From Microcoleus sp. bin48.metabat.b7b8b9.023 (GTDB taxonomy: Bacteria > Cyanobacteriota > Cyanobacteriia > Cyanobacteriales > Microcoleaceae): DNA of 64,000 bases. The stretch lies in contig NZ_JAAFKG010000006.1 of assembly GCF_013299185.1 (NCBI RefSeq), forward strand, positions 1 to 64,000. The letters are read 5' to 3'. The position numbers and the translations under genes are program-made. Below are positions 1 through 64,000 of this stretch, in pieces. The notes beneath the pieces were generated by a model, which was not told where the DNA came from, ran no database searches, and saw only the letters and a program-made list of their open reading frames with translations. The stretch's first letter is position 1, and the number at the start of each line of letters is the position of its first letter.

Positions 1-136
1 CGCAAGACTCTTTGTTATTCTAAATGTGAGGAAATGCTCAAGCATTCTATTAAATTATTAATACATTACTTGAAGTTTGACGATATTCCCATTCCTGGAG
101 CATTCATACCTTGATTCAGCAACGCCGATTAATGTT

Positions 137-390
137 CAGTTGACAGTTGACAGTTGACAGTTGACAACGACCTCTACCTAGAAGTCCGAGGATTGGATTC
201 ATGAATCGTCTGATTTTAATTTGTCCCGGGAGCATCTCAGTTTTGCATTTATTATAGTGCGAGCGTCCTCGCTCGCGTATTGTATAATACGCGAGCGAGG
301 ACAGCACTCAAAGGAAAAATACTTTTTACAAAAATGAGATGCTCCCTTTCTCCCGGGCTTGGGGCTTTCAACCAATTCTTTTTGGTAATT
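137..390 (+). repeat. Composite CAGTTGA element, copy A (split by a MITE)
   Basis: A CAGTTGA heptamer array (137-167) is followed by a conserved core that starts GACCTCTACCTAGAAG and ends near CCAATTCTTTTTGGTAA. The same array-plus-core arrangement occurs at 14903-15050, 31628-31779, 54636-54777 and, inverted, 60228-60369. In this copy the core is split by the element at 228-346. Rejoining the core across it gives the uninterrupted form seen at 14990-15050 and 31720-31779. Confidence 0.8.
228..346. mobile_element. 119-bp MITE with GGGAGCATCTCA ends, copy 1
   Basis: The ends are inverted repeats (GGGAGCATCTCA and TGAGATGCTCCC). The interior carries the palindrome 'gcgagcgtcctcgctcgcg..'. It sits inside the core of composite repeat copy A. 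The flanks TTTGTCCC (220-227) and TTTCTCCC (347-354) look like an imperfect target duplication. Copies 2 (5868-5986) and 3 (12086-12210) share the ends and the interior and have perfect 9-bp duplications. There is no coding capacity, so movement would need a transposase supplied from elsewhere. Confidence 0.8.
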
Positions 391-429
391 GCTCAACCCC
401 CTTGACAAGAAGACGAGAAAGACATTTGG

Positions 430-477
430 GATTTATGAATTTGCTCGGTAATGCGATCGATGCTTTAGAAGAATCTA
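430..477 (+). pseudogene. Scrap of histidine kinase ATPase domain (N-box)
   Basis: The plus-strand frame reads FMNLLGNAIDALEES, which resembles the N-box of HATPase_c domains. The kinase at 25950-30509 has FMNILSNALDALEE at the equivalent place. No other kinase motif remains on either side. About 16 codons are recognisable, so this is a weak call. It is most simply a gene remnant left in a repeat field. Confidence 0.35.
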
Positions 478-521
478 ATTTTTGTAAAACATATAGCAAT
501 CCTCTCATCAGTCTTAAGTAA

Positions 522-620
522 ACTGTATTGATATATAAAGAGCGCTGAAGCGCAACAACGTACCTAATCTGGTACGTTGTTGCGCTTCAGCGCTCTTTCT
601 TATATATAAAGCAATACAGT
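522..620. repeat. Palindromic GCGCTT/AACAACGTACC element
   Basis: Perfect arms at 537-564 and 571-598 (AAAGAGCGCTGAAGCGCAAC... with its complement) enclose a 6-nt loop. Outer arms ACTGTATTG/CAATACAGT extend the symmetry to 522-620. Relatives lie at 4129-4185, 25881-25945, 32907-33003, 33139-33168 and 63253-63427. Confidence 0.8.
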
Positions 621-844
621 TCACTCATATACTGCTAGTCGTGAAACTCCTCTGAAAAATAGATACAGTTTGCTTCGTTCTTCTCGAAGGACTATCTTAA
701 GTAAACAATATTGCTTTATAATGAGGAGTTTAGTCTTGTGATTTTTATAATGACTTTCCGTCCGAAAACCTCTATAGGTAAAGTGAATATTGCACTTTAC
801 ATATAGAGGTTTTGCGTAAATTCTATCAATAATTAAACCGATGA

Positions 845-1375
845 TTAGTGGGGTAACTTGCTGAGTCCGTACCAGGTTTTAGCACCGACAATTCCATCTT
901 GCGGTATATTCTTGCTGATTTGGAACTGGCGCACTGCGACATCTGTCATCGTGCCAAAATATCCATCAATCCCACCGAAATAGTATCCATTGATTTTCAA
1001 GACATTTTGAACAATTTTCACAGCATTACCAGAACTGCCATTCATCAAGATGGGCATATTCACAGGTGCACCAGAGTATAGTGCTTGCCAAGTTATAGAA
1101 CCGACCATCCCATCTTCAGTTAAAAAGACGCGGTGTTGATAGCCTTTGACTGCTTTTTGAACTAGGACGCCGAAGATACCGTCCATCGCGCCAGAATAAT
1201 ATCCCCAATGATAGAGAAGCTGTTGTAGTTCCTTGACAGCTTGACCTGTGGAACCTATTTGTAAAGTAGGTTTGTTCAGTCCGGCGGTTGCAGCAACTGC
1301 AACATTTGATTGAGGAGTAGCATCGGCGACGATAGCTACAGTTTCATTATTCGTGGTTCTTTCTTCGGTGTACAT
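845..1375 (-). CDS. Peptidoglycan-binding (PG_binding_1) protein, tandem copy A
   Basis: A 176-residue protein with two PG_binding_1 (PF01471-type) repeats at about residues 37-95 and 112-172. Each has the pattern 'GSxGxAVKxxQ..L...GYY.G.iDGiFG..t..AV..fQ' followed by 'DGivG..TW.aL'. Such domains hold cell-wall enzymes on peptidoglycan, but no catalytic domain is attached here and I see no signal peptide, so export is uncertain. The nearly identical paralogue at 1588-2118 shares its upstream sequence, so the pair arose by tandem duplication. The start is supported by AAAGGAA about 8 nt before ATG. Function is unknown beyond likely glycan binding. Confidence 0.85.
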   Translation of the reverse strand: MYTEERTTNNETVAIVADATPQSNVAVAATAGLNKPTLQIGSTGQAVKELQQLLYHWGYYSGAMDGIFGVLVQKAVKGYQHRVFLTEDGMVGSITWQALYSGAPVNMPILMNGSSGNAVKIVQNVLKINGYYFGGIDGYFGTMTDVAVRQFQISKNIPQDGIVGAKTWYGLSKLPH

Positions 1376-1587
1376 AATGTGATTCCTTTGAAGATTTAAG
1401 TTGTGGTCTTTGATATTTCAGGTATAACTGGTGAGATTTGTGGCTGCACAGTCACTTTTTTGAGTGTCACTCATTTGAGTTAGCTAAGTGTATTTGTAGT
1501 GAGGAATATAAGTGCTCAGATTTTTATGAGGACTGAAGTCCTCACTACAAACCAACTGGTAAGGTGTTTGTGGGAACCCAATGCAAC
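1376..1587. promoter_or_regulatory. Duplicated leader of the PG-binding genes, plus an 'aagtcctcactac' repeat
   Basis: The first ~100 bp (1376-1480) match the region upstream of the second copy (2119-2225), including degenerate GTCACTC/GAGTGAC heptads. This leader is probably the promoter region, although no canonical -35/-10 pair is convincing. At 1514-1552 lies one copy of the 'aggactgaagtcctcactac' repeat. Confidence 0.5.
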
Positions 1588-2118
1588 TTAGTGAGGTAAC
1601 TTGCTGAGAGCGTGCCAAGTTTTATAGCCGACAATTCCATCTTGTGCTAAACCCTTGCTGAGTTGGAAATGGCGCACTGCTACATCAGTCATTGGACCAA
1701 AAAATCCGTCAATAAAGCCGAAATAGTATCCATTCAATTTCAGGACATTTTGAACAATTTTCACAGCATTACCAGAACTGCCATTCATCAGGGTCGGCAT
1801 ATTCACAGGTGCACCAGAGTATAGTGCTTGCCAAGTTATAGAACCGACAATCCCATCTTCGATTAAGAAGACGCGGTGTTGATAGCCTTTGACTGCTTTT
1901 TGAACTTGGACGCCGAAGATACCGTCAATCGGGCCGAAATAATATCCCCAATGAGCTAGGAGAGTTTCTAGTTCTTTGACAGCTTGACCTGTGGAACCGA
2001 TTTGTAAAGTGGGTTTGTTGAGTCCTGTTGTTAGACCAACTGCAAAATTTGATTGAGCTGTAGTATCGGCGGCGATCGCCATAGTTTCATTGTTCATGCT
2101 TTTTTCTTCGGTGTGCAT
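1588..2118 (-). CDS. Peptidoglycan-binding (PG_binding_1) protein, tandem copy B
   Basis: Also 176 residues, with the same two PG_binding_1 repeats and only scattered substitutions relative to copy A; the N-terminal 35 residues differ most. There is no signal peptide and no hydrolase domain. The ribosome-binding site is GAAAGGAA. The leaders of copies A and B (about 100 bp, including a 'ttaagttgtggtctttgatatttcagg' type block and GTCACTC repeats) are also nearly identical, so both genes should be controlled alike. Family assignment is firm; cellular role is not known. Confidence 0.85.
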   Translation of the reverse strand: MHTEEKSMNNETMAIAADTTAQSNFAVGLTTGLNKPTLQIGSTGQAVKELETLLAHWGYYFGPIDGIFGVQVQKAVKGYQHRVFLIEDGIVGSITWQALYSGAPVNMPTLMNGSSGNAVKIVQNVLKLNGYYFGFIDGFFGPMTDVAVRHFQLSKGLAQDGIVGYKTWHALSKLPH

Positions 2119-2427
2119 AATGTGTTCCTTTCAATATTTAAGTTGTGGTCTTTGATATTTCAGGTATAACTGGTGCGATTGATGGCTTCACAGTCACTTT
2201 TTCGAGTGTCACTCATTTGAGTGTCACTCAAGCGAGTGACGAACCAAATTAAGAGGTTTGATCGTTCGGACTTCAGTCCTTATCAAAATCCGAGGACTGA
2301 AGTCCGAACGATCAAACCAAATCAAGAGGTTTGATCGTTCGGACTTCAGTCCTTATCAAAATCCGAGGACTGAAGTCCTTACGATCGCACTAATGGGCGA
2401 GCATTACAGCGAATGGGACGATCGCCC
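2119..2427. repeat. Leader of PG-binding copy B followed by tandem foldback repeats
   Basis: 2119-2240 is the leader of the gene ending at 2118, with GAGTGTCACTC heptads. 2250-2391 holds two tandem units of a repeat with 'gaggtttgatcgttcggacttcagtcc' type arms and its complement, related to the AGGACTGAAGTCC family. An open frame runs through it only because the repeats lack stops. Confidence 0.7.
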
Positions 2428-4041
2428 TTACTGTAATTCTCGCAAGGTAGGAATTAAATACTGTGTCAAAGTAAAGGCATCTACACCTAATTCTGTCCGT
2501 TCTTTGGCTGCGGCGATTCCGGCTCTAGCGTGCCACCACGCTGCTGTTACTGCCACTTCTTGGGGGGGGGATTTACGGGCGATCGCACTTGCTAACAATC
2601 CCCCTAACAAGCCGGTGAGAACGTCGCCGCTGCCGCCTCTGGCGAGGGCTGGGGTGCTTTCGGGATTGAGATAGGTAAGGGTACGTGAAGCGTAGCTATC
2701 CCCTAGGGAATCGCCGTCATCCTCCTTCCAACTTATGCAAACTCTGGCTCCTTTGAGCAATACTGTTGCACCGCAAAGCTCTGCCGCTGCTTGAGTTGCG
2801 GCAATTCGATCGCCACTAAGGCCGGCTAATTCGGGAAACAAACGCTTAAATTCGCCCGGGTGAGGGGTGATTATTGTCAGCGATCGGCGTTCCGACAAAA
2901 TGGGAACTGTGCCGAGTTGAGCGAGGATATTTAAACCGTCGGCATCTAAAACCAGAGGTCGATCGCACTCCAGTACAGATTCTACAGCGATCGCCGCTTC
3001 CAATGTCAGACCTGGCCCTGTGGCGATCGCATCGTAGGAGTTCAAATCAATTGCTACCGGCAACTCCTTAATGCCACCGCTTGGGGTTTCGGGACATCCT
3101 ATAACTAATGCCTCTGGTAAATGACTGCTCAACATCGGTTTAATCGACTGAGGGACGGCAATTGACAGCATTCCGACTCCGCTGGCTCTTGCTCCCAATG
3201 CGGCTAAAATTGCGGCTCCGCTGTAACGGCCCGAACCTGCAATAATTAGTAAGTGACCGTTGGTGTATTTGTGCGAAATTGGCGATCGGGGCAATGGCAA
3301 ATGCTGAATTGCCGATGCTTTAGTAATGCGTTGTACTGCTGGAACATCGCCCAATACTGCTGCAATATCTGCAACGGGAATATCAAAATCAATTAATTCA
3401 GAATTGCCGATATATTCTAATGCTTGGTCTTGCAGAAATGCCCGTTTCCACAGCCCCAAACATAATGTATGTTTTGCCCGGATTGCAGTACCCAAAACTG
3501 CGCCAGTATCCGTATGAATTCCCGACGGAATATCTATACTAAAAATCGGGATGTTTAAATTATTTATTTCATCAATCGCGGCGGCTGTCGGGTTAGTGAT
3601 TTCTCGTTCCAACCCAAAACCAAATAAACCATCTACGAGAAAGTCGCAGTTTTTCAGCGGCTCGATTTTATCAACAAATGGAATATCTAAATGACGCGCA
3701 TAATCAGCGTGACTTTTGGTAAGTTCTTTGAGTTTAGAAAACGGGCAGTAAATAACTACTGGGAATCCTTTAAAGTGCAATTCGCGTGCCACAACCAAAG
3801 CATCGCCGCCGTTATGTCCCGGCCCAACCAACACCCCAATAGCTGGGAATTGAGAATTAACAAATTTTTCCTCTTCTTCCCTCTGACTTCTTCCCTCTGA
3901 CTTCAACAGCACCTGAATGCGTCTAGCAATCAGGTGCGCGACTTTTTCCATTAAAGCTGCTACAGGCATTCCAGCAGCAAAAATTCTGGTTTCTATTTGC
4001 CGCATTTGGTCGGCAGTGACAACAAATTTTTGAACAGTCAT
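2428..4041 (-). CDS. nnr: Bifunctional NAD(P)HX epimerase/dehydratase
   Basis: A 537-residue fusion that repairs hydrated NADH/NADPH. The N-terminal YjeF_N epimerase (about 1-230) carries GPGHNGGDA at 73-81. The C-terminal ADP-dependent dehydratase (about 245-537) carries ITPHPGE and the nucleotide-binding GGSGDVLTG at 469-477. Two stretches look like repeat insertions. Residues about 443-453 (GDSLGDSYASR) come from a palindrome-like block at 2684-2714, just before the GSGD motif. Residues about 50-62 (SEGRSQREEEEKF) come from a duplicated CTTCCCTCTGACTT block. Both keep the frame, and the catalytic motifs are intact. It stands alone, divergent from mnmA. Confidence 0.93.
   Translation of the reverse strand: MTVQKFVVTADQMRQIETRIFAAGMPVAALMEKVAHLIARRIQVLLKSEGRSQREEEEKFVNSQFPAIGVLVGPGHNGGDALVVARELHFKGFPVVIYCPFSKLKELTKSHADYARHLDIPFVDKIEPLKNCDFLVDGLFGFGLEREITNPTAAAIDEINNLNIPIFSIDIPSGIHTDTGAVLGTAIRAKHTLCLGLWKRAFLQDQALEYIGNSELIDFDIPVADIAAVLGDVPAVQRITKASAIQHLPLPRSPISHKYTNGHLLIIAGSGRYSGAAILAALGARASGVGMLSIAVPQSIKPMLSSHLPEALVIGCPETPSGGIKELPVAIDLNSYDAIATGPGLTLEAAIAVESVLECDRPLVLDADGLNILAQLGTVPILSERRSLTIITPHPGEFKRLFPELAGLSGDRIAATQAAAELCGATVLLKGARVCISWKEDDGDSLGDSYASRTLTYLNPESTPALARGGSGDVLTGLLGGLLASAIARKSPPQEVAVTAAWWHARAGIAAAKERTELGVDAFTLTQYLIPTLRELQ
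2684..2714 (-). repeat. Small dispersed repeat embedded in nnr
   Basis: On the coding strand this reads as two near-palindromic halves around CCCTAGGGG and ends GCTACGCTTCACG. It encodes GDSLGDSYASR, which the dehydratase family does not need at this place. The size and character match the small dispersed repeats known from Nostoc-type genomes. A partly similar block (TTAGCGTAGCGTGCGC) lies in the broken vapC at 55190-55213. Confidence 0.5.
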
Positions 4042-4128
4042 AATTAGTGATAAAATTTCAGCTAACAGCAGCAGTACCAGCTTGAACAGTTCGCGATCGC
4101 AATTCTGACAATACTTAAAAGAGTTTTT

Positions 4129-4185
4129 AGGTACGTTGTTGCGCTCTTTGCGCCAGATTTAGCGCTAAAGCGCAACAACGTACCT
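4129..4185. repeat. Palindromic GCGCTT element between nnr and mnmA
   Basis: Arms AGGTACGTTGTTGCGCT and AGCGCAACAACGTACCT flank a short asymmetric centre. It is the same family as 522-620. It lies between two divergent genes, so it is not a terminator for either. Confidence 0.75.
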
Positions 4186-4289
4186 TTTTTAATGTACCAG
4201 TTGCGTCCGGGACGGTTGTAGTATTTTTGTGGTATAATTAATTAGATCGATCGAACTTGCGTAACAGTAAAACAGTAGAATAGCAATTT

Positions 4290-4660
4290 ATTTCCGAACC
4301 GTCAGTAACTCAGCCTTAAAGGGACTGAGCTTGTAAGAGAAATCTCTCGCGAGCTGTACTGACCAGCCTAAGTCTTAACTGACTACGTTATTTGAGTCAC
4401 GACACCGGAGAATGCGACGCCAGTTTTCCGCTCTGTCGCTAGTGGTTAAACAGTCTTAAAGTCACTGAGACAGTGCTGCTAGCCTAAAAAGCTTTTATAA
4501 CATTGGCGAGGCGAACATTACTCTCGCAAGAGAGATCGAGGCAACTATACCTCACCGGAGGGGCAACCATACCCCTCCAACCCCGCAAGGGGATTCAAGG
4601 CGGTTGAAACCGCTCTTGGAGTTTCCCACGAGCGGGAGTCAACGCCACGCTCGTTTCCCA
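4290..4660 (+). ncRNA. Multi-hairpin structured RNA upstream of mnmA, HEARO/IscB omegaRNA-like
   Basis: About 370 nt packed with perfect stems on one strand. GTCAGTA 4301-4307 pairs with TACTGAC 4357-4363. Other hairpins are CACTG-aga-CAGTG 4463-4475, CTCTC-GCAA-GAGAG 4521-4534, GAGG/CCTC 4538-4553, GGAGGGG 4557-4563 with CCCCTCC 4572-4578, CCCC-GCAA-GGGG 4581-4592, GCGGT-TGAA-ACCGC 4600-4613, and ACGAGCG 4628-4634 with CGCTCGT 4648-4654. Size, tetraloops and host type fit a free-standing HEARO RNA, the omegaRNA class normally followed by iscB. Here mnmA follows instead and no iscB is present. The structure is seen directly; the HEARO name is an inference from memory of the family. Confidence 0.6.
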
Positions 4661-4676
4661 TTTACCGAACTTTTTT

Positions 4677-5768
4677 ATGAACAAGATTGTCGTAGGCCTC
4701 TCCGGCGGGGTCGATAGTTCCGCAGCAGCCGCAATTTTACACCATCAGGGCTATGAAGTGGTGGGTTTAACGCTGTGGTTGATGAAAGGCAAAGGTCAAT
4801 GCTGCTCTGAGGGAATGGTTGATGCCGCTAAAATTTGCGAAGATTTGGGCGTTCCCCACCACATTGTTGACAGCCGCGAAGTCTTTCAGGCAAGTATTGT
4901 CGATTTTTTGGTGAACGGTTACAGTGCAGGAGTTACACCTCTGCCCTGTTCGCAGTGCAATAAAACTGTGAAGTTCGGGCCGATGCTCAAGTACGCTCGC
5001 GAAGAGTTGGGTATTGAAAAGATTGCTACCGGGCACTACGCTCGCATTACCTATGATACTGCTACCGATCGCTATCAGTTGCTGCGGGCGATCGACCCTG
5101 CGAAAGATCAGTCTTATTTCTTGTACGATTTAACACAGGATTTGCTAGCAGGTACGGAGTTTCCTTTGGGGGAAATCACCAAGACTGAAACTCGCAGAAT
5201 TGCAGCAGAATTTGGCTTGACAACCGCTGATAAGCCGGAAAGTCAGGATTTGTGTTTGGTGGAAAGTAACGGTTCGATGCGGGCTTTTCTCGACAAGTAC
5301 ATTGCGCCGCAAAAGGGTGACATTGTAGACAAGTCTGGCCGCGTACTCGGACAGCACGACGGCGTGCACCACTACACTATCGGCCAGCGGAAGGGCCTGG
5401 GGATTGCCGCACCGGAACCGCTGTATGTGATTGAACTTGATGCTGGTGCTAATCGGGTAATTGTGGGCGATCGCCAGTTGGCGGTAGAATCTGACTGTAA
5501 TGTCCAGAAAGTAAATTGGGTTTCTGTCGCTCCACCGATCGCTCCGATTCGGGCTTCCGTGCAGATTCGCTATCGATCGCAACCCGTCCCCGCTACAATT
5601 ATTCCCGTAGAATCATCCGAAGCAGACGAAAAAGCCAGCGGTACAAGAGTCAAGATCATTTTTGACGAACCGCAGTTGAGCATTACCCCCGGACAAGCCG
5701 CAGTTTGGTATGACGGAGATGTGCTCTTAGGTGGCGGGATTATTGAAAGAAAAAAACTCCCAAATTGA
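4677..5768 (+). CDS. mnmA: tRNA-uridine 2-sulfurtransferase MnmA
   Basis: This 363-residue enzyme thiolates U34 of the Lys, Glu and Gln tRNAs, using sulfur relayed from cysteine desulfurase. It shows the PP-loop GLSGGVDSS at 7-15. The catalytic pair is Cys94 (in [11 protein letters not shown]) and Cys193 (in SQDLCLVE), the expected two reactive cysteines. [10 protein letters not shown] and the C-terminal beta-barrel region are present, and the length is normal. The start codon lies only about 20 nt after the last stem of the structured RNA, and the spacer (cgaacttttttATG) has no good Shine-Dalgarno, so folding of that leader could affect translation. Confidence 0.95.
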
Positions 5769-6087
5769 TGTTAGGGGCTGGCTCCCGTCCCCACCCCACA
5801 AGAAATCTACCACCATATAAATGTACTCTTTCTCTTTGTGGAACAGGCCGGAAAGCCTGTTCCAAGAGGGAGAATCTCAGTTTTGCAAAAAGCATTTTTT
5901 ACAGTGCGAGCTTAAGAGCTCGCTATCAGTTGCAAGACTCGCGAGCGGGGACGCTCGCACTACAAATTCAAAACTGAGATGCTCCCGTTCCAAGAAACCT
6001 CCCACCAGAAAATTCACTCTTTGTGGAACAGGCATCTTGCCTGTTCCACAATTAAAATTATTGTTCATTTCACAGAGTGAAATTCTC
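5769..6087. repeat. Intergenic repeats downstream of mnmA
   Basis: No gene is seen. It holds two small palindromes of the type GGAACAGGC...GCCTGTTCC (5840-5863 and 6024-6050). Either may act as a terminator for mnmA or for the gene ending at 6088. The MITE at 5868-5986 is inserted next to the first palindrome. Confidence 0.7.
5868..5986. mobile_element. 119-bp MITE, copy 2, with perfect 9-bp target duplication
   Basis: The ends are GGGAGAATCTCAG and CTGAGATGCTCCC. The interior has TGCGAGC/GCTCGCA arms. It is flanked by GTTCCAAGA at 5859-5867 and again at 5987-5995, a perfect 9-bp target duplication cut into a GGAACAGG/CCTGTTCC palindrome. It has the same length as copy 1. It contains no reading frame of its own. 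Confidence 0.88.
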
Positions 6088-6666
6088 TTAACTAACTTTC
6101 TTTTCCAAACGCAACACATTCCCCCTAGCATTGGTGCGGTAAACCCAAGTTTGGCGGCCGTCAGAAACCACAACCCGCCAACCTTCAACAATCATTTGGC
6201 CGCAAATTTCATCAGATTTCGCGAGTCCCAAACAAGTATTCGGCCAACTTTGCCGGCTCGATTCAGTGACTTTCAACTTGTCAGCAGCAATCCCAGTCAA
6301 TTGCGACAACTCTTGGCGAACTGCGGCTGCGACGGTTGCGGGCAATTGGTTCGGAGGATTTTGGCGCGCACCCTCAGCCAAATTGCCCGGTTCGGAAATT
6401 AGACTATTTAGTACCAATCCCGAATAGCTGATTTTTTTTTGATCCCCGACAGCGGGAAATTGCTGCGCTGTTTGCTCATCTTGGTTTTCCACCTGAACGA
6501 GGGACTGTTTGATGGCGCCCGCGTTAGCCGCAGCGGTGTGGATTAGCGCCGGATATATTTCCCATGCCAGAATTCCCGTCAGCACCAAAGCCAAGATTAA
6601 AGGATTAGGCTGCTTTTCACCTCGGTTTTGATTGTTTTGAGAGTTATTTTCGGAGATTGGTTTCAT
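6088..6666 (-). CDS. Membrane-anchored cyanobacterial protein of unknown function
   Basis: A 192-residue protein with a basic, Asn/Gln-rich N-terminus and a single hydrophobic segment at about 24-45 (LILALVLTGILAWEIYPALI), so it is probably anchored with the rest outside the cytoplasm. The second half (about 120-190) has the pattern 'LTGIAADKLKV..S...WPNTCLGLA....C...IVEGWRVVVSDGRQTWVYRTNARGN', which I associate with small extracytoplasmic domains of cyanobacteria; its function is unknown to me. The two cysteines in that segment could form a disulfide. It stands alone and is convergent with mnmA. Confidence 0.75.
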   Translation of the reverse strand: MKPISENNSQNNQNRGEKQPNPLILALVLTGILAWEIYPALIHTAAANAGAIKQSLVQVENQDEQTAQQFPAVGDQKKISYSGLVLNSLISEPGNLAEGARQNPPNQLPATVAAAVRQELSQLTGIAADKLKVTESSRQSWPNTCLGLAKSDEICGQMIVEGWRVVVSDGRQTWVYRTNARGNVLRLEKKVS

Positions 6667-7192
6667 AGTACGCTCTCTGCCTCACTTTACACTCTTGCGC
6701 GATCGCTCCGGAGCACTCAAATGCAGATACTGATATAGACACTGCTGCTGGTGCTGTTTGTTCCTTGGTGCAGAACCGACTTAACAGAGTCGTGCGGCAC
6801 AAGTATCTTATACTCCCTGCTGCCACTTCTGTTTCAGGAAACTTGCACTACCAGTTATTACTTAATTTTTACTTTTAGTATAGTATTGAGCAAAATTTAT
6901 CGCTAGGTAAATCTGCTGAAAAAAAATTGATTTTGGCGGAACATCTCAGTATAAATGACTATTCATCGTGCCCAAACTTCTGAAGGTTTTGTAGACAAGG
7001 GGAGGCGAACTGAGCCAGTGAGAGCCAAGGGATGCCGTACAATCTGCAGCAACAGGACGGGAACGCATGATAAATTAAGCAAGCTATCGCTGATTAATTG
7101 GAGGATTTAGGTTTTCAAGAGCGATCGTCCCCGAAAATAACTTAGTAGCGATCGCTACTTTTTTAGTAACATCTTGTTGAAATATATCAATT
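6667..7192. other. Intergenic region upstream of the SpoIIE-type phosphatase
   Basis: No gene is seen. 6640-6860 is the leader of the leftward gene, AT-rich near 6855-6930. 6985-7090 is G/C-richer with short pairings (for example CTTC-t-GAAG and GAGCC..GAGCC repeats), and could be an untranslated leader for the gene at 7193. I recognise no riboswitch class. HIP1-like GCGATCG sites lie at 7120-7155. Confidence 0.5.
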
Positions 7193-9166
7193 ATGAACAG
7201 AAAATCCCTAGGAATCCATTTAATGAATCGGATCAGCTATCCTCAAAAATTCATCTTGATCGGTTTTCTATTTGCGATGCCGTTAGTCTTGATGATGTAC
7301 CTGCTGATTTCCGAAATTAACACCAGAGTTGATTTTGCCCAAAAAGAAATCTACGGCAATCAATACCTGCGTCCGCTGCGCCAGTTGAGGGAATACATAC
7401 CGAAATTTCACCTGTTAAATTATCAGGGTTTAAATCCAAATTTAAGCCAGCACGAGTCCTGGGATAATTTTGAAGCTAAGATAGACGCGGACTTTCAATC
7501 CCTGGCAAATACAGACCGCCAGTTAGGAATAGTTTTAGTTTCCCGCGAGCAATTTAATGCCATTTATCAAAATTGGCAAAAATTTAAACTTCATCGCAGC
7601 CAGTGGAGTTTAGAAACTTACGATGTTGTATATCAAAAAATAGCATCTGATATTAATAAATTGAGCGCTCGCGTCGGCGATACTTCCAATCTCATATTAG
7701 ACCCAGATTTAGATACCTATTATTTGATGGATGCAACTTTGTTGAAAATTCCAGAAATGCAAAAATTATTGTCAGAAATTAGGCTATTTTCTCAAAAAAG
7801 TAGCCTGCGTTCCGATGCCACACCTGAGGAAAGAGCGAAATTGGTTACTTTTGCGGGCAAATTGAGAGAACTCAATCAGGATTTAGCAATCAATATGGAG
7901 GTAGGATTTAGCAACAATCCTCACGGGAATCTGCGACCGAAATTAAGCCAAGATTTGATAAATTTTAACTCAGTAGTAGAGCAACTAACTGCCCAACTAG
8001 ATAAACTAATTTATCCCACAGCCGCAGTCGAATATTATACCTATCTCGATGGCAGCGACCGAGTTCTGAATTCGAGTTTTGAACTGTGGGACAAAAGTGT
8101 CAATGAATTAGACTTTATCCTGCAAAAACGTATAGATGCTTTAGTTGCTAGAAAACACTTAATTTATGTTTTTATTCTAATTATTTTAACAATAGTTGTT
8201 TATTTGTTTGTGTCTTTTTACCTAGCAGTCATGCAAACTGTATTTGTGCTTGAGGAAGCGTCAAAAAATATGGCAAGTGGCAATATTGACCACAAAATTA
8301 TTTTGGATAACAAAGATGAACTCGGGCAAGTTGTGGGTGCATTTAACAAGATTGCCGAGGCTTTGGTTGGTGCGAATCAAGAAATTACTGTTCTTAACGA
8401 TCGCCTAAAATCCGAAAATATGCGGATGAGTGCCGAACTAGATGTCACTCGCAAAATTCAGCAGATGCTGCTGCCGAAAGACCGAGAATTGAAGGAAGTT
8501 ATTGGCTTAGATATTGCAGGATTTATGGAACCTGCTGATGAAGTAGGCGGCGACTATTACGATGTACTCCAGCACGAAGGTAAAGTAAAAATTGGTATTG
8601 GCGACGTGACGGGACACGGATTGGAGAGCGGTGTTTTAATGATTATGCTTCAAACAGCAGTGCGAACTTTGCTCACCTACAACGAAGCCGATCCGGTAAG
8701 ATTTTTAACCGCTATTAACACTGTAATTTACGATAATATGCAGCGGATGAAATGCGATAAGAACGCTAGCCTTGCTTTGCTAGACTATCACGAGGGAATG
8801 CTGAAGTTGAGCGGCCAGCACGAGGAAATGATTGTAGTGCGGTGTAACGGTTCGGTCGAGCGGTTTGATACAATCGATTTGGGTTTCCCGATCGGGCTGG
8901 ATGAAGATATTGCTGATTTTGTGGCTCAAACCCTTGTCCAGTTGCATTCAGGAGATGTGGTAGTGCTGTACACTGATGGGATTACGGAGGCTAAAAATAT
9001 GAATAAAGTGCTTTATGGTTTAGATAGGTTAATTAAGGTAATACAGATTAATTGGCAGCGAACGGCTACAGAGATCAGGCACGCTGTAATTGACGACGTG
9101 CGATCGCACATCGGCGAACAAAAAGTTTTTGATGACATCACATTGCTGATTCTTAAACAAAAATAA
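7193..9166 (+). CDS. Membrane HAMP/PP2C (SpoIIE-type) serine phosphatase
   Basis: A 657-residue receptor phosphatase. A transmembrane helix (about 23-44) is followed by an extracytoplasmic sensor of about 280 residues. A second helix (about 322-347) leads to a HAMP region and coiled coil (about 350-415), then a PP2C_SIG/SpoIIE domain (about 430-655). Metal-binding motifs are present: GGDYYDV near 451, GDVTGHG and LYTDGITEA near 591. In partner-switching systems such enzymes dephosphorylate a STAS antagonist. The next two genes encode an ATPase and a STAS protein that would be its partners, so this is probably the signal-input end. The extracellular ligand cannot be told from sequence. Confidence 0.9.
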   Translation: MNRKSLGIHLMNRISYPQKFILIGFLFAMPLVLMMYLLISEINTRVDFAQKEIYGNQYLRPLRQLREYIPKFHLLNYQGLNPNLSQHESWDNFEAKIDADFQSLANTDRQLGIVLVSREQFNAIYQNWQKFKLHRSQWSLETYDVVYQKIASDINKLSARVGDTSNLILDPDLDTYYLMDATLLKIPEMQKLLSEIRLFSQKSSLRSDATPEERAKLVTFAGKLRELNQDLAINMEVGFSNNPHGNLRPKLSQDLINFNSVVEQLTAQLDKLIYPTAAVEYYTYLDGSDRVLNSSFELWDKSVNELDFILQKRIDALVARKHLIYVFILIILTIVVYLFVSFYLAVMQTVFVLEEASKNMASGNIDHKIILDNKDELGQVVGAFNKIAEALVGANQEITVLNDRLKSENMRMSAELDVTRKIQQMLLPKDRELKEVIGLDIAGFMEPADEVGGDYYDVLQHEGKVKIGIGDVTGHGLESGVLMIMLQTAVRTLLTYNEADPVRFLTAINTVIYDNMQRMKCDKNASLALLDYHEGMLKLSGQHEEMIVVRCNGSVERFDTIDLGFPIGLDEDIADFVAQTLVQLHSGDVVVLYTDGITEAKNMNKVLYGLDRLIKVIQINWQRTATEIRHAVIDDVRSHIGEQKVFDDITLLILKQK

Positions 9167-9518
9167 GTAATGGGGAATGGGGAATGGGGAATGGGGAATG
9201 GGGCATTGGCCAAACAGGGCATTGGGAAGAAGGCCAAACAGGGCATTGGGCATTGGGCATTGGGCATTGGTAGCAAATAACAATTAACAATTAACAAATA
9301 ACAAGAGTCAACAAATAACAAGAGTCAACAAATAACAAATAACGATTAACAAATAACGATTAACAAATAACAAATAACAAATAACAAATAACGATTAACA
9401 AATAACAACAGTCAACAGTCAACAGTCAACAGTCAACAGTCAACAGTCAACAGTCAACAGTCAACAGTCAACCATCAACAGTCAACAGTCAACAGTCAAC
9501 AGTCAACCAACAACTAAC
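9167..9518. repeat. Heptamer repeat field between phosphatase and anti-sigma-like gene
   Basis: The spacer is almost entirely 7-bp repeats. ATGGGGA units (about 9171-9199) come first, then GGCATTG/TTGGGCA units (about 9201-9270). AACAAAT/AACAATT units follow (about 9280-9400), then CAGTCAA units (9407-9511, the complement of the TTGACTG phase). The array runs to within about 10 nt of the next ATG (9519), so no normal ribosome-binding site remains. These resemble the STRR heptamers known in cyanobacteria. Confidence 0.9.
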
Positions 9519-10097
9519 ATGATTCAGACTTTCGGGGATTTCATCGAGCCTACTCCCAGCCACGAATATTTAATAATTGGATTTTCCCCGAGTTCGATCC
9601 CCCTCAAGCAGCGGTGGCGGAACAACGGTTTGTCGGCGGATTTTCTGGCTGACTACTTGACGACTTTTTTCCCTGGAAACGAGGATGAACCCTCGACAAT
9701 TGACAGACAAGCTGAAATTAAAAGTGCTGTTAGCTACATTGCTAATGAGTTATTAGAGAATGCGATGAAGTTTAATGATGAGACATCGGAACACCCGATC
9801 AACATTAAACTGCAATTAAAGAGCGACGGACTGATTTTCTCAGTTGCTAACAGCATCTCTCCGCAAGATGTAGGGAAGTTTCAGGCTTACATTCAGCAGT
9901 TGCTGGAGTCGGATCCGAGCGAGCTGTACATTGAGCAGTTGGAAAAAAATGCTGCTGACGAAACTTCTACTAATTCAGGATTGGGCCTGCTAACCATGCT
10001 CAGCGATTATACCACCCAAATAGGTTGGAAGTTCCAGACGGTGCAAAAAGACCCGGAAGTAATTACGGTGACAACTATGGTGCAATTAAGAGTATAA
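9519..10097 (+). CDS. slr1658-type regulator: GHKL-like ATPase (anti-sigma factor type)
   Basis: A 192-residue cytoplasmic protein with a GHKL/HATPase fold. The N-box is ANELLENAMKFN (75-86) and a glycine-rich lid is SGLGLLTML near 154-162. It has no phospho-acceptor histidine domain. This arrangement is typical of the slr1658 family of cyanobacterial regulators, which act like anti-sigma kinases that phosphorylate a STAS partner. It sits between a SpoIIE-type phosphatase and a STAS protein, with 45 bp to the latter. The ATG follows a CAGTCAA array with no Shine-Dalgarno, so its translation may be weak or leaderless-like. Confidence 0.85.
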   Translation: MIQTFGDFIEPTPSHEYLIIGFSPSSIPLKQRWRNNGLSADFLADYLTTFFPGNEDEPSTIDRQAEIKSAVSYIANELLENAMKFNDETSEHPINIKLQLKSDGLIFSVANSISPQDVGKFQAYIQQLLESDPSELYIEQLEKNAADETSTNSGLGLLTMLSDYTTQIGWKFQTVQKDPEVITVTTMVQLRV

Positions 10098-10142
10098 GTA
10101 TCGCTGGCGATCGATAATATCTAAGGGACTTTTTTTGCGGCA

Positions 10143-10487
10143 ATGGAAATTAAAACAGAAGATTACGGGATCTGTTACGATCCATCAACGGCAACCGTGA
10201 GTTTTATAGGATCTCTAAGGTTGAGCGGGCCCCTAGAGTACGCGCCGATAGTGCAGTTACTGGAGGAGGTAGCCGATTTGGCACCGGCAAAAATTACCCT
10301 CAATTTGCAACAGTTAGAATTTTTGAACAGTTCAGGCATAAATATGCTGTCGAAGTTTATTATCGCAGTACGCAAAAAAGCTCGGGTGCAAATGGCGGTA
10401 CAAGGTTCTCAATGTATAGCTTGGCAAGGTAAATCTGTGAAGAATTTCCAGCGCCTAATGCCGAGTTTGCAGTTTGAATTACTATAG
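10143..10487 (+). CDS. slr1659-type regulator: STAS-fold anti-sigma antagonist
   Basis: A 114-residue STAS-like protein. The segment LNLQQLEFLNSSGINMLSKF (53-72) matches the signature around the phosphorylated serine of SpoIIAA-type antagonists; Ser63 or Ser64 is the candidate acceptor. It is the third member of a phosphatase/ATPase/STAS set (7193-10487). The expected logic, from partner-switching systems, is that the ATPase phosphorylates it and the phosphatase reverses this. The downstream cyclase begins within about 70 bp, so it could be an output or a target. Confidence 0.85.
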   Translation: MEIKTEDYGICYDPSTATVSFIGSLRLSGPLEYAPIVQLLEEVADLAPAKITLNLQQLEFLNSSGINMLSKFIIAVRKKARVQMAVQGSQCIAWQGKSVKNFQRLMPSLQFELL

Positions 10488-10557
10488 ACATATGATGACT
10501 TTTAGGGTATGGACTGTTGAGGAAGTTTCTGTTAGTCGAGGCGCAAATTCTCGGGTT

Positions 10558-12030
10558 ATGCTGGAAGAACAACCATCTAGAGAACAGCTACTTTTAGAGA
10601 TAGAAAGATTGCGCCAGCAAGTGGAAGACTTGAAGGAGGAAAAAGCGGATCTGGAAATCTTGCTGGAAAATACTGCGGAACATTCGGATACGGTTGAATC
10701 AGAGTTGCGCTATCGGGCATTGCAGGCAGTGCGGGAAGGCGAACTCAAGCTAGCTCAATTTCTGGAAGCGATTCCCGTAGGCGTGGCCGTGCTCGATGCT
10801 CAAGGTAAACCTTACTACGTCAATCGTGCCGGACAGCAGTTACTCGGCCAAGGGGTGTTGCCGTTAAATGCTGTTGATGATTTGTCAAAAAGTTATAAAT
10901 TTTATATCGCGGGAACTGATATTATTTACCCTGCCGATAATTTGCCGATTGTCCGAGCGCTGAAGGGAGAAAGTTCGACGGCTGACGATTTGGAAATTCA
11001 TCAATCCGACAATAAAATCCCCCTTGAGACTTGGGGGACGCCAATTTTTGACTGTGGCAAAGTTGCTTTTGCGATCGCAGTTTTTCAAGATGTCACGGAA
11101 CGCAAACAAGCTGAAGCCGACCGCCAAACATTTATTAAGGAATTATTTGAAGTCAATAAAAGCTTAGAAAAATCTCTGGATGCTGAATCGGAATTAACTG
11201 ATGCCTACGGGCGATTTGTGCCACATCAATTTCTAAATTTGTTGGGATATGAAAGTATTATTAATGTCAGTTTAGGCGATCAAGTGCAGCAGGAAATGTC
11301 GGTGCTGTTTGCGGACATCCGCGATTTCACGACGCTTTCCGAAACTATGACGCCTCAAGAAAATTTTAATTTTATAAATGCTTACCTGTCGCGCATGGAG
11401 CCTGCTATTACTAGCAATCACGGGTTTATTGACAAATATATCGGCGATGCGATTATGGCTTTGTTTAGCGACTGTGCAGATGATGCAGTGAAAGCTGGTA
11501 TTGCGATGCTAAATATCCTGAACGATTACAACAGATACCGTTTAAGTGTGGGCTACATCCCGATTAAAATTGGGATTGGGATCAATTCTGGTTCTTTGAT
11601 GCTGGGGACAGTTGGTGGCAAAAGCAGAATGGATAGCACGGTGATTAGTGATGCTGTTAATTTGGCGTCTCGGATTGAAGGGTTGACGAAAGATTATGGC
11701 GTTCCTCTGTTAATTTCTCAGCAGACATTGGAACGGTTGCGAAATCCGGCTGATTATAATATTCGGATTGTGGATAAAGTACAGGTAAAAGGAAAATTAC
11801 AATATGTCACAATATATGAGGTCTTCGATGCCGATCCGCCGGAAATTCTCTCGGCTAAGCTAGCAAATTTGGCGGTATATACTGAAGCGATGTTACTTTG
11901 CGATCGCCATGAGTACCGATTGGCAGGAAAATTGTTTGAAGAGTGTTTGCGGGCAAATCCGAGCGATCGGGTAGCTCGCATTTACCTGAAACGCTGTCGG
12001 GATTGGCGATCGCTCCTCAGGGAATTTTAG
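10558..12030 (+). CDS. PAS-domain class III adenylate/guanylate cyclase
   Basis: About 490 residues from the ATG at 10558 (GAGG lies about 13 nt upstream). The frame is open back to 10474, with ATGs at 10474, 10492 and 10495 that overlap or touch the preceding gene. A coiled coil (about 5-60) precedes a PAS domain (about 68-185) and a catalytic domain (about 245-410). Metal-binding aspartates are Asp253 in LFADIRDFT and Asp297 in YIGDAIMALF, 44 residues apart as in active class III cyclases. VKGKLQYVTIYEV closes the domain. It has no membrane segment. It makes cAMP most likely; cGMP is not excluded. It probably is the output of the partner-switching genes before it. Confidence 0.88.
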   Translation: MLEEQPSREQLLLEIERLRQQVEDLKEEKADLEILLENTAEHSDTVESELRYRALQAVREGELKLAQFLEAIPVGVAVLDAQGKPYYVNRAGQQLLGQGVLPLNAVDDLSKSYKFYIAGTDIIYPADNLPIVRALKGESSTADDLEIHQSDNKIPLETWGTPIFDCGKVAFAIAVFQDVTERKQAEADRQTFIKELFEVNKSLEKSLDAESELTDAYGRFVPHQFLNLLGYESIINVSLGDQVQQEMSVLFADIRDFTTLSETMTPQENFNFINAYLSRMEPAITSNHGFIDKYIGDAIMALFSDCADDAVKAGIAMLNILNDYNRYRLSVGYIPIKIGIGINSGSLMLGTVGGKSRMDSTVISDAVNLASRIEGLTKDYGVPLLISQQTLERLRNPADYNIRIVDKVQVKGKLQYVTIYEVFDADPPEILSAKLANLAVYTEAMLLCDRHEYRLAGKLFEECLRANPSDRVARIYLKRCRDWRSLLREF

Positions 12031-12325
12031 TCAGTTGGCAGGAAAGCAGTTGACAGTTGACAGTTGACAGTTGACAGCAGTCAGTGGGAGCATCTCAGTT
12101 TTGATGTTTTGATTTTATAGTGCGAGCGTCCCCGCTCGCTATCTATAATCGCGAGCGGGGACGCTCGCACTGTAAAGCAATTGCTTTTTTGCATTCATTG
12201 AGATGCTTCCGCAGTCAGTTTTAGAGGTTTCGCGACATTCCACCTACCAATAGACCGGGTTTCTTATTTAAAAGTGCGTAAGTCCTGATAATATAATTAC
12301 TAATTTGGAGTGTCAATAAAAGACG
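12031..12325. repeat. Intergenic repeats after the cyclase gene
   Basis: CAGTTGA heptamers (about 12046-12077) are followed by MITE copy 3 (12086-12210). A shared 'accgggtttctta..gtgcgtaagtcct' repeat (about 12258-12290) comes next, and also appears near 48595-48700. No gene is seen. Confidence 0.75.
12086..12210. mobile_element. 125-bp MITE, copy 3, with perfect 9-bp target duplication
   Basis: Starts GGGAGCATCTCAG and ends GAGATGCTTCC. The interior palindrome is 'gtgcgagcgtccccgctcgc' with its complement. It is flanked by GCAGTCAGT at 12077-12085 and 12211-12219, an exact 9-bp duplication. It sits directly after a CAGTTGA array, as copy 1 sits within such an element. Confidence 0.88.
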
Positions 12326-13975
12326 ATGGAAATCAACAAGCGGCAGTCGAGAATATCTATAAAACCTTCAGTGATTAAAGTTATAGCTCTGTTCTGCCTC
12401 TGCTGCTTGTTAACTGCAAGCTGCGGACAGAGTGCCAGTCGATCGCCCAATTCGCCCAATTCGCCCAACAACGATCGCGTGACAATTGGCACAACCTTGA
12501 AATTGCGGACGATCGACCCCGCCGACGCTTACGAAACCATCTCAGGACAACTGCTGCGAAATTTGGGCGATACTCTCTACACCTACGAGTCGGGAACCAC
12601 AAAGTTAATTCCCCACTTGGCTACAGCAATGCCAAAAGTGAGCCAAGACGGATTGACATATACAATTCCCTTGCGTCAAGGCGTGATTTTTCATGACGAC
12701 ACACCCTTTAACGCCACAGCAATGGAATTTTCCTTGCAGCGATTTATCAAAAATGGCGGTCGTCCGGCTTTCTTGTTGGGCGATGCAGTAGAATCGGTGA
12801 AAGCGACGGGCGAATACGAATTAACTTTTCAACTCAAAAAGCCTTTTGCTGCTTTTCCTTCCCTGCTGACATTTGCCGGTCTTTGTCCGATTTCTCCGAA
12901 AGCTTATGAGATTGGGGACGGTAAATTTAAACCCGATACTTTTGTGGGAACTGGACGCTACAAACTGGCGAAGTACGGTAGCGATTCTCTGAAGTTTGAC
13001 GCCTTTGATAAGTATTGGGGAGAAAAACCCGTTAATAAAGGTATTGACATTTTGCTGCTTTCGAGTTCTTCAAATTTGTTCAATACTTTTAGGACTGGTG
13101 CGATCGATGTAGCTTATTTATCCCTGGATGCGGATCAAGTTCGCAGCTTGGACGAGGGAGCAAAAAAAGGGAAATGGCAGGAAATCGTGGGGGAGAGCAG
13201 TACAGTTAGTTATATGACGCTGAATCTCAATTCTAAACCGCTGGATAAGTTAGAGGTGAGACAGGCGATCGCAGCGGCGATGGATCGGCCGCTTATTAAC
13301 GATCGCGTCCTCCGAGGACAAGCCCAGCCTCTGTACAGCCTGATTCCCACAACCTTCGACGTTACCAAACCAGTGTTTAAAGAGATGTACGGCGACGCCA
13401 ACATGACAAAAGCCAAGGAATTGTTAACAAAAGCGGGATATTCGGCCACCAATCCGTTTATTTTTCAAATTTGGCATCCTAGTGGTTCCACAAAACGAGG
13501 TTTAGTGGCGAGTACGATTAAAGCTTTAGCCAAACTCAAAATGGACGGGATCATGCAGGTGGAAATTAATAGCGTTGAATCTCCGACTTTGTTTCAGAAT
13601 ATCGAGAAGGGGATTTATCCTGCGGTGTTAGTGGATTGGTACGCTGACTTTTTCGACGCTGACAATTACATTCAGCCGTTTTTGGATTGTGCGACGGGTT
13701 CGGCGGCCCGCGGGTGCGAGAAGGGTGCGAGTCAGGGGCAGGGTTCGTTTTATTATAGCGATCGGGTAAATCAACTGATCGACAAGCAGCGAAAAGAAGC
13801 AAACCCTCAAACCCGCAAAGCTTTGTTTGCCGAAATTCAGGACATACTAGGTCAAGATGTACCTTTCATCCCTCTATGGCAGGATAAGGACTATACTTTT
13901 GCTCAGAACAGCATCACGGGTGTCCGTCTCGAACCGACGCAATCTTTTCCCTTTTGGTTCCTGAAAAAGCAATAA
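12326..13975 (+). CDS. ABC transporter substrate-binding lipoprotein (family 5)
   Basis: A 549-residue SBP_bac_5 protein of the peptide/nickel/opine uptake type. The lipoprotein signal peptide ends in the lipobox LTASC with Cys33. A Ser-Pro-Asn repeat linker follows, encoded by a triplicated 9-mer, then the large two-lobed binding domain. Typical stretches are 'YLTLNLNSKPLDKLEVRQAIA' (in the form SYMTLNLNSKPLDKL) and 'DVPFIPLW'. It would be attached to the outer face of the cytoplasmic membrane. No permease or ATPase gene is adjacent, so it may serve a transporter encoded elsewhere. The substrate is not deducible. Confidence 0.9.
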   Translation: MEINKRQSRISIKPSVIKVIALFCLCCLLTASCGQSASRSPNSPNSPNNDRVTIGTTLKLRTIDPADAYETISGQLLRNLGDTLYTYESGTTKLIPHLATAMPKVSQDGLTYTIPLRQGVIFHDDTPFNATAMEFSLQRFIKNGGRPAFLLGDAVESVKATGEYELTFQLKKPFAAFPSLLTFAGLCPISPKAYEIGDGKFKPDTFVGTGRYKLAKYGSDSLKFDAFDKYWGEKPVNKGIDILLLSSSSNLFNTFRTGAIDVAYLSLDADQVRSLDEGAKKGKWQEIVGESSTVSYMTLNLNSKPLDKLEVRQAIAAAMDRPLINDRVLRGQAQPLYSLIPTTFDVTKPVFKEMYGDANMTKAKELLTKAGYSATNPFIFQIWHPSGSTKRGLVASTIKALAKLKMDGIMQVEINSVESPTLFQNIEKGIYPAVLVDWYADFFDADNYIQPFLDCATGSAARGCEKGASQGQGSFYYSDRVNQLIDKQRKEANPQTRKALFAEIQDILGQDVPFIPLWQDKDYTFAQNSITGVRLEPTQSFPFWFLKKQ

Positions 13976-14138
13976 TTGTTTACAATAATTGTTAGGAGTT
14001 TAAACGTCCATAATTCTATCATCTTTTGTGCACAACAGGGTGATGATTGTCACAGTTTATCGAAGAGACCGATCACCCCACTCTCTCTAAAAATGTTGGA
14101 TATTATTAGTAGAGAGAGCTATCGCTGAGGGTGAGTAT

Positions 14139-14798
14139 ATGAAATTTGGAATTTTAACAACAACAGGGCTGCTAATTGCGATCGGTTTTGCTTCTGGAGT
14201 CAAAGCAGAAAACGTATCAGATGTCAAGCAACTATTAGAAACTAAAAATTGCAGCAAATGTGACTTGACAGGAGCGCAGCTTTCTGGTATAGATCTCAGC
14301 GGTGCAAATTTGAGCGGTGCAAATTTGAGCGGTGCAAATTTGAGGGGTACAAATTTGAACGAAGCCAAATTAAACGGAGTAAATCTGACACAAGCTAAAT
14401 TGCAAAGTGCGAGCTTAATTGGGGCTAAAATGCACGGGGCAAATTTGGAGGGTGCTGATTTGACTCGGGCTAACCTGAGTTTGGCTGGTTTAGTAATTGC
14501 GAGTTTGAAAAATACCAACCTCACCAGTGCTAATTTGGTCGGGGCGAATTTAGAAAGTGCTAATTTGGCTGGGGCTAACCTGAGAAATGCCCGTCAGTCT
14601 GTCGCGAATCTAGGAAATATCAGCCTTCGGGGCGGTAGTTTGGCGGGAATCGATGTGCTGGGGGTTAACTTGCGGGATGCAAATTTGACCGGTGCAAATT
14701 TGACCGGTGCTAACTTGAACGGTTCGGATTTGACTGGCGCTAATTTACAGGATGCCAATATGGCAAATGTAGATTTGAAAAACGCTGCTTTGCCGTAG
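14139..14798 (+). CDS. Exported pentapeptide-repeat protein
   Basis: A 219-residue protein with an N-terminal signal peptide (cleavage near VKAEN, about residue 24). A NCSKCDLTGAQL segment, where two cysteines flank the first repeat, leads into about 35 A(N/D)LxX pentapeptides forming a right-handed quadrilateral beta-helix. Such CxxC-led repeat proteins are common in cyanobacteria and their roles are mostly unknown. Tandem copies of GGTGCAAATTTGA at 14300-14350 show recent repeat expansion within the gene. It stands alone. Confidence 0.88.
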   Translation: MKFGILTTTGLLIAIGFASGVKAENVSDVKQLLETKNCSKCDLTGAQLSGIDLSGANLSGANLSGANLRGTNLNEAKLNGVNLTQAKLQSASLIGAKMHGANLEGADLTRANLSLAGLVIASLKNTNLTSANLVGANLESANLAGANLRNARQSVANLGNISLRGGSLAGIDVLGVNLRDANLTGANLTGANLNGSDLTGANLQDANMANVDLKNAALP

Positions 14799-15130
14799 GA
14801 CGATCGCCAATTGCTATATCAGACTATCGTGTTTAATAACCTTAATATAATCCTGTAGGGGCAATTTCTGAAATTGCCCCTATAATTTTAATTTCCTTCA
14901 ATCAGTTGACAGTTTGTAGGGGCGGTGGATGGTGCGGGCCCGCCCTCTTCGTTGACAGTTGACAAAAGAAGGAACAGGATTGGAGTAACGAAGAGCCTGA
15001 TTTTAATTTCTCCCGGGCTTGGGGCTTTAAACTAATTCTTTCTGGTAATTTTAATTTTCCGTTAAGTCTGAGATGAGAGAGGACTGAAGTCCTCACTACA
15101 AACCTGAGAGTTATTTAACTTGATTTGAGA
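14799..15130. repeat. Intergenic repeats between pentapeptide and cupin genes
   Basis: 14845-14885 is an inverted repeat (TAGGGGCAATTTC/GAAATTGCCCCTA), a plausible terminator. 14903-15050 is composite repeat copy B, with a GGGGCGG..CCCGCCC hairpin inserted in its heptamer part (about 14914-14947). 15081-15102 is one AGGACTGAAGTCCTCACTAC repeat. No gene is seen. Confidence 0.75.
14903..15050 (+). repeat. Composite CAGTTGA element, copy B
   Basis: Short CAGTTGA array interrupted by a GC-rich hairpin, then the core 'ggattggagtaacgaag..ttttaatttctcccgggcttgg' ending at TTCTTTCTGGTAA. It supplies the uninterrupted reference for the core split by the MITE in copy A. Confidence 0.75.
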
Positions 15131-15511
15131 TCAATCTTCGTCAGCGGCATCTTGGGGAAAACGGATAATGTCATCATCTCCTAGATATTCGCCATTTTGG
15201 ATTTCAATCATCACCAAGGGAATAACGCCGGGGTTTTCCACGCGGTGAGCGGTATTCATGGGAACGTAGGTTGACTGTTTCTGCATGAGAATGGTCTCTT
15301 TCTCATCGCAGATAACTTTAGCGGTACCGGAGACGACAACCCAGTGCTCGCTGCGGTGATAGTGCATTTGGGTGCGGATGTGGTGTCCCGGTTTGACTTC
15401 GATGCGATTGATCTTGTAGCGATCGCCCGCGTCTATGACTGTAACTTTACCCCAAAACCGGGTTTGCGTGCGATCGTCCGTTTTTTCGATTGTATCCACT
15501 GTTTCCACCAT
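15131..15511 (-). CDS. Cupin-domain protein, phosphomannose isomerase type II C-terminal-like
   Basis: A 126-residue single cupin resembling the C-terminal isomerase domain of bifunctional ManC/AlgA enzymes. It has GHHIRTQMHYHRSEHWVVVSG (metal-binding histidines about 43-57) and 'STYVPMNTAHRVENPG' for the second cupin box. The guanylyltransferase domain is absent, so it may act alone in mannose-6-phosphate/fructose-6-phosphate exchange or merely share the fold. An IS element with tnpB lies immediately upstream (its end about 40 bp from this start), so its native promoter has probably been displaced or altered. Confidence 0.85.
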   Translation of the reverse strand: MVETVDTIEKTDDRTQTRFWGKVTVIDAGDRYKINRIEVKPGHHIRTQMHYHRSEHWVVVSGTAKVICDEKETILMQKQSTYVPMNTAHRVENPGVIPLVMIEIQNGEYLGDDDIIRFPQDAADED

Positions 15512-15544
15512 CCTGTTTATCTCGCTAATGGTATGTGTAAAAAT

Positions 15545-15720
15545 ATCTGTAGGTCAACTACCCAGCATCAAGCGGAGTACCGCACGAGATGTGGGCTTGT
15601 ATCTGAGCTCCACCGCAATTCCGAGAATCTCTGAAGAATCTCAGCTTTAGTTTCACCGCCCGACACATTAGGGGATGCTGACAAGCTCCCCCTACTCGTC
15701 CAGTCTTGCCGGACAAGCAA
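15545..15720 (-). ncRNA. Putative TnpB omega (right-end) RNA, overlapping the tnpB 3' end
   Basis: In IS200/IS605-type elements the guide RNA is made from the 3' end of tnpB through the right end. Here the minus strand after the stop ends in a compact run, GCTTGATGCTGGGTAGTTGAC, around 15548-15568. The bases beyond it (toward 15530) would be the guide, and these belong to the cupin leader. The boundary and guide are inferred from position only; no fold was computed. Confidence 0.4.
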
Positions 15721-16884
15721 CGTTCTCATGGCAATATTTCGCGCACCCACCAAATCAGCATGAAGCTCATGTCCGCAGCATTCACAACGAAACAATAGCC
15801 CTTTTTTTGGTCTATTGCCTCCTGAAGTATGTCCGCACTTAGGACAACTTTGCGAAGTATAATGCGCTGGAACCTTAGTAGCTAAAGAGCCGTTCAGATT
15901 AGCCTTATAGTCAATATAGCCATGTAATTCGGCGAATGACCATAAGGCTTTATTTCTGTTAGCTTTTCGCTGTTTCTTGCTTGCCTTTGTGCCAGACTTA
16001 GACTTAGTTCTCTCCCGAATTCCGGTTAAGTTTTCTAGTCCAATCAAGCTCGACGGCTTGGCAATTTCTTTGCTGATTTGGTGGTTCACGTCAGCGATCA
16101 ACCGTCTTTCTCTTCCCGACAAAGCAATCAATCTACGCTTGGCGGAACGAGTGTCTTTACGCTGAAGAGTTATTCGTGCTTTGTGATAGCGGTTGGCTTT
16201 GTGTCTGGCCTCTGAGCCTGAGTAGAATTCCGACTTATTTTGCAAGTCTGTTTCTACCGCAAGATAGCGCATCCCCACATCAACGCCAGAAACTCTAGTT
16301 ATTTTCAGTGGGTCTATTTCAGGGGTTTCTACTTCAATACTCACCATTAAGTAGTAAGTCTTGGAAGAACGCTGATAAACAATCTTTGCAGCCCCAATTT
16401 TAGAACCGCTGGCAATCAATGCTAAATGCTTGTTGTAGCCATCATACGAAACTACTATTCTGCCAGCTAGGGTGATAATGCTTACCCGTTGCTCGGTCTT
16501 AAAAGAGTAGTCGCGCTGATAGTTTAAGGTACAAGTTCGAGAAACATACTTGGGAGCTTCATCAAGCCCTTTGTATCGTTTCTTGGTATAGCCCTTGGCA
16601 ATAGCATCGTTAGATTGTTTAACCTTAGTCCAGAGGGTTTTGTAGGTTGCCGACACTTGTCTAGGCACATTGCAAGCCATTTGAGCGCCCAGCCCAAATC
16701 GAACCCGCAATTCGTTATAGACAGCCTTCTGCAACCTAAGACCGTTACTGGTCTTGCCCACATCAAAAGCGACTTGTGAAGTATAGTTCAAGGCGTCACG
16801 GTAGGCTAAAGCAGTCTGAGATACCACAGCTTTTTGCTCGGCATTCAGATTCAGCTTTAGTTTGGCGGTGATTACTTGGGGCAT
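15568..16884 (-). CDS. tnpB: RNA-guided endonuclease TnpB (solo IS605-type element)
   Basis: A 438-residue TnpB with all three RuvC acidic residues: Asp202 in SGVDVGMRYLAV, Glu284 in IGLENLTGI and Asp377 in HADLVGARNIA. The zinc ribbon is complete: Cys347, Cys350, Cys367 and Cys370 (CPKCG...CECCG). It is therefore probably active as a guide-directed nuclease. No TnpA transposase is next to it, so the element is either mobilised in trans or is a domesticated tnpB. Homologous ends were not mapped precisely. An inverted repeat GACATCTTTAGTTGTC near 16988-17004, with CCCCC/GGGGG flanks, lies in the putative left end. Confidence 0.93.
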   Translation of the reverse strand: MPQVITAKLKLNLNAEQKAVVSQTALAYRDALNYTSQVAFDVGKTSNGLRLQKAVYNELRVRFGLGAQMACNVPRQVSATYKTLWTKVKQSNDAIAKGYTKKRYKGLDEAPKYVSRTCTLNYQRDYSFKTEQRVSIITLAGRIVVSYDGYNKHLALIASGSKIGAAKIVYQRSSKTYYLMVSIEVETPEIDPLKITRVSGVDVGMRYLAVETDLQNKSEFYSGSEARHKANRYHKARITLQRKDTRSAKRRLIALSGRERRLIADVNHQISKEIAKPSSLIGLENLTGIRERTKSKSGTKASKKQRKANRNKALWSFAELHGYIDYKANLNGSLATKVPAHYTSQSCPKCGHTSGGNRPKKGLLFRCECCGHELHADLVGARNIAMRTLLVRQDWTSRGSLSASPNVSGGETKAEILQRFSELRWSSDTSPHLVRYSA

Positions 16885-17209
16885 TATTTTTCACAACTCT
16901 CTTCACCATCGTATCTCGTGAAGACAGAGACAGCCAGTGGTACAGCAAAATAATTTGTACAGTGAGTCGACCGCCCCCTCACTTCCCGACAACTAAAGAT
17001 GTCGGCTTGGTTCGGGGGTGGCTCTCTTCACTCACGAAAATTCACGGACGACGCTCCAGAATGGGTACAGATAGAGCGCGGGACTCATGAATGGTTTAGT
17101 TGAAAGTATATCAGGGACTGGGTAAGCCTGGGTAGGTGCGTTGCGTGCGATCGGCTTCTCCAAGTTTCGCTAAAGGCTCATTCCTGAGTTTTTCTCCCAG
17201 AATCCAGCT
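16885..17209. other. Putative left end of the tnpB element and spacer
   Basis: No gene is seen. 16960-17020 can form a hairpin: CCGCCCCCTCACTTCCCGAC pairs loosely with GTCGGCTTGGTTCGGGGGTGG around 'aactaaagat'. This is suitable for a subterminal hairpin of an IS605-type left end. The remainder is unremarkable, with a short SDR-like block near 17148-17185. Confidence 0.45.
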
Positions 17210-17665
17210 TTAAGAGATTAATTGCCATTCGCGAGCATCGACAAACTGAGACAAATGCCCCACATTTGTGGTAGCAATCACCACTTCATTCATACCATTT
17301 ACTTCCAATATTGCTTGAGCCGCCAGAATCACATCTCCGTCAAGTGCATCGGGGTGTGCCGTTGGCTTTCCTCTCTTTCGTGCATCCGCCCACAACTGAG
17401 CCGCTAGAAGCATTACCTCCCTAGTCAAAGGACGGTAGGGAATTTGCGATTTAAGTTCATCAAGTCGTCTAATACCTGCCGCCTTACCTGCACGAATTAA
17501 TTCGCGCCTCACTTCATAGTCAGCAATTTCAGGAAGCATTACAATGTAACCTTTTAGTGGCAAAGATTGCAGCCAGAGTTTACCATCTTGATATAAAGGA
17601 GAGGCGGCTTTGGGATTTGTAACAATTCCTAAAGGCCCAGAATCTAACAAAACTATTCTGCTCAT
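17210..17665 (-). CDS. PIN-domain ribonuclease (VapC-like)
   Basis: A 151-residue PIN-fold protein. The N-terminal acidic residue is in VLLDSGPLG (Asp8), a mid-domain acid is in ADYEVRREL (about Glu50), and the C-terminal cluster is in PDALDGDVILAAQA. These fit the metal-binding acids of VapC-type nucleases. The start is 3 bp after the stop of the gene at 17669-18133, so the two are co-transcribed. That partner may be an antitoxin-like protein, but it is not a recognised VapB family member. It could equally be a stand-alone PIN nuclease. Confidence 0.8.
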   Translation of the reverse strand: MSRIVLLDSGPLGIVTNPKAASPLYQDGKLWLQSLPLKGYIVMLPEIADYEVRRELIRAGKAAGIRRLDELKSQIPYRPLTREVMLLAAQLWADARKRGKPTAHPDALDGDVILAAQAILEVNGMNEVVIATTNVGHLSQFVDAREWQLIS

Positions 17666-17668
17666 CGA

Positions 17669-18133
17669 CTATATATGCACCTGGTTTTCTTCTAGTGCTT
17701 TGCGAAGCACTTCAGCGGTTTCTGTTTGTTCCTGTTCATCTCCATCATCTACCCAAGACTGTAACAGCTTGCTCAGAGCTTCGTGCTGCTGTAAAAGATC
17801 GATAATTTCTGGTTTTTCGTTATCCTCATTTCCTTCCTTTCGCCCCGCTAGCAGCATTTTGCTCATAGCTTGATTTCTTGTGATATTTCTATCCTTCGAC
17901 AGTTTAGTAAAATCTACGTTTTCAGGTGTCTGGGCGGGTTCCGGTAATCCGGGCTTAACTCTCACGGTTTCCAGAAATAACCTCATCATTTTAAGCAAAT
18001 TCGGCCAATATTCTCTCGGAGTTTGCTGAATTACACTGAGAAACTCTACCATTTCATTGCCAATGCGAGTTTCTGGTGCTGAGGTTGCTGTCGCTGGACT
18101 TTCACCAATTAAAGCTTGTTCAGACATAATCAC
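17669..18133 (-). CDS. Unknown protein paired with PIN nuclease
   Basis: A 154-residue acidic, soluble protein. It has an alpha-helical middle and a C-terminal half rich in Glu/Gln/Leu (for example NEDNEKPEIIDLLQQHEAL). I see no signal peptide, membrane segment or DNA-binding motif that I can name. It is transcribed with the PIN gene, with 3 bp between stop and start, so it may modulate that nuclease. This is inferred only from the arrangement. Confidence 0.65.
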   Translation of the reverse strand: MIMSEQALIGESPATATSAPETRIGNEMVEFLSVIQQTPREYWPNLLKMMRLFLETVRVKPGLPEPAQTPENVDFTKLSKDRNITRNQAMSKMLLAGRKEGNEDNEKPEIIDLLQQHEALSKLLQSWVDDGDEQEQTETAEVLRKALEENQVHI

Positions 18134-18463
18134 TTTTCTCCTTTGTCGTATTTAAATCAGCGGGTCGATCGATATTTTGGATGGGAATTAGAAATTGGCG
18201 ATCGAAGTCGTCTCTACTTATATTGTAAACAATGGGAATTTCTTTAACCGCAGATGTCGGCGGATGAACACAGATGTACGCAGATAAAATTAATTCATCT
18301 GCGTACACCTGCGTTTATCTGCGGTTCAAAATAACCATCTCAGTCAGCTTCGACGATATAGCCTTTCTCGAAAAAATGAGGTATGATTGACAGCTTATAT
18401 AACCCTTAAACCAAGAGGGCTCAAGCCCAACTACGTACCTTATCTTTCGCTCTATCCGCTATA
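18134..18463. repeat. Spacer with a CGCAGAT foldback repeat
   Basis: 18245-18327 is an inverted repeat: AACCGCAGAT...CAGATGTACGCAGAT and its complement ATCTGCGTACACCTG...ATCTGCGGTT. A related short form lies at 48712-48752. No gene is seen. A short frame that crosses it is a product of the repeat. Confidence 0.75.
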
Positions 18464-21079
18464 TTACTTGCTCAAAACACCCTCAGGAATCCCCAAAATA
18501 TCCTCAATCCGAGGCATATCTTCCAAAGCAATCACTCGCCCTTCATCCTCAAAACCAGCTATCTGATCGAAATTCAAATATCGATACAAATCACCAGCAA
18601 AAGGATTGATTTTCTTCGCCACAATCTCGTGGTATTCTTCGACTGTGGGAATGCGACCCAACAGCGAACAAACTGCCGCCAATTCCGCAGAACCGAGATA
18701 AACCTGTGCATCTTTACCCATGCGGTTGTTAAAGTTGCGAGTCGAAGTTGAAAACACCGTGGTGGCATCTTTTACTCGTGCTTGATTGCCCATACAAAGA
18801 CTGCATCCCGGCATTTCCGTGCGCGCTCCAGCGGCTCCAAAAATACTGTAATAACCTTCTTCTTTCAGTTGCTGTTCGTCCATGCGAGTGGGCGGACAAA
18901 TCCACAGGCGAGTTTTCACTTCTCCTGAACCTTCCAATACCTTGGCAGTGGCGCGGTAGTGACCGATATTTGTCATGCAGGAACCGACAAATACTTCGTC
19001 TACCCGATCGCCCGCAACCTCACTCAACAGCTTCACATTATCCGGGTCATTCGGCGCAGCTACAATCGGTTCGGTAATCTCGTTGAGATCGATTTCGATA
19101 ATTTCCACGTACTCGGCATCAGCATCCGCTTCTAGGAGCACCGGATTCGCCAGCCATTCCTCCATCTTCGCCACCCGGCGCATCATCGTCCGCGCATCTT
19201 GATAGCCCCGCGCCACCATGTTTTTCAGCAGCGCGACGTTAGAACGAATGTACTCAGAGACCGTCTCAGAACTCAATTTAATCGTGCATCCGGCGCAAGA
19301 ACGCTCGGCCGAGGCATCGGTCAATTCAAAAGCCTGCTCGACCTTCAAATCGGGCAAACCTTCAATCTCCATAATCCGCCCAGAAAAGACGTTTTTCTTA
19401 TTCTGTTTCGAGACTGTCAGCAAACCTTTTTGAATTGCTACGTAGGGAATTGCATTCACAACATCTCGCAGCGTTACTCCCGGTTGCAATTCACCTTTGA
19501 ACCGGACTAGAACTGATTCTGGCATATCCAAAGGCATCACGCCCAAAGCAGCAGCAAAAGCAACTAATCCCGAACCCGCAGGGAAAGAAATTCCTAAAGG
19601 AAAACGAGTGTGAGAATCGCCGCCAGTTCCTACTGTATCCGGTAATAACATCCGGTTCAGCCAAGAGTGAATAATGCCGTCTCCGGGACGTAAAGCGATG
19701 CCGGCCCGCTGTGCCATGAAATCGGGCAATTCGTGGTGAGTTTTGACATCAACTGGTTTCGGATAGGCAGCGGTGTGACAAAAACTTTGAATTACCAAAT
19801 CGGCGCTAAATCCCAAACAAGCCAGTTCTTTTAACTCGTCGCGAGTCATTGGGCCTGTGGTATCTTGGGAACCGACGGTGGTCATCACTGGTTCGCAAGA
19901 TGTGCCGGGACGAACGCCGGACAAACCGCAAGCTTTCCCTACCATTTTTTGAGCTAAGGTGAAGCCTTTTCCGGTATCGGCGGGAATAGTTGGACGGGTA
20001 AAAATTGGGCTGATTTCTAGTCCTAAAGCTTCGCGAACTTTGTCGGTTAAGGTGCGTCCGATTAATAGGGGAATTCGACCGCCGGCGCGAACTTCGTCGA
20101 GAATTGTGTCTGGTTTGAGGGTGAAGGTGGAGATGATTTCTCCGGCTTCGTTGGTGATTTCGCCTTTGTAGGGATGGATGGTGATTACCATGCCGGTTTC
20201 CATTTTGGCGACATCGCATTCGATCGGCAATGCGCCGGAATCTTCAGCGGTATTGAAGAAAATCGGGGCGATCGCACTTCCCAGAATATATCCGCCGTTG
20301 CGCTTGTTTGGTACAAACGGAATATCGTTACCAATGTGCCACAACACAGAGTTAATCGCCGATTTCCGCGAGGAACCGGTGCCGACAACATCGCCAACGT
20401 AGGCTACAGGATGGCCTTTTTCCTTTAATTTGGCGATCGTTTCTAAGGCCCCTGGCATCTTGCTTTCCAGCATCGCCAAAGCGTGCAGGGGAATGTCCGG
20501 CCGCGTGGTAGCCTGAGGTGCGGGAGACAAGTCATCGGTATTGGTTTCTCCTGGCACTTTGAAGACTGTAACAGTAATGGCTTGGGCTAGTTCGGGGCGG
20601 CCGGTAAACCACTCGGCATCAGCCCAAGAATCGACTACCTGCTTGGCGTAGGGATTAGTATCCGACAGGGCGAGAATGTCGTGGAAGGCGTCGAATACTA
20701 ACAGCGTTTTGCTCAAAGCCCGGGCTGCGGTGGCGGGGATAGCGATTTCGGCAGTAGGATTGAGCAAATCGATTAAAGATTGGACGTTGTAACCGCCCAT
20801 CATTGTCCCCAGCAGGTAAACTGCCCATTTGGGAGCAATTAGGGGGCTGTGGATTTCACCTTTGGCGATGCCGGTTAAAAAACCAGCTTTGACGTAGGCG
20901 GCGCTGTCTACGCCTGGAGGTACGCGATCGCGCAATAATTCGATTAAGGCTTCTTCTTCTCCCGGTGGCGGATTTTTCAGCAATTCGCAGAGTTCCGACG
21001 TTTGCTGGGCGTCTAGCGGCAGCGGTGGAATTCCCAATGCGGCTCTTTCGGCAGCGTGAAGGCGGTAAGATTCAAGCAT
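18464..21079 (-). CDS. acnB: Bifunctional aconitate hydratase 2/2-methylisocitrate dehydratase AcnB
   Basis: An 871-residue AcnB that interconverts citrate and isocitrate in the cytosolic oxidative/branched TCA pathway that feeds 2-oxoglutarate for nitrogen assimilation. The order is AcnB type: HEAT-like N-terminal domain (about 1-160), swivel domain (about 165-390), then the catalytic core. [4Fe-4S] ligands are Cys701 in [10 protein letters not shown] and Cys759/Cys762 in [10 protein letters not shown]. Length is close to the E. coli enzyme. A monocistronic gene whose start is supported by GAGAGAGAAAATG. Confidence 0.96.
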
Positions 21080-21535
21080 TTTCTCTCTCTCTTCGGATAG
21101 TTTTGGGTAGTTGTTAGCAGATGACCGGGCGGTTGAAACCGCTCCTATACAAACAAAACCCGCCTCCGCGGGTTGAAAAACCAGGGTGGATTAAAATTAC
21201 ATTATCCTCTTGTGTCCCTCTGAGCTGGGACATCGTTTGACAAGACGGGGTTTCAACCGTAAGTCCGATCTTATCTGAACCCTATTGAGCCATACATGAA
21301 AATTTAACGCAAGTTCAGAAACTGTACATTTTCCTACCACAGACAGATGCGAGCTCCGCCGGCAGTCTACCTAAAACTCGATCCGAGCAGTTTTGGACTG
21401 CTGAGTTGCATTGTTTTGGTTAAGATGAATGTGGTACGAGGTACTGTCGATCGTCCTCTACGTCTAAAAATCGCCTGAAATCGTCACTAACCACAATTTG
21501 ACAAAAATTGTCCGCAGAAATGGATCAATTAAAAA
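21080..21535. other. Divergent intergenic region acnB / LOV-GGDEF-EAL gene
   Basis: Both genes read outward, so it must hold two promoters; none is convincing by eye. 21129-21173 is one arm of the 'GCGGTTGAAACCGC..CTCCGCGGG' repeat family. The rest shows no coding potential. Confidence 0.6.
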
Positions 21536-24500
21536 ATGGAAAGTTTTATCCCTGAAAACGGTGAAGACTGTCAGGGCTGTGCCGCCAAGCCAGACTTGTA
21601 CGAAGAATTGCAAGAAACCAAAGAATTGCTGCTGACGATCGCCAATTCGATGCCGATGCCCATGATCGTTAGCAGTCTACCTGACGGCACAATTCTTTAT
21701 AGCAACGATTTATGCCGTCAGGCTTTCGGTCTGAGAGCATTTGTGTCGATCGACCGCCAGCCAGCCTCCATCCTCTACAACAATCCCGCAGAACGCCAGC
21801 AACTACTGGAGGATCTCGCTCGCAATGGATACGTCCGCGAGACAGAAGTCCGCCTCAAAAAAGCTGACGGTACCCTGTTTTGGGCCACTGTATCCATGCG
21901 GTATTTGACATTACTGTCAGAAAAAACGGTACTGTCGGTGTTTTGCGACATTACCGAGCGCAAGCTAGCCACCGCCAAAGAGCAGGAATTGCTCGCGTCA
22001 ATCCACTTGCGGGCCCGCCAGCAAGCGGCCGTCGCTTACTTGGGGCAGCAGGCTCTGGTAGAAACAGATTTGTCCGCACTGATGGAAAAAGCTGCGGTAT
22101 TAATTGCCCAAACCCTAGATGTTGAGTATTGCCAGTTTCTGGAACTGTTGCCTTCTGGCCATGCTTTTCTGTTGCGAGCGGGGATTGGCTGGCAGCCCGG
22201 ACTTGTCGGTAACGCTACTGTTACCGCTTCTAGTCGATCGCAAGCAGGTTACACATTGCTAGTTGGTGAACCGATAATCGTCGCAGATTTGCGAGTAGAA
22301 ACCCGCTTTAGCGAGTCGCCACTGCTGCACAACCACCAGGCTGTCAGCGGCGTCACTGCGATCGTTCCCGGAAATCGGGGACAGGCGAAAAAGAACTGGG
22401 GACAAGCAGAACCTGGGAAGACTGCTGAGTCGGCTGTCTGGGGCATTTTGGGGGTGCACAGCAAGCAAGAGCGGGTTTTTAACCAGGATGACGTTTATTT
22501 TGTAGAAGCGATCGCCAATCTGTTAGCTGCGGCGATCGATCGCATTCGATCGCAAGAGCGCTTGCAAATGATGGAACGGGCGATCGAGAGTACCAGCAAC
22601 GGCATTGCGATCGCCGACGCCACAGTTGCAGATAATCCAATTATTTATATCAATCCCAGTTTTGAGCGGATCACCGGTTATAGCAGAGAGGAATTAATTG
22701 GTCAAAATTGCCGATTTTTACAGGGAAAAAACACCAATTGCCCTGCCGCAAAAGAGCTGCAAACTGCCATTCAAGAAGGGAAAGAATGCCAAGTTATCTT
22801 GCCTAATTTTCGGAAAGATGGAACACCTTTTTGGAACGAACTTTCTATTGCTCCCGTATACAACTCTCGGCGACACTTAACTCACTTTATTGCAGTTCAA
22901 ACCGATGTAACCGACCGCCAGCGCTCGGAAGAAGAATTATTTTTAAAGTCTCAAGATTTAGCGACATTCAGTGCCAACCTCAAACACTTGCACCGGATTA
23001 CAACTTATCACTATCAAAACTTTCAAGAACTGGTTGATGATTATCTGACAGCAGGCTGTTTAATTTTTGGACTCTCTATTGGTATTATTGCTCAAGTTGA
23101 AGGTCAATCTTTTCTGATTCGCTCCGTCAAAAGCAACATCAAATATTTTAACAAAGGATTAAAATTAAATCTTAGCGATACTTACTGTGCAGCAGTAATC
23201 AAATCCCAAAAAACCATGGCGTGTTCTCACATCAAAGAAATACTGAAAACGGGCGACTATCAAGTTTATCAAGATTTGAGCATAGAATCATACATTGGCA
23301 CACCGATATTTATCAACGATAAAATTTATGGTACTTTGAGCTTTTGTTCGCAAAAAGCCCGACATGAAAATTTTGAATCGCAGGCCAGAGAAATCATAGA
23401 ACTGATGGCTCAAAGCATCGGTAAATTTCTGGCACTTCACAGAATGGAAGTCGAACGCCAGCGAGCCGAACAAGAGCGCTGCGAGCTGATAGTATCTCTC
23501 CAAGAAAGTGAAGAACGCTATCGCCGTTTAGTAGAACTATCTCCCGAAGCGATCGCCGTTCACAGTCAAGGAAAAATCGCCTACATCAATGCCGCCGGCG
23601 CTAAACTCCTCGGCGCCAGCTCTCCGGCAGAGCTCATCGGCTTTCCGGTATTGAATATGGTTCATCCAAACTATGTCGAAAAAGCCAGAGAACGGATGAG
23701 ACAAGTCGAGGAAGAAAATCAGCCGATCGAGCTTGCCGAAGAAAAATTGATCCGGCTTGACGGACAAATCATAGACGTTGAAGTTGCCGGCATCCCCGCT
23801 ATTTATCAAGGCTCAGCCGCCGCCCAAATTATTATCAGAGATGTCACCGAGCGCAAGCGAGTAGAACAGCAACTACTGCACGGCGCCTTTCACGATTCGC
23901 TGACGGGTTTACCTAACCGCCTTTTGTTCATCGACAGGCTAGGACAAGCGATCCGCCGTTCCAAACATTCCCCAGATTACAAATTTGCCGTTTTGTTCCT
24001 AGATTTAGACCGCTTCAAAATAGTTAATGATTCTTTAGGACACATTCTTGGGGATAAACTGCTAATTGCCCTAGGGCAGCGACTTCAGGATTGCGTGCGC
24101 GTTTCCGATACAGTCGCCCGGTTGGGGGGAGACGAATTTACCATTCTGCTAGACCGCATTCAGAGCTTCAGCGACGCCACCCTAGCAGCTAACAGGATAC
24201 AAACAGAACTGAAGATTCCGTTTAACCTCGAAGGGCATGAAGTATTTACCACCGCTAGCATTGGGATTGTTTTCAGTCGAGGTGAGTTAGGAATAGTAGA
24301 AAGTGACGAGTTGAACGGCCAGCAGAGTGCTTTATACAGCCATCCCGAAGAATTCCTGCGCGATGCTGATATTGCTATGTACCGTGCTAAAGCTTTGGGT
24401 AAAGCCCGCCACGAGGTGTTTAATTTGGCGATGCACGACCAAACTATCTCCCTCTTGCAGTTAGAAACAGACCTGCGGTTAGCTATTTTTGGTAAGGAGG

Positions 24501-25483
24501 AATTAGGGAAAAGTAAGGATGAATGTTCGCACTTTATTGTGCACTACCAACCAATTTTTTCCCTCGCCAGCGGTGCGATCGAAGGTTTTGAGGCTTTGGT
24601 GCGCTGGCAGCACCCGATTCGGGGTCTAGTGCCGCCGTCTACTTTTATTCCTGTAGCTGAAGAAACAGGCTTGATCGTGCCTCTGGGAGCCTGGGTGCTG
24701 CGCGAAGCTTGCCGACAATTGCGCGTTTGGCAAGAAATGTTGATGGAAGAAGGAAGTTCGGCAGCGGATTTTGTAGCGGATGTAACGGATGTAACGGATT
24801 TAACTAATACAAGGAAGCAGGAAGTTCGGCAATGCCCGATGCCCGATGCCCTGTTTGGCCGATGCCCGATGCCCGATGCCCAATGCCCAATGCCCAATGC
24901 CCAATGCCCAATTCCCAATTCCGAGTTATCAATTGTCGATCCTTCAAAATTAACAATGAGTGTCAATATTTCTCCTAAGCAGTTAGGAATGGCGAATTTA
25001 ATCGAACATATAGATGAAATATTGGCAGAAACTGGCTGCGCTCCGAATTGTTTAAAATTGGAAATCACTGAAAGCGCGATCGTAGAAAATGTGGCTAAAG
25101 CTAATATTGTACTTGCCCAATTAAAAGGTAGAAATATTCGATTGTCGATCGACGATTTTGGTACGGGCTATTCGTCTTTGAGTTACTTGCACCGCTTTCC
25201 GCTGGATACGCTGAAGATCGATCGATCTTTTGTGAGTCGCTTGGGGGCGCTCGAAAACGGCAACGGTGGGGGTCAGCCTTTGCAGATTGTGCGGGCGATC
25301 GTAACTTTGGCTCACAATTTGGGATTAAATGCGATCGCCGAAGGTGTGGAGACAGCCGAACAGTTAGCCCAGCTTCGGGCACTCGACTGCGAATTAGCTC
25401 AGGGATATTTGTTTTCTAAACCTTTGGACAGCGGCGCAGTGACAGAAATGCTGATAAATTTGGGCAATATGAAGTCGGGTTAA
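21536..25483 (+). CDS. PAS-GAF-LOV-GAF-PAS-GGDEF-EAL c-di-GMP enzyme, blue-light sensor candidate
   Basis: A 1315-residue cytoplasmic protein. Domains in order are PAS (about 35-145), GAF (about 165-340), LOV (about 350-465), GAF (about 480-640), PAS (about 655-775), GGDEF (about 785-970) and EAL (about 990-1310). The LOV core is GQNCRFLQG with Cys392, the flavin-adduct cysteine. The flavin-binding Asn pair is in [11 protein letters not shown] and the Gln in [14 protein letters not shown] is intact at 864-868, as is EAL at 1019-1021, so both synthesis and hydrolysis of c-di-GMP are possible. Residues about 1075-1135 are an inserted low-complexity segment with [14 protein letters not shown] heptads from TGCCCAA repeats, inside the EAL domain. 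Confidence 0.92.
24826..24925 (+). repeat. TGCCCAA heptamer array inside the EAL coding region
   Basis: About a dozen 7-bp units (GCCCGAT, TGCCCAA) encode the peptide period CPMPNAQ. Without stops in this strand the frame is kept. Related arrays are at 9201-9270 (noncoding) and 62878-62918 (inside the LD-carboxypeptidase). Confidence 0.88.
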
Positions 25484-25949
25484 CATCTGTTTCAAGAAAT
25501 CTGTCTATTTCTACCTAAATTTACTCATTTACCCAGAATTTGAAAACTGGTGACAATAGCTGTATAATTCATTTGCGCTTGATTCATGCGAGTTGCTCCC
25601 GGCTTAGTTGGTGTGACAACCGAACAAACACCAGGCACGAATGAATCATTAACTACAATTCAATATTTTTACCTCAAAGTCGCAAACTCGCGTCGGGGGA
25701 ATTGTGGTCAAGCCTACTGTTGAGCCCAAGCCGAGCAGTAAGCAAGCAGTGATGCGCTACTTTTTACATTGAGGAAGTTACACCGCAGACTTGGACTGAC
25801 TCTAGTGAAAGCTGTTCATGAGTAGATTTAGATAGGTTGTTAGAAGCGGTTAGGAATGAGATACCTAGAAATTAACTTTTAGGTATGTTGTTGCGCTTAA
25901 GCGCTCTTTCATAGATCGAGAGCGCTTAAGCGCAACAACGTACCTAGGA
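25484..25949. other. Convergent intergenic region with palindromic element
   Basis: No gene. The palindromic element 25881-25945 (AGGTATGTTGTTGCGCTTAAG... with its complement) lies 5 bp from the stop of the leftward kinase gene. It could act as its terminator as well as belonging to the GCGCTT repeat family. The remainder shows only short repeats. Confidence 0.65.
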
Positions 25950-28900
25950 TTAGCGATTAGCTTTGAGCGGAATCTCGATCGCAAATTGGGCACCCTCTCC
26001 CGGCGCAGAAGTGCATTTCAACGAGCCGTTGTGTCTGTCTGTAACAATTTGATAGCTAATTGACAAGCCCATCCCAGTGCCTTTCCCCACAGGTTTAGTG
26101 GTGAAAAATGGGTTAAAAAGTTGATTGCGGACAGTCTCTGTCATGCCCGGGCCGTTGTCAGCAATCCGAACTAATATTCGATCGGGTTTTGGCATTTCAG
26201 TCCAGATGCGGATCGAGCTGGGATTTTCCCGCATTTGCTCGACAGAAAGCCGCGCATCTCTTTCTTCCAAAGCATCTAAAGCATTGCTCAAGATATTCAT
26301 AAACACTTGATTTAGCTGTCCGGCATAACATTCTACTAACGGCAATTGACCGTATTCTTTGATCACCTCTATTTCGGGAGAATTCGGTTTTGCTTTGACC
26401 CGGTGCTGCAAAATCATCAGAGTGCTATCTATACCGTCGTGGATGTTGACGGCTTTCATTTCTGCTTCGTCCATGCGGGAGAATGTGCGTAGAGATGCAA
26501 CGATGAGCTGAATTCTGTCTGCACCAACTTTCATTGAGGAAAGCAGTTTCGGTAAGTCATCCATTAGAAATTCGAGTTCAATTGCTTCGACTTCTTGTTG
26601 AATTTCCGGCACTGGATCGGGATAGTAGTTTTGGTAAAGTTCGATCAGGTGCAGCAAGTCTTGAGTATATTCGTTAGCGTGGCTGAGATTGCCGTAAATA
26701 AAGTTAACTGGATTGTTAATTTCGTGGGCAACTCCTGCGACGAGTTGACCGAGAGATGACATTTTTTCGCTTTGAATTAACTGCGATTGAGCGCTGGTTA
26801 ATTGCAGCAAGGTTTGCTCTAATTCGCGAGCTTTATTGCGAGTTTGGGCGTAAAGTTCGGCTTGGTTGAGGGCGATCGCCAATTGAACTGTAATCGCTTG
26901 CAACAATTCGACTTCGCTATCGCTCCAGGGCCGCACAACATTGCTGTTGCAGCAGGTAATTGCGCTCATTACCCCGGAAAGTGCCTGCATGGGGATGGCT
27001 AATACAGACTGGTAGCCCATCGCTTGAATGGTTTGTTTCCAAGCAGGATCTGCGACTGTTTCGACATCATCCACCCGCAGCATTTCCATATGCAAGAGTT
27101 GTTCGGCCACAGGGCCTAAGTCGCAAGCCAGATAGCGACCTCTTAAATCGGGAAGTTGGGTACGGCGAGATTCTTTAATAATTTCCCAGAAAGGCTCCTC
27201 CCCGTCTTCGCGATACCAGGCAAAGTTGCACCGATCGATCTTCAGGAAAGCACGAATTTCCTTAACGGCGACTGTAACAATGCTGTCGAAGTCCAGGGAA
27301 TTGCGGATTTGAGCGGTGAGACTGTTGAGCAATTTTTCTCGCTCGGCTTGCTGCTTGAGTTGGGCTGACGATCGCCTCAAGGCAATTTCTGCTCGTTTGC
27401 GATCGGTAATATCTTCGGTAATAGCTAATAGATATTGCGGTGTGCCATCAGCATCGAGTATGGATGTTTTCTTGGTATGAAATATCCGCGATTCTCCTTG
27501 GCCTGTTTGAATATCTTCTTCGGCGATTTCTACCATCTGCCTGCTGTCGAGCACTTCCCGGTCTTTGGCGGTGAAAAGATCGGCTTGTTCTGTGGGGAAA
27601 AAGTCGTAATCATTTTTGCCCATAACTTCTGCTGCACTGAAACCGAGCAAAGTTTCGGCTGCGGGGTTCCACAGTACAAATCGCAACTCTTTGGCCTCCT
27701 TGGCAACTACTCCTACGGGTATGGTTTTGAGGACTGATTCCATAAATTTTTGAGCGCGTTGCAGTTCTAATTCTGCCTGTTTTCGATCGCTAATATCTCG
27801 TACATTGGCAATGATGTTAACATTGCCGTTAAGATTGATTTTGGACAGGGCAATTTCTGCATCAAAAGTTGAACCGTCGTTGGGACGCCTCGCTTTCCAT
27901 TCCATGCGACCTGTTTCGCCAGCTAATACTCTAGCCCAAAGTTCTGCCGTTTGTTCTATGGGATTGTCGCCGCTTGAATAGTCGTTGATAATTGATAATT
28001 TTGTTGCTTGTTCCTGGCTCACTCCGTACATTTCTAACATTCGATTGTTGACATCAAGAATGTTTCCTTCTACATCGTGAATGAAGATAGCATCGTAGAC
28101 ATTATTAAAGATGGTTCGCAGATTTTGTTCGGAAACTTGCAGCGCTGCTTCTGCAAGTTTTCGATCGCCAATTTCTTGTTCTAACTGAGTGACTGCTTGG
28201 GAAAGTTCGGCAGTGCGATCGCTCACTCTGTCTTCCAACTCGGCTGCTGCTTGTCTCAGGGCTTCTTCTGCAAGGAAGCGATCGGTAATGTCGATCGCCG
28301 TGCCGAACAATTTTAGTACCTTGCCACTGGCATCGGTTTCGGAGCGGCCCAGGGCGTTGAGGTGACGCAGGGTGCCGTCGGGACGGCAAATGCGGAAGTC
28401 AAAATCAAAGGGGATGCCGAAGTCAACTCCCCGCTGTACTTCTGTATGCCAAAATTCTAAATCTTCTGGATGGATCAGAGCGATTTGCTCTTCTCGGCTG
28501 GGTGCTGTGGCCGCTGGTTCGAGTCCGTGGATGCGGAAGAGTTCCTCTGACCAAGTGACGGTTCCCGTTGTCGCATCGAGTTCCCAATTGCCGACGTGGG
28601 CTAGTCTTTGGGCTTCTTGTAGCTGTCGCTGGCTTTCTCGGATGGCGGTTTCGGCAACTTTGCGATCGTTGATGTCGAGCAATACACCGGAAAATACGAT
28701 TTCGCCGGTTTCGCTGCGGGTGGGAATTGAGTCGCCTTGCCACCAGCGAATCTCGCCATCGGGCTTGACTAACCGCCCTTCGTAGTGCCACAGGTAGGTA
28801 TTTTCAACGGCTTCGTTGATGGAAGCGATCAAGCTTTCGAGGTCTTCGGGGTGGACGCAGGAAATGAAAGAGGCGATGTTTCCCATCATTTCTGCTGCGG

Positions 28901-30509
28901 TGATGCCGGCTATATCTGCGATGCGATCGCTCATATAGTCAACTCTCCAGACTCCATCGCGGCTGCAAAATTGAAACAGAGCTCCGGGGATGGTGGCCGC
29001 GATCGTCCGGAACTTGCCTTCGCTGACACTGAGGGCGGCAAAAGTCTGTTGCAGTTCGGCGGTACGGGCTTCTACTCTCATTTCTAGTTCTGCATTGGCA
29101 CGCTGCAATGCTGCTTCTGCCCGTTTGCGATCGGTAATGTCGGTGGCTGTACCGGTGGTGCCCACGACGTTTCCGGTTTCATCGTACAGGGCGATCGCGT
29201 TGAACATCAAATGTTTGATGCTGCCGTCTTTGGCGATTTGGGTGGTTTCGTACTGAAAAACTGATTCTCCTGCAAGCAGGCGGGCGAAAACTGCTAAATC
29301 TTTCTGGCTTTGTTCTGGTGTCATAAAGTCCGAGAAGGGTCGATCGAGCATTTCTGCTGGTTCGTAACCGTAGATATATCTAACTGCTGGGTTGACGAAG
29401 GTGTATCGCCCCTCCGCATTCACCGACCAAATCATGTCTTGGGAGGTTTCTACCAAACTACGGTATTGGGCTTCGCTGGCTTTGACGGCTTCTTCTGCTG
29501 CTTTGCGTTCCGTCATGTCGCGGGAGACGCCGACAGTCATTGTGATTTGGCCGTCTTCGTTGCGGATGGGTGTTTTGACTGTGCTAAACAGTCGCACTTC
29601 TGAGTCGTAGCGCGTCACCGGTTCTTCGGCAATTTGCAGAGTCTGTCCGGTTTCAAATACGAAAGCGTCATCTTTGATGTACTGGAGAGTATTGTCTGGA
29701 TTGGAGAAAGGTGCGTCTATCGTGCCTTGGAGTTCCTCTTGACTCATGCCGTAATAGTTGCGGAATGCTTGATTTGCCCAGACGATTTTCGATTCTGGGC
29801 CTTTGACCAATACCATATCGCCGATCGAGTCAAGAATTTGGTGATATTTTTGCTCGCTGTCGCGGAGTTTCTGCTGCGTCGATTCGATTTCTGCTAATTG
29901 TCTTTGGGTTTGCGAGTGCAATTCGGCCTGATAAATTGCAACTGCTAAATGTTCTCCTACTTGTTTGGCAAATTCGATTTCGTCTTCTTGCCAATCGCGG
30001 GGTTGGCCGCAGGAGTGAATGCACAGCAATCCCCACAAATGTTGCCCTTGTAGCAGGGGTACGACTAAGTTAGCTCGAATTTGAAATCGCTTGAGGATTC
30101 TGAGGTGACAGGGGCTCAACCGGGCTTTGTAGATGTCGCTGACTGCTTGAACGTATCCTTTGGCATAGTTGGCTGCAAATTGTTCGCCGAAGCAGTGATC
30201 GTGAACTTTTGCACCCAGGGATGGGCTGAATTGGGGAAGTACGTCTTCTGATACTACTTCGCCGTCGTTCCACTCAGATTCGGGAATGAAGCGGTAGACG
30301 GCGACTCGATCGGCATTTAGGAGTTGCCGAACTTCGGTGGCTGTAATTTTAAATATTGTTTCTAAGTCTAAGGATTGACGAATTTTGCCAATCACTCCCA
30401 TCAGCGCTTGCAGCTTTTTGAACCAGGTTTGAGACTGCATTTCTCTTTCTAGGTGAGCTAGCTTTTGGCGCAAGTCGGTTACTTCTTGATACAAATATTC
30501 ATGAAACAT
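25950..30509 (-). CDS. Multi-PAS hybrid-sensor histidine kinase with DXCF cyanobacteriochrome GAF
   Basis: A 1519-residue soluble kinase with no membrane segment. The N-terminal GAF (about 30-200) carries both bilin cysteines of a DXCF cyanobacteriochrome: Cys106 in HDHCFGEQF and Cys134 followed by His135 in SPCHLRILKRF. About seven PAS/PAC units follow (about 215-1055), each ending in a DITDRK-type motif. A second, non-bilin GAF (about 1075-1240) precedes HisKA with His1262 (GVAHEINNPVNF) and HATPase_c with DNGPGM and GTGMGLS. No receiver domain is fused and no response regulator is adjacent. It is probably a blue/green or related two-colour light sensor. The start is near-certain, as the protein begins just before the GAF. 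Confidence 0.9.
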   Translation of the reverse strand: MFHEYLYQEVTDLRQKLAHLEREMQSQTWFKKLQALMGVIGKIRQSLDLETIFKITATEVRQLLNADRVAVYRFIPESEWNDGEVVSEDVLPQFSPSLGAKVHDHCFGEQFAANYAKGYVQAVSDIYKARLSPCHLRILKRFQIRANLVVPLLQGQHLWGLLCIHSCGQPRDWQEDEIEFAKQVGEHLAVAIYQAELHSQTQRQLAEIESTQQKLRDSEQKYHQILDSIGDMVLVKGPESKIVWANQAFRNYYGMSQEELQGTIDAPFSNPDNTLQYIKDDAFVFETGQTLQIAEEPVTRYDSEVRLFSTVKTPIRNEDGQITMTVGVSRDMTERKAAEEAVKASEAQYRSLVETSQDMIWSVNAEGRYTFVNPAVRYIYGYEPAEMLDRPFSDFMTPEQSQKDLAVFARLLAGESVFQYETTQIAKDGSIKHLMFNAIALYDETGNVVGTTGTATDITDRKRAEAALQRANAELEMRVEARTAELQQTFAALSVSEGKFRTIAATIPGALFQFCSRDGVWRVDYMSDRIADIAGITAAEMMGNIASFISCVHPEDLESLIASINEAVENTYLWHYEGRLVKPDGEIRWWQGDSIPTRSETGEIVFSGVLLDINDRKVAETAIRESQRQLQEAQRLAHVGNWELDATTGTVTWSEELFRIHGLEPAATAPSREEQIALIHPEDLEFWHTEVQRGVDFGIPFDFDFRICRPDGTLRHLNALGRSETDASGKVLKLFGTAIDITDRFLAEEALRQAAAELEDRVSDRTAELSQAVTQLEQEIGDRKLAEAALQVSEQNLRTIFNNVYDAIFIHDVEGNILDVNNRMLEMYGVSQEQATKLSIINDYSSGDNPIEQTAELWARVLAGETGRMEWKARRPNDGSTFDAEIALSKINLNGNVNIIANVRDISDRKQAELELQRAQKFMESVLKTIPVGVVAKEAKELRFVLWNPAAETLLGFSAAEVMGKNDYDFFPTEQADLFTAKDREVLDSRQMVEIAEEDIQTGQGESRIFHTKKTSILDADGTPQYLLAITEDITDRKRAEIALRRSSAQLKQQAEREKLLNSLTAQIRNSLDFDSIVTVAVKEIRAFLKIDRCNFAWYREDGEEPFWEIIKESRRTQLPDLRGRYLACDLGPVAEQLLHMEMLRVDDVETVADPAWKQTIQAMGYQSVLAIPMQALSGVMSAITCCNSNVVRPWSDSEVELLQAITVQLAIALNQAELYAQTRNKARELEQTLLQLTSAQSQLIQSEKMSSLGQLVAGVAHEINNPVNFIYGNLSHANEYTQDLLHLIELYQNYYPDPVPEIQQEVEAIELEFLMDDLPKLLSSMKVGADRIQLIVASLRTFSRMDEAEMKAVNIHDGIDSTLMILQHRVKAKPNSPEIEVIKEYGQLPLVECYAGQLNQVFMNILSNALDALEERDARLSVEQMRENPSSIRIWTEMPKPDRILVRIADNGPGMTETVRNQLFNPFFTTKPVGKGTGMGLSISYQIVTDRHNGSLKCTSAPGEGAQFAIEIPLKANR

Positions 30510-31866
30510 ATTGTTATTTGTTTAGTTATTTTGCGGTTTAGTATCGAGGTACATAGCATCCCATGACAGTTGACAGTTGACAGTTGACAGTTAACAGTTG
30601 ACAGTTGACAGTTGACAGTTGACAGTTGACAGTTGACAGTTAACAGTTAACAGTTAACAGAAGGAAGAAACAATCGAACGCAAGGGTTTGTGCCATGCGA
30701 GAACGTCCTAAGCATCGGGCGCGGTTGCTGTAAATCTAAAAGGAAGGCAGAGGGCAAATTCTCCTCCTTCTCCTAGCACTTAGCAGCTACTCGCGCTGCA
30801 TTTCCGTATTTTTTCTAGATTGGGAGGTCGAACCAGGAGCTTAACTCGGTATATTTACTGTAAAAACGGGCGATAGGTGATGTGCTAGTGCATAAATTGT
30901 CAATAATTGAGAATTTTACTCATCAACCCGGTATCTTAAGGTAATTAAATCAGGGAATCTCCGAAAGTGAAAAGCAGAAACCCGGTTTCACGGCGCAAGC
31001 GCGCCCAGAGTCCTGAACTAATGTTGACATTTTTTTCCGATCGCCTGTGGTTGCAATTATCACCTTTTTCTGATTATCGCAAACTCGATCGATGTTGTCC
31101 TGAGTTTGGCGATCGAATATCCTGTTGGGAGTACCTCTATTAAGATTTATTTTAATTTAGGCGATCGGCTTTTCTTGAGTTTTTTCTAGTTTTCTCGAAT
31201 TCTCAACTTATCTGTTTTAAATTCGATTTAATCCAGATTTTTGAGCTATGGAATCATTTCGATTATTTTCCGGGCCTTCAAATTATTTTATGATATCGCT
31301 TCTATTTATTAAACTTATTGAAATCCACCTCATTCAAGCTGACTTTTTTGTCAAGCAGTTGGCTTTCTTTTTAGGCTCTGCTTAAATTAAACAAACAAAG
31401 CCGACTATCTAAGACTTTTTTATTTTCGATCGCTTTTGTTGTGATTTTTAACTGTTTTGATGAAAATATGTTACTTAACTATATATATATCACATTTTCG
31501 GTTAAAGTCAAGGGATTTTAGGTTAAATCGGTGCTGAGACAGAAACCCAGTTTCTTAACATAATTAAGTGATGAAAGCAAGAGCGGTTAGAACAATCAAC
31601 CGGGCTTCTTGAGTCGAGACTGCTTCAACAGTTGACAGTTGAGAGTTGAGAGTTGACAGTTGACAGTTGACCATGGGAGAGCGACCTCTACCTAGAAGCA
31701 AGAGGATTGGAGTAATGAATAGTCTGATTTTAATTTCTCCCGATCGGGATTGAGGCTTTCAACCAATTCTTTCTGGTAAGTCCTATTGATGAAATTGTCT
31801 CACCCGAAATATTGAGGCTGTACATTTTTTTCGGGTGCACAAGGTGGATACTTTCTGCTGATTTGC
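30510..31866. other. 1.36-kb intergenic stretch without a recognisable gene
   Basis: CAGTTGA heptamers fill 30565-30660. 30700-31560 is AT-rich, with no open frame above 60 codons that looks real, and I found no family resemblance on either strand. Two 'gaaacccggtttc' type repeats lie near 30979 and 31545. Composite element copy C occupies 31628-31779. The length is unusual for this gene density, so a decayed gene or a small RNA cannot be excluded. Confidence 0.6.
31628..31779 (+). repeat. Composite CAGTTGA element, copy C
   Basis: CAGTTGA/GAGTTGA heptamers (31628-31671), then the core with GCGACCTCTACCTAGAAG, GGATTGGAGTAATGAATAG and ending CCAATTCTTTCTGGTAA. It is the best intact copy for defining the consensus. 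Confidence 0.85.
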
Positions 31867-32820
31867 TTAACCAGCATTCTTCAGTATGGTTTTGGCTTCC
31901 TGAATACTTTGCAAAACAAGTTTACCAGAATCATGAAAAGCGGCTCTTTCTGCATCGCTGAGTTCGAGTTCCAGTATCTGTTCGATGCCCTGATATCCCA
32001 AGCGGCAGGGAGCGCCTAAAAATATATCTTGCACGCCGTATTGACCGTCCAAATAAACTGAGCAAGGCAAGAGTCGCGACTGATTGAGTAAAATTGATTC
32101 TACCATCAAACAGGCGGAAGATGCGGGTGCAAAATAGGCGCTAGAATTCTTCATCAATCCTACTATTTCGGCGCCACCGTGGCGAGTGCGCTGTACGATG
32201 CGATCGATCGCCCCTGCATCCATCAGTTGAGCGATGGGAATGCCGTTGACTGTAGAATAGCGCGGCAAGGGAACCATCAAATCGCCGTGGGAACCGATGA
32301 CTGTGGCGCACACTTGGGCAATGGAAACGCCCAATTCCATGGCAATAAAAGTTTGAAAGCGGGCGGAGTCGAGAATGCCGCCCATCCCCATAACTCGGTG
32401 TTTTGGCAAACCGGAAGCTTCCCAGGCTAGATATGTCATAATATCTAGGGGATTTGTGACTACAATTAAGATTGCTTGCGGGGAATGGGCGATCGCCTGT
32501 TTGGCAGCTTCTGTGACAATTTGAGCATTGATTTTAATTAAATCTTCGCGATTGATACCGGGTTTGCGCGGAATTCCGGCGGCAATGACGATGATATTTG
32601 AGTTGGCTGTATCTATATAATCATTTGTACCGACAATTTGGCGATCGTGCCGTTCGACTCCCCTGGCTTGCATCAAGTCCAAAGCAACGCCTTGCGGCCA
32701 ACCTTCGACGATATCTAGCAATACTACATCTGCTAGATTTTTCTCGGCAATTCGTTGGGCTAAGGTGCTACCAACTTTGCCTGCACCAATAATTGAGACG
32801 CGGGTTGATGGGGAATTCAT
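31867..32820 (-). CDS. mdh: Malate dehydrogenase, LDH-like type
   Basis: A 317-residue NAD-dependent malate dehydrogenase of the lactate dehydrogenase-like family, interconverting malate and oxaloacetate. The Rossmann motif is GAGKVGSTLA at 12-21. The catalytic histidine is in VIGSHGDLMVPLPRYS and the mobile-loop arginine in IPRKPG. Length is normal. The gene is alone; GCGCTT palindromes lie upstream (32907-33003). Lactate dehydrogenase is the main alternative, but the loop sequence GIPRKPGINRED is malate type. Confidence 0.94.
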   Translation of the reverse strand: MNSPSTRVSIIGAGKVGSTLAQRIAEKNLADVVLLDIVEGWPQGVALDLMQARGVERHDRQIVGTNDYIDTANSNIIVIAAGIPRKPGINREDLIKINAQIVTEAAKQAIAHSPQAILIVVTNPLDIMTYLAWEASGLPKHRVMGMGGILDSARFQTFIAMELGVSIAQVCATVIGSHGDLMVPLPRYSTVNGIPIAQLMDAGAIDRIVQRTRHGGAEIVGLMKNSSAYFAPASSACLMVESILLNQSRLLPCSVYLDGQYGVQDIFLGAPCRLGYQGIEQILELELSDAERAAFHDSGKLVLQSIQEAKTILKNAG

Positions 32821-33192
32821 GCGATTTTAGATGCTAACTTTGAGACTTTAAGAATGAGCTTAATTGCGATCGAGTGCACTGTATGTACTCTACGTTACCT
32901 TTGCTCAGGTATGTTGTTGCGCTTTAGCGCTCTTTTGAGTGGGTATGTTGTTGCGCTTGAGCGCTCTTTAGATTAGGTATGTTGTTGCGCTTTAGCGCTC
33001 TTTGGCAGCATTGCTCGATCGGTGTATGAAACTGGATAACATGAAAATTCAGCTATATTGACTGACTGCTTGTTTGATTTTTTCACATCGAGTTGTTTAT
33101 TCCTTTACAGCAACAACGCCCAGCACTCTTTTATATATGAAAGAGCGCTGAAGCGCAACAACGTACCAAAGAGTTACCTCCGCGACTGGAGT
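32821..33192. repeat. mdh leader with three GCGCTT repeats in tandem
   Basis: 32907-33003 holds three direct copies of AGGTATGTTGTTGCGCTT.AGCGCTCTTT, about 35 bp apart. 33139-33168 holds the inverted partner AAAGAGCGCTGAAGCGCAAC. Together they could form alternative long hairpins. No gene is seen. Confidence 0.8.
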
Positions 33193-33408
33193 TTACTTAA
33201 AATCTTCGAGTTGGTCTAGGCGCAGCCAAATATTCGGGGTGGGGACTTTGCCGAATTTAACGAAGGCGTAGTCGCCGCGAACGTCCATTACTTCGCCTTT
33301 GGTTTCAAATATATAGGAGGAAAAGCGCTGGTCGCTGGCTTGGGCTTCTAGACTGTTTTCGAGTTTCTCGCGAATTGCGCGGACTATGCTACCTTTTTTG
33401 ATTGCCAT
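33193..33408 (-). CDS. ndhO: NAD(P)H-quinone oxidoreductase subunit O
   Basis: A 71-residue NdhO, a small peripheral subunit of the cyanobacterial NDH-1 complex on the thylakoid membrane, which takes part in cyclic electron flow and respiration. The pattern '[19 protein letters not shown]' then '[23 protein letters not shown]' matches the family along its whole length. The start ATG is followed by AIKKG, and a GAGCAAATT leader gives only a weak ribosome-binding site. It is preceded by a repeat-rich spacer and a CGGTTGAAACCGC repeat (33498-33546). Confidence 0.93.
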
Positions 33409-33497
33409 AATTTGCTCTATTGAGTTTATAAAAGTATATAAATTTTAATGCTGATTTGGCTTTAATACCAGTTAAAAGAATTGGTGGTTGATTGAGT

Positions 33498-33546
33498 CGG
33501 CGGTTGAAACCGCGACTACACGAACGATGTCTGCCTCCGCAGACTG
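33498..33546. repeat. Single-arm GCGGTTGAAACCGC repeat
   Basis: GCGGTTGAAACCGC, then ACTACACGAACGATGTC and CTGCCTCCGCAGACTGAAGA. It is the same family as the long foldback blocks at 39708-39842 and 39992-40141, and as 21129-21173 and 49451-49503. Confidence 0.75.
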
Positions 33547-33610
33547 AAGAGTCGGAAGCTGAGATTTGGTAGATCCGTGAAATCTGGTACAAAATCCGTT
33601 GCGGAATTGG

Positions 33611-34570
33611 TTATTTCTGACAGGCGGGGCAGTAATGAGTCGATCGCCCTGCTAATTTTATCTTTTCGATGGTTGTAGAGCAAGTGCGGCAGGGTTGACC
33701 GGCGCGATTGTACACCCAAGCGACGCCGCCGTAGTTACCGTTGACGCCTTGGACGTTGAGAAAATTGCTGAATGTGGTGCCGCCGTTTGCGATCGCCTGC
33801 TGTAAAACTTGAATAATAGCTGTATGAATGCGATCGATTTGCTCTCTTGTCAAATCAGCGCACAGAGTTGTCGGCATCACTCCCGACAAAAACAAAGTTT
33901 CGTCTGCGTAAATATTTCCCAAACCCGCTACCAGTGACTGGTCTAGCAAAGCTGTTTTAATTGGTCGCGCCCGTCGGTGCAGCTTTTGGGCTAAATATTC
34001 TGTGGTAAATTCGTCGGAAAACGGTTCCGGGCCGAGGAGTTTCAGGCCGGTGACTGTACTGGAAACCTCGGTTTGTGAGGGGACGTACCACATTTGACCG
34101 AAGGTGCGTTGGTCTACAAACCGCAATTCTTGGTTTCCCTCAAGGAATAACCTAACTCGCGTGTGTTTGGGCAAAGGTTCGGATTGGTTTACCCACAACA
34201 ATTGTCCGGTCATCCGCAGGTGAACGCCCAACCAGCCAGCGTTTGAGGGCAGAAGGGAGAAGGAAGAAGATTGAACAGAAGAACTGAAAGTTTGAGGTGA
34301 GAATTCTCCCACTCTCCCACTCTCCCCCTCTCCCCCTCTCCCACTCTCTCCCTCTCCCACTCTCGATTGCGATAGTTCTGCCAGGAGGTATTTGCCGCGC
34401 CTGTACCAAGATGCGATCGACTTTCCTTTGAGTTTTGTCAAAAAATCGGTCGCAGAGATTGAGCGGGCGATCGAGCTATTTAACAGCACGTCTCCGCCCA
34501 ATATTTCGCGATCGAGGGTAAGTTGGTTCAAACCCCGGCAAATAGTCTCAACTTCTGGCAGTTCTGGCAC
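33611..34570 (-). CDS. mutM: Formamidopyrimidine-DNA glycosylase with repeat-encoded insertion
   Basis: A 319-residue Fpg/MutM that removes oxidised purines such as 8-oxoguanine. It starts with a GTG codon, giving the mature N-terminus PELPEVET with catalytic Pro1 and Glu2. The conserved lysine is in RRGKYLL, and the zinc finger CRTCSTTIEK..HYCPACQ is at the C-terminus. Residues about 66-107 are an extra Gly/Glu/Ser/Arg-rich segment (RVGEGESGRGGEGESGR then Ser/Phe-rich) between YLLAEL and GWLGVHLRMTG, where other MutM proteins have a tight turn. It is encoded by GAGAGTGGGAGAGG repeats. The gene is 2 bp downstream of psaE, in one transcript. Confidence 0.93.
   Translation of the reverse strand: MPELPEVETICRGLNQLTLDREILGGDVLLNSSIARSISATDFLTKLKGKSIASWYRRGKYLLAELSQSRVGEGESGRGGEGESGRVGEFSPQTFSSSVQSSSFSLLPSNAGWLGVHLRMTGQLLWVNQSEPLPKHTRVRLFLEGNQELRFVDQRTFGQMWYVPSQTEVSSTVTGLKLLGPEPFSDEFTTEYLAQKLHRRARPIKTALLDQSLVAGLGNIYADETLFLSGVMPTTLCADLTREQIDRIHTAIIQVLQQAIANGGTTFSNFLNVQGVNGNYGGVAWVYNRAGQPCRTCSTTIEKIKLAGRSTHYCPACQK
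34262..34376 (-). repeat. GGGAGAGTGGGAGA repeat and insertion inside mutM
   Basis: On the coding strand GAGAGTGGGAGAGGGAGAGA-type units run for about 55 bp (34310-34370). An AT-richer stretch to about 34262 follows and encodes FSPQTFSSSVQSSSFSLLPS. The whole insertion is a multiple of three and keeps the mutM frame. Confidence 0.8.
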
Positions 34571-34572
34571 AA

Positions 34573-34944
34573 TTAGCGTTGTTCTGTTCCTTGATTTGGT
34601 GCACCTTCGACGCTGCCGGGAACTTCCGCACCGGGCTTGCTGCCGGTCGAAGTTTTGGGCTGGTTGGGGGCTGCTCCGCTGCCGGTTTTCCGAGTTTTCT
34701 CGTTGATCGTCGTTTGCTTGCCACCGGAGGCTGTGGTCGATGCTTTTGCTTTGGGGCCAGCGACTTCGACTAATTCGCTTTGGGCGAAGTTGTTGGTGTT
34801 GACGCCTGCATAATTTACGGTGTTAAAGCGAACGATAACTGGGTATTTAATGCCGCTTTGGTCTACCGTAGCAACGGTGCCCACTTCTTGATACCAGTAA
34901 GATTCTTTGCGGAGAATCCGGACTGTTGAACCGCGTTGAACCAT
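34573..34944 (-). CDS. psaE: Photosystem I reaction centre subunit IV, with C-terminal extension
   Basis: A 123-residue PsaE. Residues 1-68 form the SH3-like PsaE domain ([40 protein letters not shown]) that sits on the stromal face of photosystem I and assists ferredoxin docking and cyclic flow. Usual PsaE ends near residue 70. Here about 55 further residues, rich in Thr, Ser, Lys, Gly and Pro, follow and look unstructured. It is transcribed with mutM, an odd pairing that might link DNA repair to light-driven oxidative load; that last point is speculation. Confidence 0.93.
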
Positions 34945-35515
34945 GAGCTTTGTTTCCTTTGCGATGAATAAACGGATAAAGCCATTTTTTTTACTTTAGT
35001 CGATCGCGCGACGCATTTAAAGTCTGTAACGAAATTATTGTGTTCGGCGACGTGTTTTGGTTGTTGGTTTGTAAAGAAAAGTAAACTTGTTTTGAGGGCG
35101 ATCGCTGGAGGGTAAAAATAAATAAACGAACATTATCCGTTAAATGCAAGCTGTGCGATCGGGTTGATAAAAAAGTTTACAAATCGGAGAGTGGGGGCTG
35201 CTGGGGGTTGAGAACCCGGAGATCCACCCAACCAAGAGGGCTCTCACGGGGGCACTGCCCCTACAAGGGGGAATGGAAGCATTCTCAAAGTCCCCCTTTT
35301 TAAGGGGGATTTAGGGGGATCTAGACTTCGATACAAACGAGAGATACACAGGGTTTCAGTCTTCAGTTGAAAACCCGGAGATCCCCCCTAGCCCCCCCTG
35401 ATAGTCGGGGGGGACAAGAGTATTCAAAGTCTCCTTTGTTAATCGGATTAATTAACGTTGTATTTAATTATCTGGCCGCGCTAAACTATTGCAAAGTATG
35501 GGAAATATTTAAATT
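34945..35515. repeat. Intergenic region with GGGGGAT/CCCCC repeats
   Basis: The psaE promoter must lie in about 34945-35060, but no clear -10/-35 pair was identified. 35213-35340 and 35370-35445 hold two copies of a repeat with AACCCGGAGATCC and CCCTTTTTAAGGGGGA hairpins. A related inverted copy lies at 58478-58570. No gene is seen. Confidence 0.7.
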
Positions 35516-37561
35516 ATGTCGTTAGTTGATTTAGCTAATACTAAAGTTCGGGTAATTGGATGCAGTGCGGTGATGGCTGTTGGGCAAGTTATTTCAAGCG
35601 CGATCGCCAATCCGGGAACACAAGCAGCAGCGGGGATGATGGGTGGCCCGATCGCACTTGGTGGCATTTCGATCTTAGCAGCGATTGCCGGTGGTGTTGC
35701 GGGAAATATGGCGGCGAGTGACCTCGGAAATAAGATGACGGAACGATTGGGGAAAAATCCCAATATTCTCGACAATCACGATTTGACTAAGGCGGCGGGT
35801 GAGGCGATCGGCTATATTTTGAGGGAGGTTGCGAAGTCGGATCAATTAATTGCGATCGCCGAAACCAAAAATTTGCCTTACGCAAAACAGGCTGTAGATC
35901 AATTAGCTGAGAAAACTCCCCAATATTGGCTGGATATTAACACGGATACAGCCGATTTGTCAAGGGGTTTACAGATTTCCGAAGAGCAGTTAACCCAGAT
36001 TTTTTCGGCGGATGTCGAGGAGTTCGATCGCGTTACCGGATTGACACCGCAAGATTGGGCAAGTTTCCTGCGGGAATTCGCGGCCAGCGAGGGCAAATCC
36101 TTCGATGGGGAAATCGTGGAATTTGTGGCGAACAAACTGTATGCAACATTCCCGAAAGCGTACCGCGAAGTGCTGAAACTGGATGCGGCGAAGGGAGGAG
36201 AAAAATTTGCGGCGATGCTGTTGAATCTCCACCAAATTGCTTTGACTGAATTGAGAGATTTGGGGCTGCAAAATGGGGAGATTCTGCACAAATTGGAGGC
36301 CGTGGCGACGCAGCAGCAGATTTGTCAAGTGATGGTGAAGTTGGAATCAATAGAAATTGGCATCCGATCCGATTTGGCGCAGATTCAGAATTTGCTGGAA
36401 CGATTTGTTGATACTGGTACGCCCCGATTGCCGCTGCCCTACGAGTGCGAAACGATTATTCAAGACCGGACTCAAGACTTTACCGGCCGCCGATTTGTGT
36501 TTGCAGCAATTGCCGAATTTTTGCAGAACAATCGCAAAGGCTATTTTGTTTTAGAAGCAGATCCGGGAGTCGGGAAAAGTTCAATTATGGCGAAGTTAGT
36601 GCTGCTGCTAAAGCGGCGCTGTGTCGCCCATTTTAACTCGCAATCTCAAGGTATTGTCCGCGCCGAACAATTTCTGGAAAATGCCTGCACTCAGTTAATT
36701 CGACGCTATCAACTAAATTATCCGCAACTGCCGGAAAATGCGACGAGAGATGGCAACTTTCTGAGTCGATTGTTGGGGGAAGTCAGCGCTAAATTGGGCG
36801 GCAAAAAGTTGATTATTGTCGTCGATGCCCTGGATGAAGTTGATCTGGGTTTGCAGGGGCGCGGTAGCAATGTTTTGTATTTGCCCGATGCTTTGCCCGA
36901 TAACGTTTATTTTATTGTTTCCAAGCAGCCGAAAACTCTGCCTTTGCCAAATCATGACGTTTTTGATTTGATGCAGTACAGTGCAGAAAGTTTGGCGGAT
37001 GTCAAGGTTTATATTGACAAACGCACGGGGAACAGCGCGTCTATTCAGAGTTGGATTAACCGTCAAAATTTGCAGCGCGAACAGTTTGTGGCAGCGGTGG
37101 CGGAAAAAAGCCAGAATAATTTTATGTACCTGCGCTACGTGCTGAATGATATCGATAGCGGCAAGTACAGCGATGTGAATTTGCAAGATTTGCCGAGGGA
37201 ATTGGAAGGATATTATGACAAGCATTGGGCGCGGATGGAAATGGCGGTTAGGGATAAAGAATTGCGCCGCCGGAAGTTGAAGGTGATTTATTTGTTGACG
37301 AAAACTCGCAAGCCAGTTTGCTGCGATATTTTGGCGGATTTTGCCGAGGAAGATGCCTTGGATGTGCAGGAAGTTCTGGATGATTGGGAACAGTTTCTGC
37401 GCCGTAGCGGTGATAGTCCTCCCGATTACAGTATCTATCACGCGAGTTTCCAAAGATTTTTGCATCGTATCGATGTGGTGCAGAAAGCTGGGGTGTCGCT
37501 GCGGGATATTGAAACGGCGATTTCTGATAATTTGTGGGAGGATTTGTACGGGGATGAGTAA
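35516..37561 (+). CDS. NACHT/AAA-type STAND ATPase, first half of a split receptor
   Basis: A 681-residue P-loop protein. Residues 1-75 are Gly/Ala-rich and hydrophobic (two stretches around 12-35 and 42-65), which could insert in a membrane or form a helical effector domain. Residues about 80-320 are an alpha-helical region that I cannot assign. The NTPase has Walker A ADPGVGKSS with Lys354 and Walker B LIIVVDALDEVD with Asp437. A winged-helix-like segment (about 590-660) ends with DNLWEDLYGDE. It lacks its own sensor repeats. The next gene overlaps by ATGAGTAA and supplies a helical linker plus WD40 repeats. Together they look like one NACHT-WD40 receptor made as two chains. Confidence 0.8.
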   Translation: MSLVDLANTKVRVIGCSAVMAVGQVISSAIANPGTQAAAGMMGGPIALGGISILAAIAGGVAGNMAASDLGNKMTERLGKNPNILDNHDLTKAAGEAIGYILREVAKSDQLIAIAETKNLPYAKQAVDQLAEKTPQYWLDINTDTADLSRGLQISEEQLTQIFSADVEEFDRVTGLTPQDWASFLREFAASEGKSFDGEIVEFVANKLYATFPKAYREVLKLDAAKGGEKFAAMLLNLHQIALTELRDLGLQNGEILHKLEAVATQQQICQVMVKLESIEIGIRSDLAQIQNLLERFVDTGTPRLPLPYECETIIQDRTQDFTGRRFVFAAIAEFLQNNRKGYFVLEADPGVGKSSIMAKLVLLLKRRCVAHFNSQSQGIVRAEQFLENACTQLIRRYQLNYPQLPENATRDGNFLSRLLGEVSAKLGGKKLIIVVDALDEVDLGLQGRGSNVLYLPDALPDNVYFIVSKQPKTLPLPNHDVFDLMQYSAESLADVKVYIDKRTGNSASIQSWINRQNLQREQFVAAVAEKSQNNFMYLRYVLNDIDSGKYSDVNLQDLPRELEGYYDKHWARMEMAVRDKELRRRKLKVIYLLTKTRKPVCCDILADFAEEDALDVQEVLDDWEQFLRRSGDSPPDYSIYHASFQRFLHRIDVVQKAGVSLRDIETAISDNLWEDLYGDE

Positions 37562-39644
37562 GTTTAAAGAACGGTTGGGGAAACTGTCGCCGAAAAAGCG
37601 GCTTTATGCTTTGGAAACTCTGCCGGGGCATTTGGCGGAGAGTGTTCAAGGGGAACGGTTGCATCAGTTGTTGACGGATTTTGATTTTATTGAGGCGAAG
37701 TTGGATGCGGTGGGGGTTCAAGCGTTAATTGAGGATTACGATTTGGCGAGGGTTTCTGATGTTTTGTTGTCGGAGGGGCAAGGGGAAAGTTTGCGGTTGA
37801 TTCAAGGGGCAATTCGGAAGTCGGCGCACGTTTTGGAATGGGATAAAACGCAGTTGGCGGGGCAATTGTTGGGGAGGTTGCTGGATTTTGAATTGCCTGA
37901 AATTCAGAGGATGTTGGAACAGGCTAAGCAGTGGAAAGATCGTCCTTGGCTGCGGCCTTTGAAGACTAATTTGGAGCGACCGGGTGAAGGATGTAGGCGA
38001 ACTCTCACAGGTCATACTCGCCCGTTAAATGCAGTCGCGATTGCACCCGACGGCAAAACAGCGATTTCCGCTTCAGGGGATAAAACCCTGAAAATCTGGG
38101 ACACAGACAGTGGCAGGGAACTGAAAACTCTCATTGGTCATACTCACAGGGTAACAGCAGTGGCGATCGCACCGGATGGCAAAACAGCGATTTCGGCTTC
38201 ATATGATAAAACCCTCAAAATTTGGGACACAGACACCGGAAGCAAAATTTTAACTCTCACCGGTCATCATGGCTATGTATTAGCAGTTGCGATCGCACCA
38301 GACGGCCTCACAGCAATTTCGGCTTCATTTGATAAAACCCTGAAAATCTGGGACACAGACACTGGCATCGAACTTTTAACCATCGGTCATACTGACTATC
38401 TATCAGCAGTCGCGATTGCACCAGACGGTAAAACCGCGATTTCCGCCTCACGGGATAACACCCTGAAAATCTGGGACACCCAGACAGGTCGGAAATTGAA
38501 AACTCTTACTGGTCATATTAGTGAGGTAACGGCAGTGGCGATCGCACCAGACTGTAAAACCGCGATTTCCGCCTCACGGGATAACACCCTGAAAATCTGG
38601 GACACCCAGACAGGTCGGAAATTGAAAACTCTTACTGGTCATATTAGCGAGGTAACGGCAGTGGCGATCGCACCAGACTGTAAAACTGCGATTTCCGCTT
38701 CACGGGATAACACCCTGAAAATCTGGGATACCGAGACAGGCATCGAAGTTAGAACCCTCACAGGTCATACTAGCGTGGTAAGTGCAGTGGCGATCGAACC
38801 AGAGGGCAAAACCGCGATTTCGGCTTCATTTGATAAAACCCTGAAAATCTGGGACACAGATAGCGGTAGAGAACTGAGAACTCTTACCGATCATACTACC
38901 GTGGTAAGTGCAGTGGCGATCGCACCAGACGGCGAAACCGCGATTTCCGCTTCATTTGATAAAACCCTGAAAATCTGGGACACAGAAAGCGGCACCGAAC
39001 TTAGAACCCTCACGGGTCATACTAACTATGTAAATGCAGTGGCGATCGCACCAGACGGCAAAACCGCGATTTCCGCTTCAGACGATCGCACCCTAAAAAT
39101 CTGGGACACCGAGACAGGTACAAAAGTTAGAACCTTCACGAGTTGTCGTAGCCAGGTACTAGCAGTGACGATCGCACCAGACGGCAAAACCGCGATTTCC
39201 GCTTCAGGGGATCAAACGCTGAAAATCTGGGACACAGAAAGCGGCACCGAACTTAGAACCCTCACGGGTCATACTAACTATGTAAATGCAGTGGCGATCG
39301 CACCAGACGGAAAAAGAGCGATTTCCGCTTCAGGGGATCAAACGCTGAAAATCTGGGATACAGAAAGCGACACTGAACTGAGAATCTCCACAGGTCATAC
39401 TAGCATGGTAAGTGCAGTGGCGATCGCACCAGACGGCAAAATAGCAGTTTCCGGTTCAGATGATCGCACCCTAAAAGTCTGGGATTTGCTTAGTGGAAAA
39501 GAGGTTGCTAGTTTCAGTGGAGAGTATAGATTTAATTGTTGTGCGATCGCCCCTGATGGAGTGACAGTTGTAGCGGGCGATCGATCGGGCCGAGTGCATT
39601 TCCTGCGATTGGAGGGAGGTAGACAGTTGACAGTTGACAGTTGA
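37554..39644 (+). CDS. WD40-repeat sensor, second half of the split STAND receptor
   Basis: A 696-residue protein translated from the ATG at 37554, which overlaps the stop of the ATPase gene by 8 bp. An upstream open frame to 37341 lies entirely within the ATPase gene. Residues 1-145 are an alpha-helical linker. Twelve 42-residue repeats follow, with the pattern 'TLTGHt..V.AVAIAPDGKTAISAS.DkTLKIWDT.sG.el', and a degenerate thirteenth. They form one or two beta-propellers. Repeats are strikingly alike in DNA, and repeats 5 and 6 are almost identical. The last residues, RQLTVDS-stop, are encoded by a CAGTTGA heptamer array, so the native C-terminus has been replaced. Confidence 0.88.
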   Translation: MSKFKERLGKLSPKKRLYALETLPGHLAESVQGERLHQLLTDFDFIEAKLDAVGVQALIEDYDLARVSDVLLSEGQGESLRLIQGAIRKSAHVLEWDKTQLAGQLLGRLLDFELPEIQRMLEQAKQWKDRPWLRPLKTNLERPGEGCRRTLTGHTRPLNAVAIAPDGKTAISASGDKTLKIWDTDSGRELKTLIGHTHRVTAVAIAPDGKTAISASYDKTLKIWDTDTGSKILTLTGHHGYVLAVAIAPDGLTAISASFDKTLKIWDTDTGIELLTIGHTDYLSAVAIAPDGKTAISASRDNTLKIWDTQTGRKLKTLTGHISEVTAVAIAPDCKTAISASRDNTLKIWDTQTGRKLKTLTGHISEVTAVAIAPDCKTAISASRDNTLKIWDTETGIEVRTLTGHTSVVSAVAIEPEGKTAISASFDKTLKIWDTDSGRELRTLTDHTTVVSAVAIAPDGETAISASFDKTLKIWDTESGTELRTLTGHTNYVNAVAIAPDGKTAISASDDRTLKIWDTETGTKVRTFTSCRSQVLAVTIAPDGKTAISASGDQTLKIWDTESGTELRTLTGHTNYVNAVAIAPDGKRAISASGDQTLKIWDTESDTELRISTGHTSMVSAVAIAPDGKIAVSGSDDRTLKVWDLLSGKEVASFSGEYRFNCCAIAPDGVTVVAGDRSGRVHFLRLEGGRQLTVDS

Positions 39645-39654
39645 CAGTTGACAG
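39623..39654 (+). repeat. CAGTTGA array forming the 3' end of the WD40 gene
   Basis: Four and a half CAGTTGA units overlap the last codons. Because seven is not a multiple of three, this strand has a TGA stop in every frame within 21 nt, so insertion of the array always ends an open frame. Confidence 0.9.
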
Positions 39655-40414
39655 CGAGGTTTTTGTCCACATCTGTGGGTTGTAGGGAAGTATTTCGGAA
39701 AAAACCCGGCGGTTGGAAACCGCGTCTACACAAACGATGTCCGCCTCCGCGGACGAAGAGGGTATTCACCAGATGCAAAATCATCGGGTGAAATCTTCAA
39801 CCCGCGGAGGCGGGTTTTGTCTGTGTAGCCGCGGTTTCAACCGCCGGGGTTTATGGTTTTTGGGTGGATGGGCGATCGGGTTTTTGGGTGGATGGGCGAT
39901 CGGGTTTTTAGGTGGATGTGCGATCGCATTTTTGGGTGGATGGGCGATCGAATTTGAGAGAAATGTGCGATCGCATTTGAAATCGGAGGCGGTTGAAATC
40001 CCGGCGGTTGGAAACCGCGTCTACACAAACGATGTCCGCCTCCGCGGACGAAGAGGGTATTCCCAGATGCAAAATCATCGGGTGAAATCTTCAACCCGCG
40101 GAGGCGGGTTTTGTCTGTGTAGCCGCGGTTTCAACCGCCGGGGTTTTTGGGTTTCAACGGCCGGGTTTTTTGTGGATGGGCGATCGCATTTTTGTGGATG
40201 GGCGATCGAATTTGAGAGAAATGTGCGATCGGGTTTTTGGTGGATGGGCGATCGGGTTTTTGGTGGATGGGCGATCGGGTTTTTGGGTGGATGGGCGATC
40301 GGGTTTTTGGTTGATGGGGGCGATCGGGTTTTTGGTTGATGGGGGCGATCGGGTTTTTTTGTGGATGGGCGATCGGGCTATAATACAGAAAACTTGACAA
40401 TAAAAGCAACTGTC
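39655..40414. repeat. Large repeat field with GATCGGGTTTTTGG array
   Basis: No gene. Two nearly identical ~140-bp foldback blocks (39708-39842, 39992-40141) have arms CGGCGGTTGGAAACCGCG and CGCGGTTTCAACCGCCG. Around and after them are more than ten units of about 23 bp, GTGGATGGGCGATCGGGTTTTTG, at 39850-39960 and 40170-40375, each carrying a HIP1-like GCGATCG core. Open frames here come from the repeats. The promoter of the toxin-antitoxin pair should be near 40375-40400 (GGGCTATAATACAG, with TATAAT). Confidence 0.85.
40377..40390 (+). promoter_or_regulatory. Candidate -10 element upstream of mazEF-type pair
   Basis: GGCTATAATACAG contains a perfect TATAAT about 30 nt before the antitoxin ATG at 40415. 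The upstream repeat (GTGGATGGGCGATCGGG) provides no clear -35. Confidence 0.45.
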
Positions 40415-40645
40415 ATGAGAGAGTTAATCCAACAAGAATTAGAAAAGTTCGATCGAGAACAACTCCAACAAGTATTTGAATTTATTGCCTTCCTGAAATT
40501 CCGTGCCAGATTAGTGACTATTCCTGCGATCGATGAAACTAACTTAGCTGCACTTTACAGCGAATTTGCCGAAGAAGACCGACAACTTGCAGAACTCGGA
40601 ATCAGCGAATATGTAGAACTCCTCAAACATGAGGATTTGGCATGA
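40415..40645 (+). CDS. Antitoxin of MazF-type pair
   Basis: A 76-residue acidic protein starting MRELIQQELEKFDREQLQQV. It is rich in Glu/Gln/Leu and helical, of the kind found before MazF toxins in cyanobacteria. I do not see a clear AbrB/SpoVT fold, so it may bind the toxin without a standard DNA-binding domain. An upstream ATG at 40361 in the same frame lies within the repeat array and is less likely. The stop overlaps the toxin start (ATGA at 40642-40645), which gives translational coupling. Confidence 0.75.
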   Translation: MRELIQQELEKFDREQLQQVFEFIAFLKFRARLVTIPAIDETNLAALYSEFAEEDRQLAELGISEYVELLKHEDLA

Positions 40646-40989
40646 CAATCAGACGAGGTGAAATCTGGATTGCCAACCTCGATCCGACACAAGGTTCCGA
40701 ACAAGCAGGCGTGCGTCCCACAATTATTTTTCAAAACGATACTCTTTCGAGATACACCACTACTGTCATCAGTATTCCTCTCACCACAAATCTGCGCCGC
40801 GCCTCTCTTCCTTCCTGTGTTCTAATTCCCGGCGGTGAGGGAGGATTGACTCAAGATTCTGTTGCATTGTGCCATCAACTGCGAGTTTTGGATAAAACAA
40901 GATTGCGAAATAAAATTGGTGAAGTCAATCCAGAGATACTGGTACAATTAGAAAATATCATATTATTTACCTTGGGTTACTTGCCTTAA
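40642..40989 (+). CDS. MazF/PemK-family mRNA interferase toxin
   Basis: A 115-residue PemK-like ribonuclease. RRGEIWIANLDPTQGSEQAGVRPTII contains the conserved GEIW..DLdPt.G.E.gg.RP block with the catalytic Arg. VISIPLTTN and DSVALCHQLRVLDKTRL complete the fold. It would cleave mRNA unless held by the preceding antitoxin. Length and motifs are complete, so it is probably active. Confidence 0.92.
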   Translation: MTIRRGEIWIANLDPTQGSEQAGVRPTIIFQNDTLSRYTTTVISIPLTTNLRRASLPSCVLIPGGEGGLTQDSVALCHQLRVLDKTRLRNKIGEVNPEILVQLENIILFTLGYLP

Positions 40990-41102
40990 AAAAGAGCGAT
41001 CGAATCTTCAATCCGCTTTCCTCATGGGAATAAAAAGTATGGAATTTGGGAGAAATGTGCGATCGACTGTAAAATAACAATAAAAACACAGGAGTAATCG
41101 CC

Positions 41103-41657
41103 GTGAGCGTCACAACTGTAAAATGGACGGTTGCAGACTACCACCGCATCATTGCAGCCGGCATTCTGGAAGGACGAAAAGTTGAACTAATCGGTGGAGA
41201 AATAATCGAAATGGCTCCCGAAGGAGAATCTCATGCTTACTGTAGCGATGAGGCTGGAGAGTACCTAATGTACTTGCTAGGCGATCGGGCTAAAGTGCGA
41301 CAAGGTAAGCCCATTACCTTGCCACTTAACAACTCCGAACCCGAACCAGATATCGCTGTAATTCAACGTTTGGGACAAAATTATCGAGAACATCATCCCT
41401 ATCCAGAAAATATCTTTTGGCTGATAGAATACTCAAATTCTACTCTGACTAAAGACTTGGGAATCAAGAACAAAATTTACGCCGCCGCCGGGATTGCCGA
41501 GTATTGGGTTGTCAATTTGCGAACTATGGAATTAATCGTGTTTCGAGATCCTACCGATGCTGGCTATCAATTCAGAGAAACTCTGACTCACGGTAATATT
41601 AATCCCCTCGCTTTTCCAAATGTTTCAGTTGCGATCGATCGTTTATTCGGGAATTAG
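41103..41657 (+). CDS. Uma2-family (DUF820) endonuclease-like protein
   Basis: A 184-residue protein of the Uma2/DUF820 family, which is greatly expanded in filamentous cyanobacteria and has a PD-(D/E)xK nuclease fold. The motif is present: SEPEPDIAVI, then WLIEYSNSTLTKDLGIKNKIYAAAGIAEYWVVNL. The role is unknown; mobile-element and defence contexts have been suggested. It starts with GTG at 41103 after ACAGGAGTAATCGCC, a good Shine-Dalgarno (GGAG). It follows the MazF pair by 113 bp. Confidence 0.9.
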   Translation: MSVTTVKWTVADYHRIIAAGILEGRKVELIGGEIIEMAPEGESHAYCSDEAGEYLMYLLGDRAKVRQGKPITLPLNNSEPEPDIAVIQRLGQNYREHHPYPENIFWLIEYSNSTLTKDLGIKNKIYAAAGIAEYWVVNLRTMELIVFRDPTDAGYQFRETLTHGNINPLAFPNVSVAIDRLFGN

Positions 41658-41739
41658 GTAAATGAGGTAGAAACACTCGGCGATTTCAACCGCTGGGTTT
41701 TTTGTATTCTAAAATCAGAAATCCCAAATCTCAAATCGA

Positions 41740-42513
41740 ATGCCTCACACAACAGTAATACTCGCCATGAGTGCCGATGGCAAAATTACAGATACCGCCC
41801 TCACCGCCGCCAGATTCGGTTCGGCTAACGACAAATCCCACCTCGAACAACAAGTCGCCGCCAGTGACGCAGTTCTCTTCGGAAACGGCACTTTGCGCGC
41901 CTATGGAACCACTCTGAGAGTAATTTCCCCCGATTTGCTAGAACAAAGGAAACTGCAAGGAAAGCCCCCACAACCCGTGCAAATTGTGTGTTCCCGATCG
42001 CACCAATTTGACCCAAACTTACGATTTTTCCAGCAACCGGTTCCCCGCTGGTTGTTAACTGGAAAAGACAGGGGGCTTTTTTGTGGGTGGGGGCGGGTTT
42101 ATTTAGCCTGTCTGCACGCTTTAAAGCTGTTGGTGAACCCGCCCCTACAAGTTTTTGACAGTGGTGCAACATCTCTGTTCGATCGCACTTTAACCGCCAA
42201 CACTATCGATGGCGAAATCGATTGGAACGATGCTTTTCAACAGCTAGAAACCCTCGGAATCAAACGTTTGGCAATTTTGGGAGGTGGAAAACTCGTCGCG
42301 TCTGTGCTGGCTGCGGGCTTGATAGACGAGCTCTGGCTGACGGTTTGTCCGTTAATTTTGGGCGGCGCGGATGCACCGACACCTGTGGAGGGAAAGGGTT
42401 TTTTAGCGCATTTAGCGCCGAAATTGGAGCTTTTGGCGGTAAAACAGGTGGAATGTGAGGTGTTTTTGCATTATCGGTGCGATCGAGCACAGAGTCAAAA
42501 TACCCATAAATAG
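41740..42513 (+). CDS. RibD C-terminal-like reductase with in-frame repeat insertion
   Basis: A 257-residue member of the RibD C-terminal/dihydrofolate reductase-like fold (pyrimidine reductase of riboflavin synthesis or a relative). Typical parts are ILAMSADGKI at the start, AILGGGKLVASVLAAGLIDELWLTVCPLILGG near the end. Residues about 115-140 (FCGWGRVYLACLHALKLLVNPPLQ) do not belong to the family. They are encoded by an inserted repeat of about 70 bp (42084-42157), found almost unchanged in the triplicated block at 58601-58891. There is no deaminase domain, so it is not a complete RibD. Confidence 0.85.
   Translation: MPHTTVILAMSADGKITDTALTAARFGSANDKSHLEQQVAASDAVLFGNGTLRAYGTTLRVISPDLLEQRKLQGKPPQPVQIVCSRSHQFDPNLRFFQQPVPRWLLTGKDRGLFCGWGRVYLACLHALKLLVNPPLQVFDSGATSLFDRTLTANTIDGEIDWNDAFQQLETLGIKRLAILGGGKLVASVLAAGLIDELWLTVCPLILGGADAPTPVEGKGFLAHLAPKLELLAVKQVECEVFLHYRCDRAQSQNTHK
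42084..42157 (+). repeat. GGGGGCGGGTTTATTT element inserted in the RibD-like gene
   Basis: Starts GTGGGTGGGGGCGGGTTTAT and ends TGGTGAACCCGCCCCTACAAG, with complementary GGGGCGGGTT/AACCCGCCCC ends. The same unit occurs three times at 58601-58891, and a shorter form at 49567-49626. The reading frame stays open because TAG/TAA within the unit are out of phase. Confidence 0.85.
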
Positions 42514-42566
42514 GGGAGTTGTATTAAGTTAAATAAAGTTCGATCGCTCTACGCTCAAATCTCCCT

Positions 42567-43754
42567 ATGCTGAAACAGCCGAAACCTCAATATTCTGTAG
42601 CCTGGATTAGCAAACTAGCAGACATCCCCCAAGCATCATGGGATGCTTTGGCGATGCCACTCAAAACGCCATTTCTCGAATGGGATTGGCTTAACAATCT
42701 CGAAACTTCCGGTAGCGCGACAGGTAAAAACGGTTGGCTACCACATCACTTGACAGTCTGGCGAGACAAACAGTTGATTGCTTGTGCGCCGCTTTATGTC
42801 AAAAGTCACAGTTACGGCGAATTTGTATTCGATAATCAATGGGCTGATTTAGCTCAACGTTTGGGTATTGAATACTATCCCAAATTAATGGGAATGACTC
42901 CGTTTACCCCTACGGAAGGCTATCGGTTTTTGATTGCGGATGGGGAAGATGAGGATGAGTTAACTGGTATCATGGTAAGTGCGATCGACCATTTTTGCGA
43001 TCGGCACAACATCTCTGGTTGCAATTTCCTGTATGTCGATCCTGTCTGGCGCGATCGCATGGAACGTCACGGTTTTAGCGCTTGGCTGCACCACAGTTAT
43101 ATTTGGCAAAATCAAAGCCATCAAAATTTTGACAACTATCTAGGCACGTTTAATGCCAACCAGCGCCGCAATATCAAGCGCGAACGCAAGGCTGTGGAAA
43201 CGGCAGGTTTGTTGGTGAAAACTTTGACTGGCGATGAAATTCCCCAAGCGATGTTTGGGCAAATGTATGCTTTTTATGAGAATACTTGCGATAAGTTTGG
43301 TTGGTGGGGTAGCAAGTATCTGACTAAGCGGTTTTTTGAACAGTTGCACCACAATTATCGCGATCGCGTTTTGTTTGTCGCCGCCTACGATAAGGAAGAT
43401 GAGAGACAGCCGATGGGAATGTCTTTTTGTCTGTATAAGGGCGATCGACTTTACGGGCGTTATTGGGGTAGTTTGCAGGAAATTGACTGCTTGCACTTCG
43501 ATGCTTGTTACTATACACCGATCGAATGGGCGATCGATCGGGGCATCCAAACCTTCGATCCGGGTGCCGGCGGGAGGCACAAAAAAAGGCGCGGCTTTCC
43601 AGCTACGCCAAATTATAGTTTGCACCGATTTTATAACAACCGTTTGGCGCAAATTCTCAAGTCTTATATTGGTCAAATCAATGAGAGGGAACAGGAGGAA
43701 ATTGATTTAGTTAATCAGGATTTGCCTTTCAATCAGGATGATTCTTCGGATTAG
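42567..43754 (+). CDS. FemAB-like GNAT acyltransferase (DUF482 type)
   Basis: A 395-residue protein of the FemAB_like (PF04339-type) family, annotated in cyanobacteria as a GNAT or peptidoglycan-biosynthesis protein. Motifs include the N-terminal PFLEWDWLNNLETSG, NYLGTFNANQRRNIKRERK and, near the end, FDPGAGGRHKKRRGF. It is presumed to transfer an acyl or aminoacyl group; the acceptor is unknown and a cell-wall role is only inferred. No membrane segments. It follows the RibD-like gene by 53 bp and may share its transcript. Confidence 0.87.
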   Translation: MLKQPKPQYSVAWISKLADIPQASWDALAMPLKTPFLEWDWLNNLETSGSATGKNGWLPHHLTVWRDKQLIACAPLYVKSHSYGEFVFDNQWADLAQRLGIEYYPKLMGMTPFTPTEGYRFLIADGEDEDELTGIMVSAIDHFCDRHNISGCNFLYVDPVWRDRMERHGFSAWLHHSYIWQNQSHQNFDNYLGTFNANQRRNIKRERKAVETAGLLVKTLTGDEIPQAMFGQMYAFYENTCDKFGWWGSKYLTKRFFEQLHHNYRDRVLFVAAYDKEDERQPMGMSFCLYKGDRLYGRYWGSLQEIDCLHFDACYYTPIEWAIDRGIQTFDPGAGGRHKKRRGFPATPNYSLHRFYNNRLAQILKSYIGQINEREQEEIDLVNQDLPFNQDDSSD

Positions 43755-44066
43755 TCCGTGTTTGTAGTGAGGACTTCAGTCCTTTCTTGATGGATGAAGA
43801 AGGACTAAAGTCCTCACTACGAACCTGAAGGACTAAATTCCTCACTACGAACCTGGTTTTTTATGAGGAATTTGAGTTTTTTCCTGATGGATGAATGCGG
43901 ACTAAAGTCCTCACTACGAACCTAGTTTTTCATGAGGAATTGAGTTCTTTTCTTTTGGATAAACAAGGACTGAAGTCCTCACTACGAACCTGGTTTGTCA
44001 TGAGGACTGTGAGTTTTTTTTGGGATGAAGAAGGACTGAAGTCCTCACTACGAACCTTTTTTTGAT
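43755..44066. repeat. Array of AGGACTGAAGTCCTCACTACGAACC foldback repeats
   Basis: Five or so units of about 65-75 bp, each ending AAGTCCTCACTACGAACCT, run from 43762 to 44057, with intervening 'tcatgaggaa.ttgagtt' stretches. The first unit is inverted relative to the rest. A perfect foldback of the same family has entered the vapC gene at 54880-54940. Spacers between units are not unique, so this is not a CRISPR array. Confidence 0.85.
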
Positions 44067-44642
44067 TTAATTCAAGAATACTCGCCCGTCTTCTTGAATT
44101 TCCATCGATTTTGTATCGATGCCCAAGTCGGTTGTCGCGCCGAAATTTACTTGCAACATTCCTGTCGTCGCTGTGGCTTGCGGGCGAACCAGCATCAATC
44201 CGCCGTCTGGACGTTGGTAGGTGAGGGTGATTGGCACTTTGATGTTTGTGAGTACAATTTCCGATTGTTCGCCCAAAGTGCGCGGTGGGGTAAGGCCCAC
44301 TACTTGATAATTGATGACTGCATTGGTGGTATTCACCAGTTTAATTACTACCATACCGGATGTCGGCGTCACTCGCGCAGCGGGCATCGGGAAGCGGGGT
44401 GGCGCGTCTGTTGTTGCAGGTTTTGAGGGCATCCCGTTGGGGCTGGGACTTACAGCGGGACTAGGTTGGGCAACGGGCTTTCCTGTTCCCGGAGTGGCTG
44501 CGGGACTCGGTTGGGAAACGGGTTTTCCTTGTTGGGGCGGGGGGCCGCCTGCTTGGGAAAGTGTGGCTAGACTGACGAGTAAACCGCCGCAGGTGGCTGC
44601 TAGCAAGCTGATTTTGTTCAACGGTTGATTGTGGCGAAACAT
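44067..44642 (-). CDS. Secreted Pro-rich protein of unknown function
   Basis: A 191-residue protein. The signal peptide (about 1-31) ends near SQAGG. Residues about 32-85 are a Pro/Ser/Gln/Lys-rich linker with repeats of GKPV.QPSPA. Residues about 90-190 form a small beta-rich domain (MVVIKLVNTTNAVINYQVVG, ITLTYQRPDGG). It is probably periplasmic or extracellular. I do not recognise a family function. Linker repeats suggest length variation among strains. Confidence 0.75.
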   Translation of the reverse strand: MFRHNQPLNKISLLAATCGGLLVSLATLSQAGGPPPQQGKPVSQPSPAATPGTGKPVAQPSPAVSPSPNGMPSKPATTDAPPRFPMPAARVTPTSGMVVIKLVNTTNAVINYQVVGLTPPRTLGEQSEIVLTNIKVPITLTYQRPDGGLMLVRPQATATTGMLQVNFGATTDLGIDTKSMEIQEDGRVFLN

Positions 44643-44735
44643 AAATAACTCCTCACAAGTTCGATCGAGATTTCCAACAAAGTTTATGTTAGTCTATGCC
44701 CGAATTGAATTTTAATAGCTGGTTATGCGCCCGAG

Positions 44736-44930
44736 GTACAAATAATCAGGGTTTGAGGGGGAGATTTTTTTAACCGCAGAGGGCGCAGAGGGCGCAGAGG
44801 AAGAGGGGAAGAGGGAGGTTTTAGGGGCGAGATGTTTCTAATCAGGGTTTGAGGGGGAGATTTTTTAACCACAGAGGGCGCAGAGGAAGAGGGGAAGAGG
44901 GGAGGTTTTAGGGGCGAGATGTTTCTGATT
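44736..44930. repeat. Tandem duplication overlapping the 3' end of the kinase gene
   Basis: Two ~100-bp units, each starting AATCAGGGTTTGAGGGGGAG and ending GGGGCGAGATGTTTCT, contain GAGGGCGCAGAGG blocks. The right-hand unit includes the last codons of the kinase gene (stop at 44908). The left-hand unit therefore carries a noncoding copy of those codons. Confidence 0.8.
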
Positions 44931-46269
44931 TGTGGGCGGGGATGGTTACGGTAACAGCGGTTCCCCGATCGACTTGGCTGTCAATCCGGATTTGGCCGCG
45001 GTGGTTTTCGACAATGGCTTTGGCTATGGCTAATCCTAAACCGGAACCGGCGGCGCTGCGGTGGGTGCGGGCGGGATCTGCGCGGTAAAATCGATCGAAC
45101 AAATGCGGTAGCGCTTCCGGGGAAATCCCCATTCCGGTGTCTGTGACTTTGATTTGCAGTGCAGAATTGATTGGCGACGAATTTCTTTTGTTTTTAGCTG
45201 CCAACTGCAATTCTACTTCAATTTCCCCGCCAGAGGGCGTGTACTGTACGGCGTTGCTGACAATATTGGTAAACAGTCGCGCTAGTTGATCCCAGTCGCC
45301 TAAAACTGTAAAGTTATTTTCTGTGTCGGGCGAATCGATTATTTCCAAACAGAGAGAGAGATTTTGGGTAAGGGCGATCGCGAGTTGTTCTTCAATTACC
45401 TCCATCAACAAAGCATCGAGAGGAACATCAACCCACTGCTGCTGCACGATTCCGCTGTCTTGTCTGGCTAAAAATAGCAAATCGTCAACCAACCGCCCCA
45501 AACGGCGCGTCAGGCGTTCGATAACCTGTAGCTGTTGGTGTTGCTGCGGTTCGATGTCGGGTTCGGCCAAGGCTACTTGGACATTTGTTTGAATAGTGGC
45601 GATCGGATTTCTGAGTTCGTGGGAAGCATCGGCGGTAAACTGTTTGAGACGGCTGTAAGATTCTCGCACAGGTGCGATCGCCAATCCTGACAGCAACCAG
45701 CCAATAGCCGCCACGCAAATTAAAGTTAAACTCGCGCCCAAAATCAAATCAAAAATTAATTGGCGGATCGGTTTTGTCACTTCAAACCAAGGATGGCTGA
45801 CTCGCAAATATCCCAAAACTTGGCGGCCGATTTCCACACGCTGCGTAACTTGTCTGAGAGAATAGTTTTGATCCTGCAACTTATTATTAATTATCCAAAC
45901 CGTTTCGCCCGTGCGATTAGCGCGAATCGGCACATTCAGCGGTTCCGACAAAGTAGACCACAGCAACTCGCCCGTAGGACTGAACCATTCTAAATCAATG
46001 TGGTCGTCTTCTACTGCATCCGTGCTGTCTCGAAAACTCGTTTGAATATTAACTTGCAACTTAGTTTTAGCACCCCTACTCGAAGAACTTATCGGTTCGA
46101 TCGCGAGAGTTCGCTCTACTATTTCTACAACGTGATTGAGAGTGTCGTCGATGCGATCGATCAAAGTATTGCGAACGTAGAAATAGAAACCCGTGGCGAA
46201 TACAAGTAACAACACGGCAGTAACGGCAGTGTACCAAATAGCAAGGCGGCGGCGAGTAGTTTGAAACAT
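44908..46269 (-). CDS. Membrane sensor histidine kinase (orphan)
   Basis: A 453-residue kinase. Transmembrane helices at about 8-29 and 170-200 enclose a 140-residue periplasmic sensor domain. HisKA with the phosphorylated His is in FTADASHELRNPIATI (about 228), and HATPase_c has DQLARLFTNIVSNAVQYTP, DTGMGI and GSGLGLAIAKAI. HAMP is absent or minimal. No response regulator is next to it, so the partner must be elsewhere. The C-terminal codons take part in a tandem repeat (44736-44930) but the motifs are unaffected. Confidence 0.9.
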   Translation of the reverse strand: MFQTTRRRLAIWYTAVTAVLLLVFATGFYFYVRNTLIDRIDDTLNHVVEIVERTLAIEPISSSSRGAKTKLQVNIQTSFRDSTDAVEDDHIDLEWFSPTGELLWSTLSEPLNVPIRANRTGETVWIINNKLQDQNYSLRQVTQRVEIGRQVLGYLRVSHPWFEVTKPIRQLIFDLILGASLTLICVAAIGWLLSGLAIAPVRESYSRLKQFTADASHELRNPIATIQTNVQVALAEPDIEPQQHQQLQVIERLTRRLGRLVDDLLFLARQDSGIVQQQWVDVPLDALLMEVIEEQLAIALTQNLSLCLEIIDSPDTENNFTVLGDWDQLARLFTNIVSNAVQYTPSGGEIEVELQLAAKNKRNSSPINSALQIKVTDTGMGISPEALPHLFDRFYRADPARTHRSAAGSGLGLAIAKAIVENHRGQIRIDSQVDRGTAVTVTIPAHKSETSRP

Positions 46270-46706
46270 GGGAAATTTGGAAATAACGAACCGCGAAGAC
46301 GCAAAGAGCGCGAAGTAAGAAAAGAGGAAGAGAATTTTAAAGGGATGTTGAAGTAATAACTATTAACCAACCATTCACAAGTATAACGCTCTGCGAGTGC
46401 ATCTGGTATTTTGCAATGGTTCTCGCATTCCGGCAGACAATTTATTAGTAACAACCACATATTTACTGCCACAATGCTAGAGTCCCTAGGAATATATTTG
46501 CAAAAATGAGATGCGCCTTGCTCTGTTCTTCTATTCTTATCTTCCTTTGCGCCCTTCGCGACGAAAGCGGTTCGTTTTAAATCTCAAATCCATGCTACCC
46601 GGTTAACCGACCCGACAGAGTGAGGAAATCCGATTGACACGACCTGCGTATTTGATGAGAAAATAAATGAATTAAACTGCTTAATATTAAAGGATGAACG
46701 TTATCA
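46270..46706. other. Divergent spacer kinase / ftsH
   Basis: No gene. 46295-46330 (AACGAACCGCGAAGACGCAA) and 46545-46580 (its partial complement, CTTCGCGACGAAAGCGGTTCG) form the arms of a long imperfect foldback. 46500-46516 is a solo end of the GGGAGCATCTCA MITE family (GCAAAAATGAGATGCGCC). The ftsH promoter must be in 46590-46700. Confidence 0.6.
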
Positions 46707-48575
46707 ATGGCAATTAAAGACCAGCCCCAACCCCCTCGTTTTCGGCAAATCAGCAATATCGTGTTATTGCTATCAAGCTTGTTTCTGCTAGCAAACATCT
46801 TTTTGCCCAATTTGTTCGGCCCCCAAATTCCCCAAGTGCCTTACAGTTTGTTCGTCCATCAAGTCCAAGAACAAGATGTAGTTAGAGCTTCGGTAGGTCA
46901 AAATGAAATTCGCTACCAACTCAAAGGCGAAGGCGACAAACCAGGACAAGTTTTGTCAACTACGCCAATTTTTGACCTGGAACTGCCTAAACTTTTGCAA
47001 GAAAAAGGCGTTGAATTTGCGGCAACTCCGCCTTCTAAAAATGGCTGGATTGGCAGTGTTTTAAGCTGGGTAGTGCCGCCGCTGATTTTTGTGGCAATAT
47101 TTCAATTTTTCATGAACCGGGGCGGTGGCGGGCCGCAGGGTGCGCTGTCGATCGGCAAAAGCAAGGCTAAGGTCTACGTGGAAGGAGACTCGGCGAAAAT
47201 TACGTTTGCTGATGTCGCTGGAGTAGAAGAGGCTAAAACAGAATTAGTTGAGGTTGTTGAGTTCCTGAAAACTCCAGACAGATTTACGGCAATTGGCGCG
47301 CGAATTCCGAAGGGTGTGCTGTTAGTCGGGCCGCCGGGAACTGGCAAAACGCTGTTAGCCAAAGCAGTGGCTGGTGAAGCTGGTGTGCCGTTTTTTAGCA
47401 TCTCCGGTTCGGAGTTTGTCGAACTGTTTGTCGGTGTTGGTTCTGCGAGAGTCCGAGATTTATTCGAGCAGGCTAAGAAGCAAGCTCCTTGTATTATTTT
47501 CATTGATGAATTGGATGCGATCGGCAAATCTCGCAGCACTAACGCTGCATTCGGCGGGAATGACGAACGCGAACAAACTCTCAATCAACTATTAACTGAA
47601 ATGGATGGTTTTGCAGCGGGTAATACTACGGTAATTGTACTCGCTGCAACGAACCGCCCGGAAAGTTTAGATGCTGCTTTGTTGCGCCCAGGCCGTTTCG
47701 ATCGCCAAGTTTTAGTCGATCGCCCGGATTTATCTGGCCGCGAAGCAATTTTGAACATTCACTCTCAAAAAGTGAAGTTGGGCCCGGATATTGACTTAAA
47801 GGCCGTCGCCACTCGTACCCCCGGTTTTTCGGGCGCAGACTTGGCAAATTTGGTCAATGAAGCTGCCTTGCTAGCTGCCCGTAACAAGCGCCTCACTGTG
47901 GCACAGGAAGACTTCTATGAGGCATTTGAGCGCGTTGTAGCTGGCTTGGAAAAGAAGAGCCGGGTGCTCAACGAAAAAGAGAAAAAGATTGTGGCTTATC
48001 ACGAAGTCGGGCACGCCATGGTTGGCGCTGTGATGACTGGCGGCGGCGAAGTGTCGAAAATCTCGATCGTCCCGCGCGGTATGGCTGCATTGGGTTACAC
48101 GTTGCAAGTACCGACGGAAGATCGTTTCTTGTTGGATGAATCGGAATTGCGCGGTCAAATTGCTACACTACTTGGAGGGCGATCGGCTGAGGAAGTCGTA
48201 TTTGGTAGCATCACTACCGGCGCTTCCAATGACTTGCAAAGGGCGACTGATTTAGCAGAGAGAATGGTAACAACTTACGGTATGAGTAAGGTGTTGGGGC
48301 CTCTAGCTTACGATCGCGGCCAACAAGCAATGTTCCTCAACGATGGGATGGGAAATGCTCGCCGTGCGGTGAGTGCTCAAACTGCGGAGGCGATCGATCA
48401 AGAAGTCAAAGAAATCGTTGAAACCGCACATCAGCACGCTTTGGATATTCTGAAAGCCAATCGGGAATTGCTGGAAACAATCACGCAGCAACTGTTAGAA
48501 ACTGAAGTAGTTGAAGGCGAAGCTTTGCACAAATTACTGGCTGAAGTGCTGCCTTTAGATAAGGTTGTGGCTTGA
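46707..48575 (+). CDS. ftsH: ATP-dependent zinc metalloprotease FtsH
   Basis: A 622-residue membrane protease. Transmembrane helices at about 15-37 and 110-132 flank a lumenal/periplasmic domain. The AAA+ module has Walker A GPPGTGKT (about 208-215), Walker [12 protein letters not shown] and the second region of homology [19 protein letters not shown]. The protease domain has the zinc motif HEVGH starting at His432. In cyanobacteria FtsH hexamers degrade damaged D1 protein and other membrane proteins. Several paralogues usually exist, and I cannot tell which one this is. Confidence 0.96.
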
Positions 48576-48591
48576 GTTTAAAAGGGTTTAA

Positions 48592-48701
48592 TAGGACTTA
48601 CGCATGAGAGTCCAGAAACCGGGTTTTTACTGAGAATACTTTGTTAGCATTGCAGATTCGCTCAAAAACCCGGTTTCTTTATTCGGAGTACATAAGTCTT
48701 G
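48592..48701. repeat. Foldback repeat downstream of ftsH
   Basis: AGGACTTACGCA..GAAACCGGGTTTTT pairs with AAAACCCGGTTTC...ATAAGTCTT across about 110 bp. It could serve as the ftsH terminator. Partial relatives are at 12258-12290 and 30979. Confidence 0.65.
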
Positions 48702-48711
48702 TTTAATTAAA

Positions 48712-48752
48712 CCGCAGATTAACGCAGATGATTTGTAATCATCTGCGTTTTT
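48712..48752. terminator. Hairpin with ACGCAGATGATT arms
   Basis: AACGCAGATGATT-tgt-AATCATCTGCGTT followed by TTTT: 13-bp stem with 3-nt loop and T-run on the plus strand. It is suitable as a terminator behind ftsH and as the end of the leftward DUF2442 gene. It also belongs to the CGCAGAT repeat family (compare 18245-18327). Confidence 0.65.
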
Positions 48753-48767
48753 TGATATCGTAAATTG

Positions 48768-49031
48768 TCAAGCAGAAGGCTTCGGAGCCGGTGCCCCTCG
48801 CAGCATTCCTTCTGTACTGAGGTCTTCATCGATTTCTTCCCAGTGAATGCCATAACCTCCTCCACATACTTCCCATTTTGCCCTTTGATCGGGAGTTGCA
48901 TTAAACAATCTGGGATACCAAATTAAAGGCACGGTAATGATTCGTCCATCCATCAAATCAACGCTAATTGTTTCTTCAGTAAAATGAATTTCCTTAACTC
49001 TCTCGTCCGCTCGAATCGCCAAAATACCCAT
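48768..49031 (-). CDS. DUF2442-family protein
   Basis: An 87-residue DUF2442 protein. The central part DGRIITVPLIWYPRL and IGIHWEEIDEDLSTEGML-type end (here YGIHWEEIDEDLSTEGML) match the family. DUF2442 genes commonly follow DUF4160 genes and the pair is thought to be toxin-antitoxin-like, with DUF2442 as the probable antitoxin; this is family knowledge, not proven here. The start overlaps the preceding gene by 38 bp, so the two are translationally linked. Confidence 0.87.
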   Translation of the reverse strand: MGILAIRADERVKEIHFTEETISVDLMDGRIITVPLIWYPRLFNATPDQRAKWEVCGGGYGIHWEEIDEDLSTEGMLRGAPAPKPSA

Positions 49032-49248
49032 ACCAAGCCTCCAATAAAGTTTGTTGATTTTCTTGTACTACCGACTGTATTTTCCGAAGTTCTTTAGCGC
49101 TAAAACCAAGGTTGTTCGCTAAACTGACTGGCTCCAGCCAAAATTTAACCGATGATTTGTCTCGGTCAATATGAACATGAGGTGGTTCATTCGGTTCATG
49201 GCTGTAAAAGTAAAGTCGGTAAGGGCCTACTCGTAAAATAGTTGGCAT
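48994..49248 (-). CDS. DUF4160-family protein
   Basis: An 84-residue DUF4160 protein. MPTILRVGPYRLYFYSHEPNEPPHVHIDR (quoted in part: YRLYFYSHEPNEPPHVH) with ...KFWLEPVSLANN is diagnostic. It is paired with the overlapping DUF2442 gene and likely forms a small toxin-antitoxin-like operon. A remnant of a Panacea gene lies immediately upstream (49300-49446). Confidence 0.88.
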   Translation of the reverse strand: MPTILRVGPYRLYFYSHEPNEPPHVHIDRDKSSVKFWLEPVSLANNLGFSAKELRKIQSVVQENQQTLLEAWYGYFGDSSGRES

Positions 49249-49299
49249 AATTCCAGGTTATACAACATTTTAATGCGAATTTCTGTATCTTGTCTTTTT

Positions 49300-49446
49300 T
49301 TATGCTTCTTCGATGACACGGCTTTTGTAAAATTTTCTCATTGATTCCTTGGTAATAATAGCATGAGAAGGTTCATCTTTTGGTAACTCACCTCTAGCAT
49401 TAATCCAAGGATCTTCGCGTCGCACCATCAATTCTAACTCATAAGA
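49300..49446 (-). pseudogene. 3' remnant of a Panacea (DUF4065) antitoxin gene
   Basis: The 49 last codons, including the stop, of a second copy of the gene at 53848-54324. It contains RREDPWI.ARG.LPKDEPSHAIITKE and a VIEE-type end. The match to 53848-53994 is clear at DNA level, with scattered changes. Toward its missing 5' part it stops abruptly at a GCGGTTGAAACCGC repeat (49451-49503), so a repeat-associated deletion probably removed the rest. Confidence 0.85.
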
Positions 49447-49675
49447 TGATTGGGCGGTTGAAACCGCTTCTACACAAACAAAGTCTGCCTCCGCAGACTA
49501 AAAAATAAAGGAGTTATTTAAGCCAGATTTGGTATAATTGAAATTTTACCCTCTGTCAAAAATTTGTAGGGGCGGGTTCACCAACAATAATTGCCTAAAA
49601 CCCACAATCTCCTAAACCCGCCCCCACCCAACGGTAAATCACTTTTAAAATACAAGGTTTAGTTAAGGATTTGTT
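49447..49675. repeat. Repeats between the Panacea remnant and the next gene
   Basis: 49451-49503 is a single-arm GCGGTTGAAACCGC repeat with CTGCCTCCGCAGACTAAAAA. 49567-49626 is a short GGGGCGGGTTCACCAACAAT / AAACCCGCCCCC foldback related to the insertion in the RibD-like gene. No gene is seen. Confidence 0.75.
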
Positions 49676-50002
49676 ATGAATATTTTGGTAAAAAACTATT
49701 GTGTAATGGTTGAATTTCCAGATGTGAGTGGGGCTGAACACTTAGAAATGTTGCAACTTAGAGATGAGTTGGCAAAAGTTGAATCTCAACTGAGTGAGGA
49801 AGAGAAAGGTTTATTAGCAAAGGCCGATGGACGGTTAGTGGAACAAGCAAGGGAGTTTTATGAGGAGTTGTCAAAATTTGTGGATTTAACCGAGAAGCGC
49901 AAATTTGAGGAGATTACACCTCAGCGTTGGTGGTGGTATTTGGATGTTTTGGCATTGTTGCCGAATTTGAGGAAACAAGAGTTGACAAGCGGTGTTGTTT
50001 GA
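49676..50002 (+). CDS. Small hypothetical protein
   Basis: A 108-residue acidic, helical protein with no signal peptide or membrane segment. 'LRDELAKVESQLSEEEKGLLAKADGRLVEQAREFYEEL' (about 28-65) looks like a helical hairpin. I recognise no family. The start is supported weakly; an internal ATG at residue 11 is an alternative. It is convergent with the NB-ARC gene, 10 bp apart. Confidence 0.6.
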   Translation: MNILVKNYCVMVEFPDVSGAEHLEMLQLRDELAKVESQLSEEEKGLLAKADGRLVEQAREFYEELSKFVDLTEKRKFEEITPQRWWWYLDVLALLPNLRKQELTSGVV

Positions 50003-50011
50003 AGCGTTTAT

Positions 50012-51388
50012 TCATTGTCGAGTTTTGATATACTGCTTCAGTACAGGTGACAGAGTGTAAAGACTTGCCTGTTTTTCGATCCAACAGCGCCGCGATAAAG
50101 ATTGGAGCGCGTTTAGCAAATCTGATGATGATATTTGTCCATGTTGTAGCAATTTGGCGAAGTTGACTGGCTGGTTTTCTGTCGCCAACAAGGACAGGAC
50201 TTGTTTTTCTAGTTCGGAAGTGCGATCGAACTGCTGCTGTAAAACATCTTTCAAATCTTCGGGTAACAATATGGTATCATCTAGTAATAATTCTGTCGCG
50301 CCGATTCCCAATTCTTGAATCAAAGTCGCCACGCTTTTTAACCATAGCGGGTTGCCTTCATAGCGGTGAATGAGTGCTTCACTGTTGTCAATTTCTTCTA
50401 ACCCACAATCTCTCAGGATTTCCCGTCCGGCTGCGATGTCTAAACCTACCAGTTGTAAGGTACGAATGGGAGTATTTTGGTTTTTAAATTGAGTCACTTC
50501 TCTCGGTTGTTCCCAACCAATTAGCATAAAGCAACTTTTATGAGATAATTTTTCTATCTGTTTGAATAAAGAGCGATATTCTTCGTAGTCTGGTTTATAC
50601 TTTCCTGCCAATTCGCCGCTACAGAAAAGGTTGTGAACGTCATCCAAGACTATTAAACAGCGATGCTTTTGTAAATACTTAATCACCGGTAAGCGTTTCT
50701 GGTTGGTTGGGGAATCTAGTTTTTCTGACTGGGAAAAAAACTGTATTAGTTTATGTTCAAATTCATCTAGGGTGTGCGATGCGTCTATGCTGCACCAAAT
50801 AACGTACTCAAACTCCTCTTTAATTTGTTGTACGAGTTGTACTGCTAGGGTTGTTTTGCCGATTCCACTGATGCCGGTGAGGGCTATGAGGCGGCTGTTT
50901 TGTTGTAGAATCCAGGTTGTGAGGGTTTGGAGTTGGGGGGTGCGATCGAAGAAATCACCCAACTCCGGCATTTCGCTTAAATCTTGATGTGAGGTTTGAG
51001 GTTGTTTTGGGTTAGATGTTTCCTGATTTGGTGGGTGTGAGTTTTGTGTATCTGGTGAATGTAACGTTTCTCCACAGATGTTAAAACTACCAATTTTGTT
51101 GTGATGCTGTTCCAAATGTGAAACTATCGAGACTTGCAACCTCTCTATTGCCGATCTAAAATTTGTTTTACTAACATCTTCTCCCAACTCTTCTGAAAGT
51201 ATCTGCCATAACTTTGAGCCAACATCCCTAACATAACTCTCATTACAGTGAATCTCCTCGGCAATTTTGGTATATTTCTCACCTTGCATGGTTCCTCGCA
51301 GAATTGCCTCTTGTAAGTTATCGAGGTGCTGACCCGTTTTGGCAAATACCATCTCGTCAGCTATTTGTAACACTTCATTGAGATTCAT
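50012..51388 (-). CDS. NB-ARC STAND ATPase with vMAP-type N-terminal domain
   Basis: A 458-residue protein. Residues 1-90 resemble the N-terminal helix-turn-helix of vWA-MoxR-associated proteins in cyanobacteria (MNLNEVLQIADEMVFAKTG..L..LQEAILRG). A Gln/Ser/Pro-rich linker follows (about 108-140). The NB-ARC domain has Walker A TGISGIGKTT (171-180), Walker B CLIVLDDVHNL and a winged helix at about 390-455. It stops there: no WD40, TPR or other sensor repeats follow. Such proteins are candidate signal-transducing or immune NTPases; sensor and effector would have to be separate. A potential partner gene is not obvious nearby. Confidence 0.82.
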   Translation of the reverse strand: MNLNEVLQIADEMVFAKTGQHLDNLQEAILRGTMQGEKYTKIAEEIHCNESYVRDVGSKLWQILSEELGEDVSKTNFRSAIERLQVSIVSHLEQHHNKIGSFNICGETLHSPDTQNSHPPNQETSNPKQPQTSHQDLSEMPELGDFFDRTPQLQTLTTWILQQNSRLIALTGISGIGKTTLAVQLVQQIKEEFEYVIWCSIDASHTLDEFEHKLIQFFSQSEKLDSPTNQKRLPVIKYLQKHRCLIVLDDVHNLFCSGELAGKYKPDYEEYRSLFKQIEKLSHKSCFMLIGWEQPREVTQFKNQNTPIRTLQLVGLDIAAGREILRDCGLEEIDNSEALIHRYEGNPLWLKSVATLIQELGIGATELLLDDTILLPEDLKDVLQQQFDRTSELEKQVLSLLATENQPVNFAKLLQHGQISSSDLLNALQSLSRRCWIEKQASLYTLSPVLKQYIKTRQ

Positions 51389-51625
51389 GGAGTATCGTGA
51401 ATGTTGTGATTTTCCGTATTATACCTAACATTTTCCAACATTTTCTGGCATTTTCCAACATTTTTATCGTAGCGAGTTTGAATTGCCAACAAAATTGCCA
51501 ACAAAACTGAGCTTTTTTGGCTAGACAAAGCTGGGGTTTATAGAAAATGATTGGATAAGCTGTTAAGCTGTCGTGCATTTAAATTGTAAATTAAGGCGGA
51601 TAGCGGAGAACAAGGAGCGCACAAT

Positions 51626-52006
51626 ATGAACTACCAGCGATTAGTTTGTCAAGTTTCCCTGGCTTGCTTTGCAGTTTTTTGTATGGAAGGTTTGCAACCA
51701 CGAGAAGTAATGGCTAAATTGTTTCGCTCCCTGTATGCCGGACAACATGATTGGGTAACGTGGACTCTTGCTCCAGGGAGTTATGTCCTTAAGGCAAGTA
51801 CCCTCTTAAATCTTGGCGATGTTGACATTGAGATTTATGACACTACAGATCAGAGATTTGCAAAGGGTAACAAGTTAGGGAGTGAAACCATTTTCTTTAA
51901 CGTTCCTCAAGGAGCAGAAGGGGATTTCAAGATCAAGTACAGTATGCCTTTGTGCGTCAATCCAGCGGGTGCATGCGCTGTGAATATTGATATATTCAGC
52001 CAATAA
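51626..52006 (+). CDS. Small secreted protein of unknown function
   Basis: A 126-residue protein. The signal peptide (about 1-27) is followed by a beta-rich domain with 'GQHDWVTWTLAPGSYVLKAS' and 'GDVDIEIYDTTDQRF', reminiscent of small pre-peptidase-C-like or bacterial lectin-like domains but not close to one. One Cys pair (PLCVNPAGACAVN) near the end may form a disulfide. The start follows AAGGAGCGCACAAT, a strong Shine-Dalgarno. Alone. Confidence 0.75.
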   Translation: MNYQRLVCQVSLACFAVFCMEGLQPREVMAKLFRSLYAGQHDWVTWTLAPGSYVLKASTLLNLGDVDIEIYDTTDQRFAKGNKLGSETIFFNVPQGAEGDFKIKYSMPLCVNPAGACAVNIDIFSQ

Positions 52007-52292
52007 TACAAAACACTTTCACCCACTACTCTGGCTCTCAAAAATGGTGATAGGGATCGATAGGCAAGCGATAATCACCTTGCCCATCTCGATTTTCAGG
52101 AAGTAGCGCTAGTAGGTTGGGTTGACGCAAGGAAACCCAACCTCTTTTTCCACTCACAATCTTATCCATTTCCACCATTCTCATGCGATGCTTGTACGGA
52201 TAGCGATCGCCCTTCACGCATCAAGAGCGATCGCCCTTTCTTGTTTCTGATGAGCGAGCTCCTAATAATCATCGCCCCGTCTCTGGCATTTA
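52007..52292. other. Spacer with HIP1-like repeats
   Basis: No gene. Short repeats such as 'gcgatcgccctttc' and 'acgcatcaagagcgatcgcc' occur near 52205-52240 and again near 53130-53190. Confidence 0.55.
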
Positions 52293-52709
52293 TCAATCAA
52301 CAGCTACCAACCCCACACCGCAGCGAGTTGCCGCTTCCGCCAAGCGGGTATCAAGTGTTGCGATCGGCAATTCCAATCTTAGTGCTAGCTCTAAATAAGC
52401 TGCATCATAAGCAGCTAAACCTTCTTGTCTTCCTAGTACCAGAGTTGAAGAGAGTGCGTTGCTATCCGTAGCTTCATCAACCTGAATTAACAGCGATTGT
52501 AACAAAGCAATAGCCATCTCAGATTGCTCAGTCGTCATGCGGTTGCGTCGCTCGGCAACTAAGAGAATATTCGCAACTTCTAGCGACCAAATTCCCGGTA
52601 CAAATGCTTCGCAATCCGGCATCATCGCGAGTATAGCATTGGCATAATCGTTATCTTCATCGACTAAGCACCAACTGATTGCTACAGAACAATCCAATAC
52701 AAACTGCAT
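52293..52709 (-). CDS. VapC-type PIN-domain toxin
   Basis: A 138-residue PIN nuclease. The acidic residues are in place: Asp6 in FVLDCSVAISW, Glu44 in WSLEVANIL, Asp99 in AAYDAAYLELA and Asp118 in IATLDTRLAEAA. It would cut tRNA or other RNA if released. It overlaps the antitoxin gene by 1 bp (52709), the standard VapBC layout. It appears intact, in contrast to the broken VapC at 54779-55308. Confidence 0.92.
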   Translation of the reverse strand: MQFVLDCSVAISWCLVDEDNDYANAILAMMPDCEAFVPGIWSLEVANILLVAERRNRMTTEQSEMAIALLQSLLIQVDEATDSNALSSTLVLGRQEGLAAYDAAYLELALRLELPIATLDTRLAEAATRCGVGLVAVD

Positions 52710-52981
52710 TAAAACCTGCGCCCTTCTTCAATCATGGAACGGATTGAGCTTTTTTCCAAGGCAATTTCTTGCCGTAGTTGTAGCATTCTCGCAATTGCTG
52801 CTTGAATTGATTTTTTAGTAGTTACTTGTCCCCAAGCGTTATACTTCGGTTGAATTTCCTGTGATGGTAGAGTCTGTACAACTACTACCACTTCAACAGA
52901 AGTATCTTTAAACTCAGCGGGCATTTGGAGAAGCAATATGCCATCACATCCAATATGCGATCGCAGTTTCATTGTTTCCAT
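52709..52981 (-). CDS. VapB-type antitoxin
   Basis: A 90-residue antitoxin preceding the PIN toxin. N-terminal beta-rich part (MKLRSHIGCDGILLLQMPAEF) resembles a swapped-hairpin type, and the C-terminus (IRSMIEEGRRF) is the probable toxin-binding tail. Role assigned from the paired arrangement and the tail type. Confidence 0.85.
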   Translation of the reverse strand: METMKLRSHIGCDGILLLQMPAEFKDTSVEVVVVVQTLPSQEIQPKYNAWGQVTTKKSIQAAIARMLQLRQEIALEKSSIRSMIEEGRRF

Positions 52982-53432
52982 GTCAGACTCCAGAAACTTC
53001 GAGCAATTCTAGTTTACCTCAAAGCTGTTCACTTTTACCAGTATCTTGACCGATCGTATAAGTGCTATTGAATGGGAAGGATCTCGCCCCTCACACCAAA
53101 TACTGCGATGATTGTACGGAGTGCGATCGCCCTTTCTGGTTTCTGATGACCGATCGCCTAAAATGAAAGAGCGATCGCCCTTTCTATCAACTCCTAATAA
53201 CTTGCGCTTTTTCCTCGGCGTTGCTCAATAGGGGTATCAAATCATAGGGATCGAACCACGCCTGGTTGCTCCAGATGCTGACGGGGTAGCCAAAGAAAGG
53301 CACTACCCCTACAAGCAAAATCATACTTTGATTCAGTAATGCCAAAAAAATCTTGATTCACACTACAGCGAGTTAGCTAAATAAGTTTTTTATCTGATAT
53401 AATCTGGATTGAATGCTAAAAATTTTGATATT
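52982..53432. other. Spacer with short repeats
   Basis: No gene. 53125-53185 carries GAGCGATCGCCCTTTCT repeats. 53270-53320 carries a 'ggggtagcc..ggcactacccctac' hairpin. The rest is AT-rich, with no recognisable coding potential. Confidence 0.6.
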
Positions 53433-53852
53433 TTAACTATAAAGATTGTGGTCTGGATATAGCCAAACAATATAAAAAATATTTTCACTAAAAAATCCAT
53501 GCACCCTACCGTATTCATTAGCAGATATTTGAAATTGGTAAGGAATATTTACTAGCATAGCTTCATTGGGAATCCCAAAACCATTAGGCTCCGTTGTATC
53601 TTGCCATGCTATGCCATGACAGCGCAGGCTTTTACTCTGATTGTTGATGATTTCTTGAGAATTCAATTGCGATAAATCCCGTAGCCTTCTCAATAGAGAT
53701 GCTAGATATCTAGAATCTCGGTTAGCTAGTGAAAATTTATCTTTGTCATCCTGATAATACCTGAAGGAAAAACTAACTCCTTCCGGTATTTTGACATCTA
53801 GACGATTGATGCTAGATAAAGATTGCTGGCGACGTATATCTGCCTTTTTAAT
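53433..53852 (-). CDS. Putative toxin paired with Panacea antitoxin, non-canonical start
   Basis: The open frame runs from 53852 to 53433 (about 139 residues). A first usual start codon, TTG at 53693, would give only 86 residues. The longer reading has a convincing N-terminus: KKADIRRQQSLSSINRLDV, then KIPEGVSFSFRYYQ and FSLANRDSRYLASLLRRLRD. The C-terminus is GRVHGFFSENIFYIVWLYPD. No ATG, GTG or TTG lies before 53693. The best start is ATT at 53852-53850, overlapping the Panacea stop (TAA, 53850-53848) by one base. The function is unknown; the arrangement says toxin. A lost start codon is the alternative. Confidence 0.65.
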   Translation of the reverse strand: MKKADIRRQQSLSSINRLDVKIPEGVSFSFRYYQDDKDKFSLANRDSRYLASLLRRLRDLSQLNSQEIINNQSKSLRCHGIAWQDTTEPNGFGIPNEAMLVNIPYQFQISANEYGRVHGFFSENIFYIVWLYPDHNLYS

Positions 53853-54324
53853 TTTCTTCTATGACACGGGTTTTGTAAAACTCTTGCATTAATTCCTTCG
53901 TAATAATAGCATGAGAAGGTTCATCTTTTGGCAGCCTACCTCTAGCTTTAATCCAAGGATCTTCACGGCGCACCATCAATTCTAACTCATAAGCATCGAG
54001 AAAGAAATACTCGTCTGACAACTCGTCTAAAAACTCTTGTACTTCTTCGGGAAACTCGGGTTTTTCGACTTCTTTCAGAATTGGCTTCCAGTCAAATTGT
54101 TCTTTGTATTCGTAAAATAAAGTCGGGATAGTTGGCCCGTGCACCCAGGCTTCAAAATCCTCATCAAAAAGCGGTGTGTCTTCAAAGGCTAAATACCATG
54201 CTTGGGCGTAGTATAAGAGTTTTTGGAGCTTGTGGTTGCTGAGGTAGGAGCCTACGTCATTGGCAAACCAAATGTAGTAATCTGCTAGTTGGGAGGCTGT
54301 TGTTATTGTAGTTATTGTGGTCAT
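53848..54324 (-). CDS. Panacea (DUF4065/SocA-like) antitoxin domain protein
   Basis: A 158-residue protein with the complete Panacea domain. LADYYIWFANDVGSYLSNHK, then LQKLLYYAQAWYLA, DFEAWVHGPTIP and DPWIKARGRLPKDEPSH are diagnostic. Panacea domains are promiscuous antitoxins that neutralise many unrelated toxins by direct contact. The downstream gene on the same strand is adjacent and overlapping, so it is the likely toxin. A 3' copy of this gene is left at 49300-49446, so there were two such loci. Confidence 0.92.
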   Translation of the reverse strand: MTTITTITTASQLADYYIWFANDVGSYLSNHKLQKLLYYAQAWYLAFEDTPLFDEDFEAWVHGPTIPTLFYEYKEQFDWKPILKEVEKPEFPEEVQEFLDELSDEYFFLDAYELELMVRREDPWIKARGRLPKDEPSHAIITKELMQEFYKTRVIEEN

Positions 54325-54414
54325 ATAATTCGACTCAATAGGTTTTGGATTCTATGATATCATAAGTTACAGTATAATGAATGAACATCGCATAGTAAAA
54401 ATTTCATATAAACC

Positions 54415-54651
54415 ATGACTATCGATCTACAGATTTTTCAAACAGTCGTCAAGATGCCAGAATCTCTAAAACAAGAGATTTTGCATTATGCAAAATATTT
54501 ACTTGAGAAACACGCACAAACTGAATCATCTCCAGAACAACTTGAACAACCTCATGGTTATGGTAGTTGGGCTGGTCAAATCGTTATGTCTGATGATTTC
54601 GATCAACCGCTGGAAGATTTAAAGGAATATATTTCAACAGTTGACAGTTGA
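54415..54651 (+). CDS. DUF2281-type antitoxin with repeat-encoded tail
   Basis: A 78-residue antitoxin beginning MTIDLQIFQTVVKMPESLKQEILHYAKYLLEKH. It matches the DUF2281 family that precedes PIN toxins. The usual C-terminal 'MSDDFDxPLEDLKEYI' is present, after which STVDS-stop is encoded by the first CAGTTGA heptamers of composite element copy D. The insertion thus lies exactly at the end of the gene and has moved the toxin start about 130 bp away. Confidence 0.82.
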   Translation: MTIDLQIFQTVVKMPESLKQEILHYAKYLLEKHAQTESSPEQLEQPHGYGSWAGQIVMSDDFDQPLEDLKEYISTVDS

Positions 54652-54777
54652 CAGTTGACAGTTGACAGTTTGAGATCGACCTCTACCTATCCTATAAGTC
54701 CGAGGATTGAAACAGTGAATAATTTTGTTTTATTTCCCCGTCGAAGGAGGAAGCTTTAAACCCATTTTTATTGGTAA
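54636..54777 (+). repeat. Composite CAGTTGA element, copy D
   Basis: Heptamers 54636-54670, then a diverged core (GATCGACCTCTACCTATCC, GTCCGAGGATTG, ...TTTTATTGGTAAC). It separates an antitoxin from its PIN toxin gene and encodes the antitoxin stop. Confidence 0.8.
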
Positions 54778-54879
54778 CATGGAATTTCTTTTAGATACTC
54801 ATGCCTTTCTGTGGTACTTGCTTGGCGATTCCAATCTCGGTAGTAATATCATGTCCGATCGATTGACTGAAATAAGTAA

Positions 54880-54940
54880 GGTTCGTAGTGCGGACTTCAG
54901 TCCGCTATACGGCTGCGGACTGAAGTCCGCACTACGAACC
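54880..54940. mobile_element. 61-bp perfect foldback element inserted in the PIN gene
   Basis: Two 26-bp perfectly complementary arms (GGTTCGTAGTGCGGACTTCA and its complement) surround a 9-nt loop. It belongs to the AGGACTGAAGTCC family of 43762-44057 and 2250-2391. A target duplication is not obvious. Confidence 0.85.
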
Positions 54941-55189
54941 GTTTTTGTTACGGTAATCGACGGGACATAATATAAAGCAAAAAAGCAATTGATACTAAAA
55001 CAGGTTTGTATTTTAGTATCGCCAGCATGAGAGGAAATCTCCATTAAAATTAATGTCGGTAAGCTTCAACTGAATCGACCGAAGACCTGCCGAAGGAATT
55101 GGAATACATTAAGGCTCAAATTCTACCAATTACATTTGAAAATACTGAGATTCACACAACTCTTCCACTGCATCACCGAGATCCTTTCG

Positions 55190-55213
55190 TTAGCGTAGCG
55201 TGCGCTTGGCGCA
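55190..55213 (+). repeat. 24-bp dispersed repeat within the broken vapC
   Basis: TTAGCGTAGCGTGCGCTTGG + CGCA, between codons for DPF and RILVA that are contiguous in VapC homologues. Its length keeps the frame (eight codons). It resembles the small dispersed repeats of other filamentous cyanobacteria. Confidence 0.6.
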
Positions 55214-55351
55214 ATCGCATTTTAGTAGCACAGGCGGTGAATCATTCGCTGGTTTTGATTAGTTGGGATGAAGCTTTTGATGCTTATCCTATTCAGCGGG
55301 TTTGGTGATGAATAAGGTGATTTTTTTATCAATAAGCCTACCAACAAAAGA

Positions 55352-55399
55352 GAATACCCAAATACTCGATTTATTGAAAAAGTCGGTATTTGGGTATTC
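55352..55399. terminator. Rho-independent-like hairpin between vapC remnant and radical SAM gene
   Basis: GAATACCCAAATA and TATTTGGGTATTC form a 13-bp stem around about 22 nt of loop. It lies 18 bp beyond the stop of the leftward B12-radical SAM gene and after the rightward vapC remnant, so it can serve both. Confidence 0.7.
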
Positions 55400-55416
55400 G
55401 GTTTAATTATCTAATC

Positions 55417-57015
55417 TTAAACTACTTGCACTTGTTTTTCAGCAATGGAAGCAATCAGGGCTTTTTGCTGCGCCTGTTGAGCTTCGTCAGCCAAAAACTC
55501 GGCTAGTTGTTCTTCGATTTCATCCCGCACAATTTGGCGGTATTCCAGGAAATGCTCGTTGTGGGCGCACACTGTTAAATAGTGATCCCAAACGGCAGGA
55601 TTGCGTTTGATAATGCTAAATAAATGATGCCAGAACTTCCAGCGAGTTGAACGCTTGACTCCTTGGCGCCAAACTACGGTTAGCAGCGCTCGCAAGTCGA
55701 TCCAACTGGGGATTCTTGATGGTATATTTGCTGTAGGTGCACCTAACATCAAGAAGTGGCGGTAGGTGCGGTCTAAGTATTTCTCAGCATCGTACACGTC
55801 AGAAAATGCTTGGACATATTCCCTGGCGATGTCTTCTAGCGGCCGCGTGGGAATGAAGTTCATTAATGTAGTCTGATTCAAATTGCCGGATTTGTCGCGC
55901 AATCTGCCTTCTTTTGCTAGTCGGTGCGACAGTGCAGTGTGCGGCAAAGCTTGCAGCATTCCAAAGGTTGTACTGGGGATTGCTGCTGCTTCGGCGAAGT
56001 TGACGATGCGTTGCCCTGCACCGGGTTTTTCGCCGTCGAATCCGATGATGAATCCGGCCATGACTCGCAAACCTGATTTGGCAATTAATTCTACTGATTC
56101 TATCAGGGAGTTGCGAGTGTTTTGGAATTTTTTGGTCATTTGCAAGCTTTCTTCGTCGGGGGTTTCAATTCCTAGGAATACTGCGTTGAAATGACATTTC
56201 ACCATCATGTCCATCAATTCTTGGTCTTGGGCTAAGTCGATGGATGCTTCTGTGTTGAAGTTGAACGGGAATTTGTGTTCTATTTGCCAGACTTCTAAGT
56301 CTTTTAGTAATAGTTTGACACTGCGTTTGTTGCCGATAAAGTTGTCGTCTACCATGAACACGCCGCGCCGCCAACCTAGGTTGTAGAGACAGTCTAGTTC
56401 GGCTATTAATTGTTGGGGTTCTTTGGTGCGGGGTTTGCGCCCGTAGAGGACGATGATGTCGCAGAATTCGCACTGGAAGGGACAGCCTCGGGAAAATTGA
56501 ATCGACATTGAGTCGTAGGCGTCTAGTTCCAGCAAGTCAAAGCGGGGTACTGGGGTTGTGGTAACATCGGGTTTGACGCCGTCCGATCGATAAATGCCAC
56601 TTTTTTCACCGCGCGCGATGGCTTCGACGAACATCGGTAGGGTGATTTCGCCTTCGTCGAGAATCAGGTAATCGATGCCTGCTGCTTGGGGCTCTTCTGG
56701 TACGGAAGTTGGGTAGGGGCCGCCGCAAGCTACGGATTTACCGCGCCGCTTGGCTTCGCGGATGATGTCTAGCAAGTCTTCTTTTTGGACAATCATTGCT
56801 GACAGAATAACGAGCTCCGCCCATTCCCATTCTGCTTCGGTGATTTGTCGGATGTTACGATCGACTAACTTGAATTCCCATTCTTGGGGTAGAATGGCTG
56901 CTACTGTGACCAAACCCAGCGGTGGAAGCAGCACTTTGCGATCGACTAATTCTAGGATTTTCTCATAAGACCAGAATGTTTTTGGGAACAGGGGGTAAAC
57001 TAGAAGCACTCGCAT
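55417..57015 (-). CDS. B12-binding radical SAM protein (DUF4070 type)
   Basis: A 532-residue class B radical SAM enzyme. The N-terminal cobalamin-binding domain (about 1-140) is followed by the radical SAM core with [4Fe-4S] ligands Cys178, Cys182 and Cys185 (RGCPFQCEFCDII). A DUF4070 C-terminal region (about 370-510) is present. This family includes hopanoid C-2 methylase HpnP and several methyltransferases; FGMLQALPHTALSHRL and the GRKPRTKEPQQLIAELD segment match that group. HpnP identity cannot be asserted from sequence alone, and no hopanoid gene is adjacent. A 4Fe-4S, SAM- and cobalamin-dependent methylation is the expected chemistry. Confidence 0.88.
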   Translation of the reverse strand: MRVLLVYPLFPKTFWSYEKILELVDRKVLLPPLGLVTVAAILPQEWEFKLVDRNIRQITEAEWEWAELVILSAMIVQKEDLLDIIREAKRRGKSVACGGPYPTSVPEEPQAAGIDYLILDEGEITLPMFVEAIARGEKSGIYRSDGVKPDVTTTPVPRFDLLELDAYDSMSIQFSRGCPFQCEFCDIIVLYGRKPRTKEPQQLIAELDCLYNLGWRRGVFMVDDNFIGNKRSVKLLLKDLEVWQIEHKFPFNFNTEASIDLAQDQELMDMMVKCHFNAVFLGIETPDEESLQMTKKFQNTRNSLIESVELIAKSGLRVMAGFIIGFDGEKPGAGQRIVNFAEAAAIPSTTFGMLQALPHTALSHRLAKEGRLRDKSGNLNQTTLMNFIPTRPLEDIAREYVQAFSDVYDAEKYLDRTYRHFLMLGAPTANIPSRIPSWIDLRALLTVVWRQGVKRSTRWKFWHHLFSIIKRNPAVWDHYLTVCAHNEHFLEYRQIVRDEIEEQLAEFLADEAQQAQQKALIASIAEKQVQVV

Positions 57016-57408
57016 AGTATGTTAAACCTCACATCACTAAAAGACTTGCGATCTGGCTGGCGTTTGAGAGTTCGATCGACTCTCAATATTTAATGTTAAG
57101 GCTAAAATTACGATCTTGCGCGCGATCGACTATCTAGAAAGGGGCGACACCCCCTAACACAAAGATAATGGGCGCAATTTTTAGCTTGCAGTTCCCTGTT
57201 ATAGTTGGCAAATGTTGATATCTTATCGTATCTCACCATGGATTGACGATAATCGCTTCAAAAGTGCCCGAATCAGGCAAAAAAGAATTTGAAATAGTAA
57301 AGTTGAATAGGATAAAGAATTAGGGACGATGCTCGGAGCAACGTCCCACAATCTTTCTTGTGGGACGTTGCTCCTAGCCTGTCGGATTATTTGTGCGGAG
57401 TGTACGGA
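57016..57408. other. Spacer between epimerase and radical SAM genes
   Basis: No gene. The radical SAM gene promoter must lie in about 57016-57150. 57335-57374 is a perfect hairpin (separate entry). 57140-57160 has a small AGGGGCGACACCCCCT palindrome. Confidence 0.6.
57335..57374. terminator. Perfect 17-bp hairpin after the epimerase gene
   Basis: GGAGCAACGTCCCACAA pairs with TTGTGGGACGTTGCTCC around a 6-nt loop (tctttc). It sits 35 bp past the stop of the leftward epimerase gene, so it may end that transcript. It could also be a member of a foldback repeat family. Confidence 0.6.
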
Positions 57409-58371
57409 CTACTTTGTATTTTTATCTGGAATCCCGCTAGTTCTTAACATATCAGCAACAGTTCCGCAGTAACTCGGCAATCCGATGCTTTCGGGATTGA
57501 CCAGATTTTGATAGGTAAAATGGCGGTAGCTGATACAAAATCTATCCCAAGCAGCCATCTGAATTCGGAACAACCAAATAAAGAAATCGGCAAGCCAAGG
57601 TGACAGAGTAATCCGAAAGAAGATTTTTGTATGCAAATACTTGCAAGCTTGTTCGACAACTTCGTTCGCGGTAATCGCCGGATTTCCGAGTACAAAATGT
57701 CGCGGCTCTTCGGAATCGGACGGATGTTCGACTAAGTAATTAACTACTGTAGCAATGTCTGCACCGTGGATGAAGTGAAAACTGCCATCTGCTTTCAGCC
57801 AGCGAATCAAACCAATCCATTTCGCGACAAGCGGCAAACCGGATGATAGGTGAGAAACTGGTTTTTCGGCGTCTCCTCCTAATACTAAGGTTGGGTAAAG
57901 TGCGGTAATTGGAGGTACGTTTTTTAACGTAGATAATTGCGTCATGCAATCGTATTTGGAGCGAACATAATCTGTCCCCAGTTCGCCTGCTTCTTTGAGC
58001 AAGTTGTTATCTCTACCGAGAATGCTGGCGGTTGAAAAGTATATTACTTGTTGGCAATTCTGGGGCGAAAGTAGTTGGATTAGGCGCAGGGTTTTGGTAA
58101 CGTTGACATCAAAAACTTCTTGGGTTCCTCCCCAAGCTGTGGCTGCTAAAATTGCTACGTCTATTGTTTGCAGCAGTTCGGAATGGCGATCGATATCTTT
58201 CATGTCGCCTTGTATGATATTGATGCCCGATCGCGCTTTCCAGTCAAATTTTAGCTTGTCGGGGTTGCGAACTAATAGGTATAGTTCGTGGTTTGTCTGT
58301 TGAATCAAGGTTTCGGCCATGTAGTGACCGATACAGCCACTTGCACCCGTTATGAAAATTTTTTTTGTCAT
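57409..58371 (-). CDS. NAD-dependent epimerase/dehydratase family protein
   Basis: A 320-residue atypical short-chain dehydrogenase. The Rossmann motif is GASGCIGHY at 8-16, with the catalytic YxxxK as YVRSK (about 134-138) and substrate-loop segments typical of cinnamoyl-CoA reductase/epimerase relatives. Acts on a sugar-nucleotide or a small carbonyl compound; substrate unknown. It lies between the radical SAM gene and hemE, on the same strand but with 390-bp and 500-bp repeat-filled spacers, so an operon is unlikely. Confidence 0.85.
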   Translation of the reverse strand: MTKKIFITGASGCIGHYMAETLIQQTNHELYLLVRNPDKLKFDWKARSGINIIQGDMKDIDRHSELLQTIDVAILAATAWGGTQEVFDVNVTKTLRLIQLLSPQNCQQVIYFSTASILGRDNNLLKEAGELGTDYVRSKYDCMTQLSTLKNVPPITALYPTLVLGGDAEKPVSHLSSGLPLVAKWIGLIRWLKADGSFHFIHGADIATVVNYLVEHPSDSEEPRHFVLGNPAITANEVVEQACKYLHTKIFFRITLSPWLADFFIWLFRIQMAAWDRFCISYRHFTYQNLVNPESIGLPSYCGTVADMLRTSGIPDKNTK

Positions 58372-58888
58372 TTGCAGAAGGGGAAGGGGGGGAGAGGGGG
58401 AGAGATGGAGAGATGGAGAGTTATTGGTGTAACATTAAGGCTTTAGTAGGCCATAGATTTGGGTGATAGTTGAGGTTTGATCCCCCTAAATCCCCCTTAG
58501 GTCGGGGGACTTTGAATGCTCTTGTTCCCCCCTTCTTAAGGGGGGTTAGGGGGGATCTCCGGGTTTTATTACCAGGAGTTAAAGGGGATTTTCGGTGGGT
58601 GGGGGCGGGTTTATTTCACTTGTTTGTAACTTTTAAGGTTGTTGGTGAACCCGCCCCTACGGGTTTTTGGGGTTTGAATTCCTGTCAAATTTAAGTATTG
58701 GGGGCGGGTTTATTTAGCCTGTTTGTAACTTTTAAGGTTGTTGGTGAACCCGTCCCTACGGGTTTTTGGGGTTTGAACTCCTGTCAAATTTAAGTATTGG
58801 GGGCGGGTTTATTTCACTTGTTTGTAACTTTTAAGGTTGTTGGTGAACCCGCCCCTACGGGTTTTTGGGGTTTGAATTCCTGTCAAAT
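58372..58888. repeat. Repeat-filled spacer between hemE and epimerase
   Basis: 58378-58420 is a GGGGAGAGG/GAGAGATGG purine run. 58478-58570 is a GGGGGAT/CCCCC foldback of the type seen at 35213-35445. 58601-58891 is three tandem 99-bp units (separate entry). No gene is seen. Confidence 0.8.
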
Positions 58889-58891
58889 TTA
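58601..58891. repeat. Three tandem 99-bp GGGGGCGGGTTTATTT units
   Basis: Units start at 58601, 58700 and 58799. Each has GGGGGCGGGTTTATTT, GTTGGTGAACCCGCCCCTAC (one unit has GTCCC) and ends TGTCAAATTTAAG. The last 'TTTAAG' of the third unit contains the hemE stop codon (58889-58891), so the unit was built from sequence next to hemE after an element inserted there. A single copy has entered the RibD-like gene at 42084-42157. Confidence 0.88.
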
Positions 58892-59953
58892 AGCAGTAAC
58901 TGCGAGCAATTTGTCGGCTTGTTTGGCGGTTTCAAAGAAGAAACGCACGTTATCTTCGGGAGTTCCCGGCAATACGCCGTGTCCTAAATTGAGGATGTGT
59001 CCGCGATCGCCCGCTTTGCGAATTGTATCAAGAATTCGATCGCGAATAAACGGTTGAGAACCAAACAACACGCCGGGATCGAGATTTCCCTGAACGTTCA
59101 TGTTGGGGCCCAAACGCTTGCGGGCGTCGGCCATATCAACCGTCCAATCGACGCTGATGATATCTGCGCCGGATGTTGTCATTCGTTCGAGGAGGCCCGC
59201 GCTACCGGTGACTAACAGGATTAGCGGTGTGTCAGGATGGGTTTTTTTGACTTGCTCGAATACTTGTTTTTGGTATGGTAGAGCGAAGGTGTCGTAATCC
59301 TGCGGGGACAGTTGGCCGGCCCAGGAGTCGAACATTTGCACTACTTGGGCGCCACAGTCGATTTGATAGCGCACGTAAACTGCGATCGCATCGGCGAATT
59401 TTGAGAGCAACTGATGCAGTAAAGTTGGATCGGAAAATGCCATGTTTTTGATGACGGCATAATCCTTGGAACCTTTACCTTCAACGGCGTAGGCTGCTAA
59501 AGTCCAGGGCGCGCCGACAAAACCGAGCACGGTGGATTTGTTGCCGACTTCCGCGCGCAGGGATTTGAGGATTGTTTTGATAAAAGGCAAACTTTCTTCT
59601 GGATTCAGCGGTTGCAGGGCGTCGATTTGCTGCTGAGTGCGGATGGGTGCGTGGATAATCGGGCCTTTACCTTCGGCGATGTCCATGTCGATGCCCAAAC
59701 CGGGCATTGGAGTGACGATATCGGAGAACAAAATTACGCCGTCGGGTTGAAACGCGCGCCACGGCTGAAGCGAAACTTCGATTGCAACTTCGGGAATTTC
59801 AGAACGTTCGCGAAAGGATGGATACTTTTCTCGCAAATCTCGATAGGCTTTCATGTAGCGGCCGGCTTGGCGCATCATCCACACGGGCGGGCGTTCTAGG
59901 GTTTCGCCGCGGGCTGCCCGCAGTAGCAAGGGAACTTCATTTAATGATGACAT
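58889..59953 (-). CDS. hemE: Uroporphyrinogen decarboxylase
   Basis: A 354-residue UroD from the ATG at 59953 ([17 protein letters not shown]). It converts uroporphyrinogen III to coproporphyrinogen III in haem and chlorophyll synthesis. [13 protein letters not shown] carries the conserved Arg pair and Asp is in [30 protein letters not shown] and [15 protein letters not shown] are family signatures. The frame is open about 90 bp upstream, but that N-terminal extension is not family-like. The stop codon overlaps the tandem repeat block. Confidence 0.96.
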
Positions 59954-60046
59954 CTTAACTTTTCTCGAATTTAGATCTTTTAATGTCTTTGGTAGCTTAC
60001 CATTGTGCGATCGTCCTTTTCGATCGAAAATTCGGCGATCGGCCAT

Positions 60047-60434
60047 GAGAAAGATGGGGGGATTGGCTGAGTTCGATTTTGGGGAGTCGGAGTCAGGTTG
60101 GTTGCGAGGCTGGCAAATGACATCTAGACTGCTTCCAATTTATGGGGGTTATATTTGAAGTATCCTCACTCGCAGGGCAAACTAATTGAATGGAAACGCT
60201 ACGTGCAAACCACACGTTTTATTTACTTTACCAGAAAGAATTGGTTGCAAGCCTCTTCGTTTTAGGGAGAAATTAAAATTAGACGATTCATTACTGCAAT
60301 CCTCTTCCTTCTAGGTAGAGGTCGCTCTCTGGGGTGCAACTGTCAACTGTCAACTGTCAACTGTCAACTTTTGAACTCTCTCCACTCGCTGGGGAGACTA
60401 ATTAAACGTCTATCGTCACACTCGATCTAGGACT
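60047..60434. repeat. hemE leader and composite element copy E
   Basis: 60047-60227 should hold the hemE promoter; nothing specific is visible. 60228-60369 is an inverted copy of the CAGTTGA composite element. No gene is seen. Confidence 0.7.
60228..60369 (-). repeat. Composite CAGTTGA element, copy E (inverted)
   Basis: Read on the minus strand: CAGTTGA heptamers, AGAGAGCGACCTCTACCTAG, GGATTGCAGTAATGAATCG, and an end at CCAATTCTTTCTGGTAAA. Orientation is opposite to copies A-D. Confidence 0.85.
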
Positions 60435-60704
60435 CTATTTCTGAGCTAATATTGCATCGTAATCACCATGAGTCCCTATCCAAAACCAGACTATACCTTC
60501 AGGTTTCTCAACTCCCAAAGCGCGGTAACTATCGCCTACTCGCACCGATTGCAATTGCTTTCGCCTGCCAACTTTTTTAAAATGTAACGAAGGGTGATAG
60601 GGATCGACTTTGAGTAATTCGTAGTTTTTATCGGCTAAAGCTTGTATTTCTTGAGGTAGCTGGTGATAGCACTGCCAAAAACGCGGTAAAGTCAGATGCT
60701 TCAT
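60435..60704 (-). CDS. RelE/ParE-superfamily toxin
   Basis: An 89-residue toxin. FWQCYHQLPQEIQALADKNYELL, then HPSLHFKKVGRRKQLQSVRVG and YRALGVE..EGIVWFWIGTHGDYD are typical of RelE/HigB-like ribosome-dependent mRNA interferases. The start overlaps the antitoxin stop by 4 bp (ATGA, 60701-60704). It appears complete. Confidence 0.88.
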   Translation of the reverse strand: MKHLTLPRFWQCYHQLPQEIQALADKNYELLKVDPYHPSLHFKKVGRRKQLQSVRVGDSYRALGVEKPEGIVWFWIGTHGDYDAILAQK

Positions 60705-60910
60705 AATGCTTGAGCCAATCCCGCTTCATACTCTGCATCGACTTCATCAAGTAGCGCATCTAACCGCCCATCCTCCAAATCGTCTTCAATTTGCCTATCC
60801 CAAACCTGTTGGCGATACTCTATCAGCCAAACAGTGAGTTCCGATAGTTCCTTAACCGACAAGTTCATAATTGCTGTTTCAAGTTCTTTAACGCTCATGA
60901 TTTTTGCCAC
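60701..60910 (-). CDS. Antitoxin of RelE-type pair
   Basis: A 69-residue acidic protein (MAKIMSVKELETAIMNLSVKELSEL...EAGLAQAL). It is helical, with a toxin-binding C-terminal tail rich in Asp/Glu (QIEDDLEDGRLDALLDEVDAE). No DNA-binding domain is evident. Assignment rests on the overlapping pair. Confidence 0.82.
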   Translation of the reverse strand: MAKIMSVKELETAIMNLSVKELSELTVWLIEYRQQVWDRQIEDDLEDGRLDALLDEVDAEYEAGLAQAL

Positions 60911-61252
60911 ATCATTATATTATCAATATACCAAATATTTGGTGCATCTGGTTTTTGAAGAGGGCGAAGCATGACCGCATATAAATTATTAGTTATAATC
61001 TTATATTCACTGCGGTCATGCTTCGCCCCTACAAACATATTTGCCTTGCACAAGCCGCTGCACCCCAAAGATTTTCATCTAGAAGCATAAGCACTGGAAT
61101 CTCTCTCTAGAAATCATCATTTTGGCTAGATTTTCCAGCACTTTAATTGCTTGATTTTCCAAGCATATTTGTAGGGTGCGTCGCTGTGACATTTTCAAGT
61201 TAAGTTGAGATTGTGTATCGGGCGACGCACCCTACGGTTAATTAAATCGAAA
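60911..61252. repeat. Two foldback repeats upstream of the RelE pair
   Basis: 60962-61028 has an 18-bp perfect stem (GGGCGAAGCATGACCGCA with its complement) around a 31-nt AT-rich loop. 61171-61235 has GTAGGGTGCGTCGC and GCGACGCACCCTAC ends; the related element lies at 62176-62240. No gene is seen. Confidence 0.85.
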
Positions 61253-62047
61253 CTATCTCGTCACACACACTCCGCCTACAGATACGCGACATTGCTCGGG
61301 ACGATCGAACCTGCTATTGTCATTAGACCGATCGAATCTACCATCATCCAGCCTCGCCGAATCTAAATCTCTAGTCCGCGAATTGTAATAATAATCGCCC
61401 GCCGGAACAGCCCTAGTCGGTACAGCACAATAAGTCCCGTCCCTGCCGGTATCGTCAAATCTTACTCTTACCATAGTACGTCTGAGGCGACAGTCGATCG
61501 GGTTTAAGCCAAAATCATCTCGCAAAATCGTTTCTCCATCGTAGCTGCTGTTACGGCCCCTATCGCTTCTGTCATCGCGCCTATTGCTAGCCCGTCTGTC
61601 GCCGCCATCAATTCCCGCAACTTCCACCGTGTAGCTACCGCCCCTCGCAGCATCTTTCGCCAACACCAAAAGCTTGTAATCGCCGCTGCGGGGAATCACA
61701 TAATTAAAAGAACGGTCTTGGGTAAAAGCAACTTGCTTGTTGTTTCCGTAAAATAGTACCATGACGGGAGTAAAACCGCGACTTCTATCCGTATCTAAAA
61801 ACACTTGAATGTTATCGCCTTCCCGAGCGTTGAAAGTGTATTCTTGACCGCGCAATTCTTCCGTCGGAGCACCGGGCGTCCACATATTTCGGAAGCGGTA
61901 AATCGGGGAATTGCGGCGGATTACTCCATCTATGCGATCGTTATTTTGTATCAATTCGGCAACAGCACTCTGAGGAATCGCCGTAAGTGCCAATCCGGCA
62001 ACTAGCACAGTGGCAGCAATACTATTTAACCAGTTGTGTGCTTTCAT
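61253..62047 (-). CDS. Secreted protein with pre-peptidase-like domain, unknown function
   Basis: A 264-residue exported protein. The signal peptide is cleaved near AVAEL (about residue 30). Residues about 35-150 form a beta-sandwich with 'GQEYTFNAREGDNIQVFLDTDRSRG' and 'YKLLVLAKDA..GSYTVEV', resembling pre-peptidase C-terminal (PPC) domains. Residues about 150-240 are Arg/Asp/Ser-rich and low-complexity, followed by a small Cys-containing segment. The function is unknown. Composition (many RDDRSDRG units) suggests a disordered linker. Confidence 0.78.
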   Translation of the reverse strand: MKAHNWLNSIAATVLVAGLALTAIPQSAVAELIQNNDRIDGVIRRNSPIYRFRNMWTPGAPTEELRGQEYTFNAREGDNIQVFLDTDRSRGFTPVMVLFYGNNKQVAFTQDRSFNYVIPRSGDYKLLVLAKDAARGGSYTVEVAGIDGGDRRASNRRDDRSDRGRNSSYDGETILRDDFGLNPIDCRLRRTMVRVRFDDTGRDGTYCAVPTRAVPAGDYYYNSRTRDLDSARLDDGRFDRSNDNSRFDRPEQCRVSVGGVCVTR

Positions 62048-62265
62048 ATCAACCTCTCAAAAATTTTAAAATCTTTTTGCCTTGTTTGCGCCGACATTTG
62101 CATACACTCTCTATTTTAAATCTAATTTCTGTCAACCGTGTTAACCTCACCCAACAGGACTATTTAGGATTTATTGTAGGGTGCGTCAGGGCTGAATTTT
62201 TTAATCGCAGACTAATTATTTTTCCCCTGACGCACCCTACCAACTTATAGACGTTGATGCCGCAT
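62048..62265. repeat. Spacer with GTAGGGTGCGTC foldback
   Basis: 62176-62240 is a foldback with 14-15-bp arms (GTAGGGTGCGTCAGG and CCTGACGCACCCTAC) around a 35-nt loop. It is a relative of 61171-61235 and lies 26 bp after the LD-carboxypeptidase stop, so it could be its terminator. No gene is seen. Confidence 0.75.
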
Positions 62266-63231
62266 CTAAAGTTGCGATGTATCCCCACAAATCAGCAATC
62301 CCGATTCAGCATCGAGACTCGCCTCAATTCCCATCGGTAAAGCAGCGTTAACCCCTTCATGCCCAAACGGCAAATCCGAGACAATGGGAATATTCAAGTC
62401 AAAGAGCCGATCGCGCAAAACCTCTTCTATAGTAAAACTAGGACTATCCGGGCCCACCTCGCAGCGACTAAACCGTCCCAAAGCAATCCCCCGCACCCCC
62501 GCAAAAGCCCCCGCCATCCGCCACTGAGTTAACATACGATCGACCCTGTAAGGAGCCTCCGAAACATCCTCAAATGCGAGAATAGCACCAGTCAAATCCG
62601 GTTGATACGGGGTTCCGAGCAAATGAGTAGCCACCGTCAGATTCGCCGGAAACAGTCGCCCCGAAGCCTTTCCACCAGCCCATCCTTTACCTTGCAAAGA
62701 TTGTAACGGACGGCCTTCGATGCAGTCAAAAAGTCGATCGACCGACCAATCCGGTTCAGCCGCCAAAGTTGTCAGCAGCGGCCCGTGAACGCCCCAAATC
62801 CCCAATTTGTCGTGATTCCACAGCAAAGCCGTAATATCGGAAAAACCGATCAACCATTTCGGCGCATGGGAATTGCTAATTGGGAATTGGGCATCGGGCA
62901 TTGGGCATCGGGCATTTTCACTTTTTTGGAGTTCCGGGTTTTCCTTTTGTCCGACTTTTGCTTTTTCCAAAAGTCGAGTGCTGCCGAAACCGCCTCGAAC
63001 ACACAGAATACCGCGACAATCCGGGTCACTGAGGGCATCTGCCAACTGTCGGACGCGGTTTGCGTCGGAACCGGCCAAATAGCCAGCGCGATCGTCAAAA
63101 CCGGGTGTTAATTCAACTCGATAGCCGCGGGATTTCCAAATTTCCAAACCGCGTTCAAAATTAGTCAATTCTCGCAGCGCGCCGCTAGGTGCAATTACCC
63201 GCAGCAAATCTCCCGGTTGCAGCCATTTCAT
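62266..63231 (-). CDS. ldcA: LD-carboxypeptidase (S66 family) with heptamer insertion
   Basis: A 321-residue S66 peptidase that trims the terminal D-Ala from tetrapeptides during peptidoglycan recycling. RVIAPSGALRE, GILCVRGGFGSTRLLE, IGFSDITALL (the Ser is the likely nucleophile) and PFGHEGVNAALPMG with the conserved His are present. Residues about 92-122 ([29 protein letters not shown]) form an extra segment. It is encoded partly by TGCCCAA/TGCCCGA heptamers, between KAKVG and PKWLIGFSD, where normal homologues have a short loop. It begins with ATGAAATGGCTGCAACC. Confidence 0.9.
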   Translation of the reverse strand: MKWLQPGDLLRVIAPSGALRELTNFERGLEIWKSRGYRVELTPGFDDRAGYLAGSDANRVRQLADALSDPDCRGILCVRGGFGSTRLLEKAKVGQKENPELQKSENARCPMPDAQFPISNSHAPKWLIGFSDITALLWNHDKLGIWGVHGPLLTTLAAEPDWSVDRLFDCIEGRPLQSLQGKGWAGGKASGRLFPANLTVATHLLGTPYQPDLTGAILAFEDVSEAPYRVDRMLTQWRMAGAFAGVRGIALGRFSRCEVGPDSPSFTIEEVLRDRLFDLNIPIVSDLPFGHEGVNAALPMGIEASLDAESGLLICGDTSQL

Positions 63232-63488
63232 ATTATTATTAATAATCTATTAAGGTACGTAGTTGCGCTTCAGCGCTCTTTGCATTTAAGGTACGTAGTT
63301 GCGCTTTAGCGCTCCTTGCATTTAAGGTACGTAGTTGCGCTTCAGCGCTCTTTGCATTTAAGGTACGTAGTTGCGCTTTAGCGCTCTTTTCGTATATAGT
63401 AAGAGCGCTAAAGCGCAACTACGTACCTAATTCGGACATTGCTTGTACAGCATCAGAATTCCATGCAGTGGATTTCCACCTTTGATAC
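63232..63488. repeat. Tandem GCGCTT repeats between ldcA and map
   Basis: 63253-63427 holds four direct 37-bp units with AGGTACGTAGTTGCGCTT and AGCGCTC(T/C)TT, then an inverted unit (AAGAGCGCTAAAGCGCAACT). They would fold into one strong hairpin after map stops at 63489. No gene is seen. Confidence 0.85.
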
Positions 63489-64000
63489 CTACGGTAAAGT
63501 CAGAATTTCCACCCCAGAATCAGTCACAGCCAGAGTGTGTTCAAACTGAGCCGAAAGCTTACCATCCTTAGTTATCGCAGTCCAACCATCGGCCAAAATT
63601 TCCACATCCCAAGTACCCTCATTAATCATCGGCTCGATCGTAAAAACCATGCCTTGTCTGAGCTTTTTCCCCGTCCCCCGCTTACCGTAATGCAAAATTT
63701 CCGGTTCAGTGTGAAAAACGCGGTGCACGCCGTGTCCCGCAAAATTTCGCACCACCGAAAAACCTTGGGCTTCAGCATATTCTTGAATCGCCGCACCGAT
63801 ATCACCGGTACGAGCACCAGGCTTAACTTCCGCAATTCCTCTTCTCAGGCATTCCTCAGTTACTTCAACTAACCTTTTAGCTACAGGTGAAGGTTCCCCA
63901 ACAAAAAAAGTTTTAGAAGTATCGCCATGATAGCCATCAACCAAAGGTGTTACATCAATGTTAATAATGTCACCTTTTCTGAGAATTTGTTTGGCATTCG
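63489..64000 (-). CDS. map: Type I methionine aminopeptidase, N-terminus outside the window
   Basis: Partial CDS. The open frame runs past the right edge: codons before the ATG at 63944 read NAKQILRKGDIINIDVTPLVDGYHGDTSKTFFVGEPSP (partly quoted as GDIINIDVTPLVDGYHGDTS). DVTPLVDGYHGDTS carries two metal-binding aspartates. GHGVHRVFHTEPEI holds the third-site His and FTIEPMINEG the Glu; FEHTLAVTDSG-type end supplies the last Glu. So only the first part of the pita-bread fold is missing. It removes the initiator methionine of nascent proteins. Confidence 0.94.
   Translation of the reverse strand, partial: NAKQILRKGDIINIDVTPLVDGYHGDTSKTFFVGEPSPVAKRLVEVTEECLRRGIAEVKPGARTGDIGAAIQEYAEAQGFSVVRNFAGHGVHRVFHTEPEILHYGKRGTGKKLRQGMVFTIEPMINEGTWDVEILADGWTAITKDGKLSAQFEHTLAVTDSGVEILTLP

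Follow-up and report, generated by a model that had tools for sequence, protein, structure and literature searches.

Two overlapping genes in a 64,000-nucleotide stretch of Microcoleus sp. DNA (the window) probably encode a STAND receptor of the NLR/Apaf-1-like kind, made as two chains cut at the winged-helix/HD2 joint, that would sense non-self. Judged from sequence, the system belongs to a known receptor class, of which it is a conserved, split form, with a putative ligand, trigger and killing step. NLR and Apaf-1 receptors are viewed as one chain in which the sensor releases the ATPase; a cut that nature has conserved at the winged-helix/HD2 joint would reveal the contact that carries the signal and let either half change alone. 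A preliminary description of the window had suggested that two components make up a STAND system with a role in recognizing non-self, and this is well supported at the sequence level by the conserved split, the hypervariable sensor face and the island-like presence and absence of the locus.

Architecture of the gene pair

We confirmed that the pair is real. ORF1 (35516-37561, + strand, ATG start) encodes 681 amino acids comprising an N-terminal helical domain, a STAND (NPHP3_N/NACHT-like) ATPase and a putative winged-helix region, and ORF2 (37554-39644, + strand, 696 amino acids from the ATG at 37554) encodes an APAF1_C arm and a WD40 sensor. The two genes overlap by 8 bp, ATGAGTAA (37554-37561, + strand), which holds the stop of ORF1 and the ATG of ORF2, as the preliminary description had noted. 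A putative ribosome-binding-like site, GGGAGG, lies inside ORF1 (37536-37541, + strand), 12 nt ahead of the ORF2 ATG; the open reading frame list alternatively calls the ORF2 frame from a TTG at 37341.

The ATPase core of ORF1 (residues 335-443; 36518-36847, + strand) matches Pfam NPHP3_N (PF24883) at 29.3 bits, above the cut-off of 24.8. Lys354 is the lysine of Walker A and Asp437 the aspartate of Walker B, as first assigned, and both are invariant with E441 in an alignment of 31 sequences. Because NACHT (PF05729) scored 12.1 bits, below its cut-off of 26.7, the original NACHT label is valid only in the broad STAND sense; NB-ARC was absent from the ORF1 Pfam matches at E up to 1. The C-terminal region (residues 541-681; 37136-37558, + strand) fits a winged helix by position and contains a YH..F motif (Y641, H642, F645) that is invariant in the same alignment. 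Across six comparisons, ORF1 dN/dS was 0.15-0.23.

The N-terminal domain (residues 1-300; 35516-36415, + strand) has a hydrophobic Gly/Ala-rich segment (about residues 13-64) followed by a helical region. It was right to call this N-terminus unassigned insofar as no Pfam family matches its first 310 residues at E up to 0.1, and only two do up to E 10, both below cut-off, with no HTH match in these searches. The domain does turn up on other STAND receptors, however, in NB-ARC-TPR, nSTAND1-WD40 and NB-ARC-APAF1_C-WD40 proteins. An AlphaFold2 model of the 310 residues is all-helical at low confidence (mean pLDDT 61.4; residues 28-65 below 50). A PADLOC search of the system returned partial matches only, and no Avs model was matched over its cut-off (Avs1b, 22.4 bits over part of the PADLOC model; NCBIfam, 19.2 versus 1500).

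ORF2 opens with a segment (residues 14-99; 37593-37850, + strand) that had been taken for a helical linker and is instead APAF1_C, the HD2 arm of Apaf-1 (PF17908, 35.6 bits, cut-off 22.8). As in Apaf-1 type receptors, this arm precedes the WD40 blades (37983-39575, + strand), 12 canonical and one weaker (13 by HMM) with a 42-amino-acid repeat. The best solved-structure match to ORF2 was PDB 2ymu, and a sequence-profile search of solved structures returned no match to ORF1 or the HD2 arm. Together, the domain order of the two proteins and the ATGAGTAA overlap place the split where the predicted winged helix meets HD2 in an Apaf-1-like receptor.

The split is conserved among relatives

Both parts were present at 40 of 48 named-contig loci, and in all 40 they occupied separate frames. 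That the split could be a sequencing frameshift, or a recent mutational frameshift of one gene, gains some footing from the existence of fused Apaf-1-like proteins, but this count, together with the recurrent types of overlap and their ribosome-binding-like sequences, leads us to reject it as having a negligible chance of being right.

A wider count covered 150 linker matches among those listed. An ATPase match lies upstream on the same strand within 12 kb in 96 of them, in 73 at no more than 150 bp, and the other 54, with none nearby, speak against the two-chain reading; the ATPase matches counted are the higher-scoring part of those listed, 105 of them extending to the C-terminus of the ATPase (query end at least 620), and exclude lower-scoring, several broken-gene and N-terminal-only matches. 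No linker/ATPase pair among the 150 had equal open-frame length, a crude sign of fusion and the only one used in this count.

The preliminary description had also proposed that the overlap permits frameshifting into a fusion, which in its strongest form would make a programmed ATPase-WD40 fusion the active product. Overlap of the two genes is what speaks for this. Across 76 distinct ATPase/sensor junctions in relatives, however, ORF2 begins in each of the three possible frames relative to ORF1 (39, 32 and 5 junctions), some genes lie up to 383 bp apart, and the two main overlap types (4 bp in 34, 8 bp in 22) need different shifts. This variation in overlap type and frame makes programmed fusion very improbable, and we reject it. 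At the 4-bp junctions an AAGGAG/GGGAG-like sequence lies closer to the ATG.

The expectation that ATPase and WD40 normally form one chain fails for the ATPase family of ORF1: where single chains with APAF1_C were found, five in all (L209, L210, L213, L304 and L306), the ATPase is NB-ARC, and four of the five carry the ORF1-type N-terminal domain. Two other arrangements weigh against the two-chain reading: a single frame joining WD40 blades to a downstream ATPase (L130) and one chain with the N-terminal domain, nSTAND1 and WD40 (L118).

An accessory locus with probably exchangeable parts

The pair lies in an accessory segment (35185-41742). Four relatives (G002, G013, G018 and G020) lack the island at this site: their match to the window breaks off at 35184 and resumes at 41743, and 56-59 bp separate the two stretches. 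Within the segment is a MazEF-like toxin-antitoxin pair (40361-40989, + strand), whose MazF matches fall below model cut-offs and whose antitoxin has no named model match. Plasmid copies of the system exist, one adjoining a caspase-family gene. No relative was found in a scan of viral contigs (115 pattern matches, none confirmed) that bore on a viral origin.

A class-specific block spans the gene junction, covering the end of ORF1 and the start of ORF2 (37238-37669, + strand): the 8-bp and 4-bp overlap classes have no blastn match to each other here, whereas the flanks on both sides match. In 21 pairs from one genus (L042, L044, L045, L050, L053 and L061 left out), ORF1 residues 541-681 and ORF2 residues 1-35 were co-inherited (r=0.98), while later sensor sequence was not. 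Co-inheritance across the junction may in part equal linkage. These comparisons suggest sequence exchange between loci. We count allele exchange at the island site, and modular exchange, as support for the receptor reading.

Some relatives have ATPase-sensor-ATPase operons or two to three sensors. We saw two to three sensors per ATPase in five loci and a second, core-only ATPase gene in 22, in loci chosen because several matches showed, so that these counts give no frequency. This putative second ATPase has a Walker A pattern in 21 of the 22 loci (all but L112) and a strict Walker B pattern in none.

The sensor face is hypervariable

Entropy across blades was 2.7-3.5 bits at repeat positions 13, 14, 16, 32 and 34, a set picked from the paired sensors themselves, and position 3 also reached 2.65. 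By a counting estimate over recombining repeats, pN/pS came to 1.39 for the variable positions against 0.44 for the rest (568 blade pairs, 11 sensors). Blades within one protein are up to 0.98 identical and positional correspondence is lost, in assemblies that are mostly drafts in which near-identical blades are liable to misassembly. By spacing, not direct alignment, four of the diversified positions correspond to the diversified WD40 codons 7, 9, 25 and 27 of fungal HET-D/E, as given in the available text of PMC1805685.

At these four positions (14, 16, 32 and 34, the set taken from the HET spacing), identity among paired sensors of the 8-bp class was 0.152 against 0.746 for the framework (36 pairs; 9 of 11 sensors, without the N-containing G022 and the short G001). 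For the 4-bp class the values were 0.223 and 0.776 (28 pairs; 8 sensors, after dropping short, truncated, broken-pair and N-containing ones such as L057, L059, L060, L061 and L065). In an unpaired paralogue they were 0.964 and 0.860 (15 pairs; 6 sensors of a larger number, four ending at the locus edge). A direct ligand test is possible, since one genus offers both paired sensors that are hypervariable and an unpaired paralogue whose face is conserved.

As a source of the variation, a diversity-generating retroelement is disfavored. AAY-directed mutagenesis is expected to yield NNY codons, but A or G is the third base in 256 of the 396 codons at positions 14, 16, 32 and 34.

Could the propeller simply drift by repeat recombination under relaxed constraint, its variation functionless? 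Broken ORF1 genes or shortened sensors in several relatives would fit, but a framework 75-78% identical while four positions drop to 15-22%, an elevated pN/pS confined to the variable positions and the invariant ATPase motifs leave this reading with little credibility. Somewhat less improbable, though still doubtful, is that the pair is no immune receptor but a MalT-like STAND regulator of signaling or transcription. Conserved-face orphan sensors would suit this reading, as would the DNA-binding-type N-termini of some relatives (GerE in L220; a sub-cut-off HTH_26 in L079), which could point to gene regulation; the window N-terminus, however, has no HTH match, and a hypervariable face with presence/absence variation is unlike a regulator in a fixed pathway.

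Conspecific allorecognition is the alternative we take most seriously, while considering it unlikely: the sensor would detect proteins of other filaments or strains, not phage, like fungal HET-D/E. It draws on the shared spacing, on strains differing at nearly every variable blade position of the paired sensors, and on the closest named relatives of the hosts being filamentous cyanobacteria. Against it, no ligand or fusion-type contact is known, and mobile plasmids and the MazEF pair fit mobile-element conflict equally well.

Proposed mechanism

In the two-chain receptor that we favor, translation of ORF2 would be coupled to that of ORF1 on one message. The HD2 segment at the N-terminus of ORF2 would dock on the predicted winged helix of ORF1, so that the two chains re-form a protomer like that of Apaf-1. 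The variable propeller face would bind a protein from a phage, a mobile element or a foreign strain, upon which the ATPase is predicted to exchange nucleotide and oligomerize. The N-terminal domain may then kill or disable the cell, perhaps at the membrane, which is the least certain step. With a gene of its own, the sensor could be swapped or increased in number while the ATPase stays as it is, and HET-like diversification, known from fungi, would extend to bacteria in a separate, exchangeable subunit.

A further proposal, which we put forward tentatively and at somewhat less than even chances, is a combinatorial split NLR: a common ATPase/effector chassis, exchangeable and sometimes arrayed WD40 sensor subunits, and the winged-helix/HD2 block at the junction as a pair-specific docking code. 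If true, the code would stop cross-wiring of two receptor classes that share one genome, and effector domain and propeller would recombine freely. Conserved-face orphan sensors may, under this proposal, be fixed subunits acting in trans.

Comparison with known systems

The window pair follows Apaf-1 and single-chain NB-ARC-APAF1_C-WD40 proteins in its order of ATPase, predicted winged helix, APAF1_C arm and WD40. Those receptors are one polypeptide with NB-ARC, whereas the window pair has an NPHP3_N-like ATPase and is cut between winged helix and HD2. Single-chain NB-ARC-WHD-APAF1_C-WD40 proteins, some of them cyanobacterial, are described in the available part of PMC8891106, according to which its authors sought a separate NB-ARC partner in Ulva and found none.

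From what the available HET-D/HET-E text covers, these NACHT-WD40 proteins resemble ORF2 in near-identical WD40 repeats and in four diversified positions of the same spacing, and differ in being fungal single chains with an N-terminal domain other than that of ORF1. WRAP (Npun_R6612 of Nostoc punctiforme, PDB 2ymu), a 14-blade repetitive WD40 in the accessible portions of PMC6805158 and PMC9218822, is like ORF2 a cyanobacterial repetitive WD40 tied to STAND ATPases, and it too comes from a coupled gene pair, the partner gene being another STAND. As those portions describe it, however, WRAP forms the C-terminal part of a protein that includes a STAND ATPase, and the partner gene is a TIR-STAND, whereas ORF2 lacks an ATPase.

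Bacterial NTP-dependent conflict systems and antiviral STANDs share with the window pair the STAND ATPase, swappable N-terminal modules and multicellular bacterial hosts, in the excerpts available of PMC7159879 and PMC8195603. Unlike the window pair, the conflict systems, Avs proteins and bacterial NACHTs are described there and in the corresponding part of PMC10907252 with repeats in the same polypeptide; Avs1b matches just part of ORF1. The BASS/BELL clusters of filamentous bacteria, as far as the accessible text of PMC7889193 presents them, likewise place an NLR in a two-gene cluster, but there the division runs between receptor and effector, and in the window pair between ATPase and sensor.

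An ATPase and a WD40 sensor encoded as separate genes

In the window, the ATPase chain, ORF1 (35516-37561, 681 aa), and the WD40 sensor chain, ORF2 (37554-39644, 696 aa), overlap by the sequence ATGAGTAA. ORF1 matches NPHP3_N above the Pfam cut-off, with a NACHT score under the cut-off, and across 31 aligned sequences its Walker residues K354, D437 and E441 never vary. ORF2 begins with APAF1_C, the HD2 arm of Apaf-1, and continues with WD40 blades, 12 of them canonical and a thirteenth weaker. Because APAF1_C heads ORF2, the gene break falls between the winged helix, which we infer to form the C-terminus of ORF1, and HD2. We found no description of this ATPase/APAF1_C-WD40 division in a literature drawn mostly from outside subscription journals and including Dunin-Horkawicz et al. 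2014 only as cited elsewhere.

Of 118 related genomes, 83 carry relatives of ORF1 and 75 carry relatives of the ORF2 arm; sampling across the phylum gave arm-profile matches in 38 of 386 genomes and Pfam APAF1_C matches in 23 of 291. ATPase and arm are both present in 40 of 48 named-contig loci, in separate frames in all 40; of the remaining eight, two are contig ends and in six no arm was detected. Among the matches listed, 96 of 150 arms lie downstream of an ATPase on their own strand at a distance of up to 12 kb, and 73 at up to 150 bp, in 50 genomes; the other 54 have no such ATPase. Across 76 distinct ATPase/sensor junctions we observed a 4-bp ATGA-type overlap in 34 and an 8-bp overlap in 22 (the 4-bp and 8-bp classes), with the others spaced from -53 to +383 bp, and ORF2 occurs in all three relative frames. 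Judged from these sequences, what recurs is coupling, with no fixed shift.

Several loci depart from this arrangement. All five APAF1_C single chains found (L209, L210, L213, L304, L306) carry NB-ARC; L118 encodes a single chain of the N-terminal domain, nSTAND1 and WD40, L116 and L117 join the N-terminal domain to NB-ARC and TPR, and one frame in L130 links WD40 blades with a downstream ATPase. ATPase-sensor(s)-ATPase operons on a single strand (triplets) were seen at 22 loci (L112, L114, L115, L120, L127, L128, L207, L218, L220, L305, L307-L314, L317, L319, L320, L323), and two or three arm-WD40 genes per ATPase at five (L112, L113, L115, L307, L308). The window's own contig also carries a truncated ATPase (L080, G000:C82:135263-136102) that is similar to the second one in triplets. 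Split-ATPase N-termini differ among loci, with NNH5 in L112, L307, L308 and L313, GerE in L220 and a weak HTH_26 in L079, and some sensors bear a C-terminal extension that we read as TPR-like. At L221:6902-12084, an ORF with an arm and no WD40 match precedes a 1131-aa ORF with DUF3110, perhaps a sensor with a different repeat type.

The junction block

DNA identity between the classes is 40-56% across a block stretching from near ORF1 residue 579 as far as the ORF2 start, with higher values on either side; within the 8-bp class (G005, G001) this block is 88-99% identical. Among 21 pairs from one genus, distances in ORF1 541-681 and ORF2 1-35 correlated at 0.98, compared to 0.20 for ORF1 1-270 and ORF2 1-35, and ORF1 541-681 correlated with ORF2 71-105 at 0.12 and with ORF2 106-138 at -0.04. 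Omitting one odd row altered these values little. Eight genomes (G000, G004, G005, G008, G014, G019, G022, G025) hold both classes, with one pair broken in two of them. We read the block as suggesting co-adapted docking of ORF1 and ORF2; alternatively, its co-inheritance could reflect tight linkage with recombination at both sides.

A presence/absence segment and plasmid copies

In G002, G013, G018 and G020, the chromosomal match to the window runs to 35184 and resumes at 41743 with 56-59 bp between, and ATPase relatives sit elsewhere in these genomes. At the same site in G019 there is a 4-bp-class pair, and behind it a MazEF-like region that shares 93% identity with that of the window; in G004 and G010 this left flank leads into a 4-bp-class pair as well. 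The left flank is also kept in G007 and G015, with a longer gap to the right flank, and in G001, G012, G017 and G026, with no right-flank match within the stretch compared. The MazEF-like toxin-antitoxin pair (40361-40989, MazF by family matches below the models' cut-offs) shares the receptor's segment, and repeats of GGTGGATGGGCGATCGGG-type units lie between it and ORF2 (39830-40350). A second STAND-like ATPase ORF (468 aa, NACHT at cut-off) occupies 50015-51418 of the window, on the minus strand.

Plasmid copies include one on Pseudanabaena ABRG53a, in a run that also has a caspase-family gene, a triplet (by annotation) adjoining an integrase on Chroococcidiopsis pB, and an ATPase with a partial arm on Nostoc linckia plasmid3. 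The Pseudanabaena plasmid run L325:2058-9392 holds SAV_2336-like, caspase-family, ATPase and WD40 sensor genes, with a CHAT gene nearby.

Proposed mechanism and variable sensor face

In our best reading, translation of ORF1 and ORF2 would be coupled, the HD2 of ORF2 would dock onto the ORF1 winged helix, and ligand binding to the propeller face would lead to ATPase assembly and then output through the N-terminal domain; of this, the data show only how the sequences are built and how they have evolved. A low-confidence predicted model renders the N-terminal domain helical, and the domain contains a Gly/Ala-rich hydrophobic segment; a membrane role would be a guess.

Over 115 blades from 11 sensors the framework is almost fixed, with entropy maxima at positions 13, 14, 16, 32 and 34, where pN/pS was 1.39 compared to 0.44 elsewhere. 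Between strains, identity at 14/16/32/34 was 0.152 for paired 8-bp-class sensors (36 pairs; 0.11-0.20 per position expected by chance from composition) and 0.223 for the 4-bp class (28 pairs), whereas an unpaired APAF1_C-WD40 paralogue reached 0.964 (15 pairs, six strains); framework identities were 0.746, 0.776 and 0.860, respectively. G018 and G020 are strains on single contigs, and their 4-bp-class sensors share the residue at 18 of 51 variable sites and at 436 of the 494 in the framework. A comparison of whole regions is consistent with this contrast: paired sensors kept 84-92% identity in the arm and 68-76% in the WD40 region, and the unpaired sensor 85.5% and 85%. The unpaired protein is encoded at L111:5192-7429 (G000:C31) and has relatives in the genus; no matching ATPase was found in the 15-kb stretch that contains the L111 gene.

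In the fungal NACHT-WD40 receptors HET-D/E, codons 7, 9, 25 and 27 are positively selected and 8 and 26 conserved (PMC1805685). The spacing of sensor positions 14, 16, 32 and 34, with 15 and 33 conserved, equals that of these HET-D/E codons.
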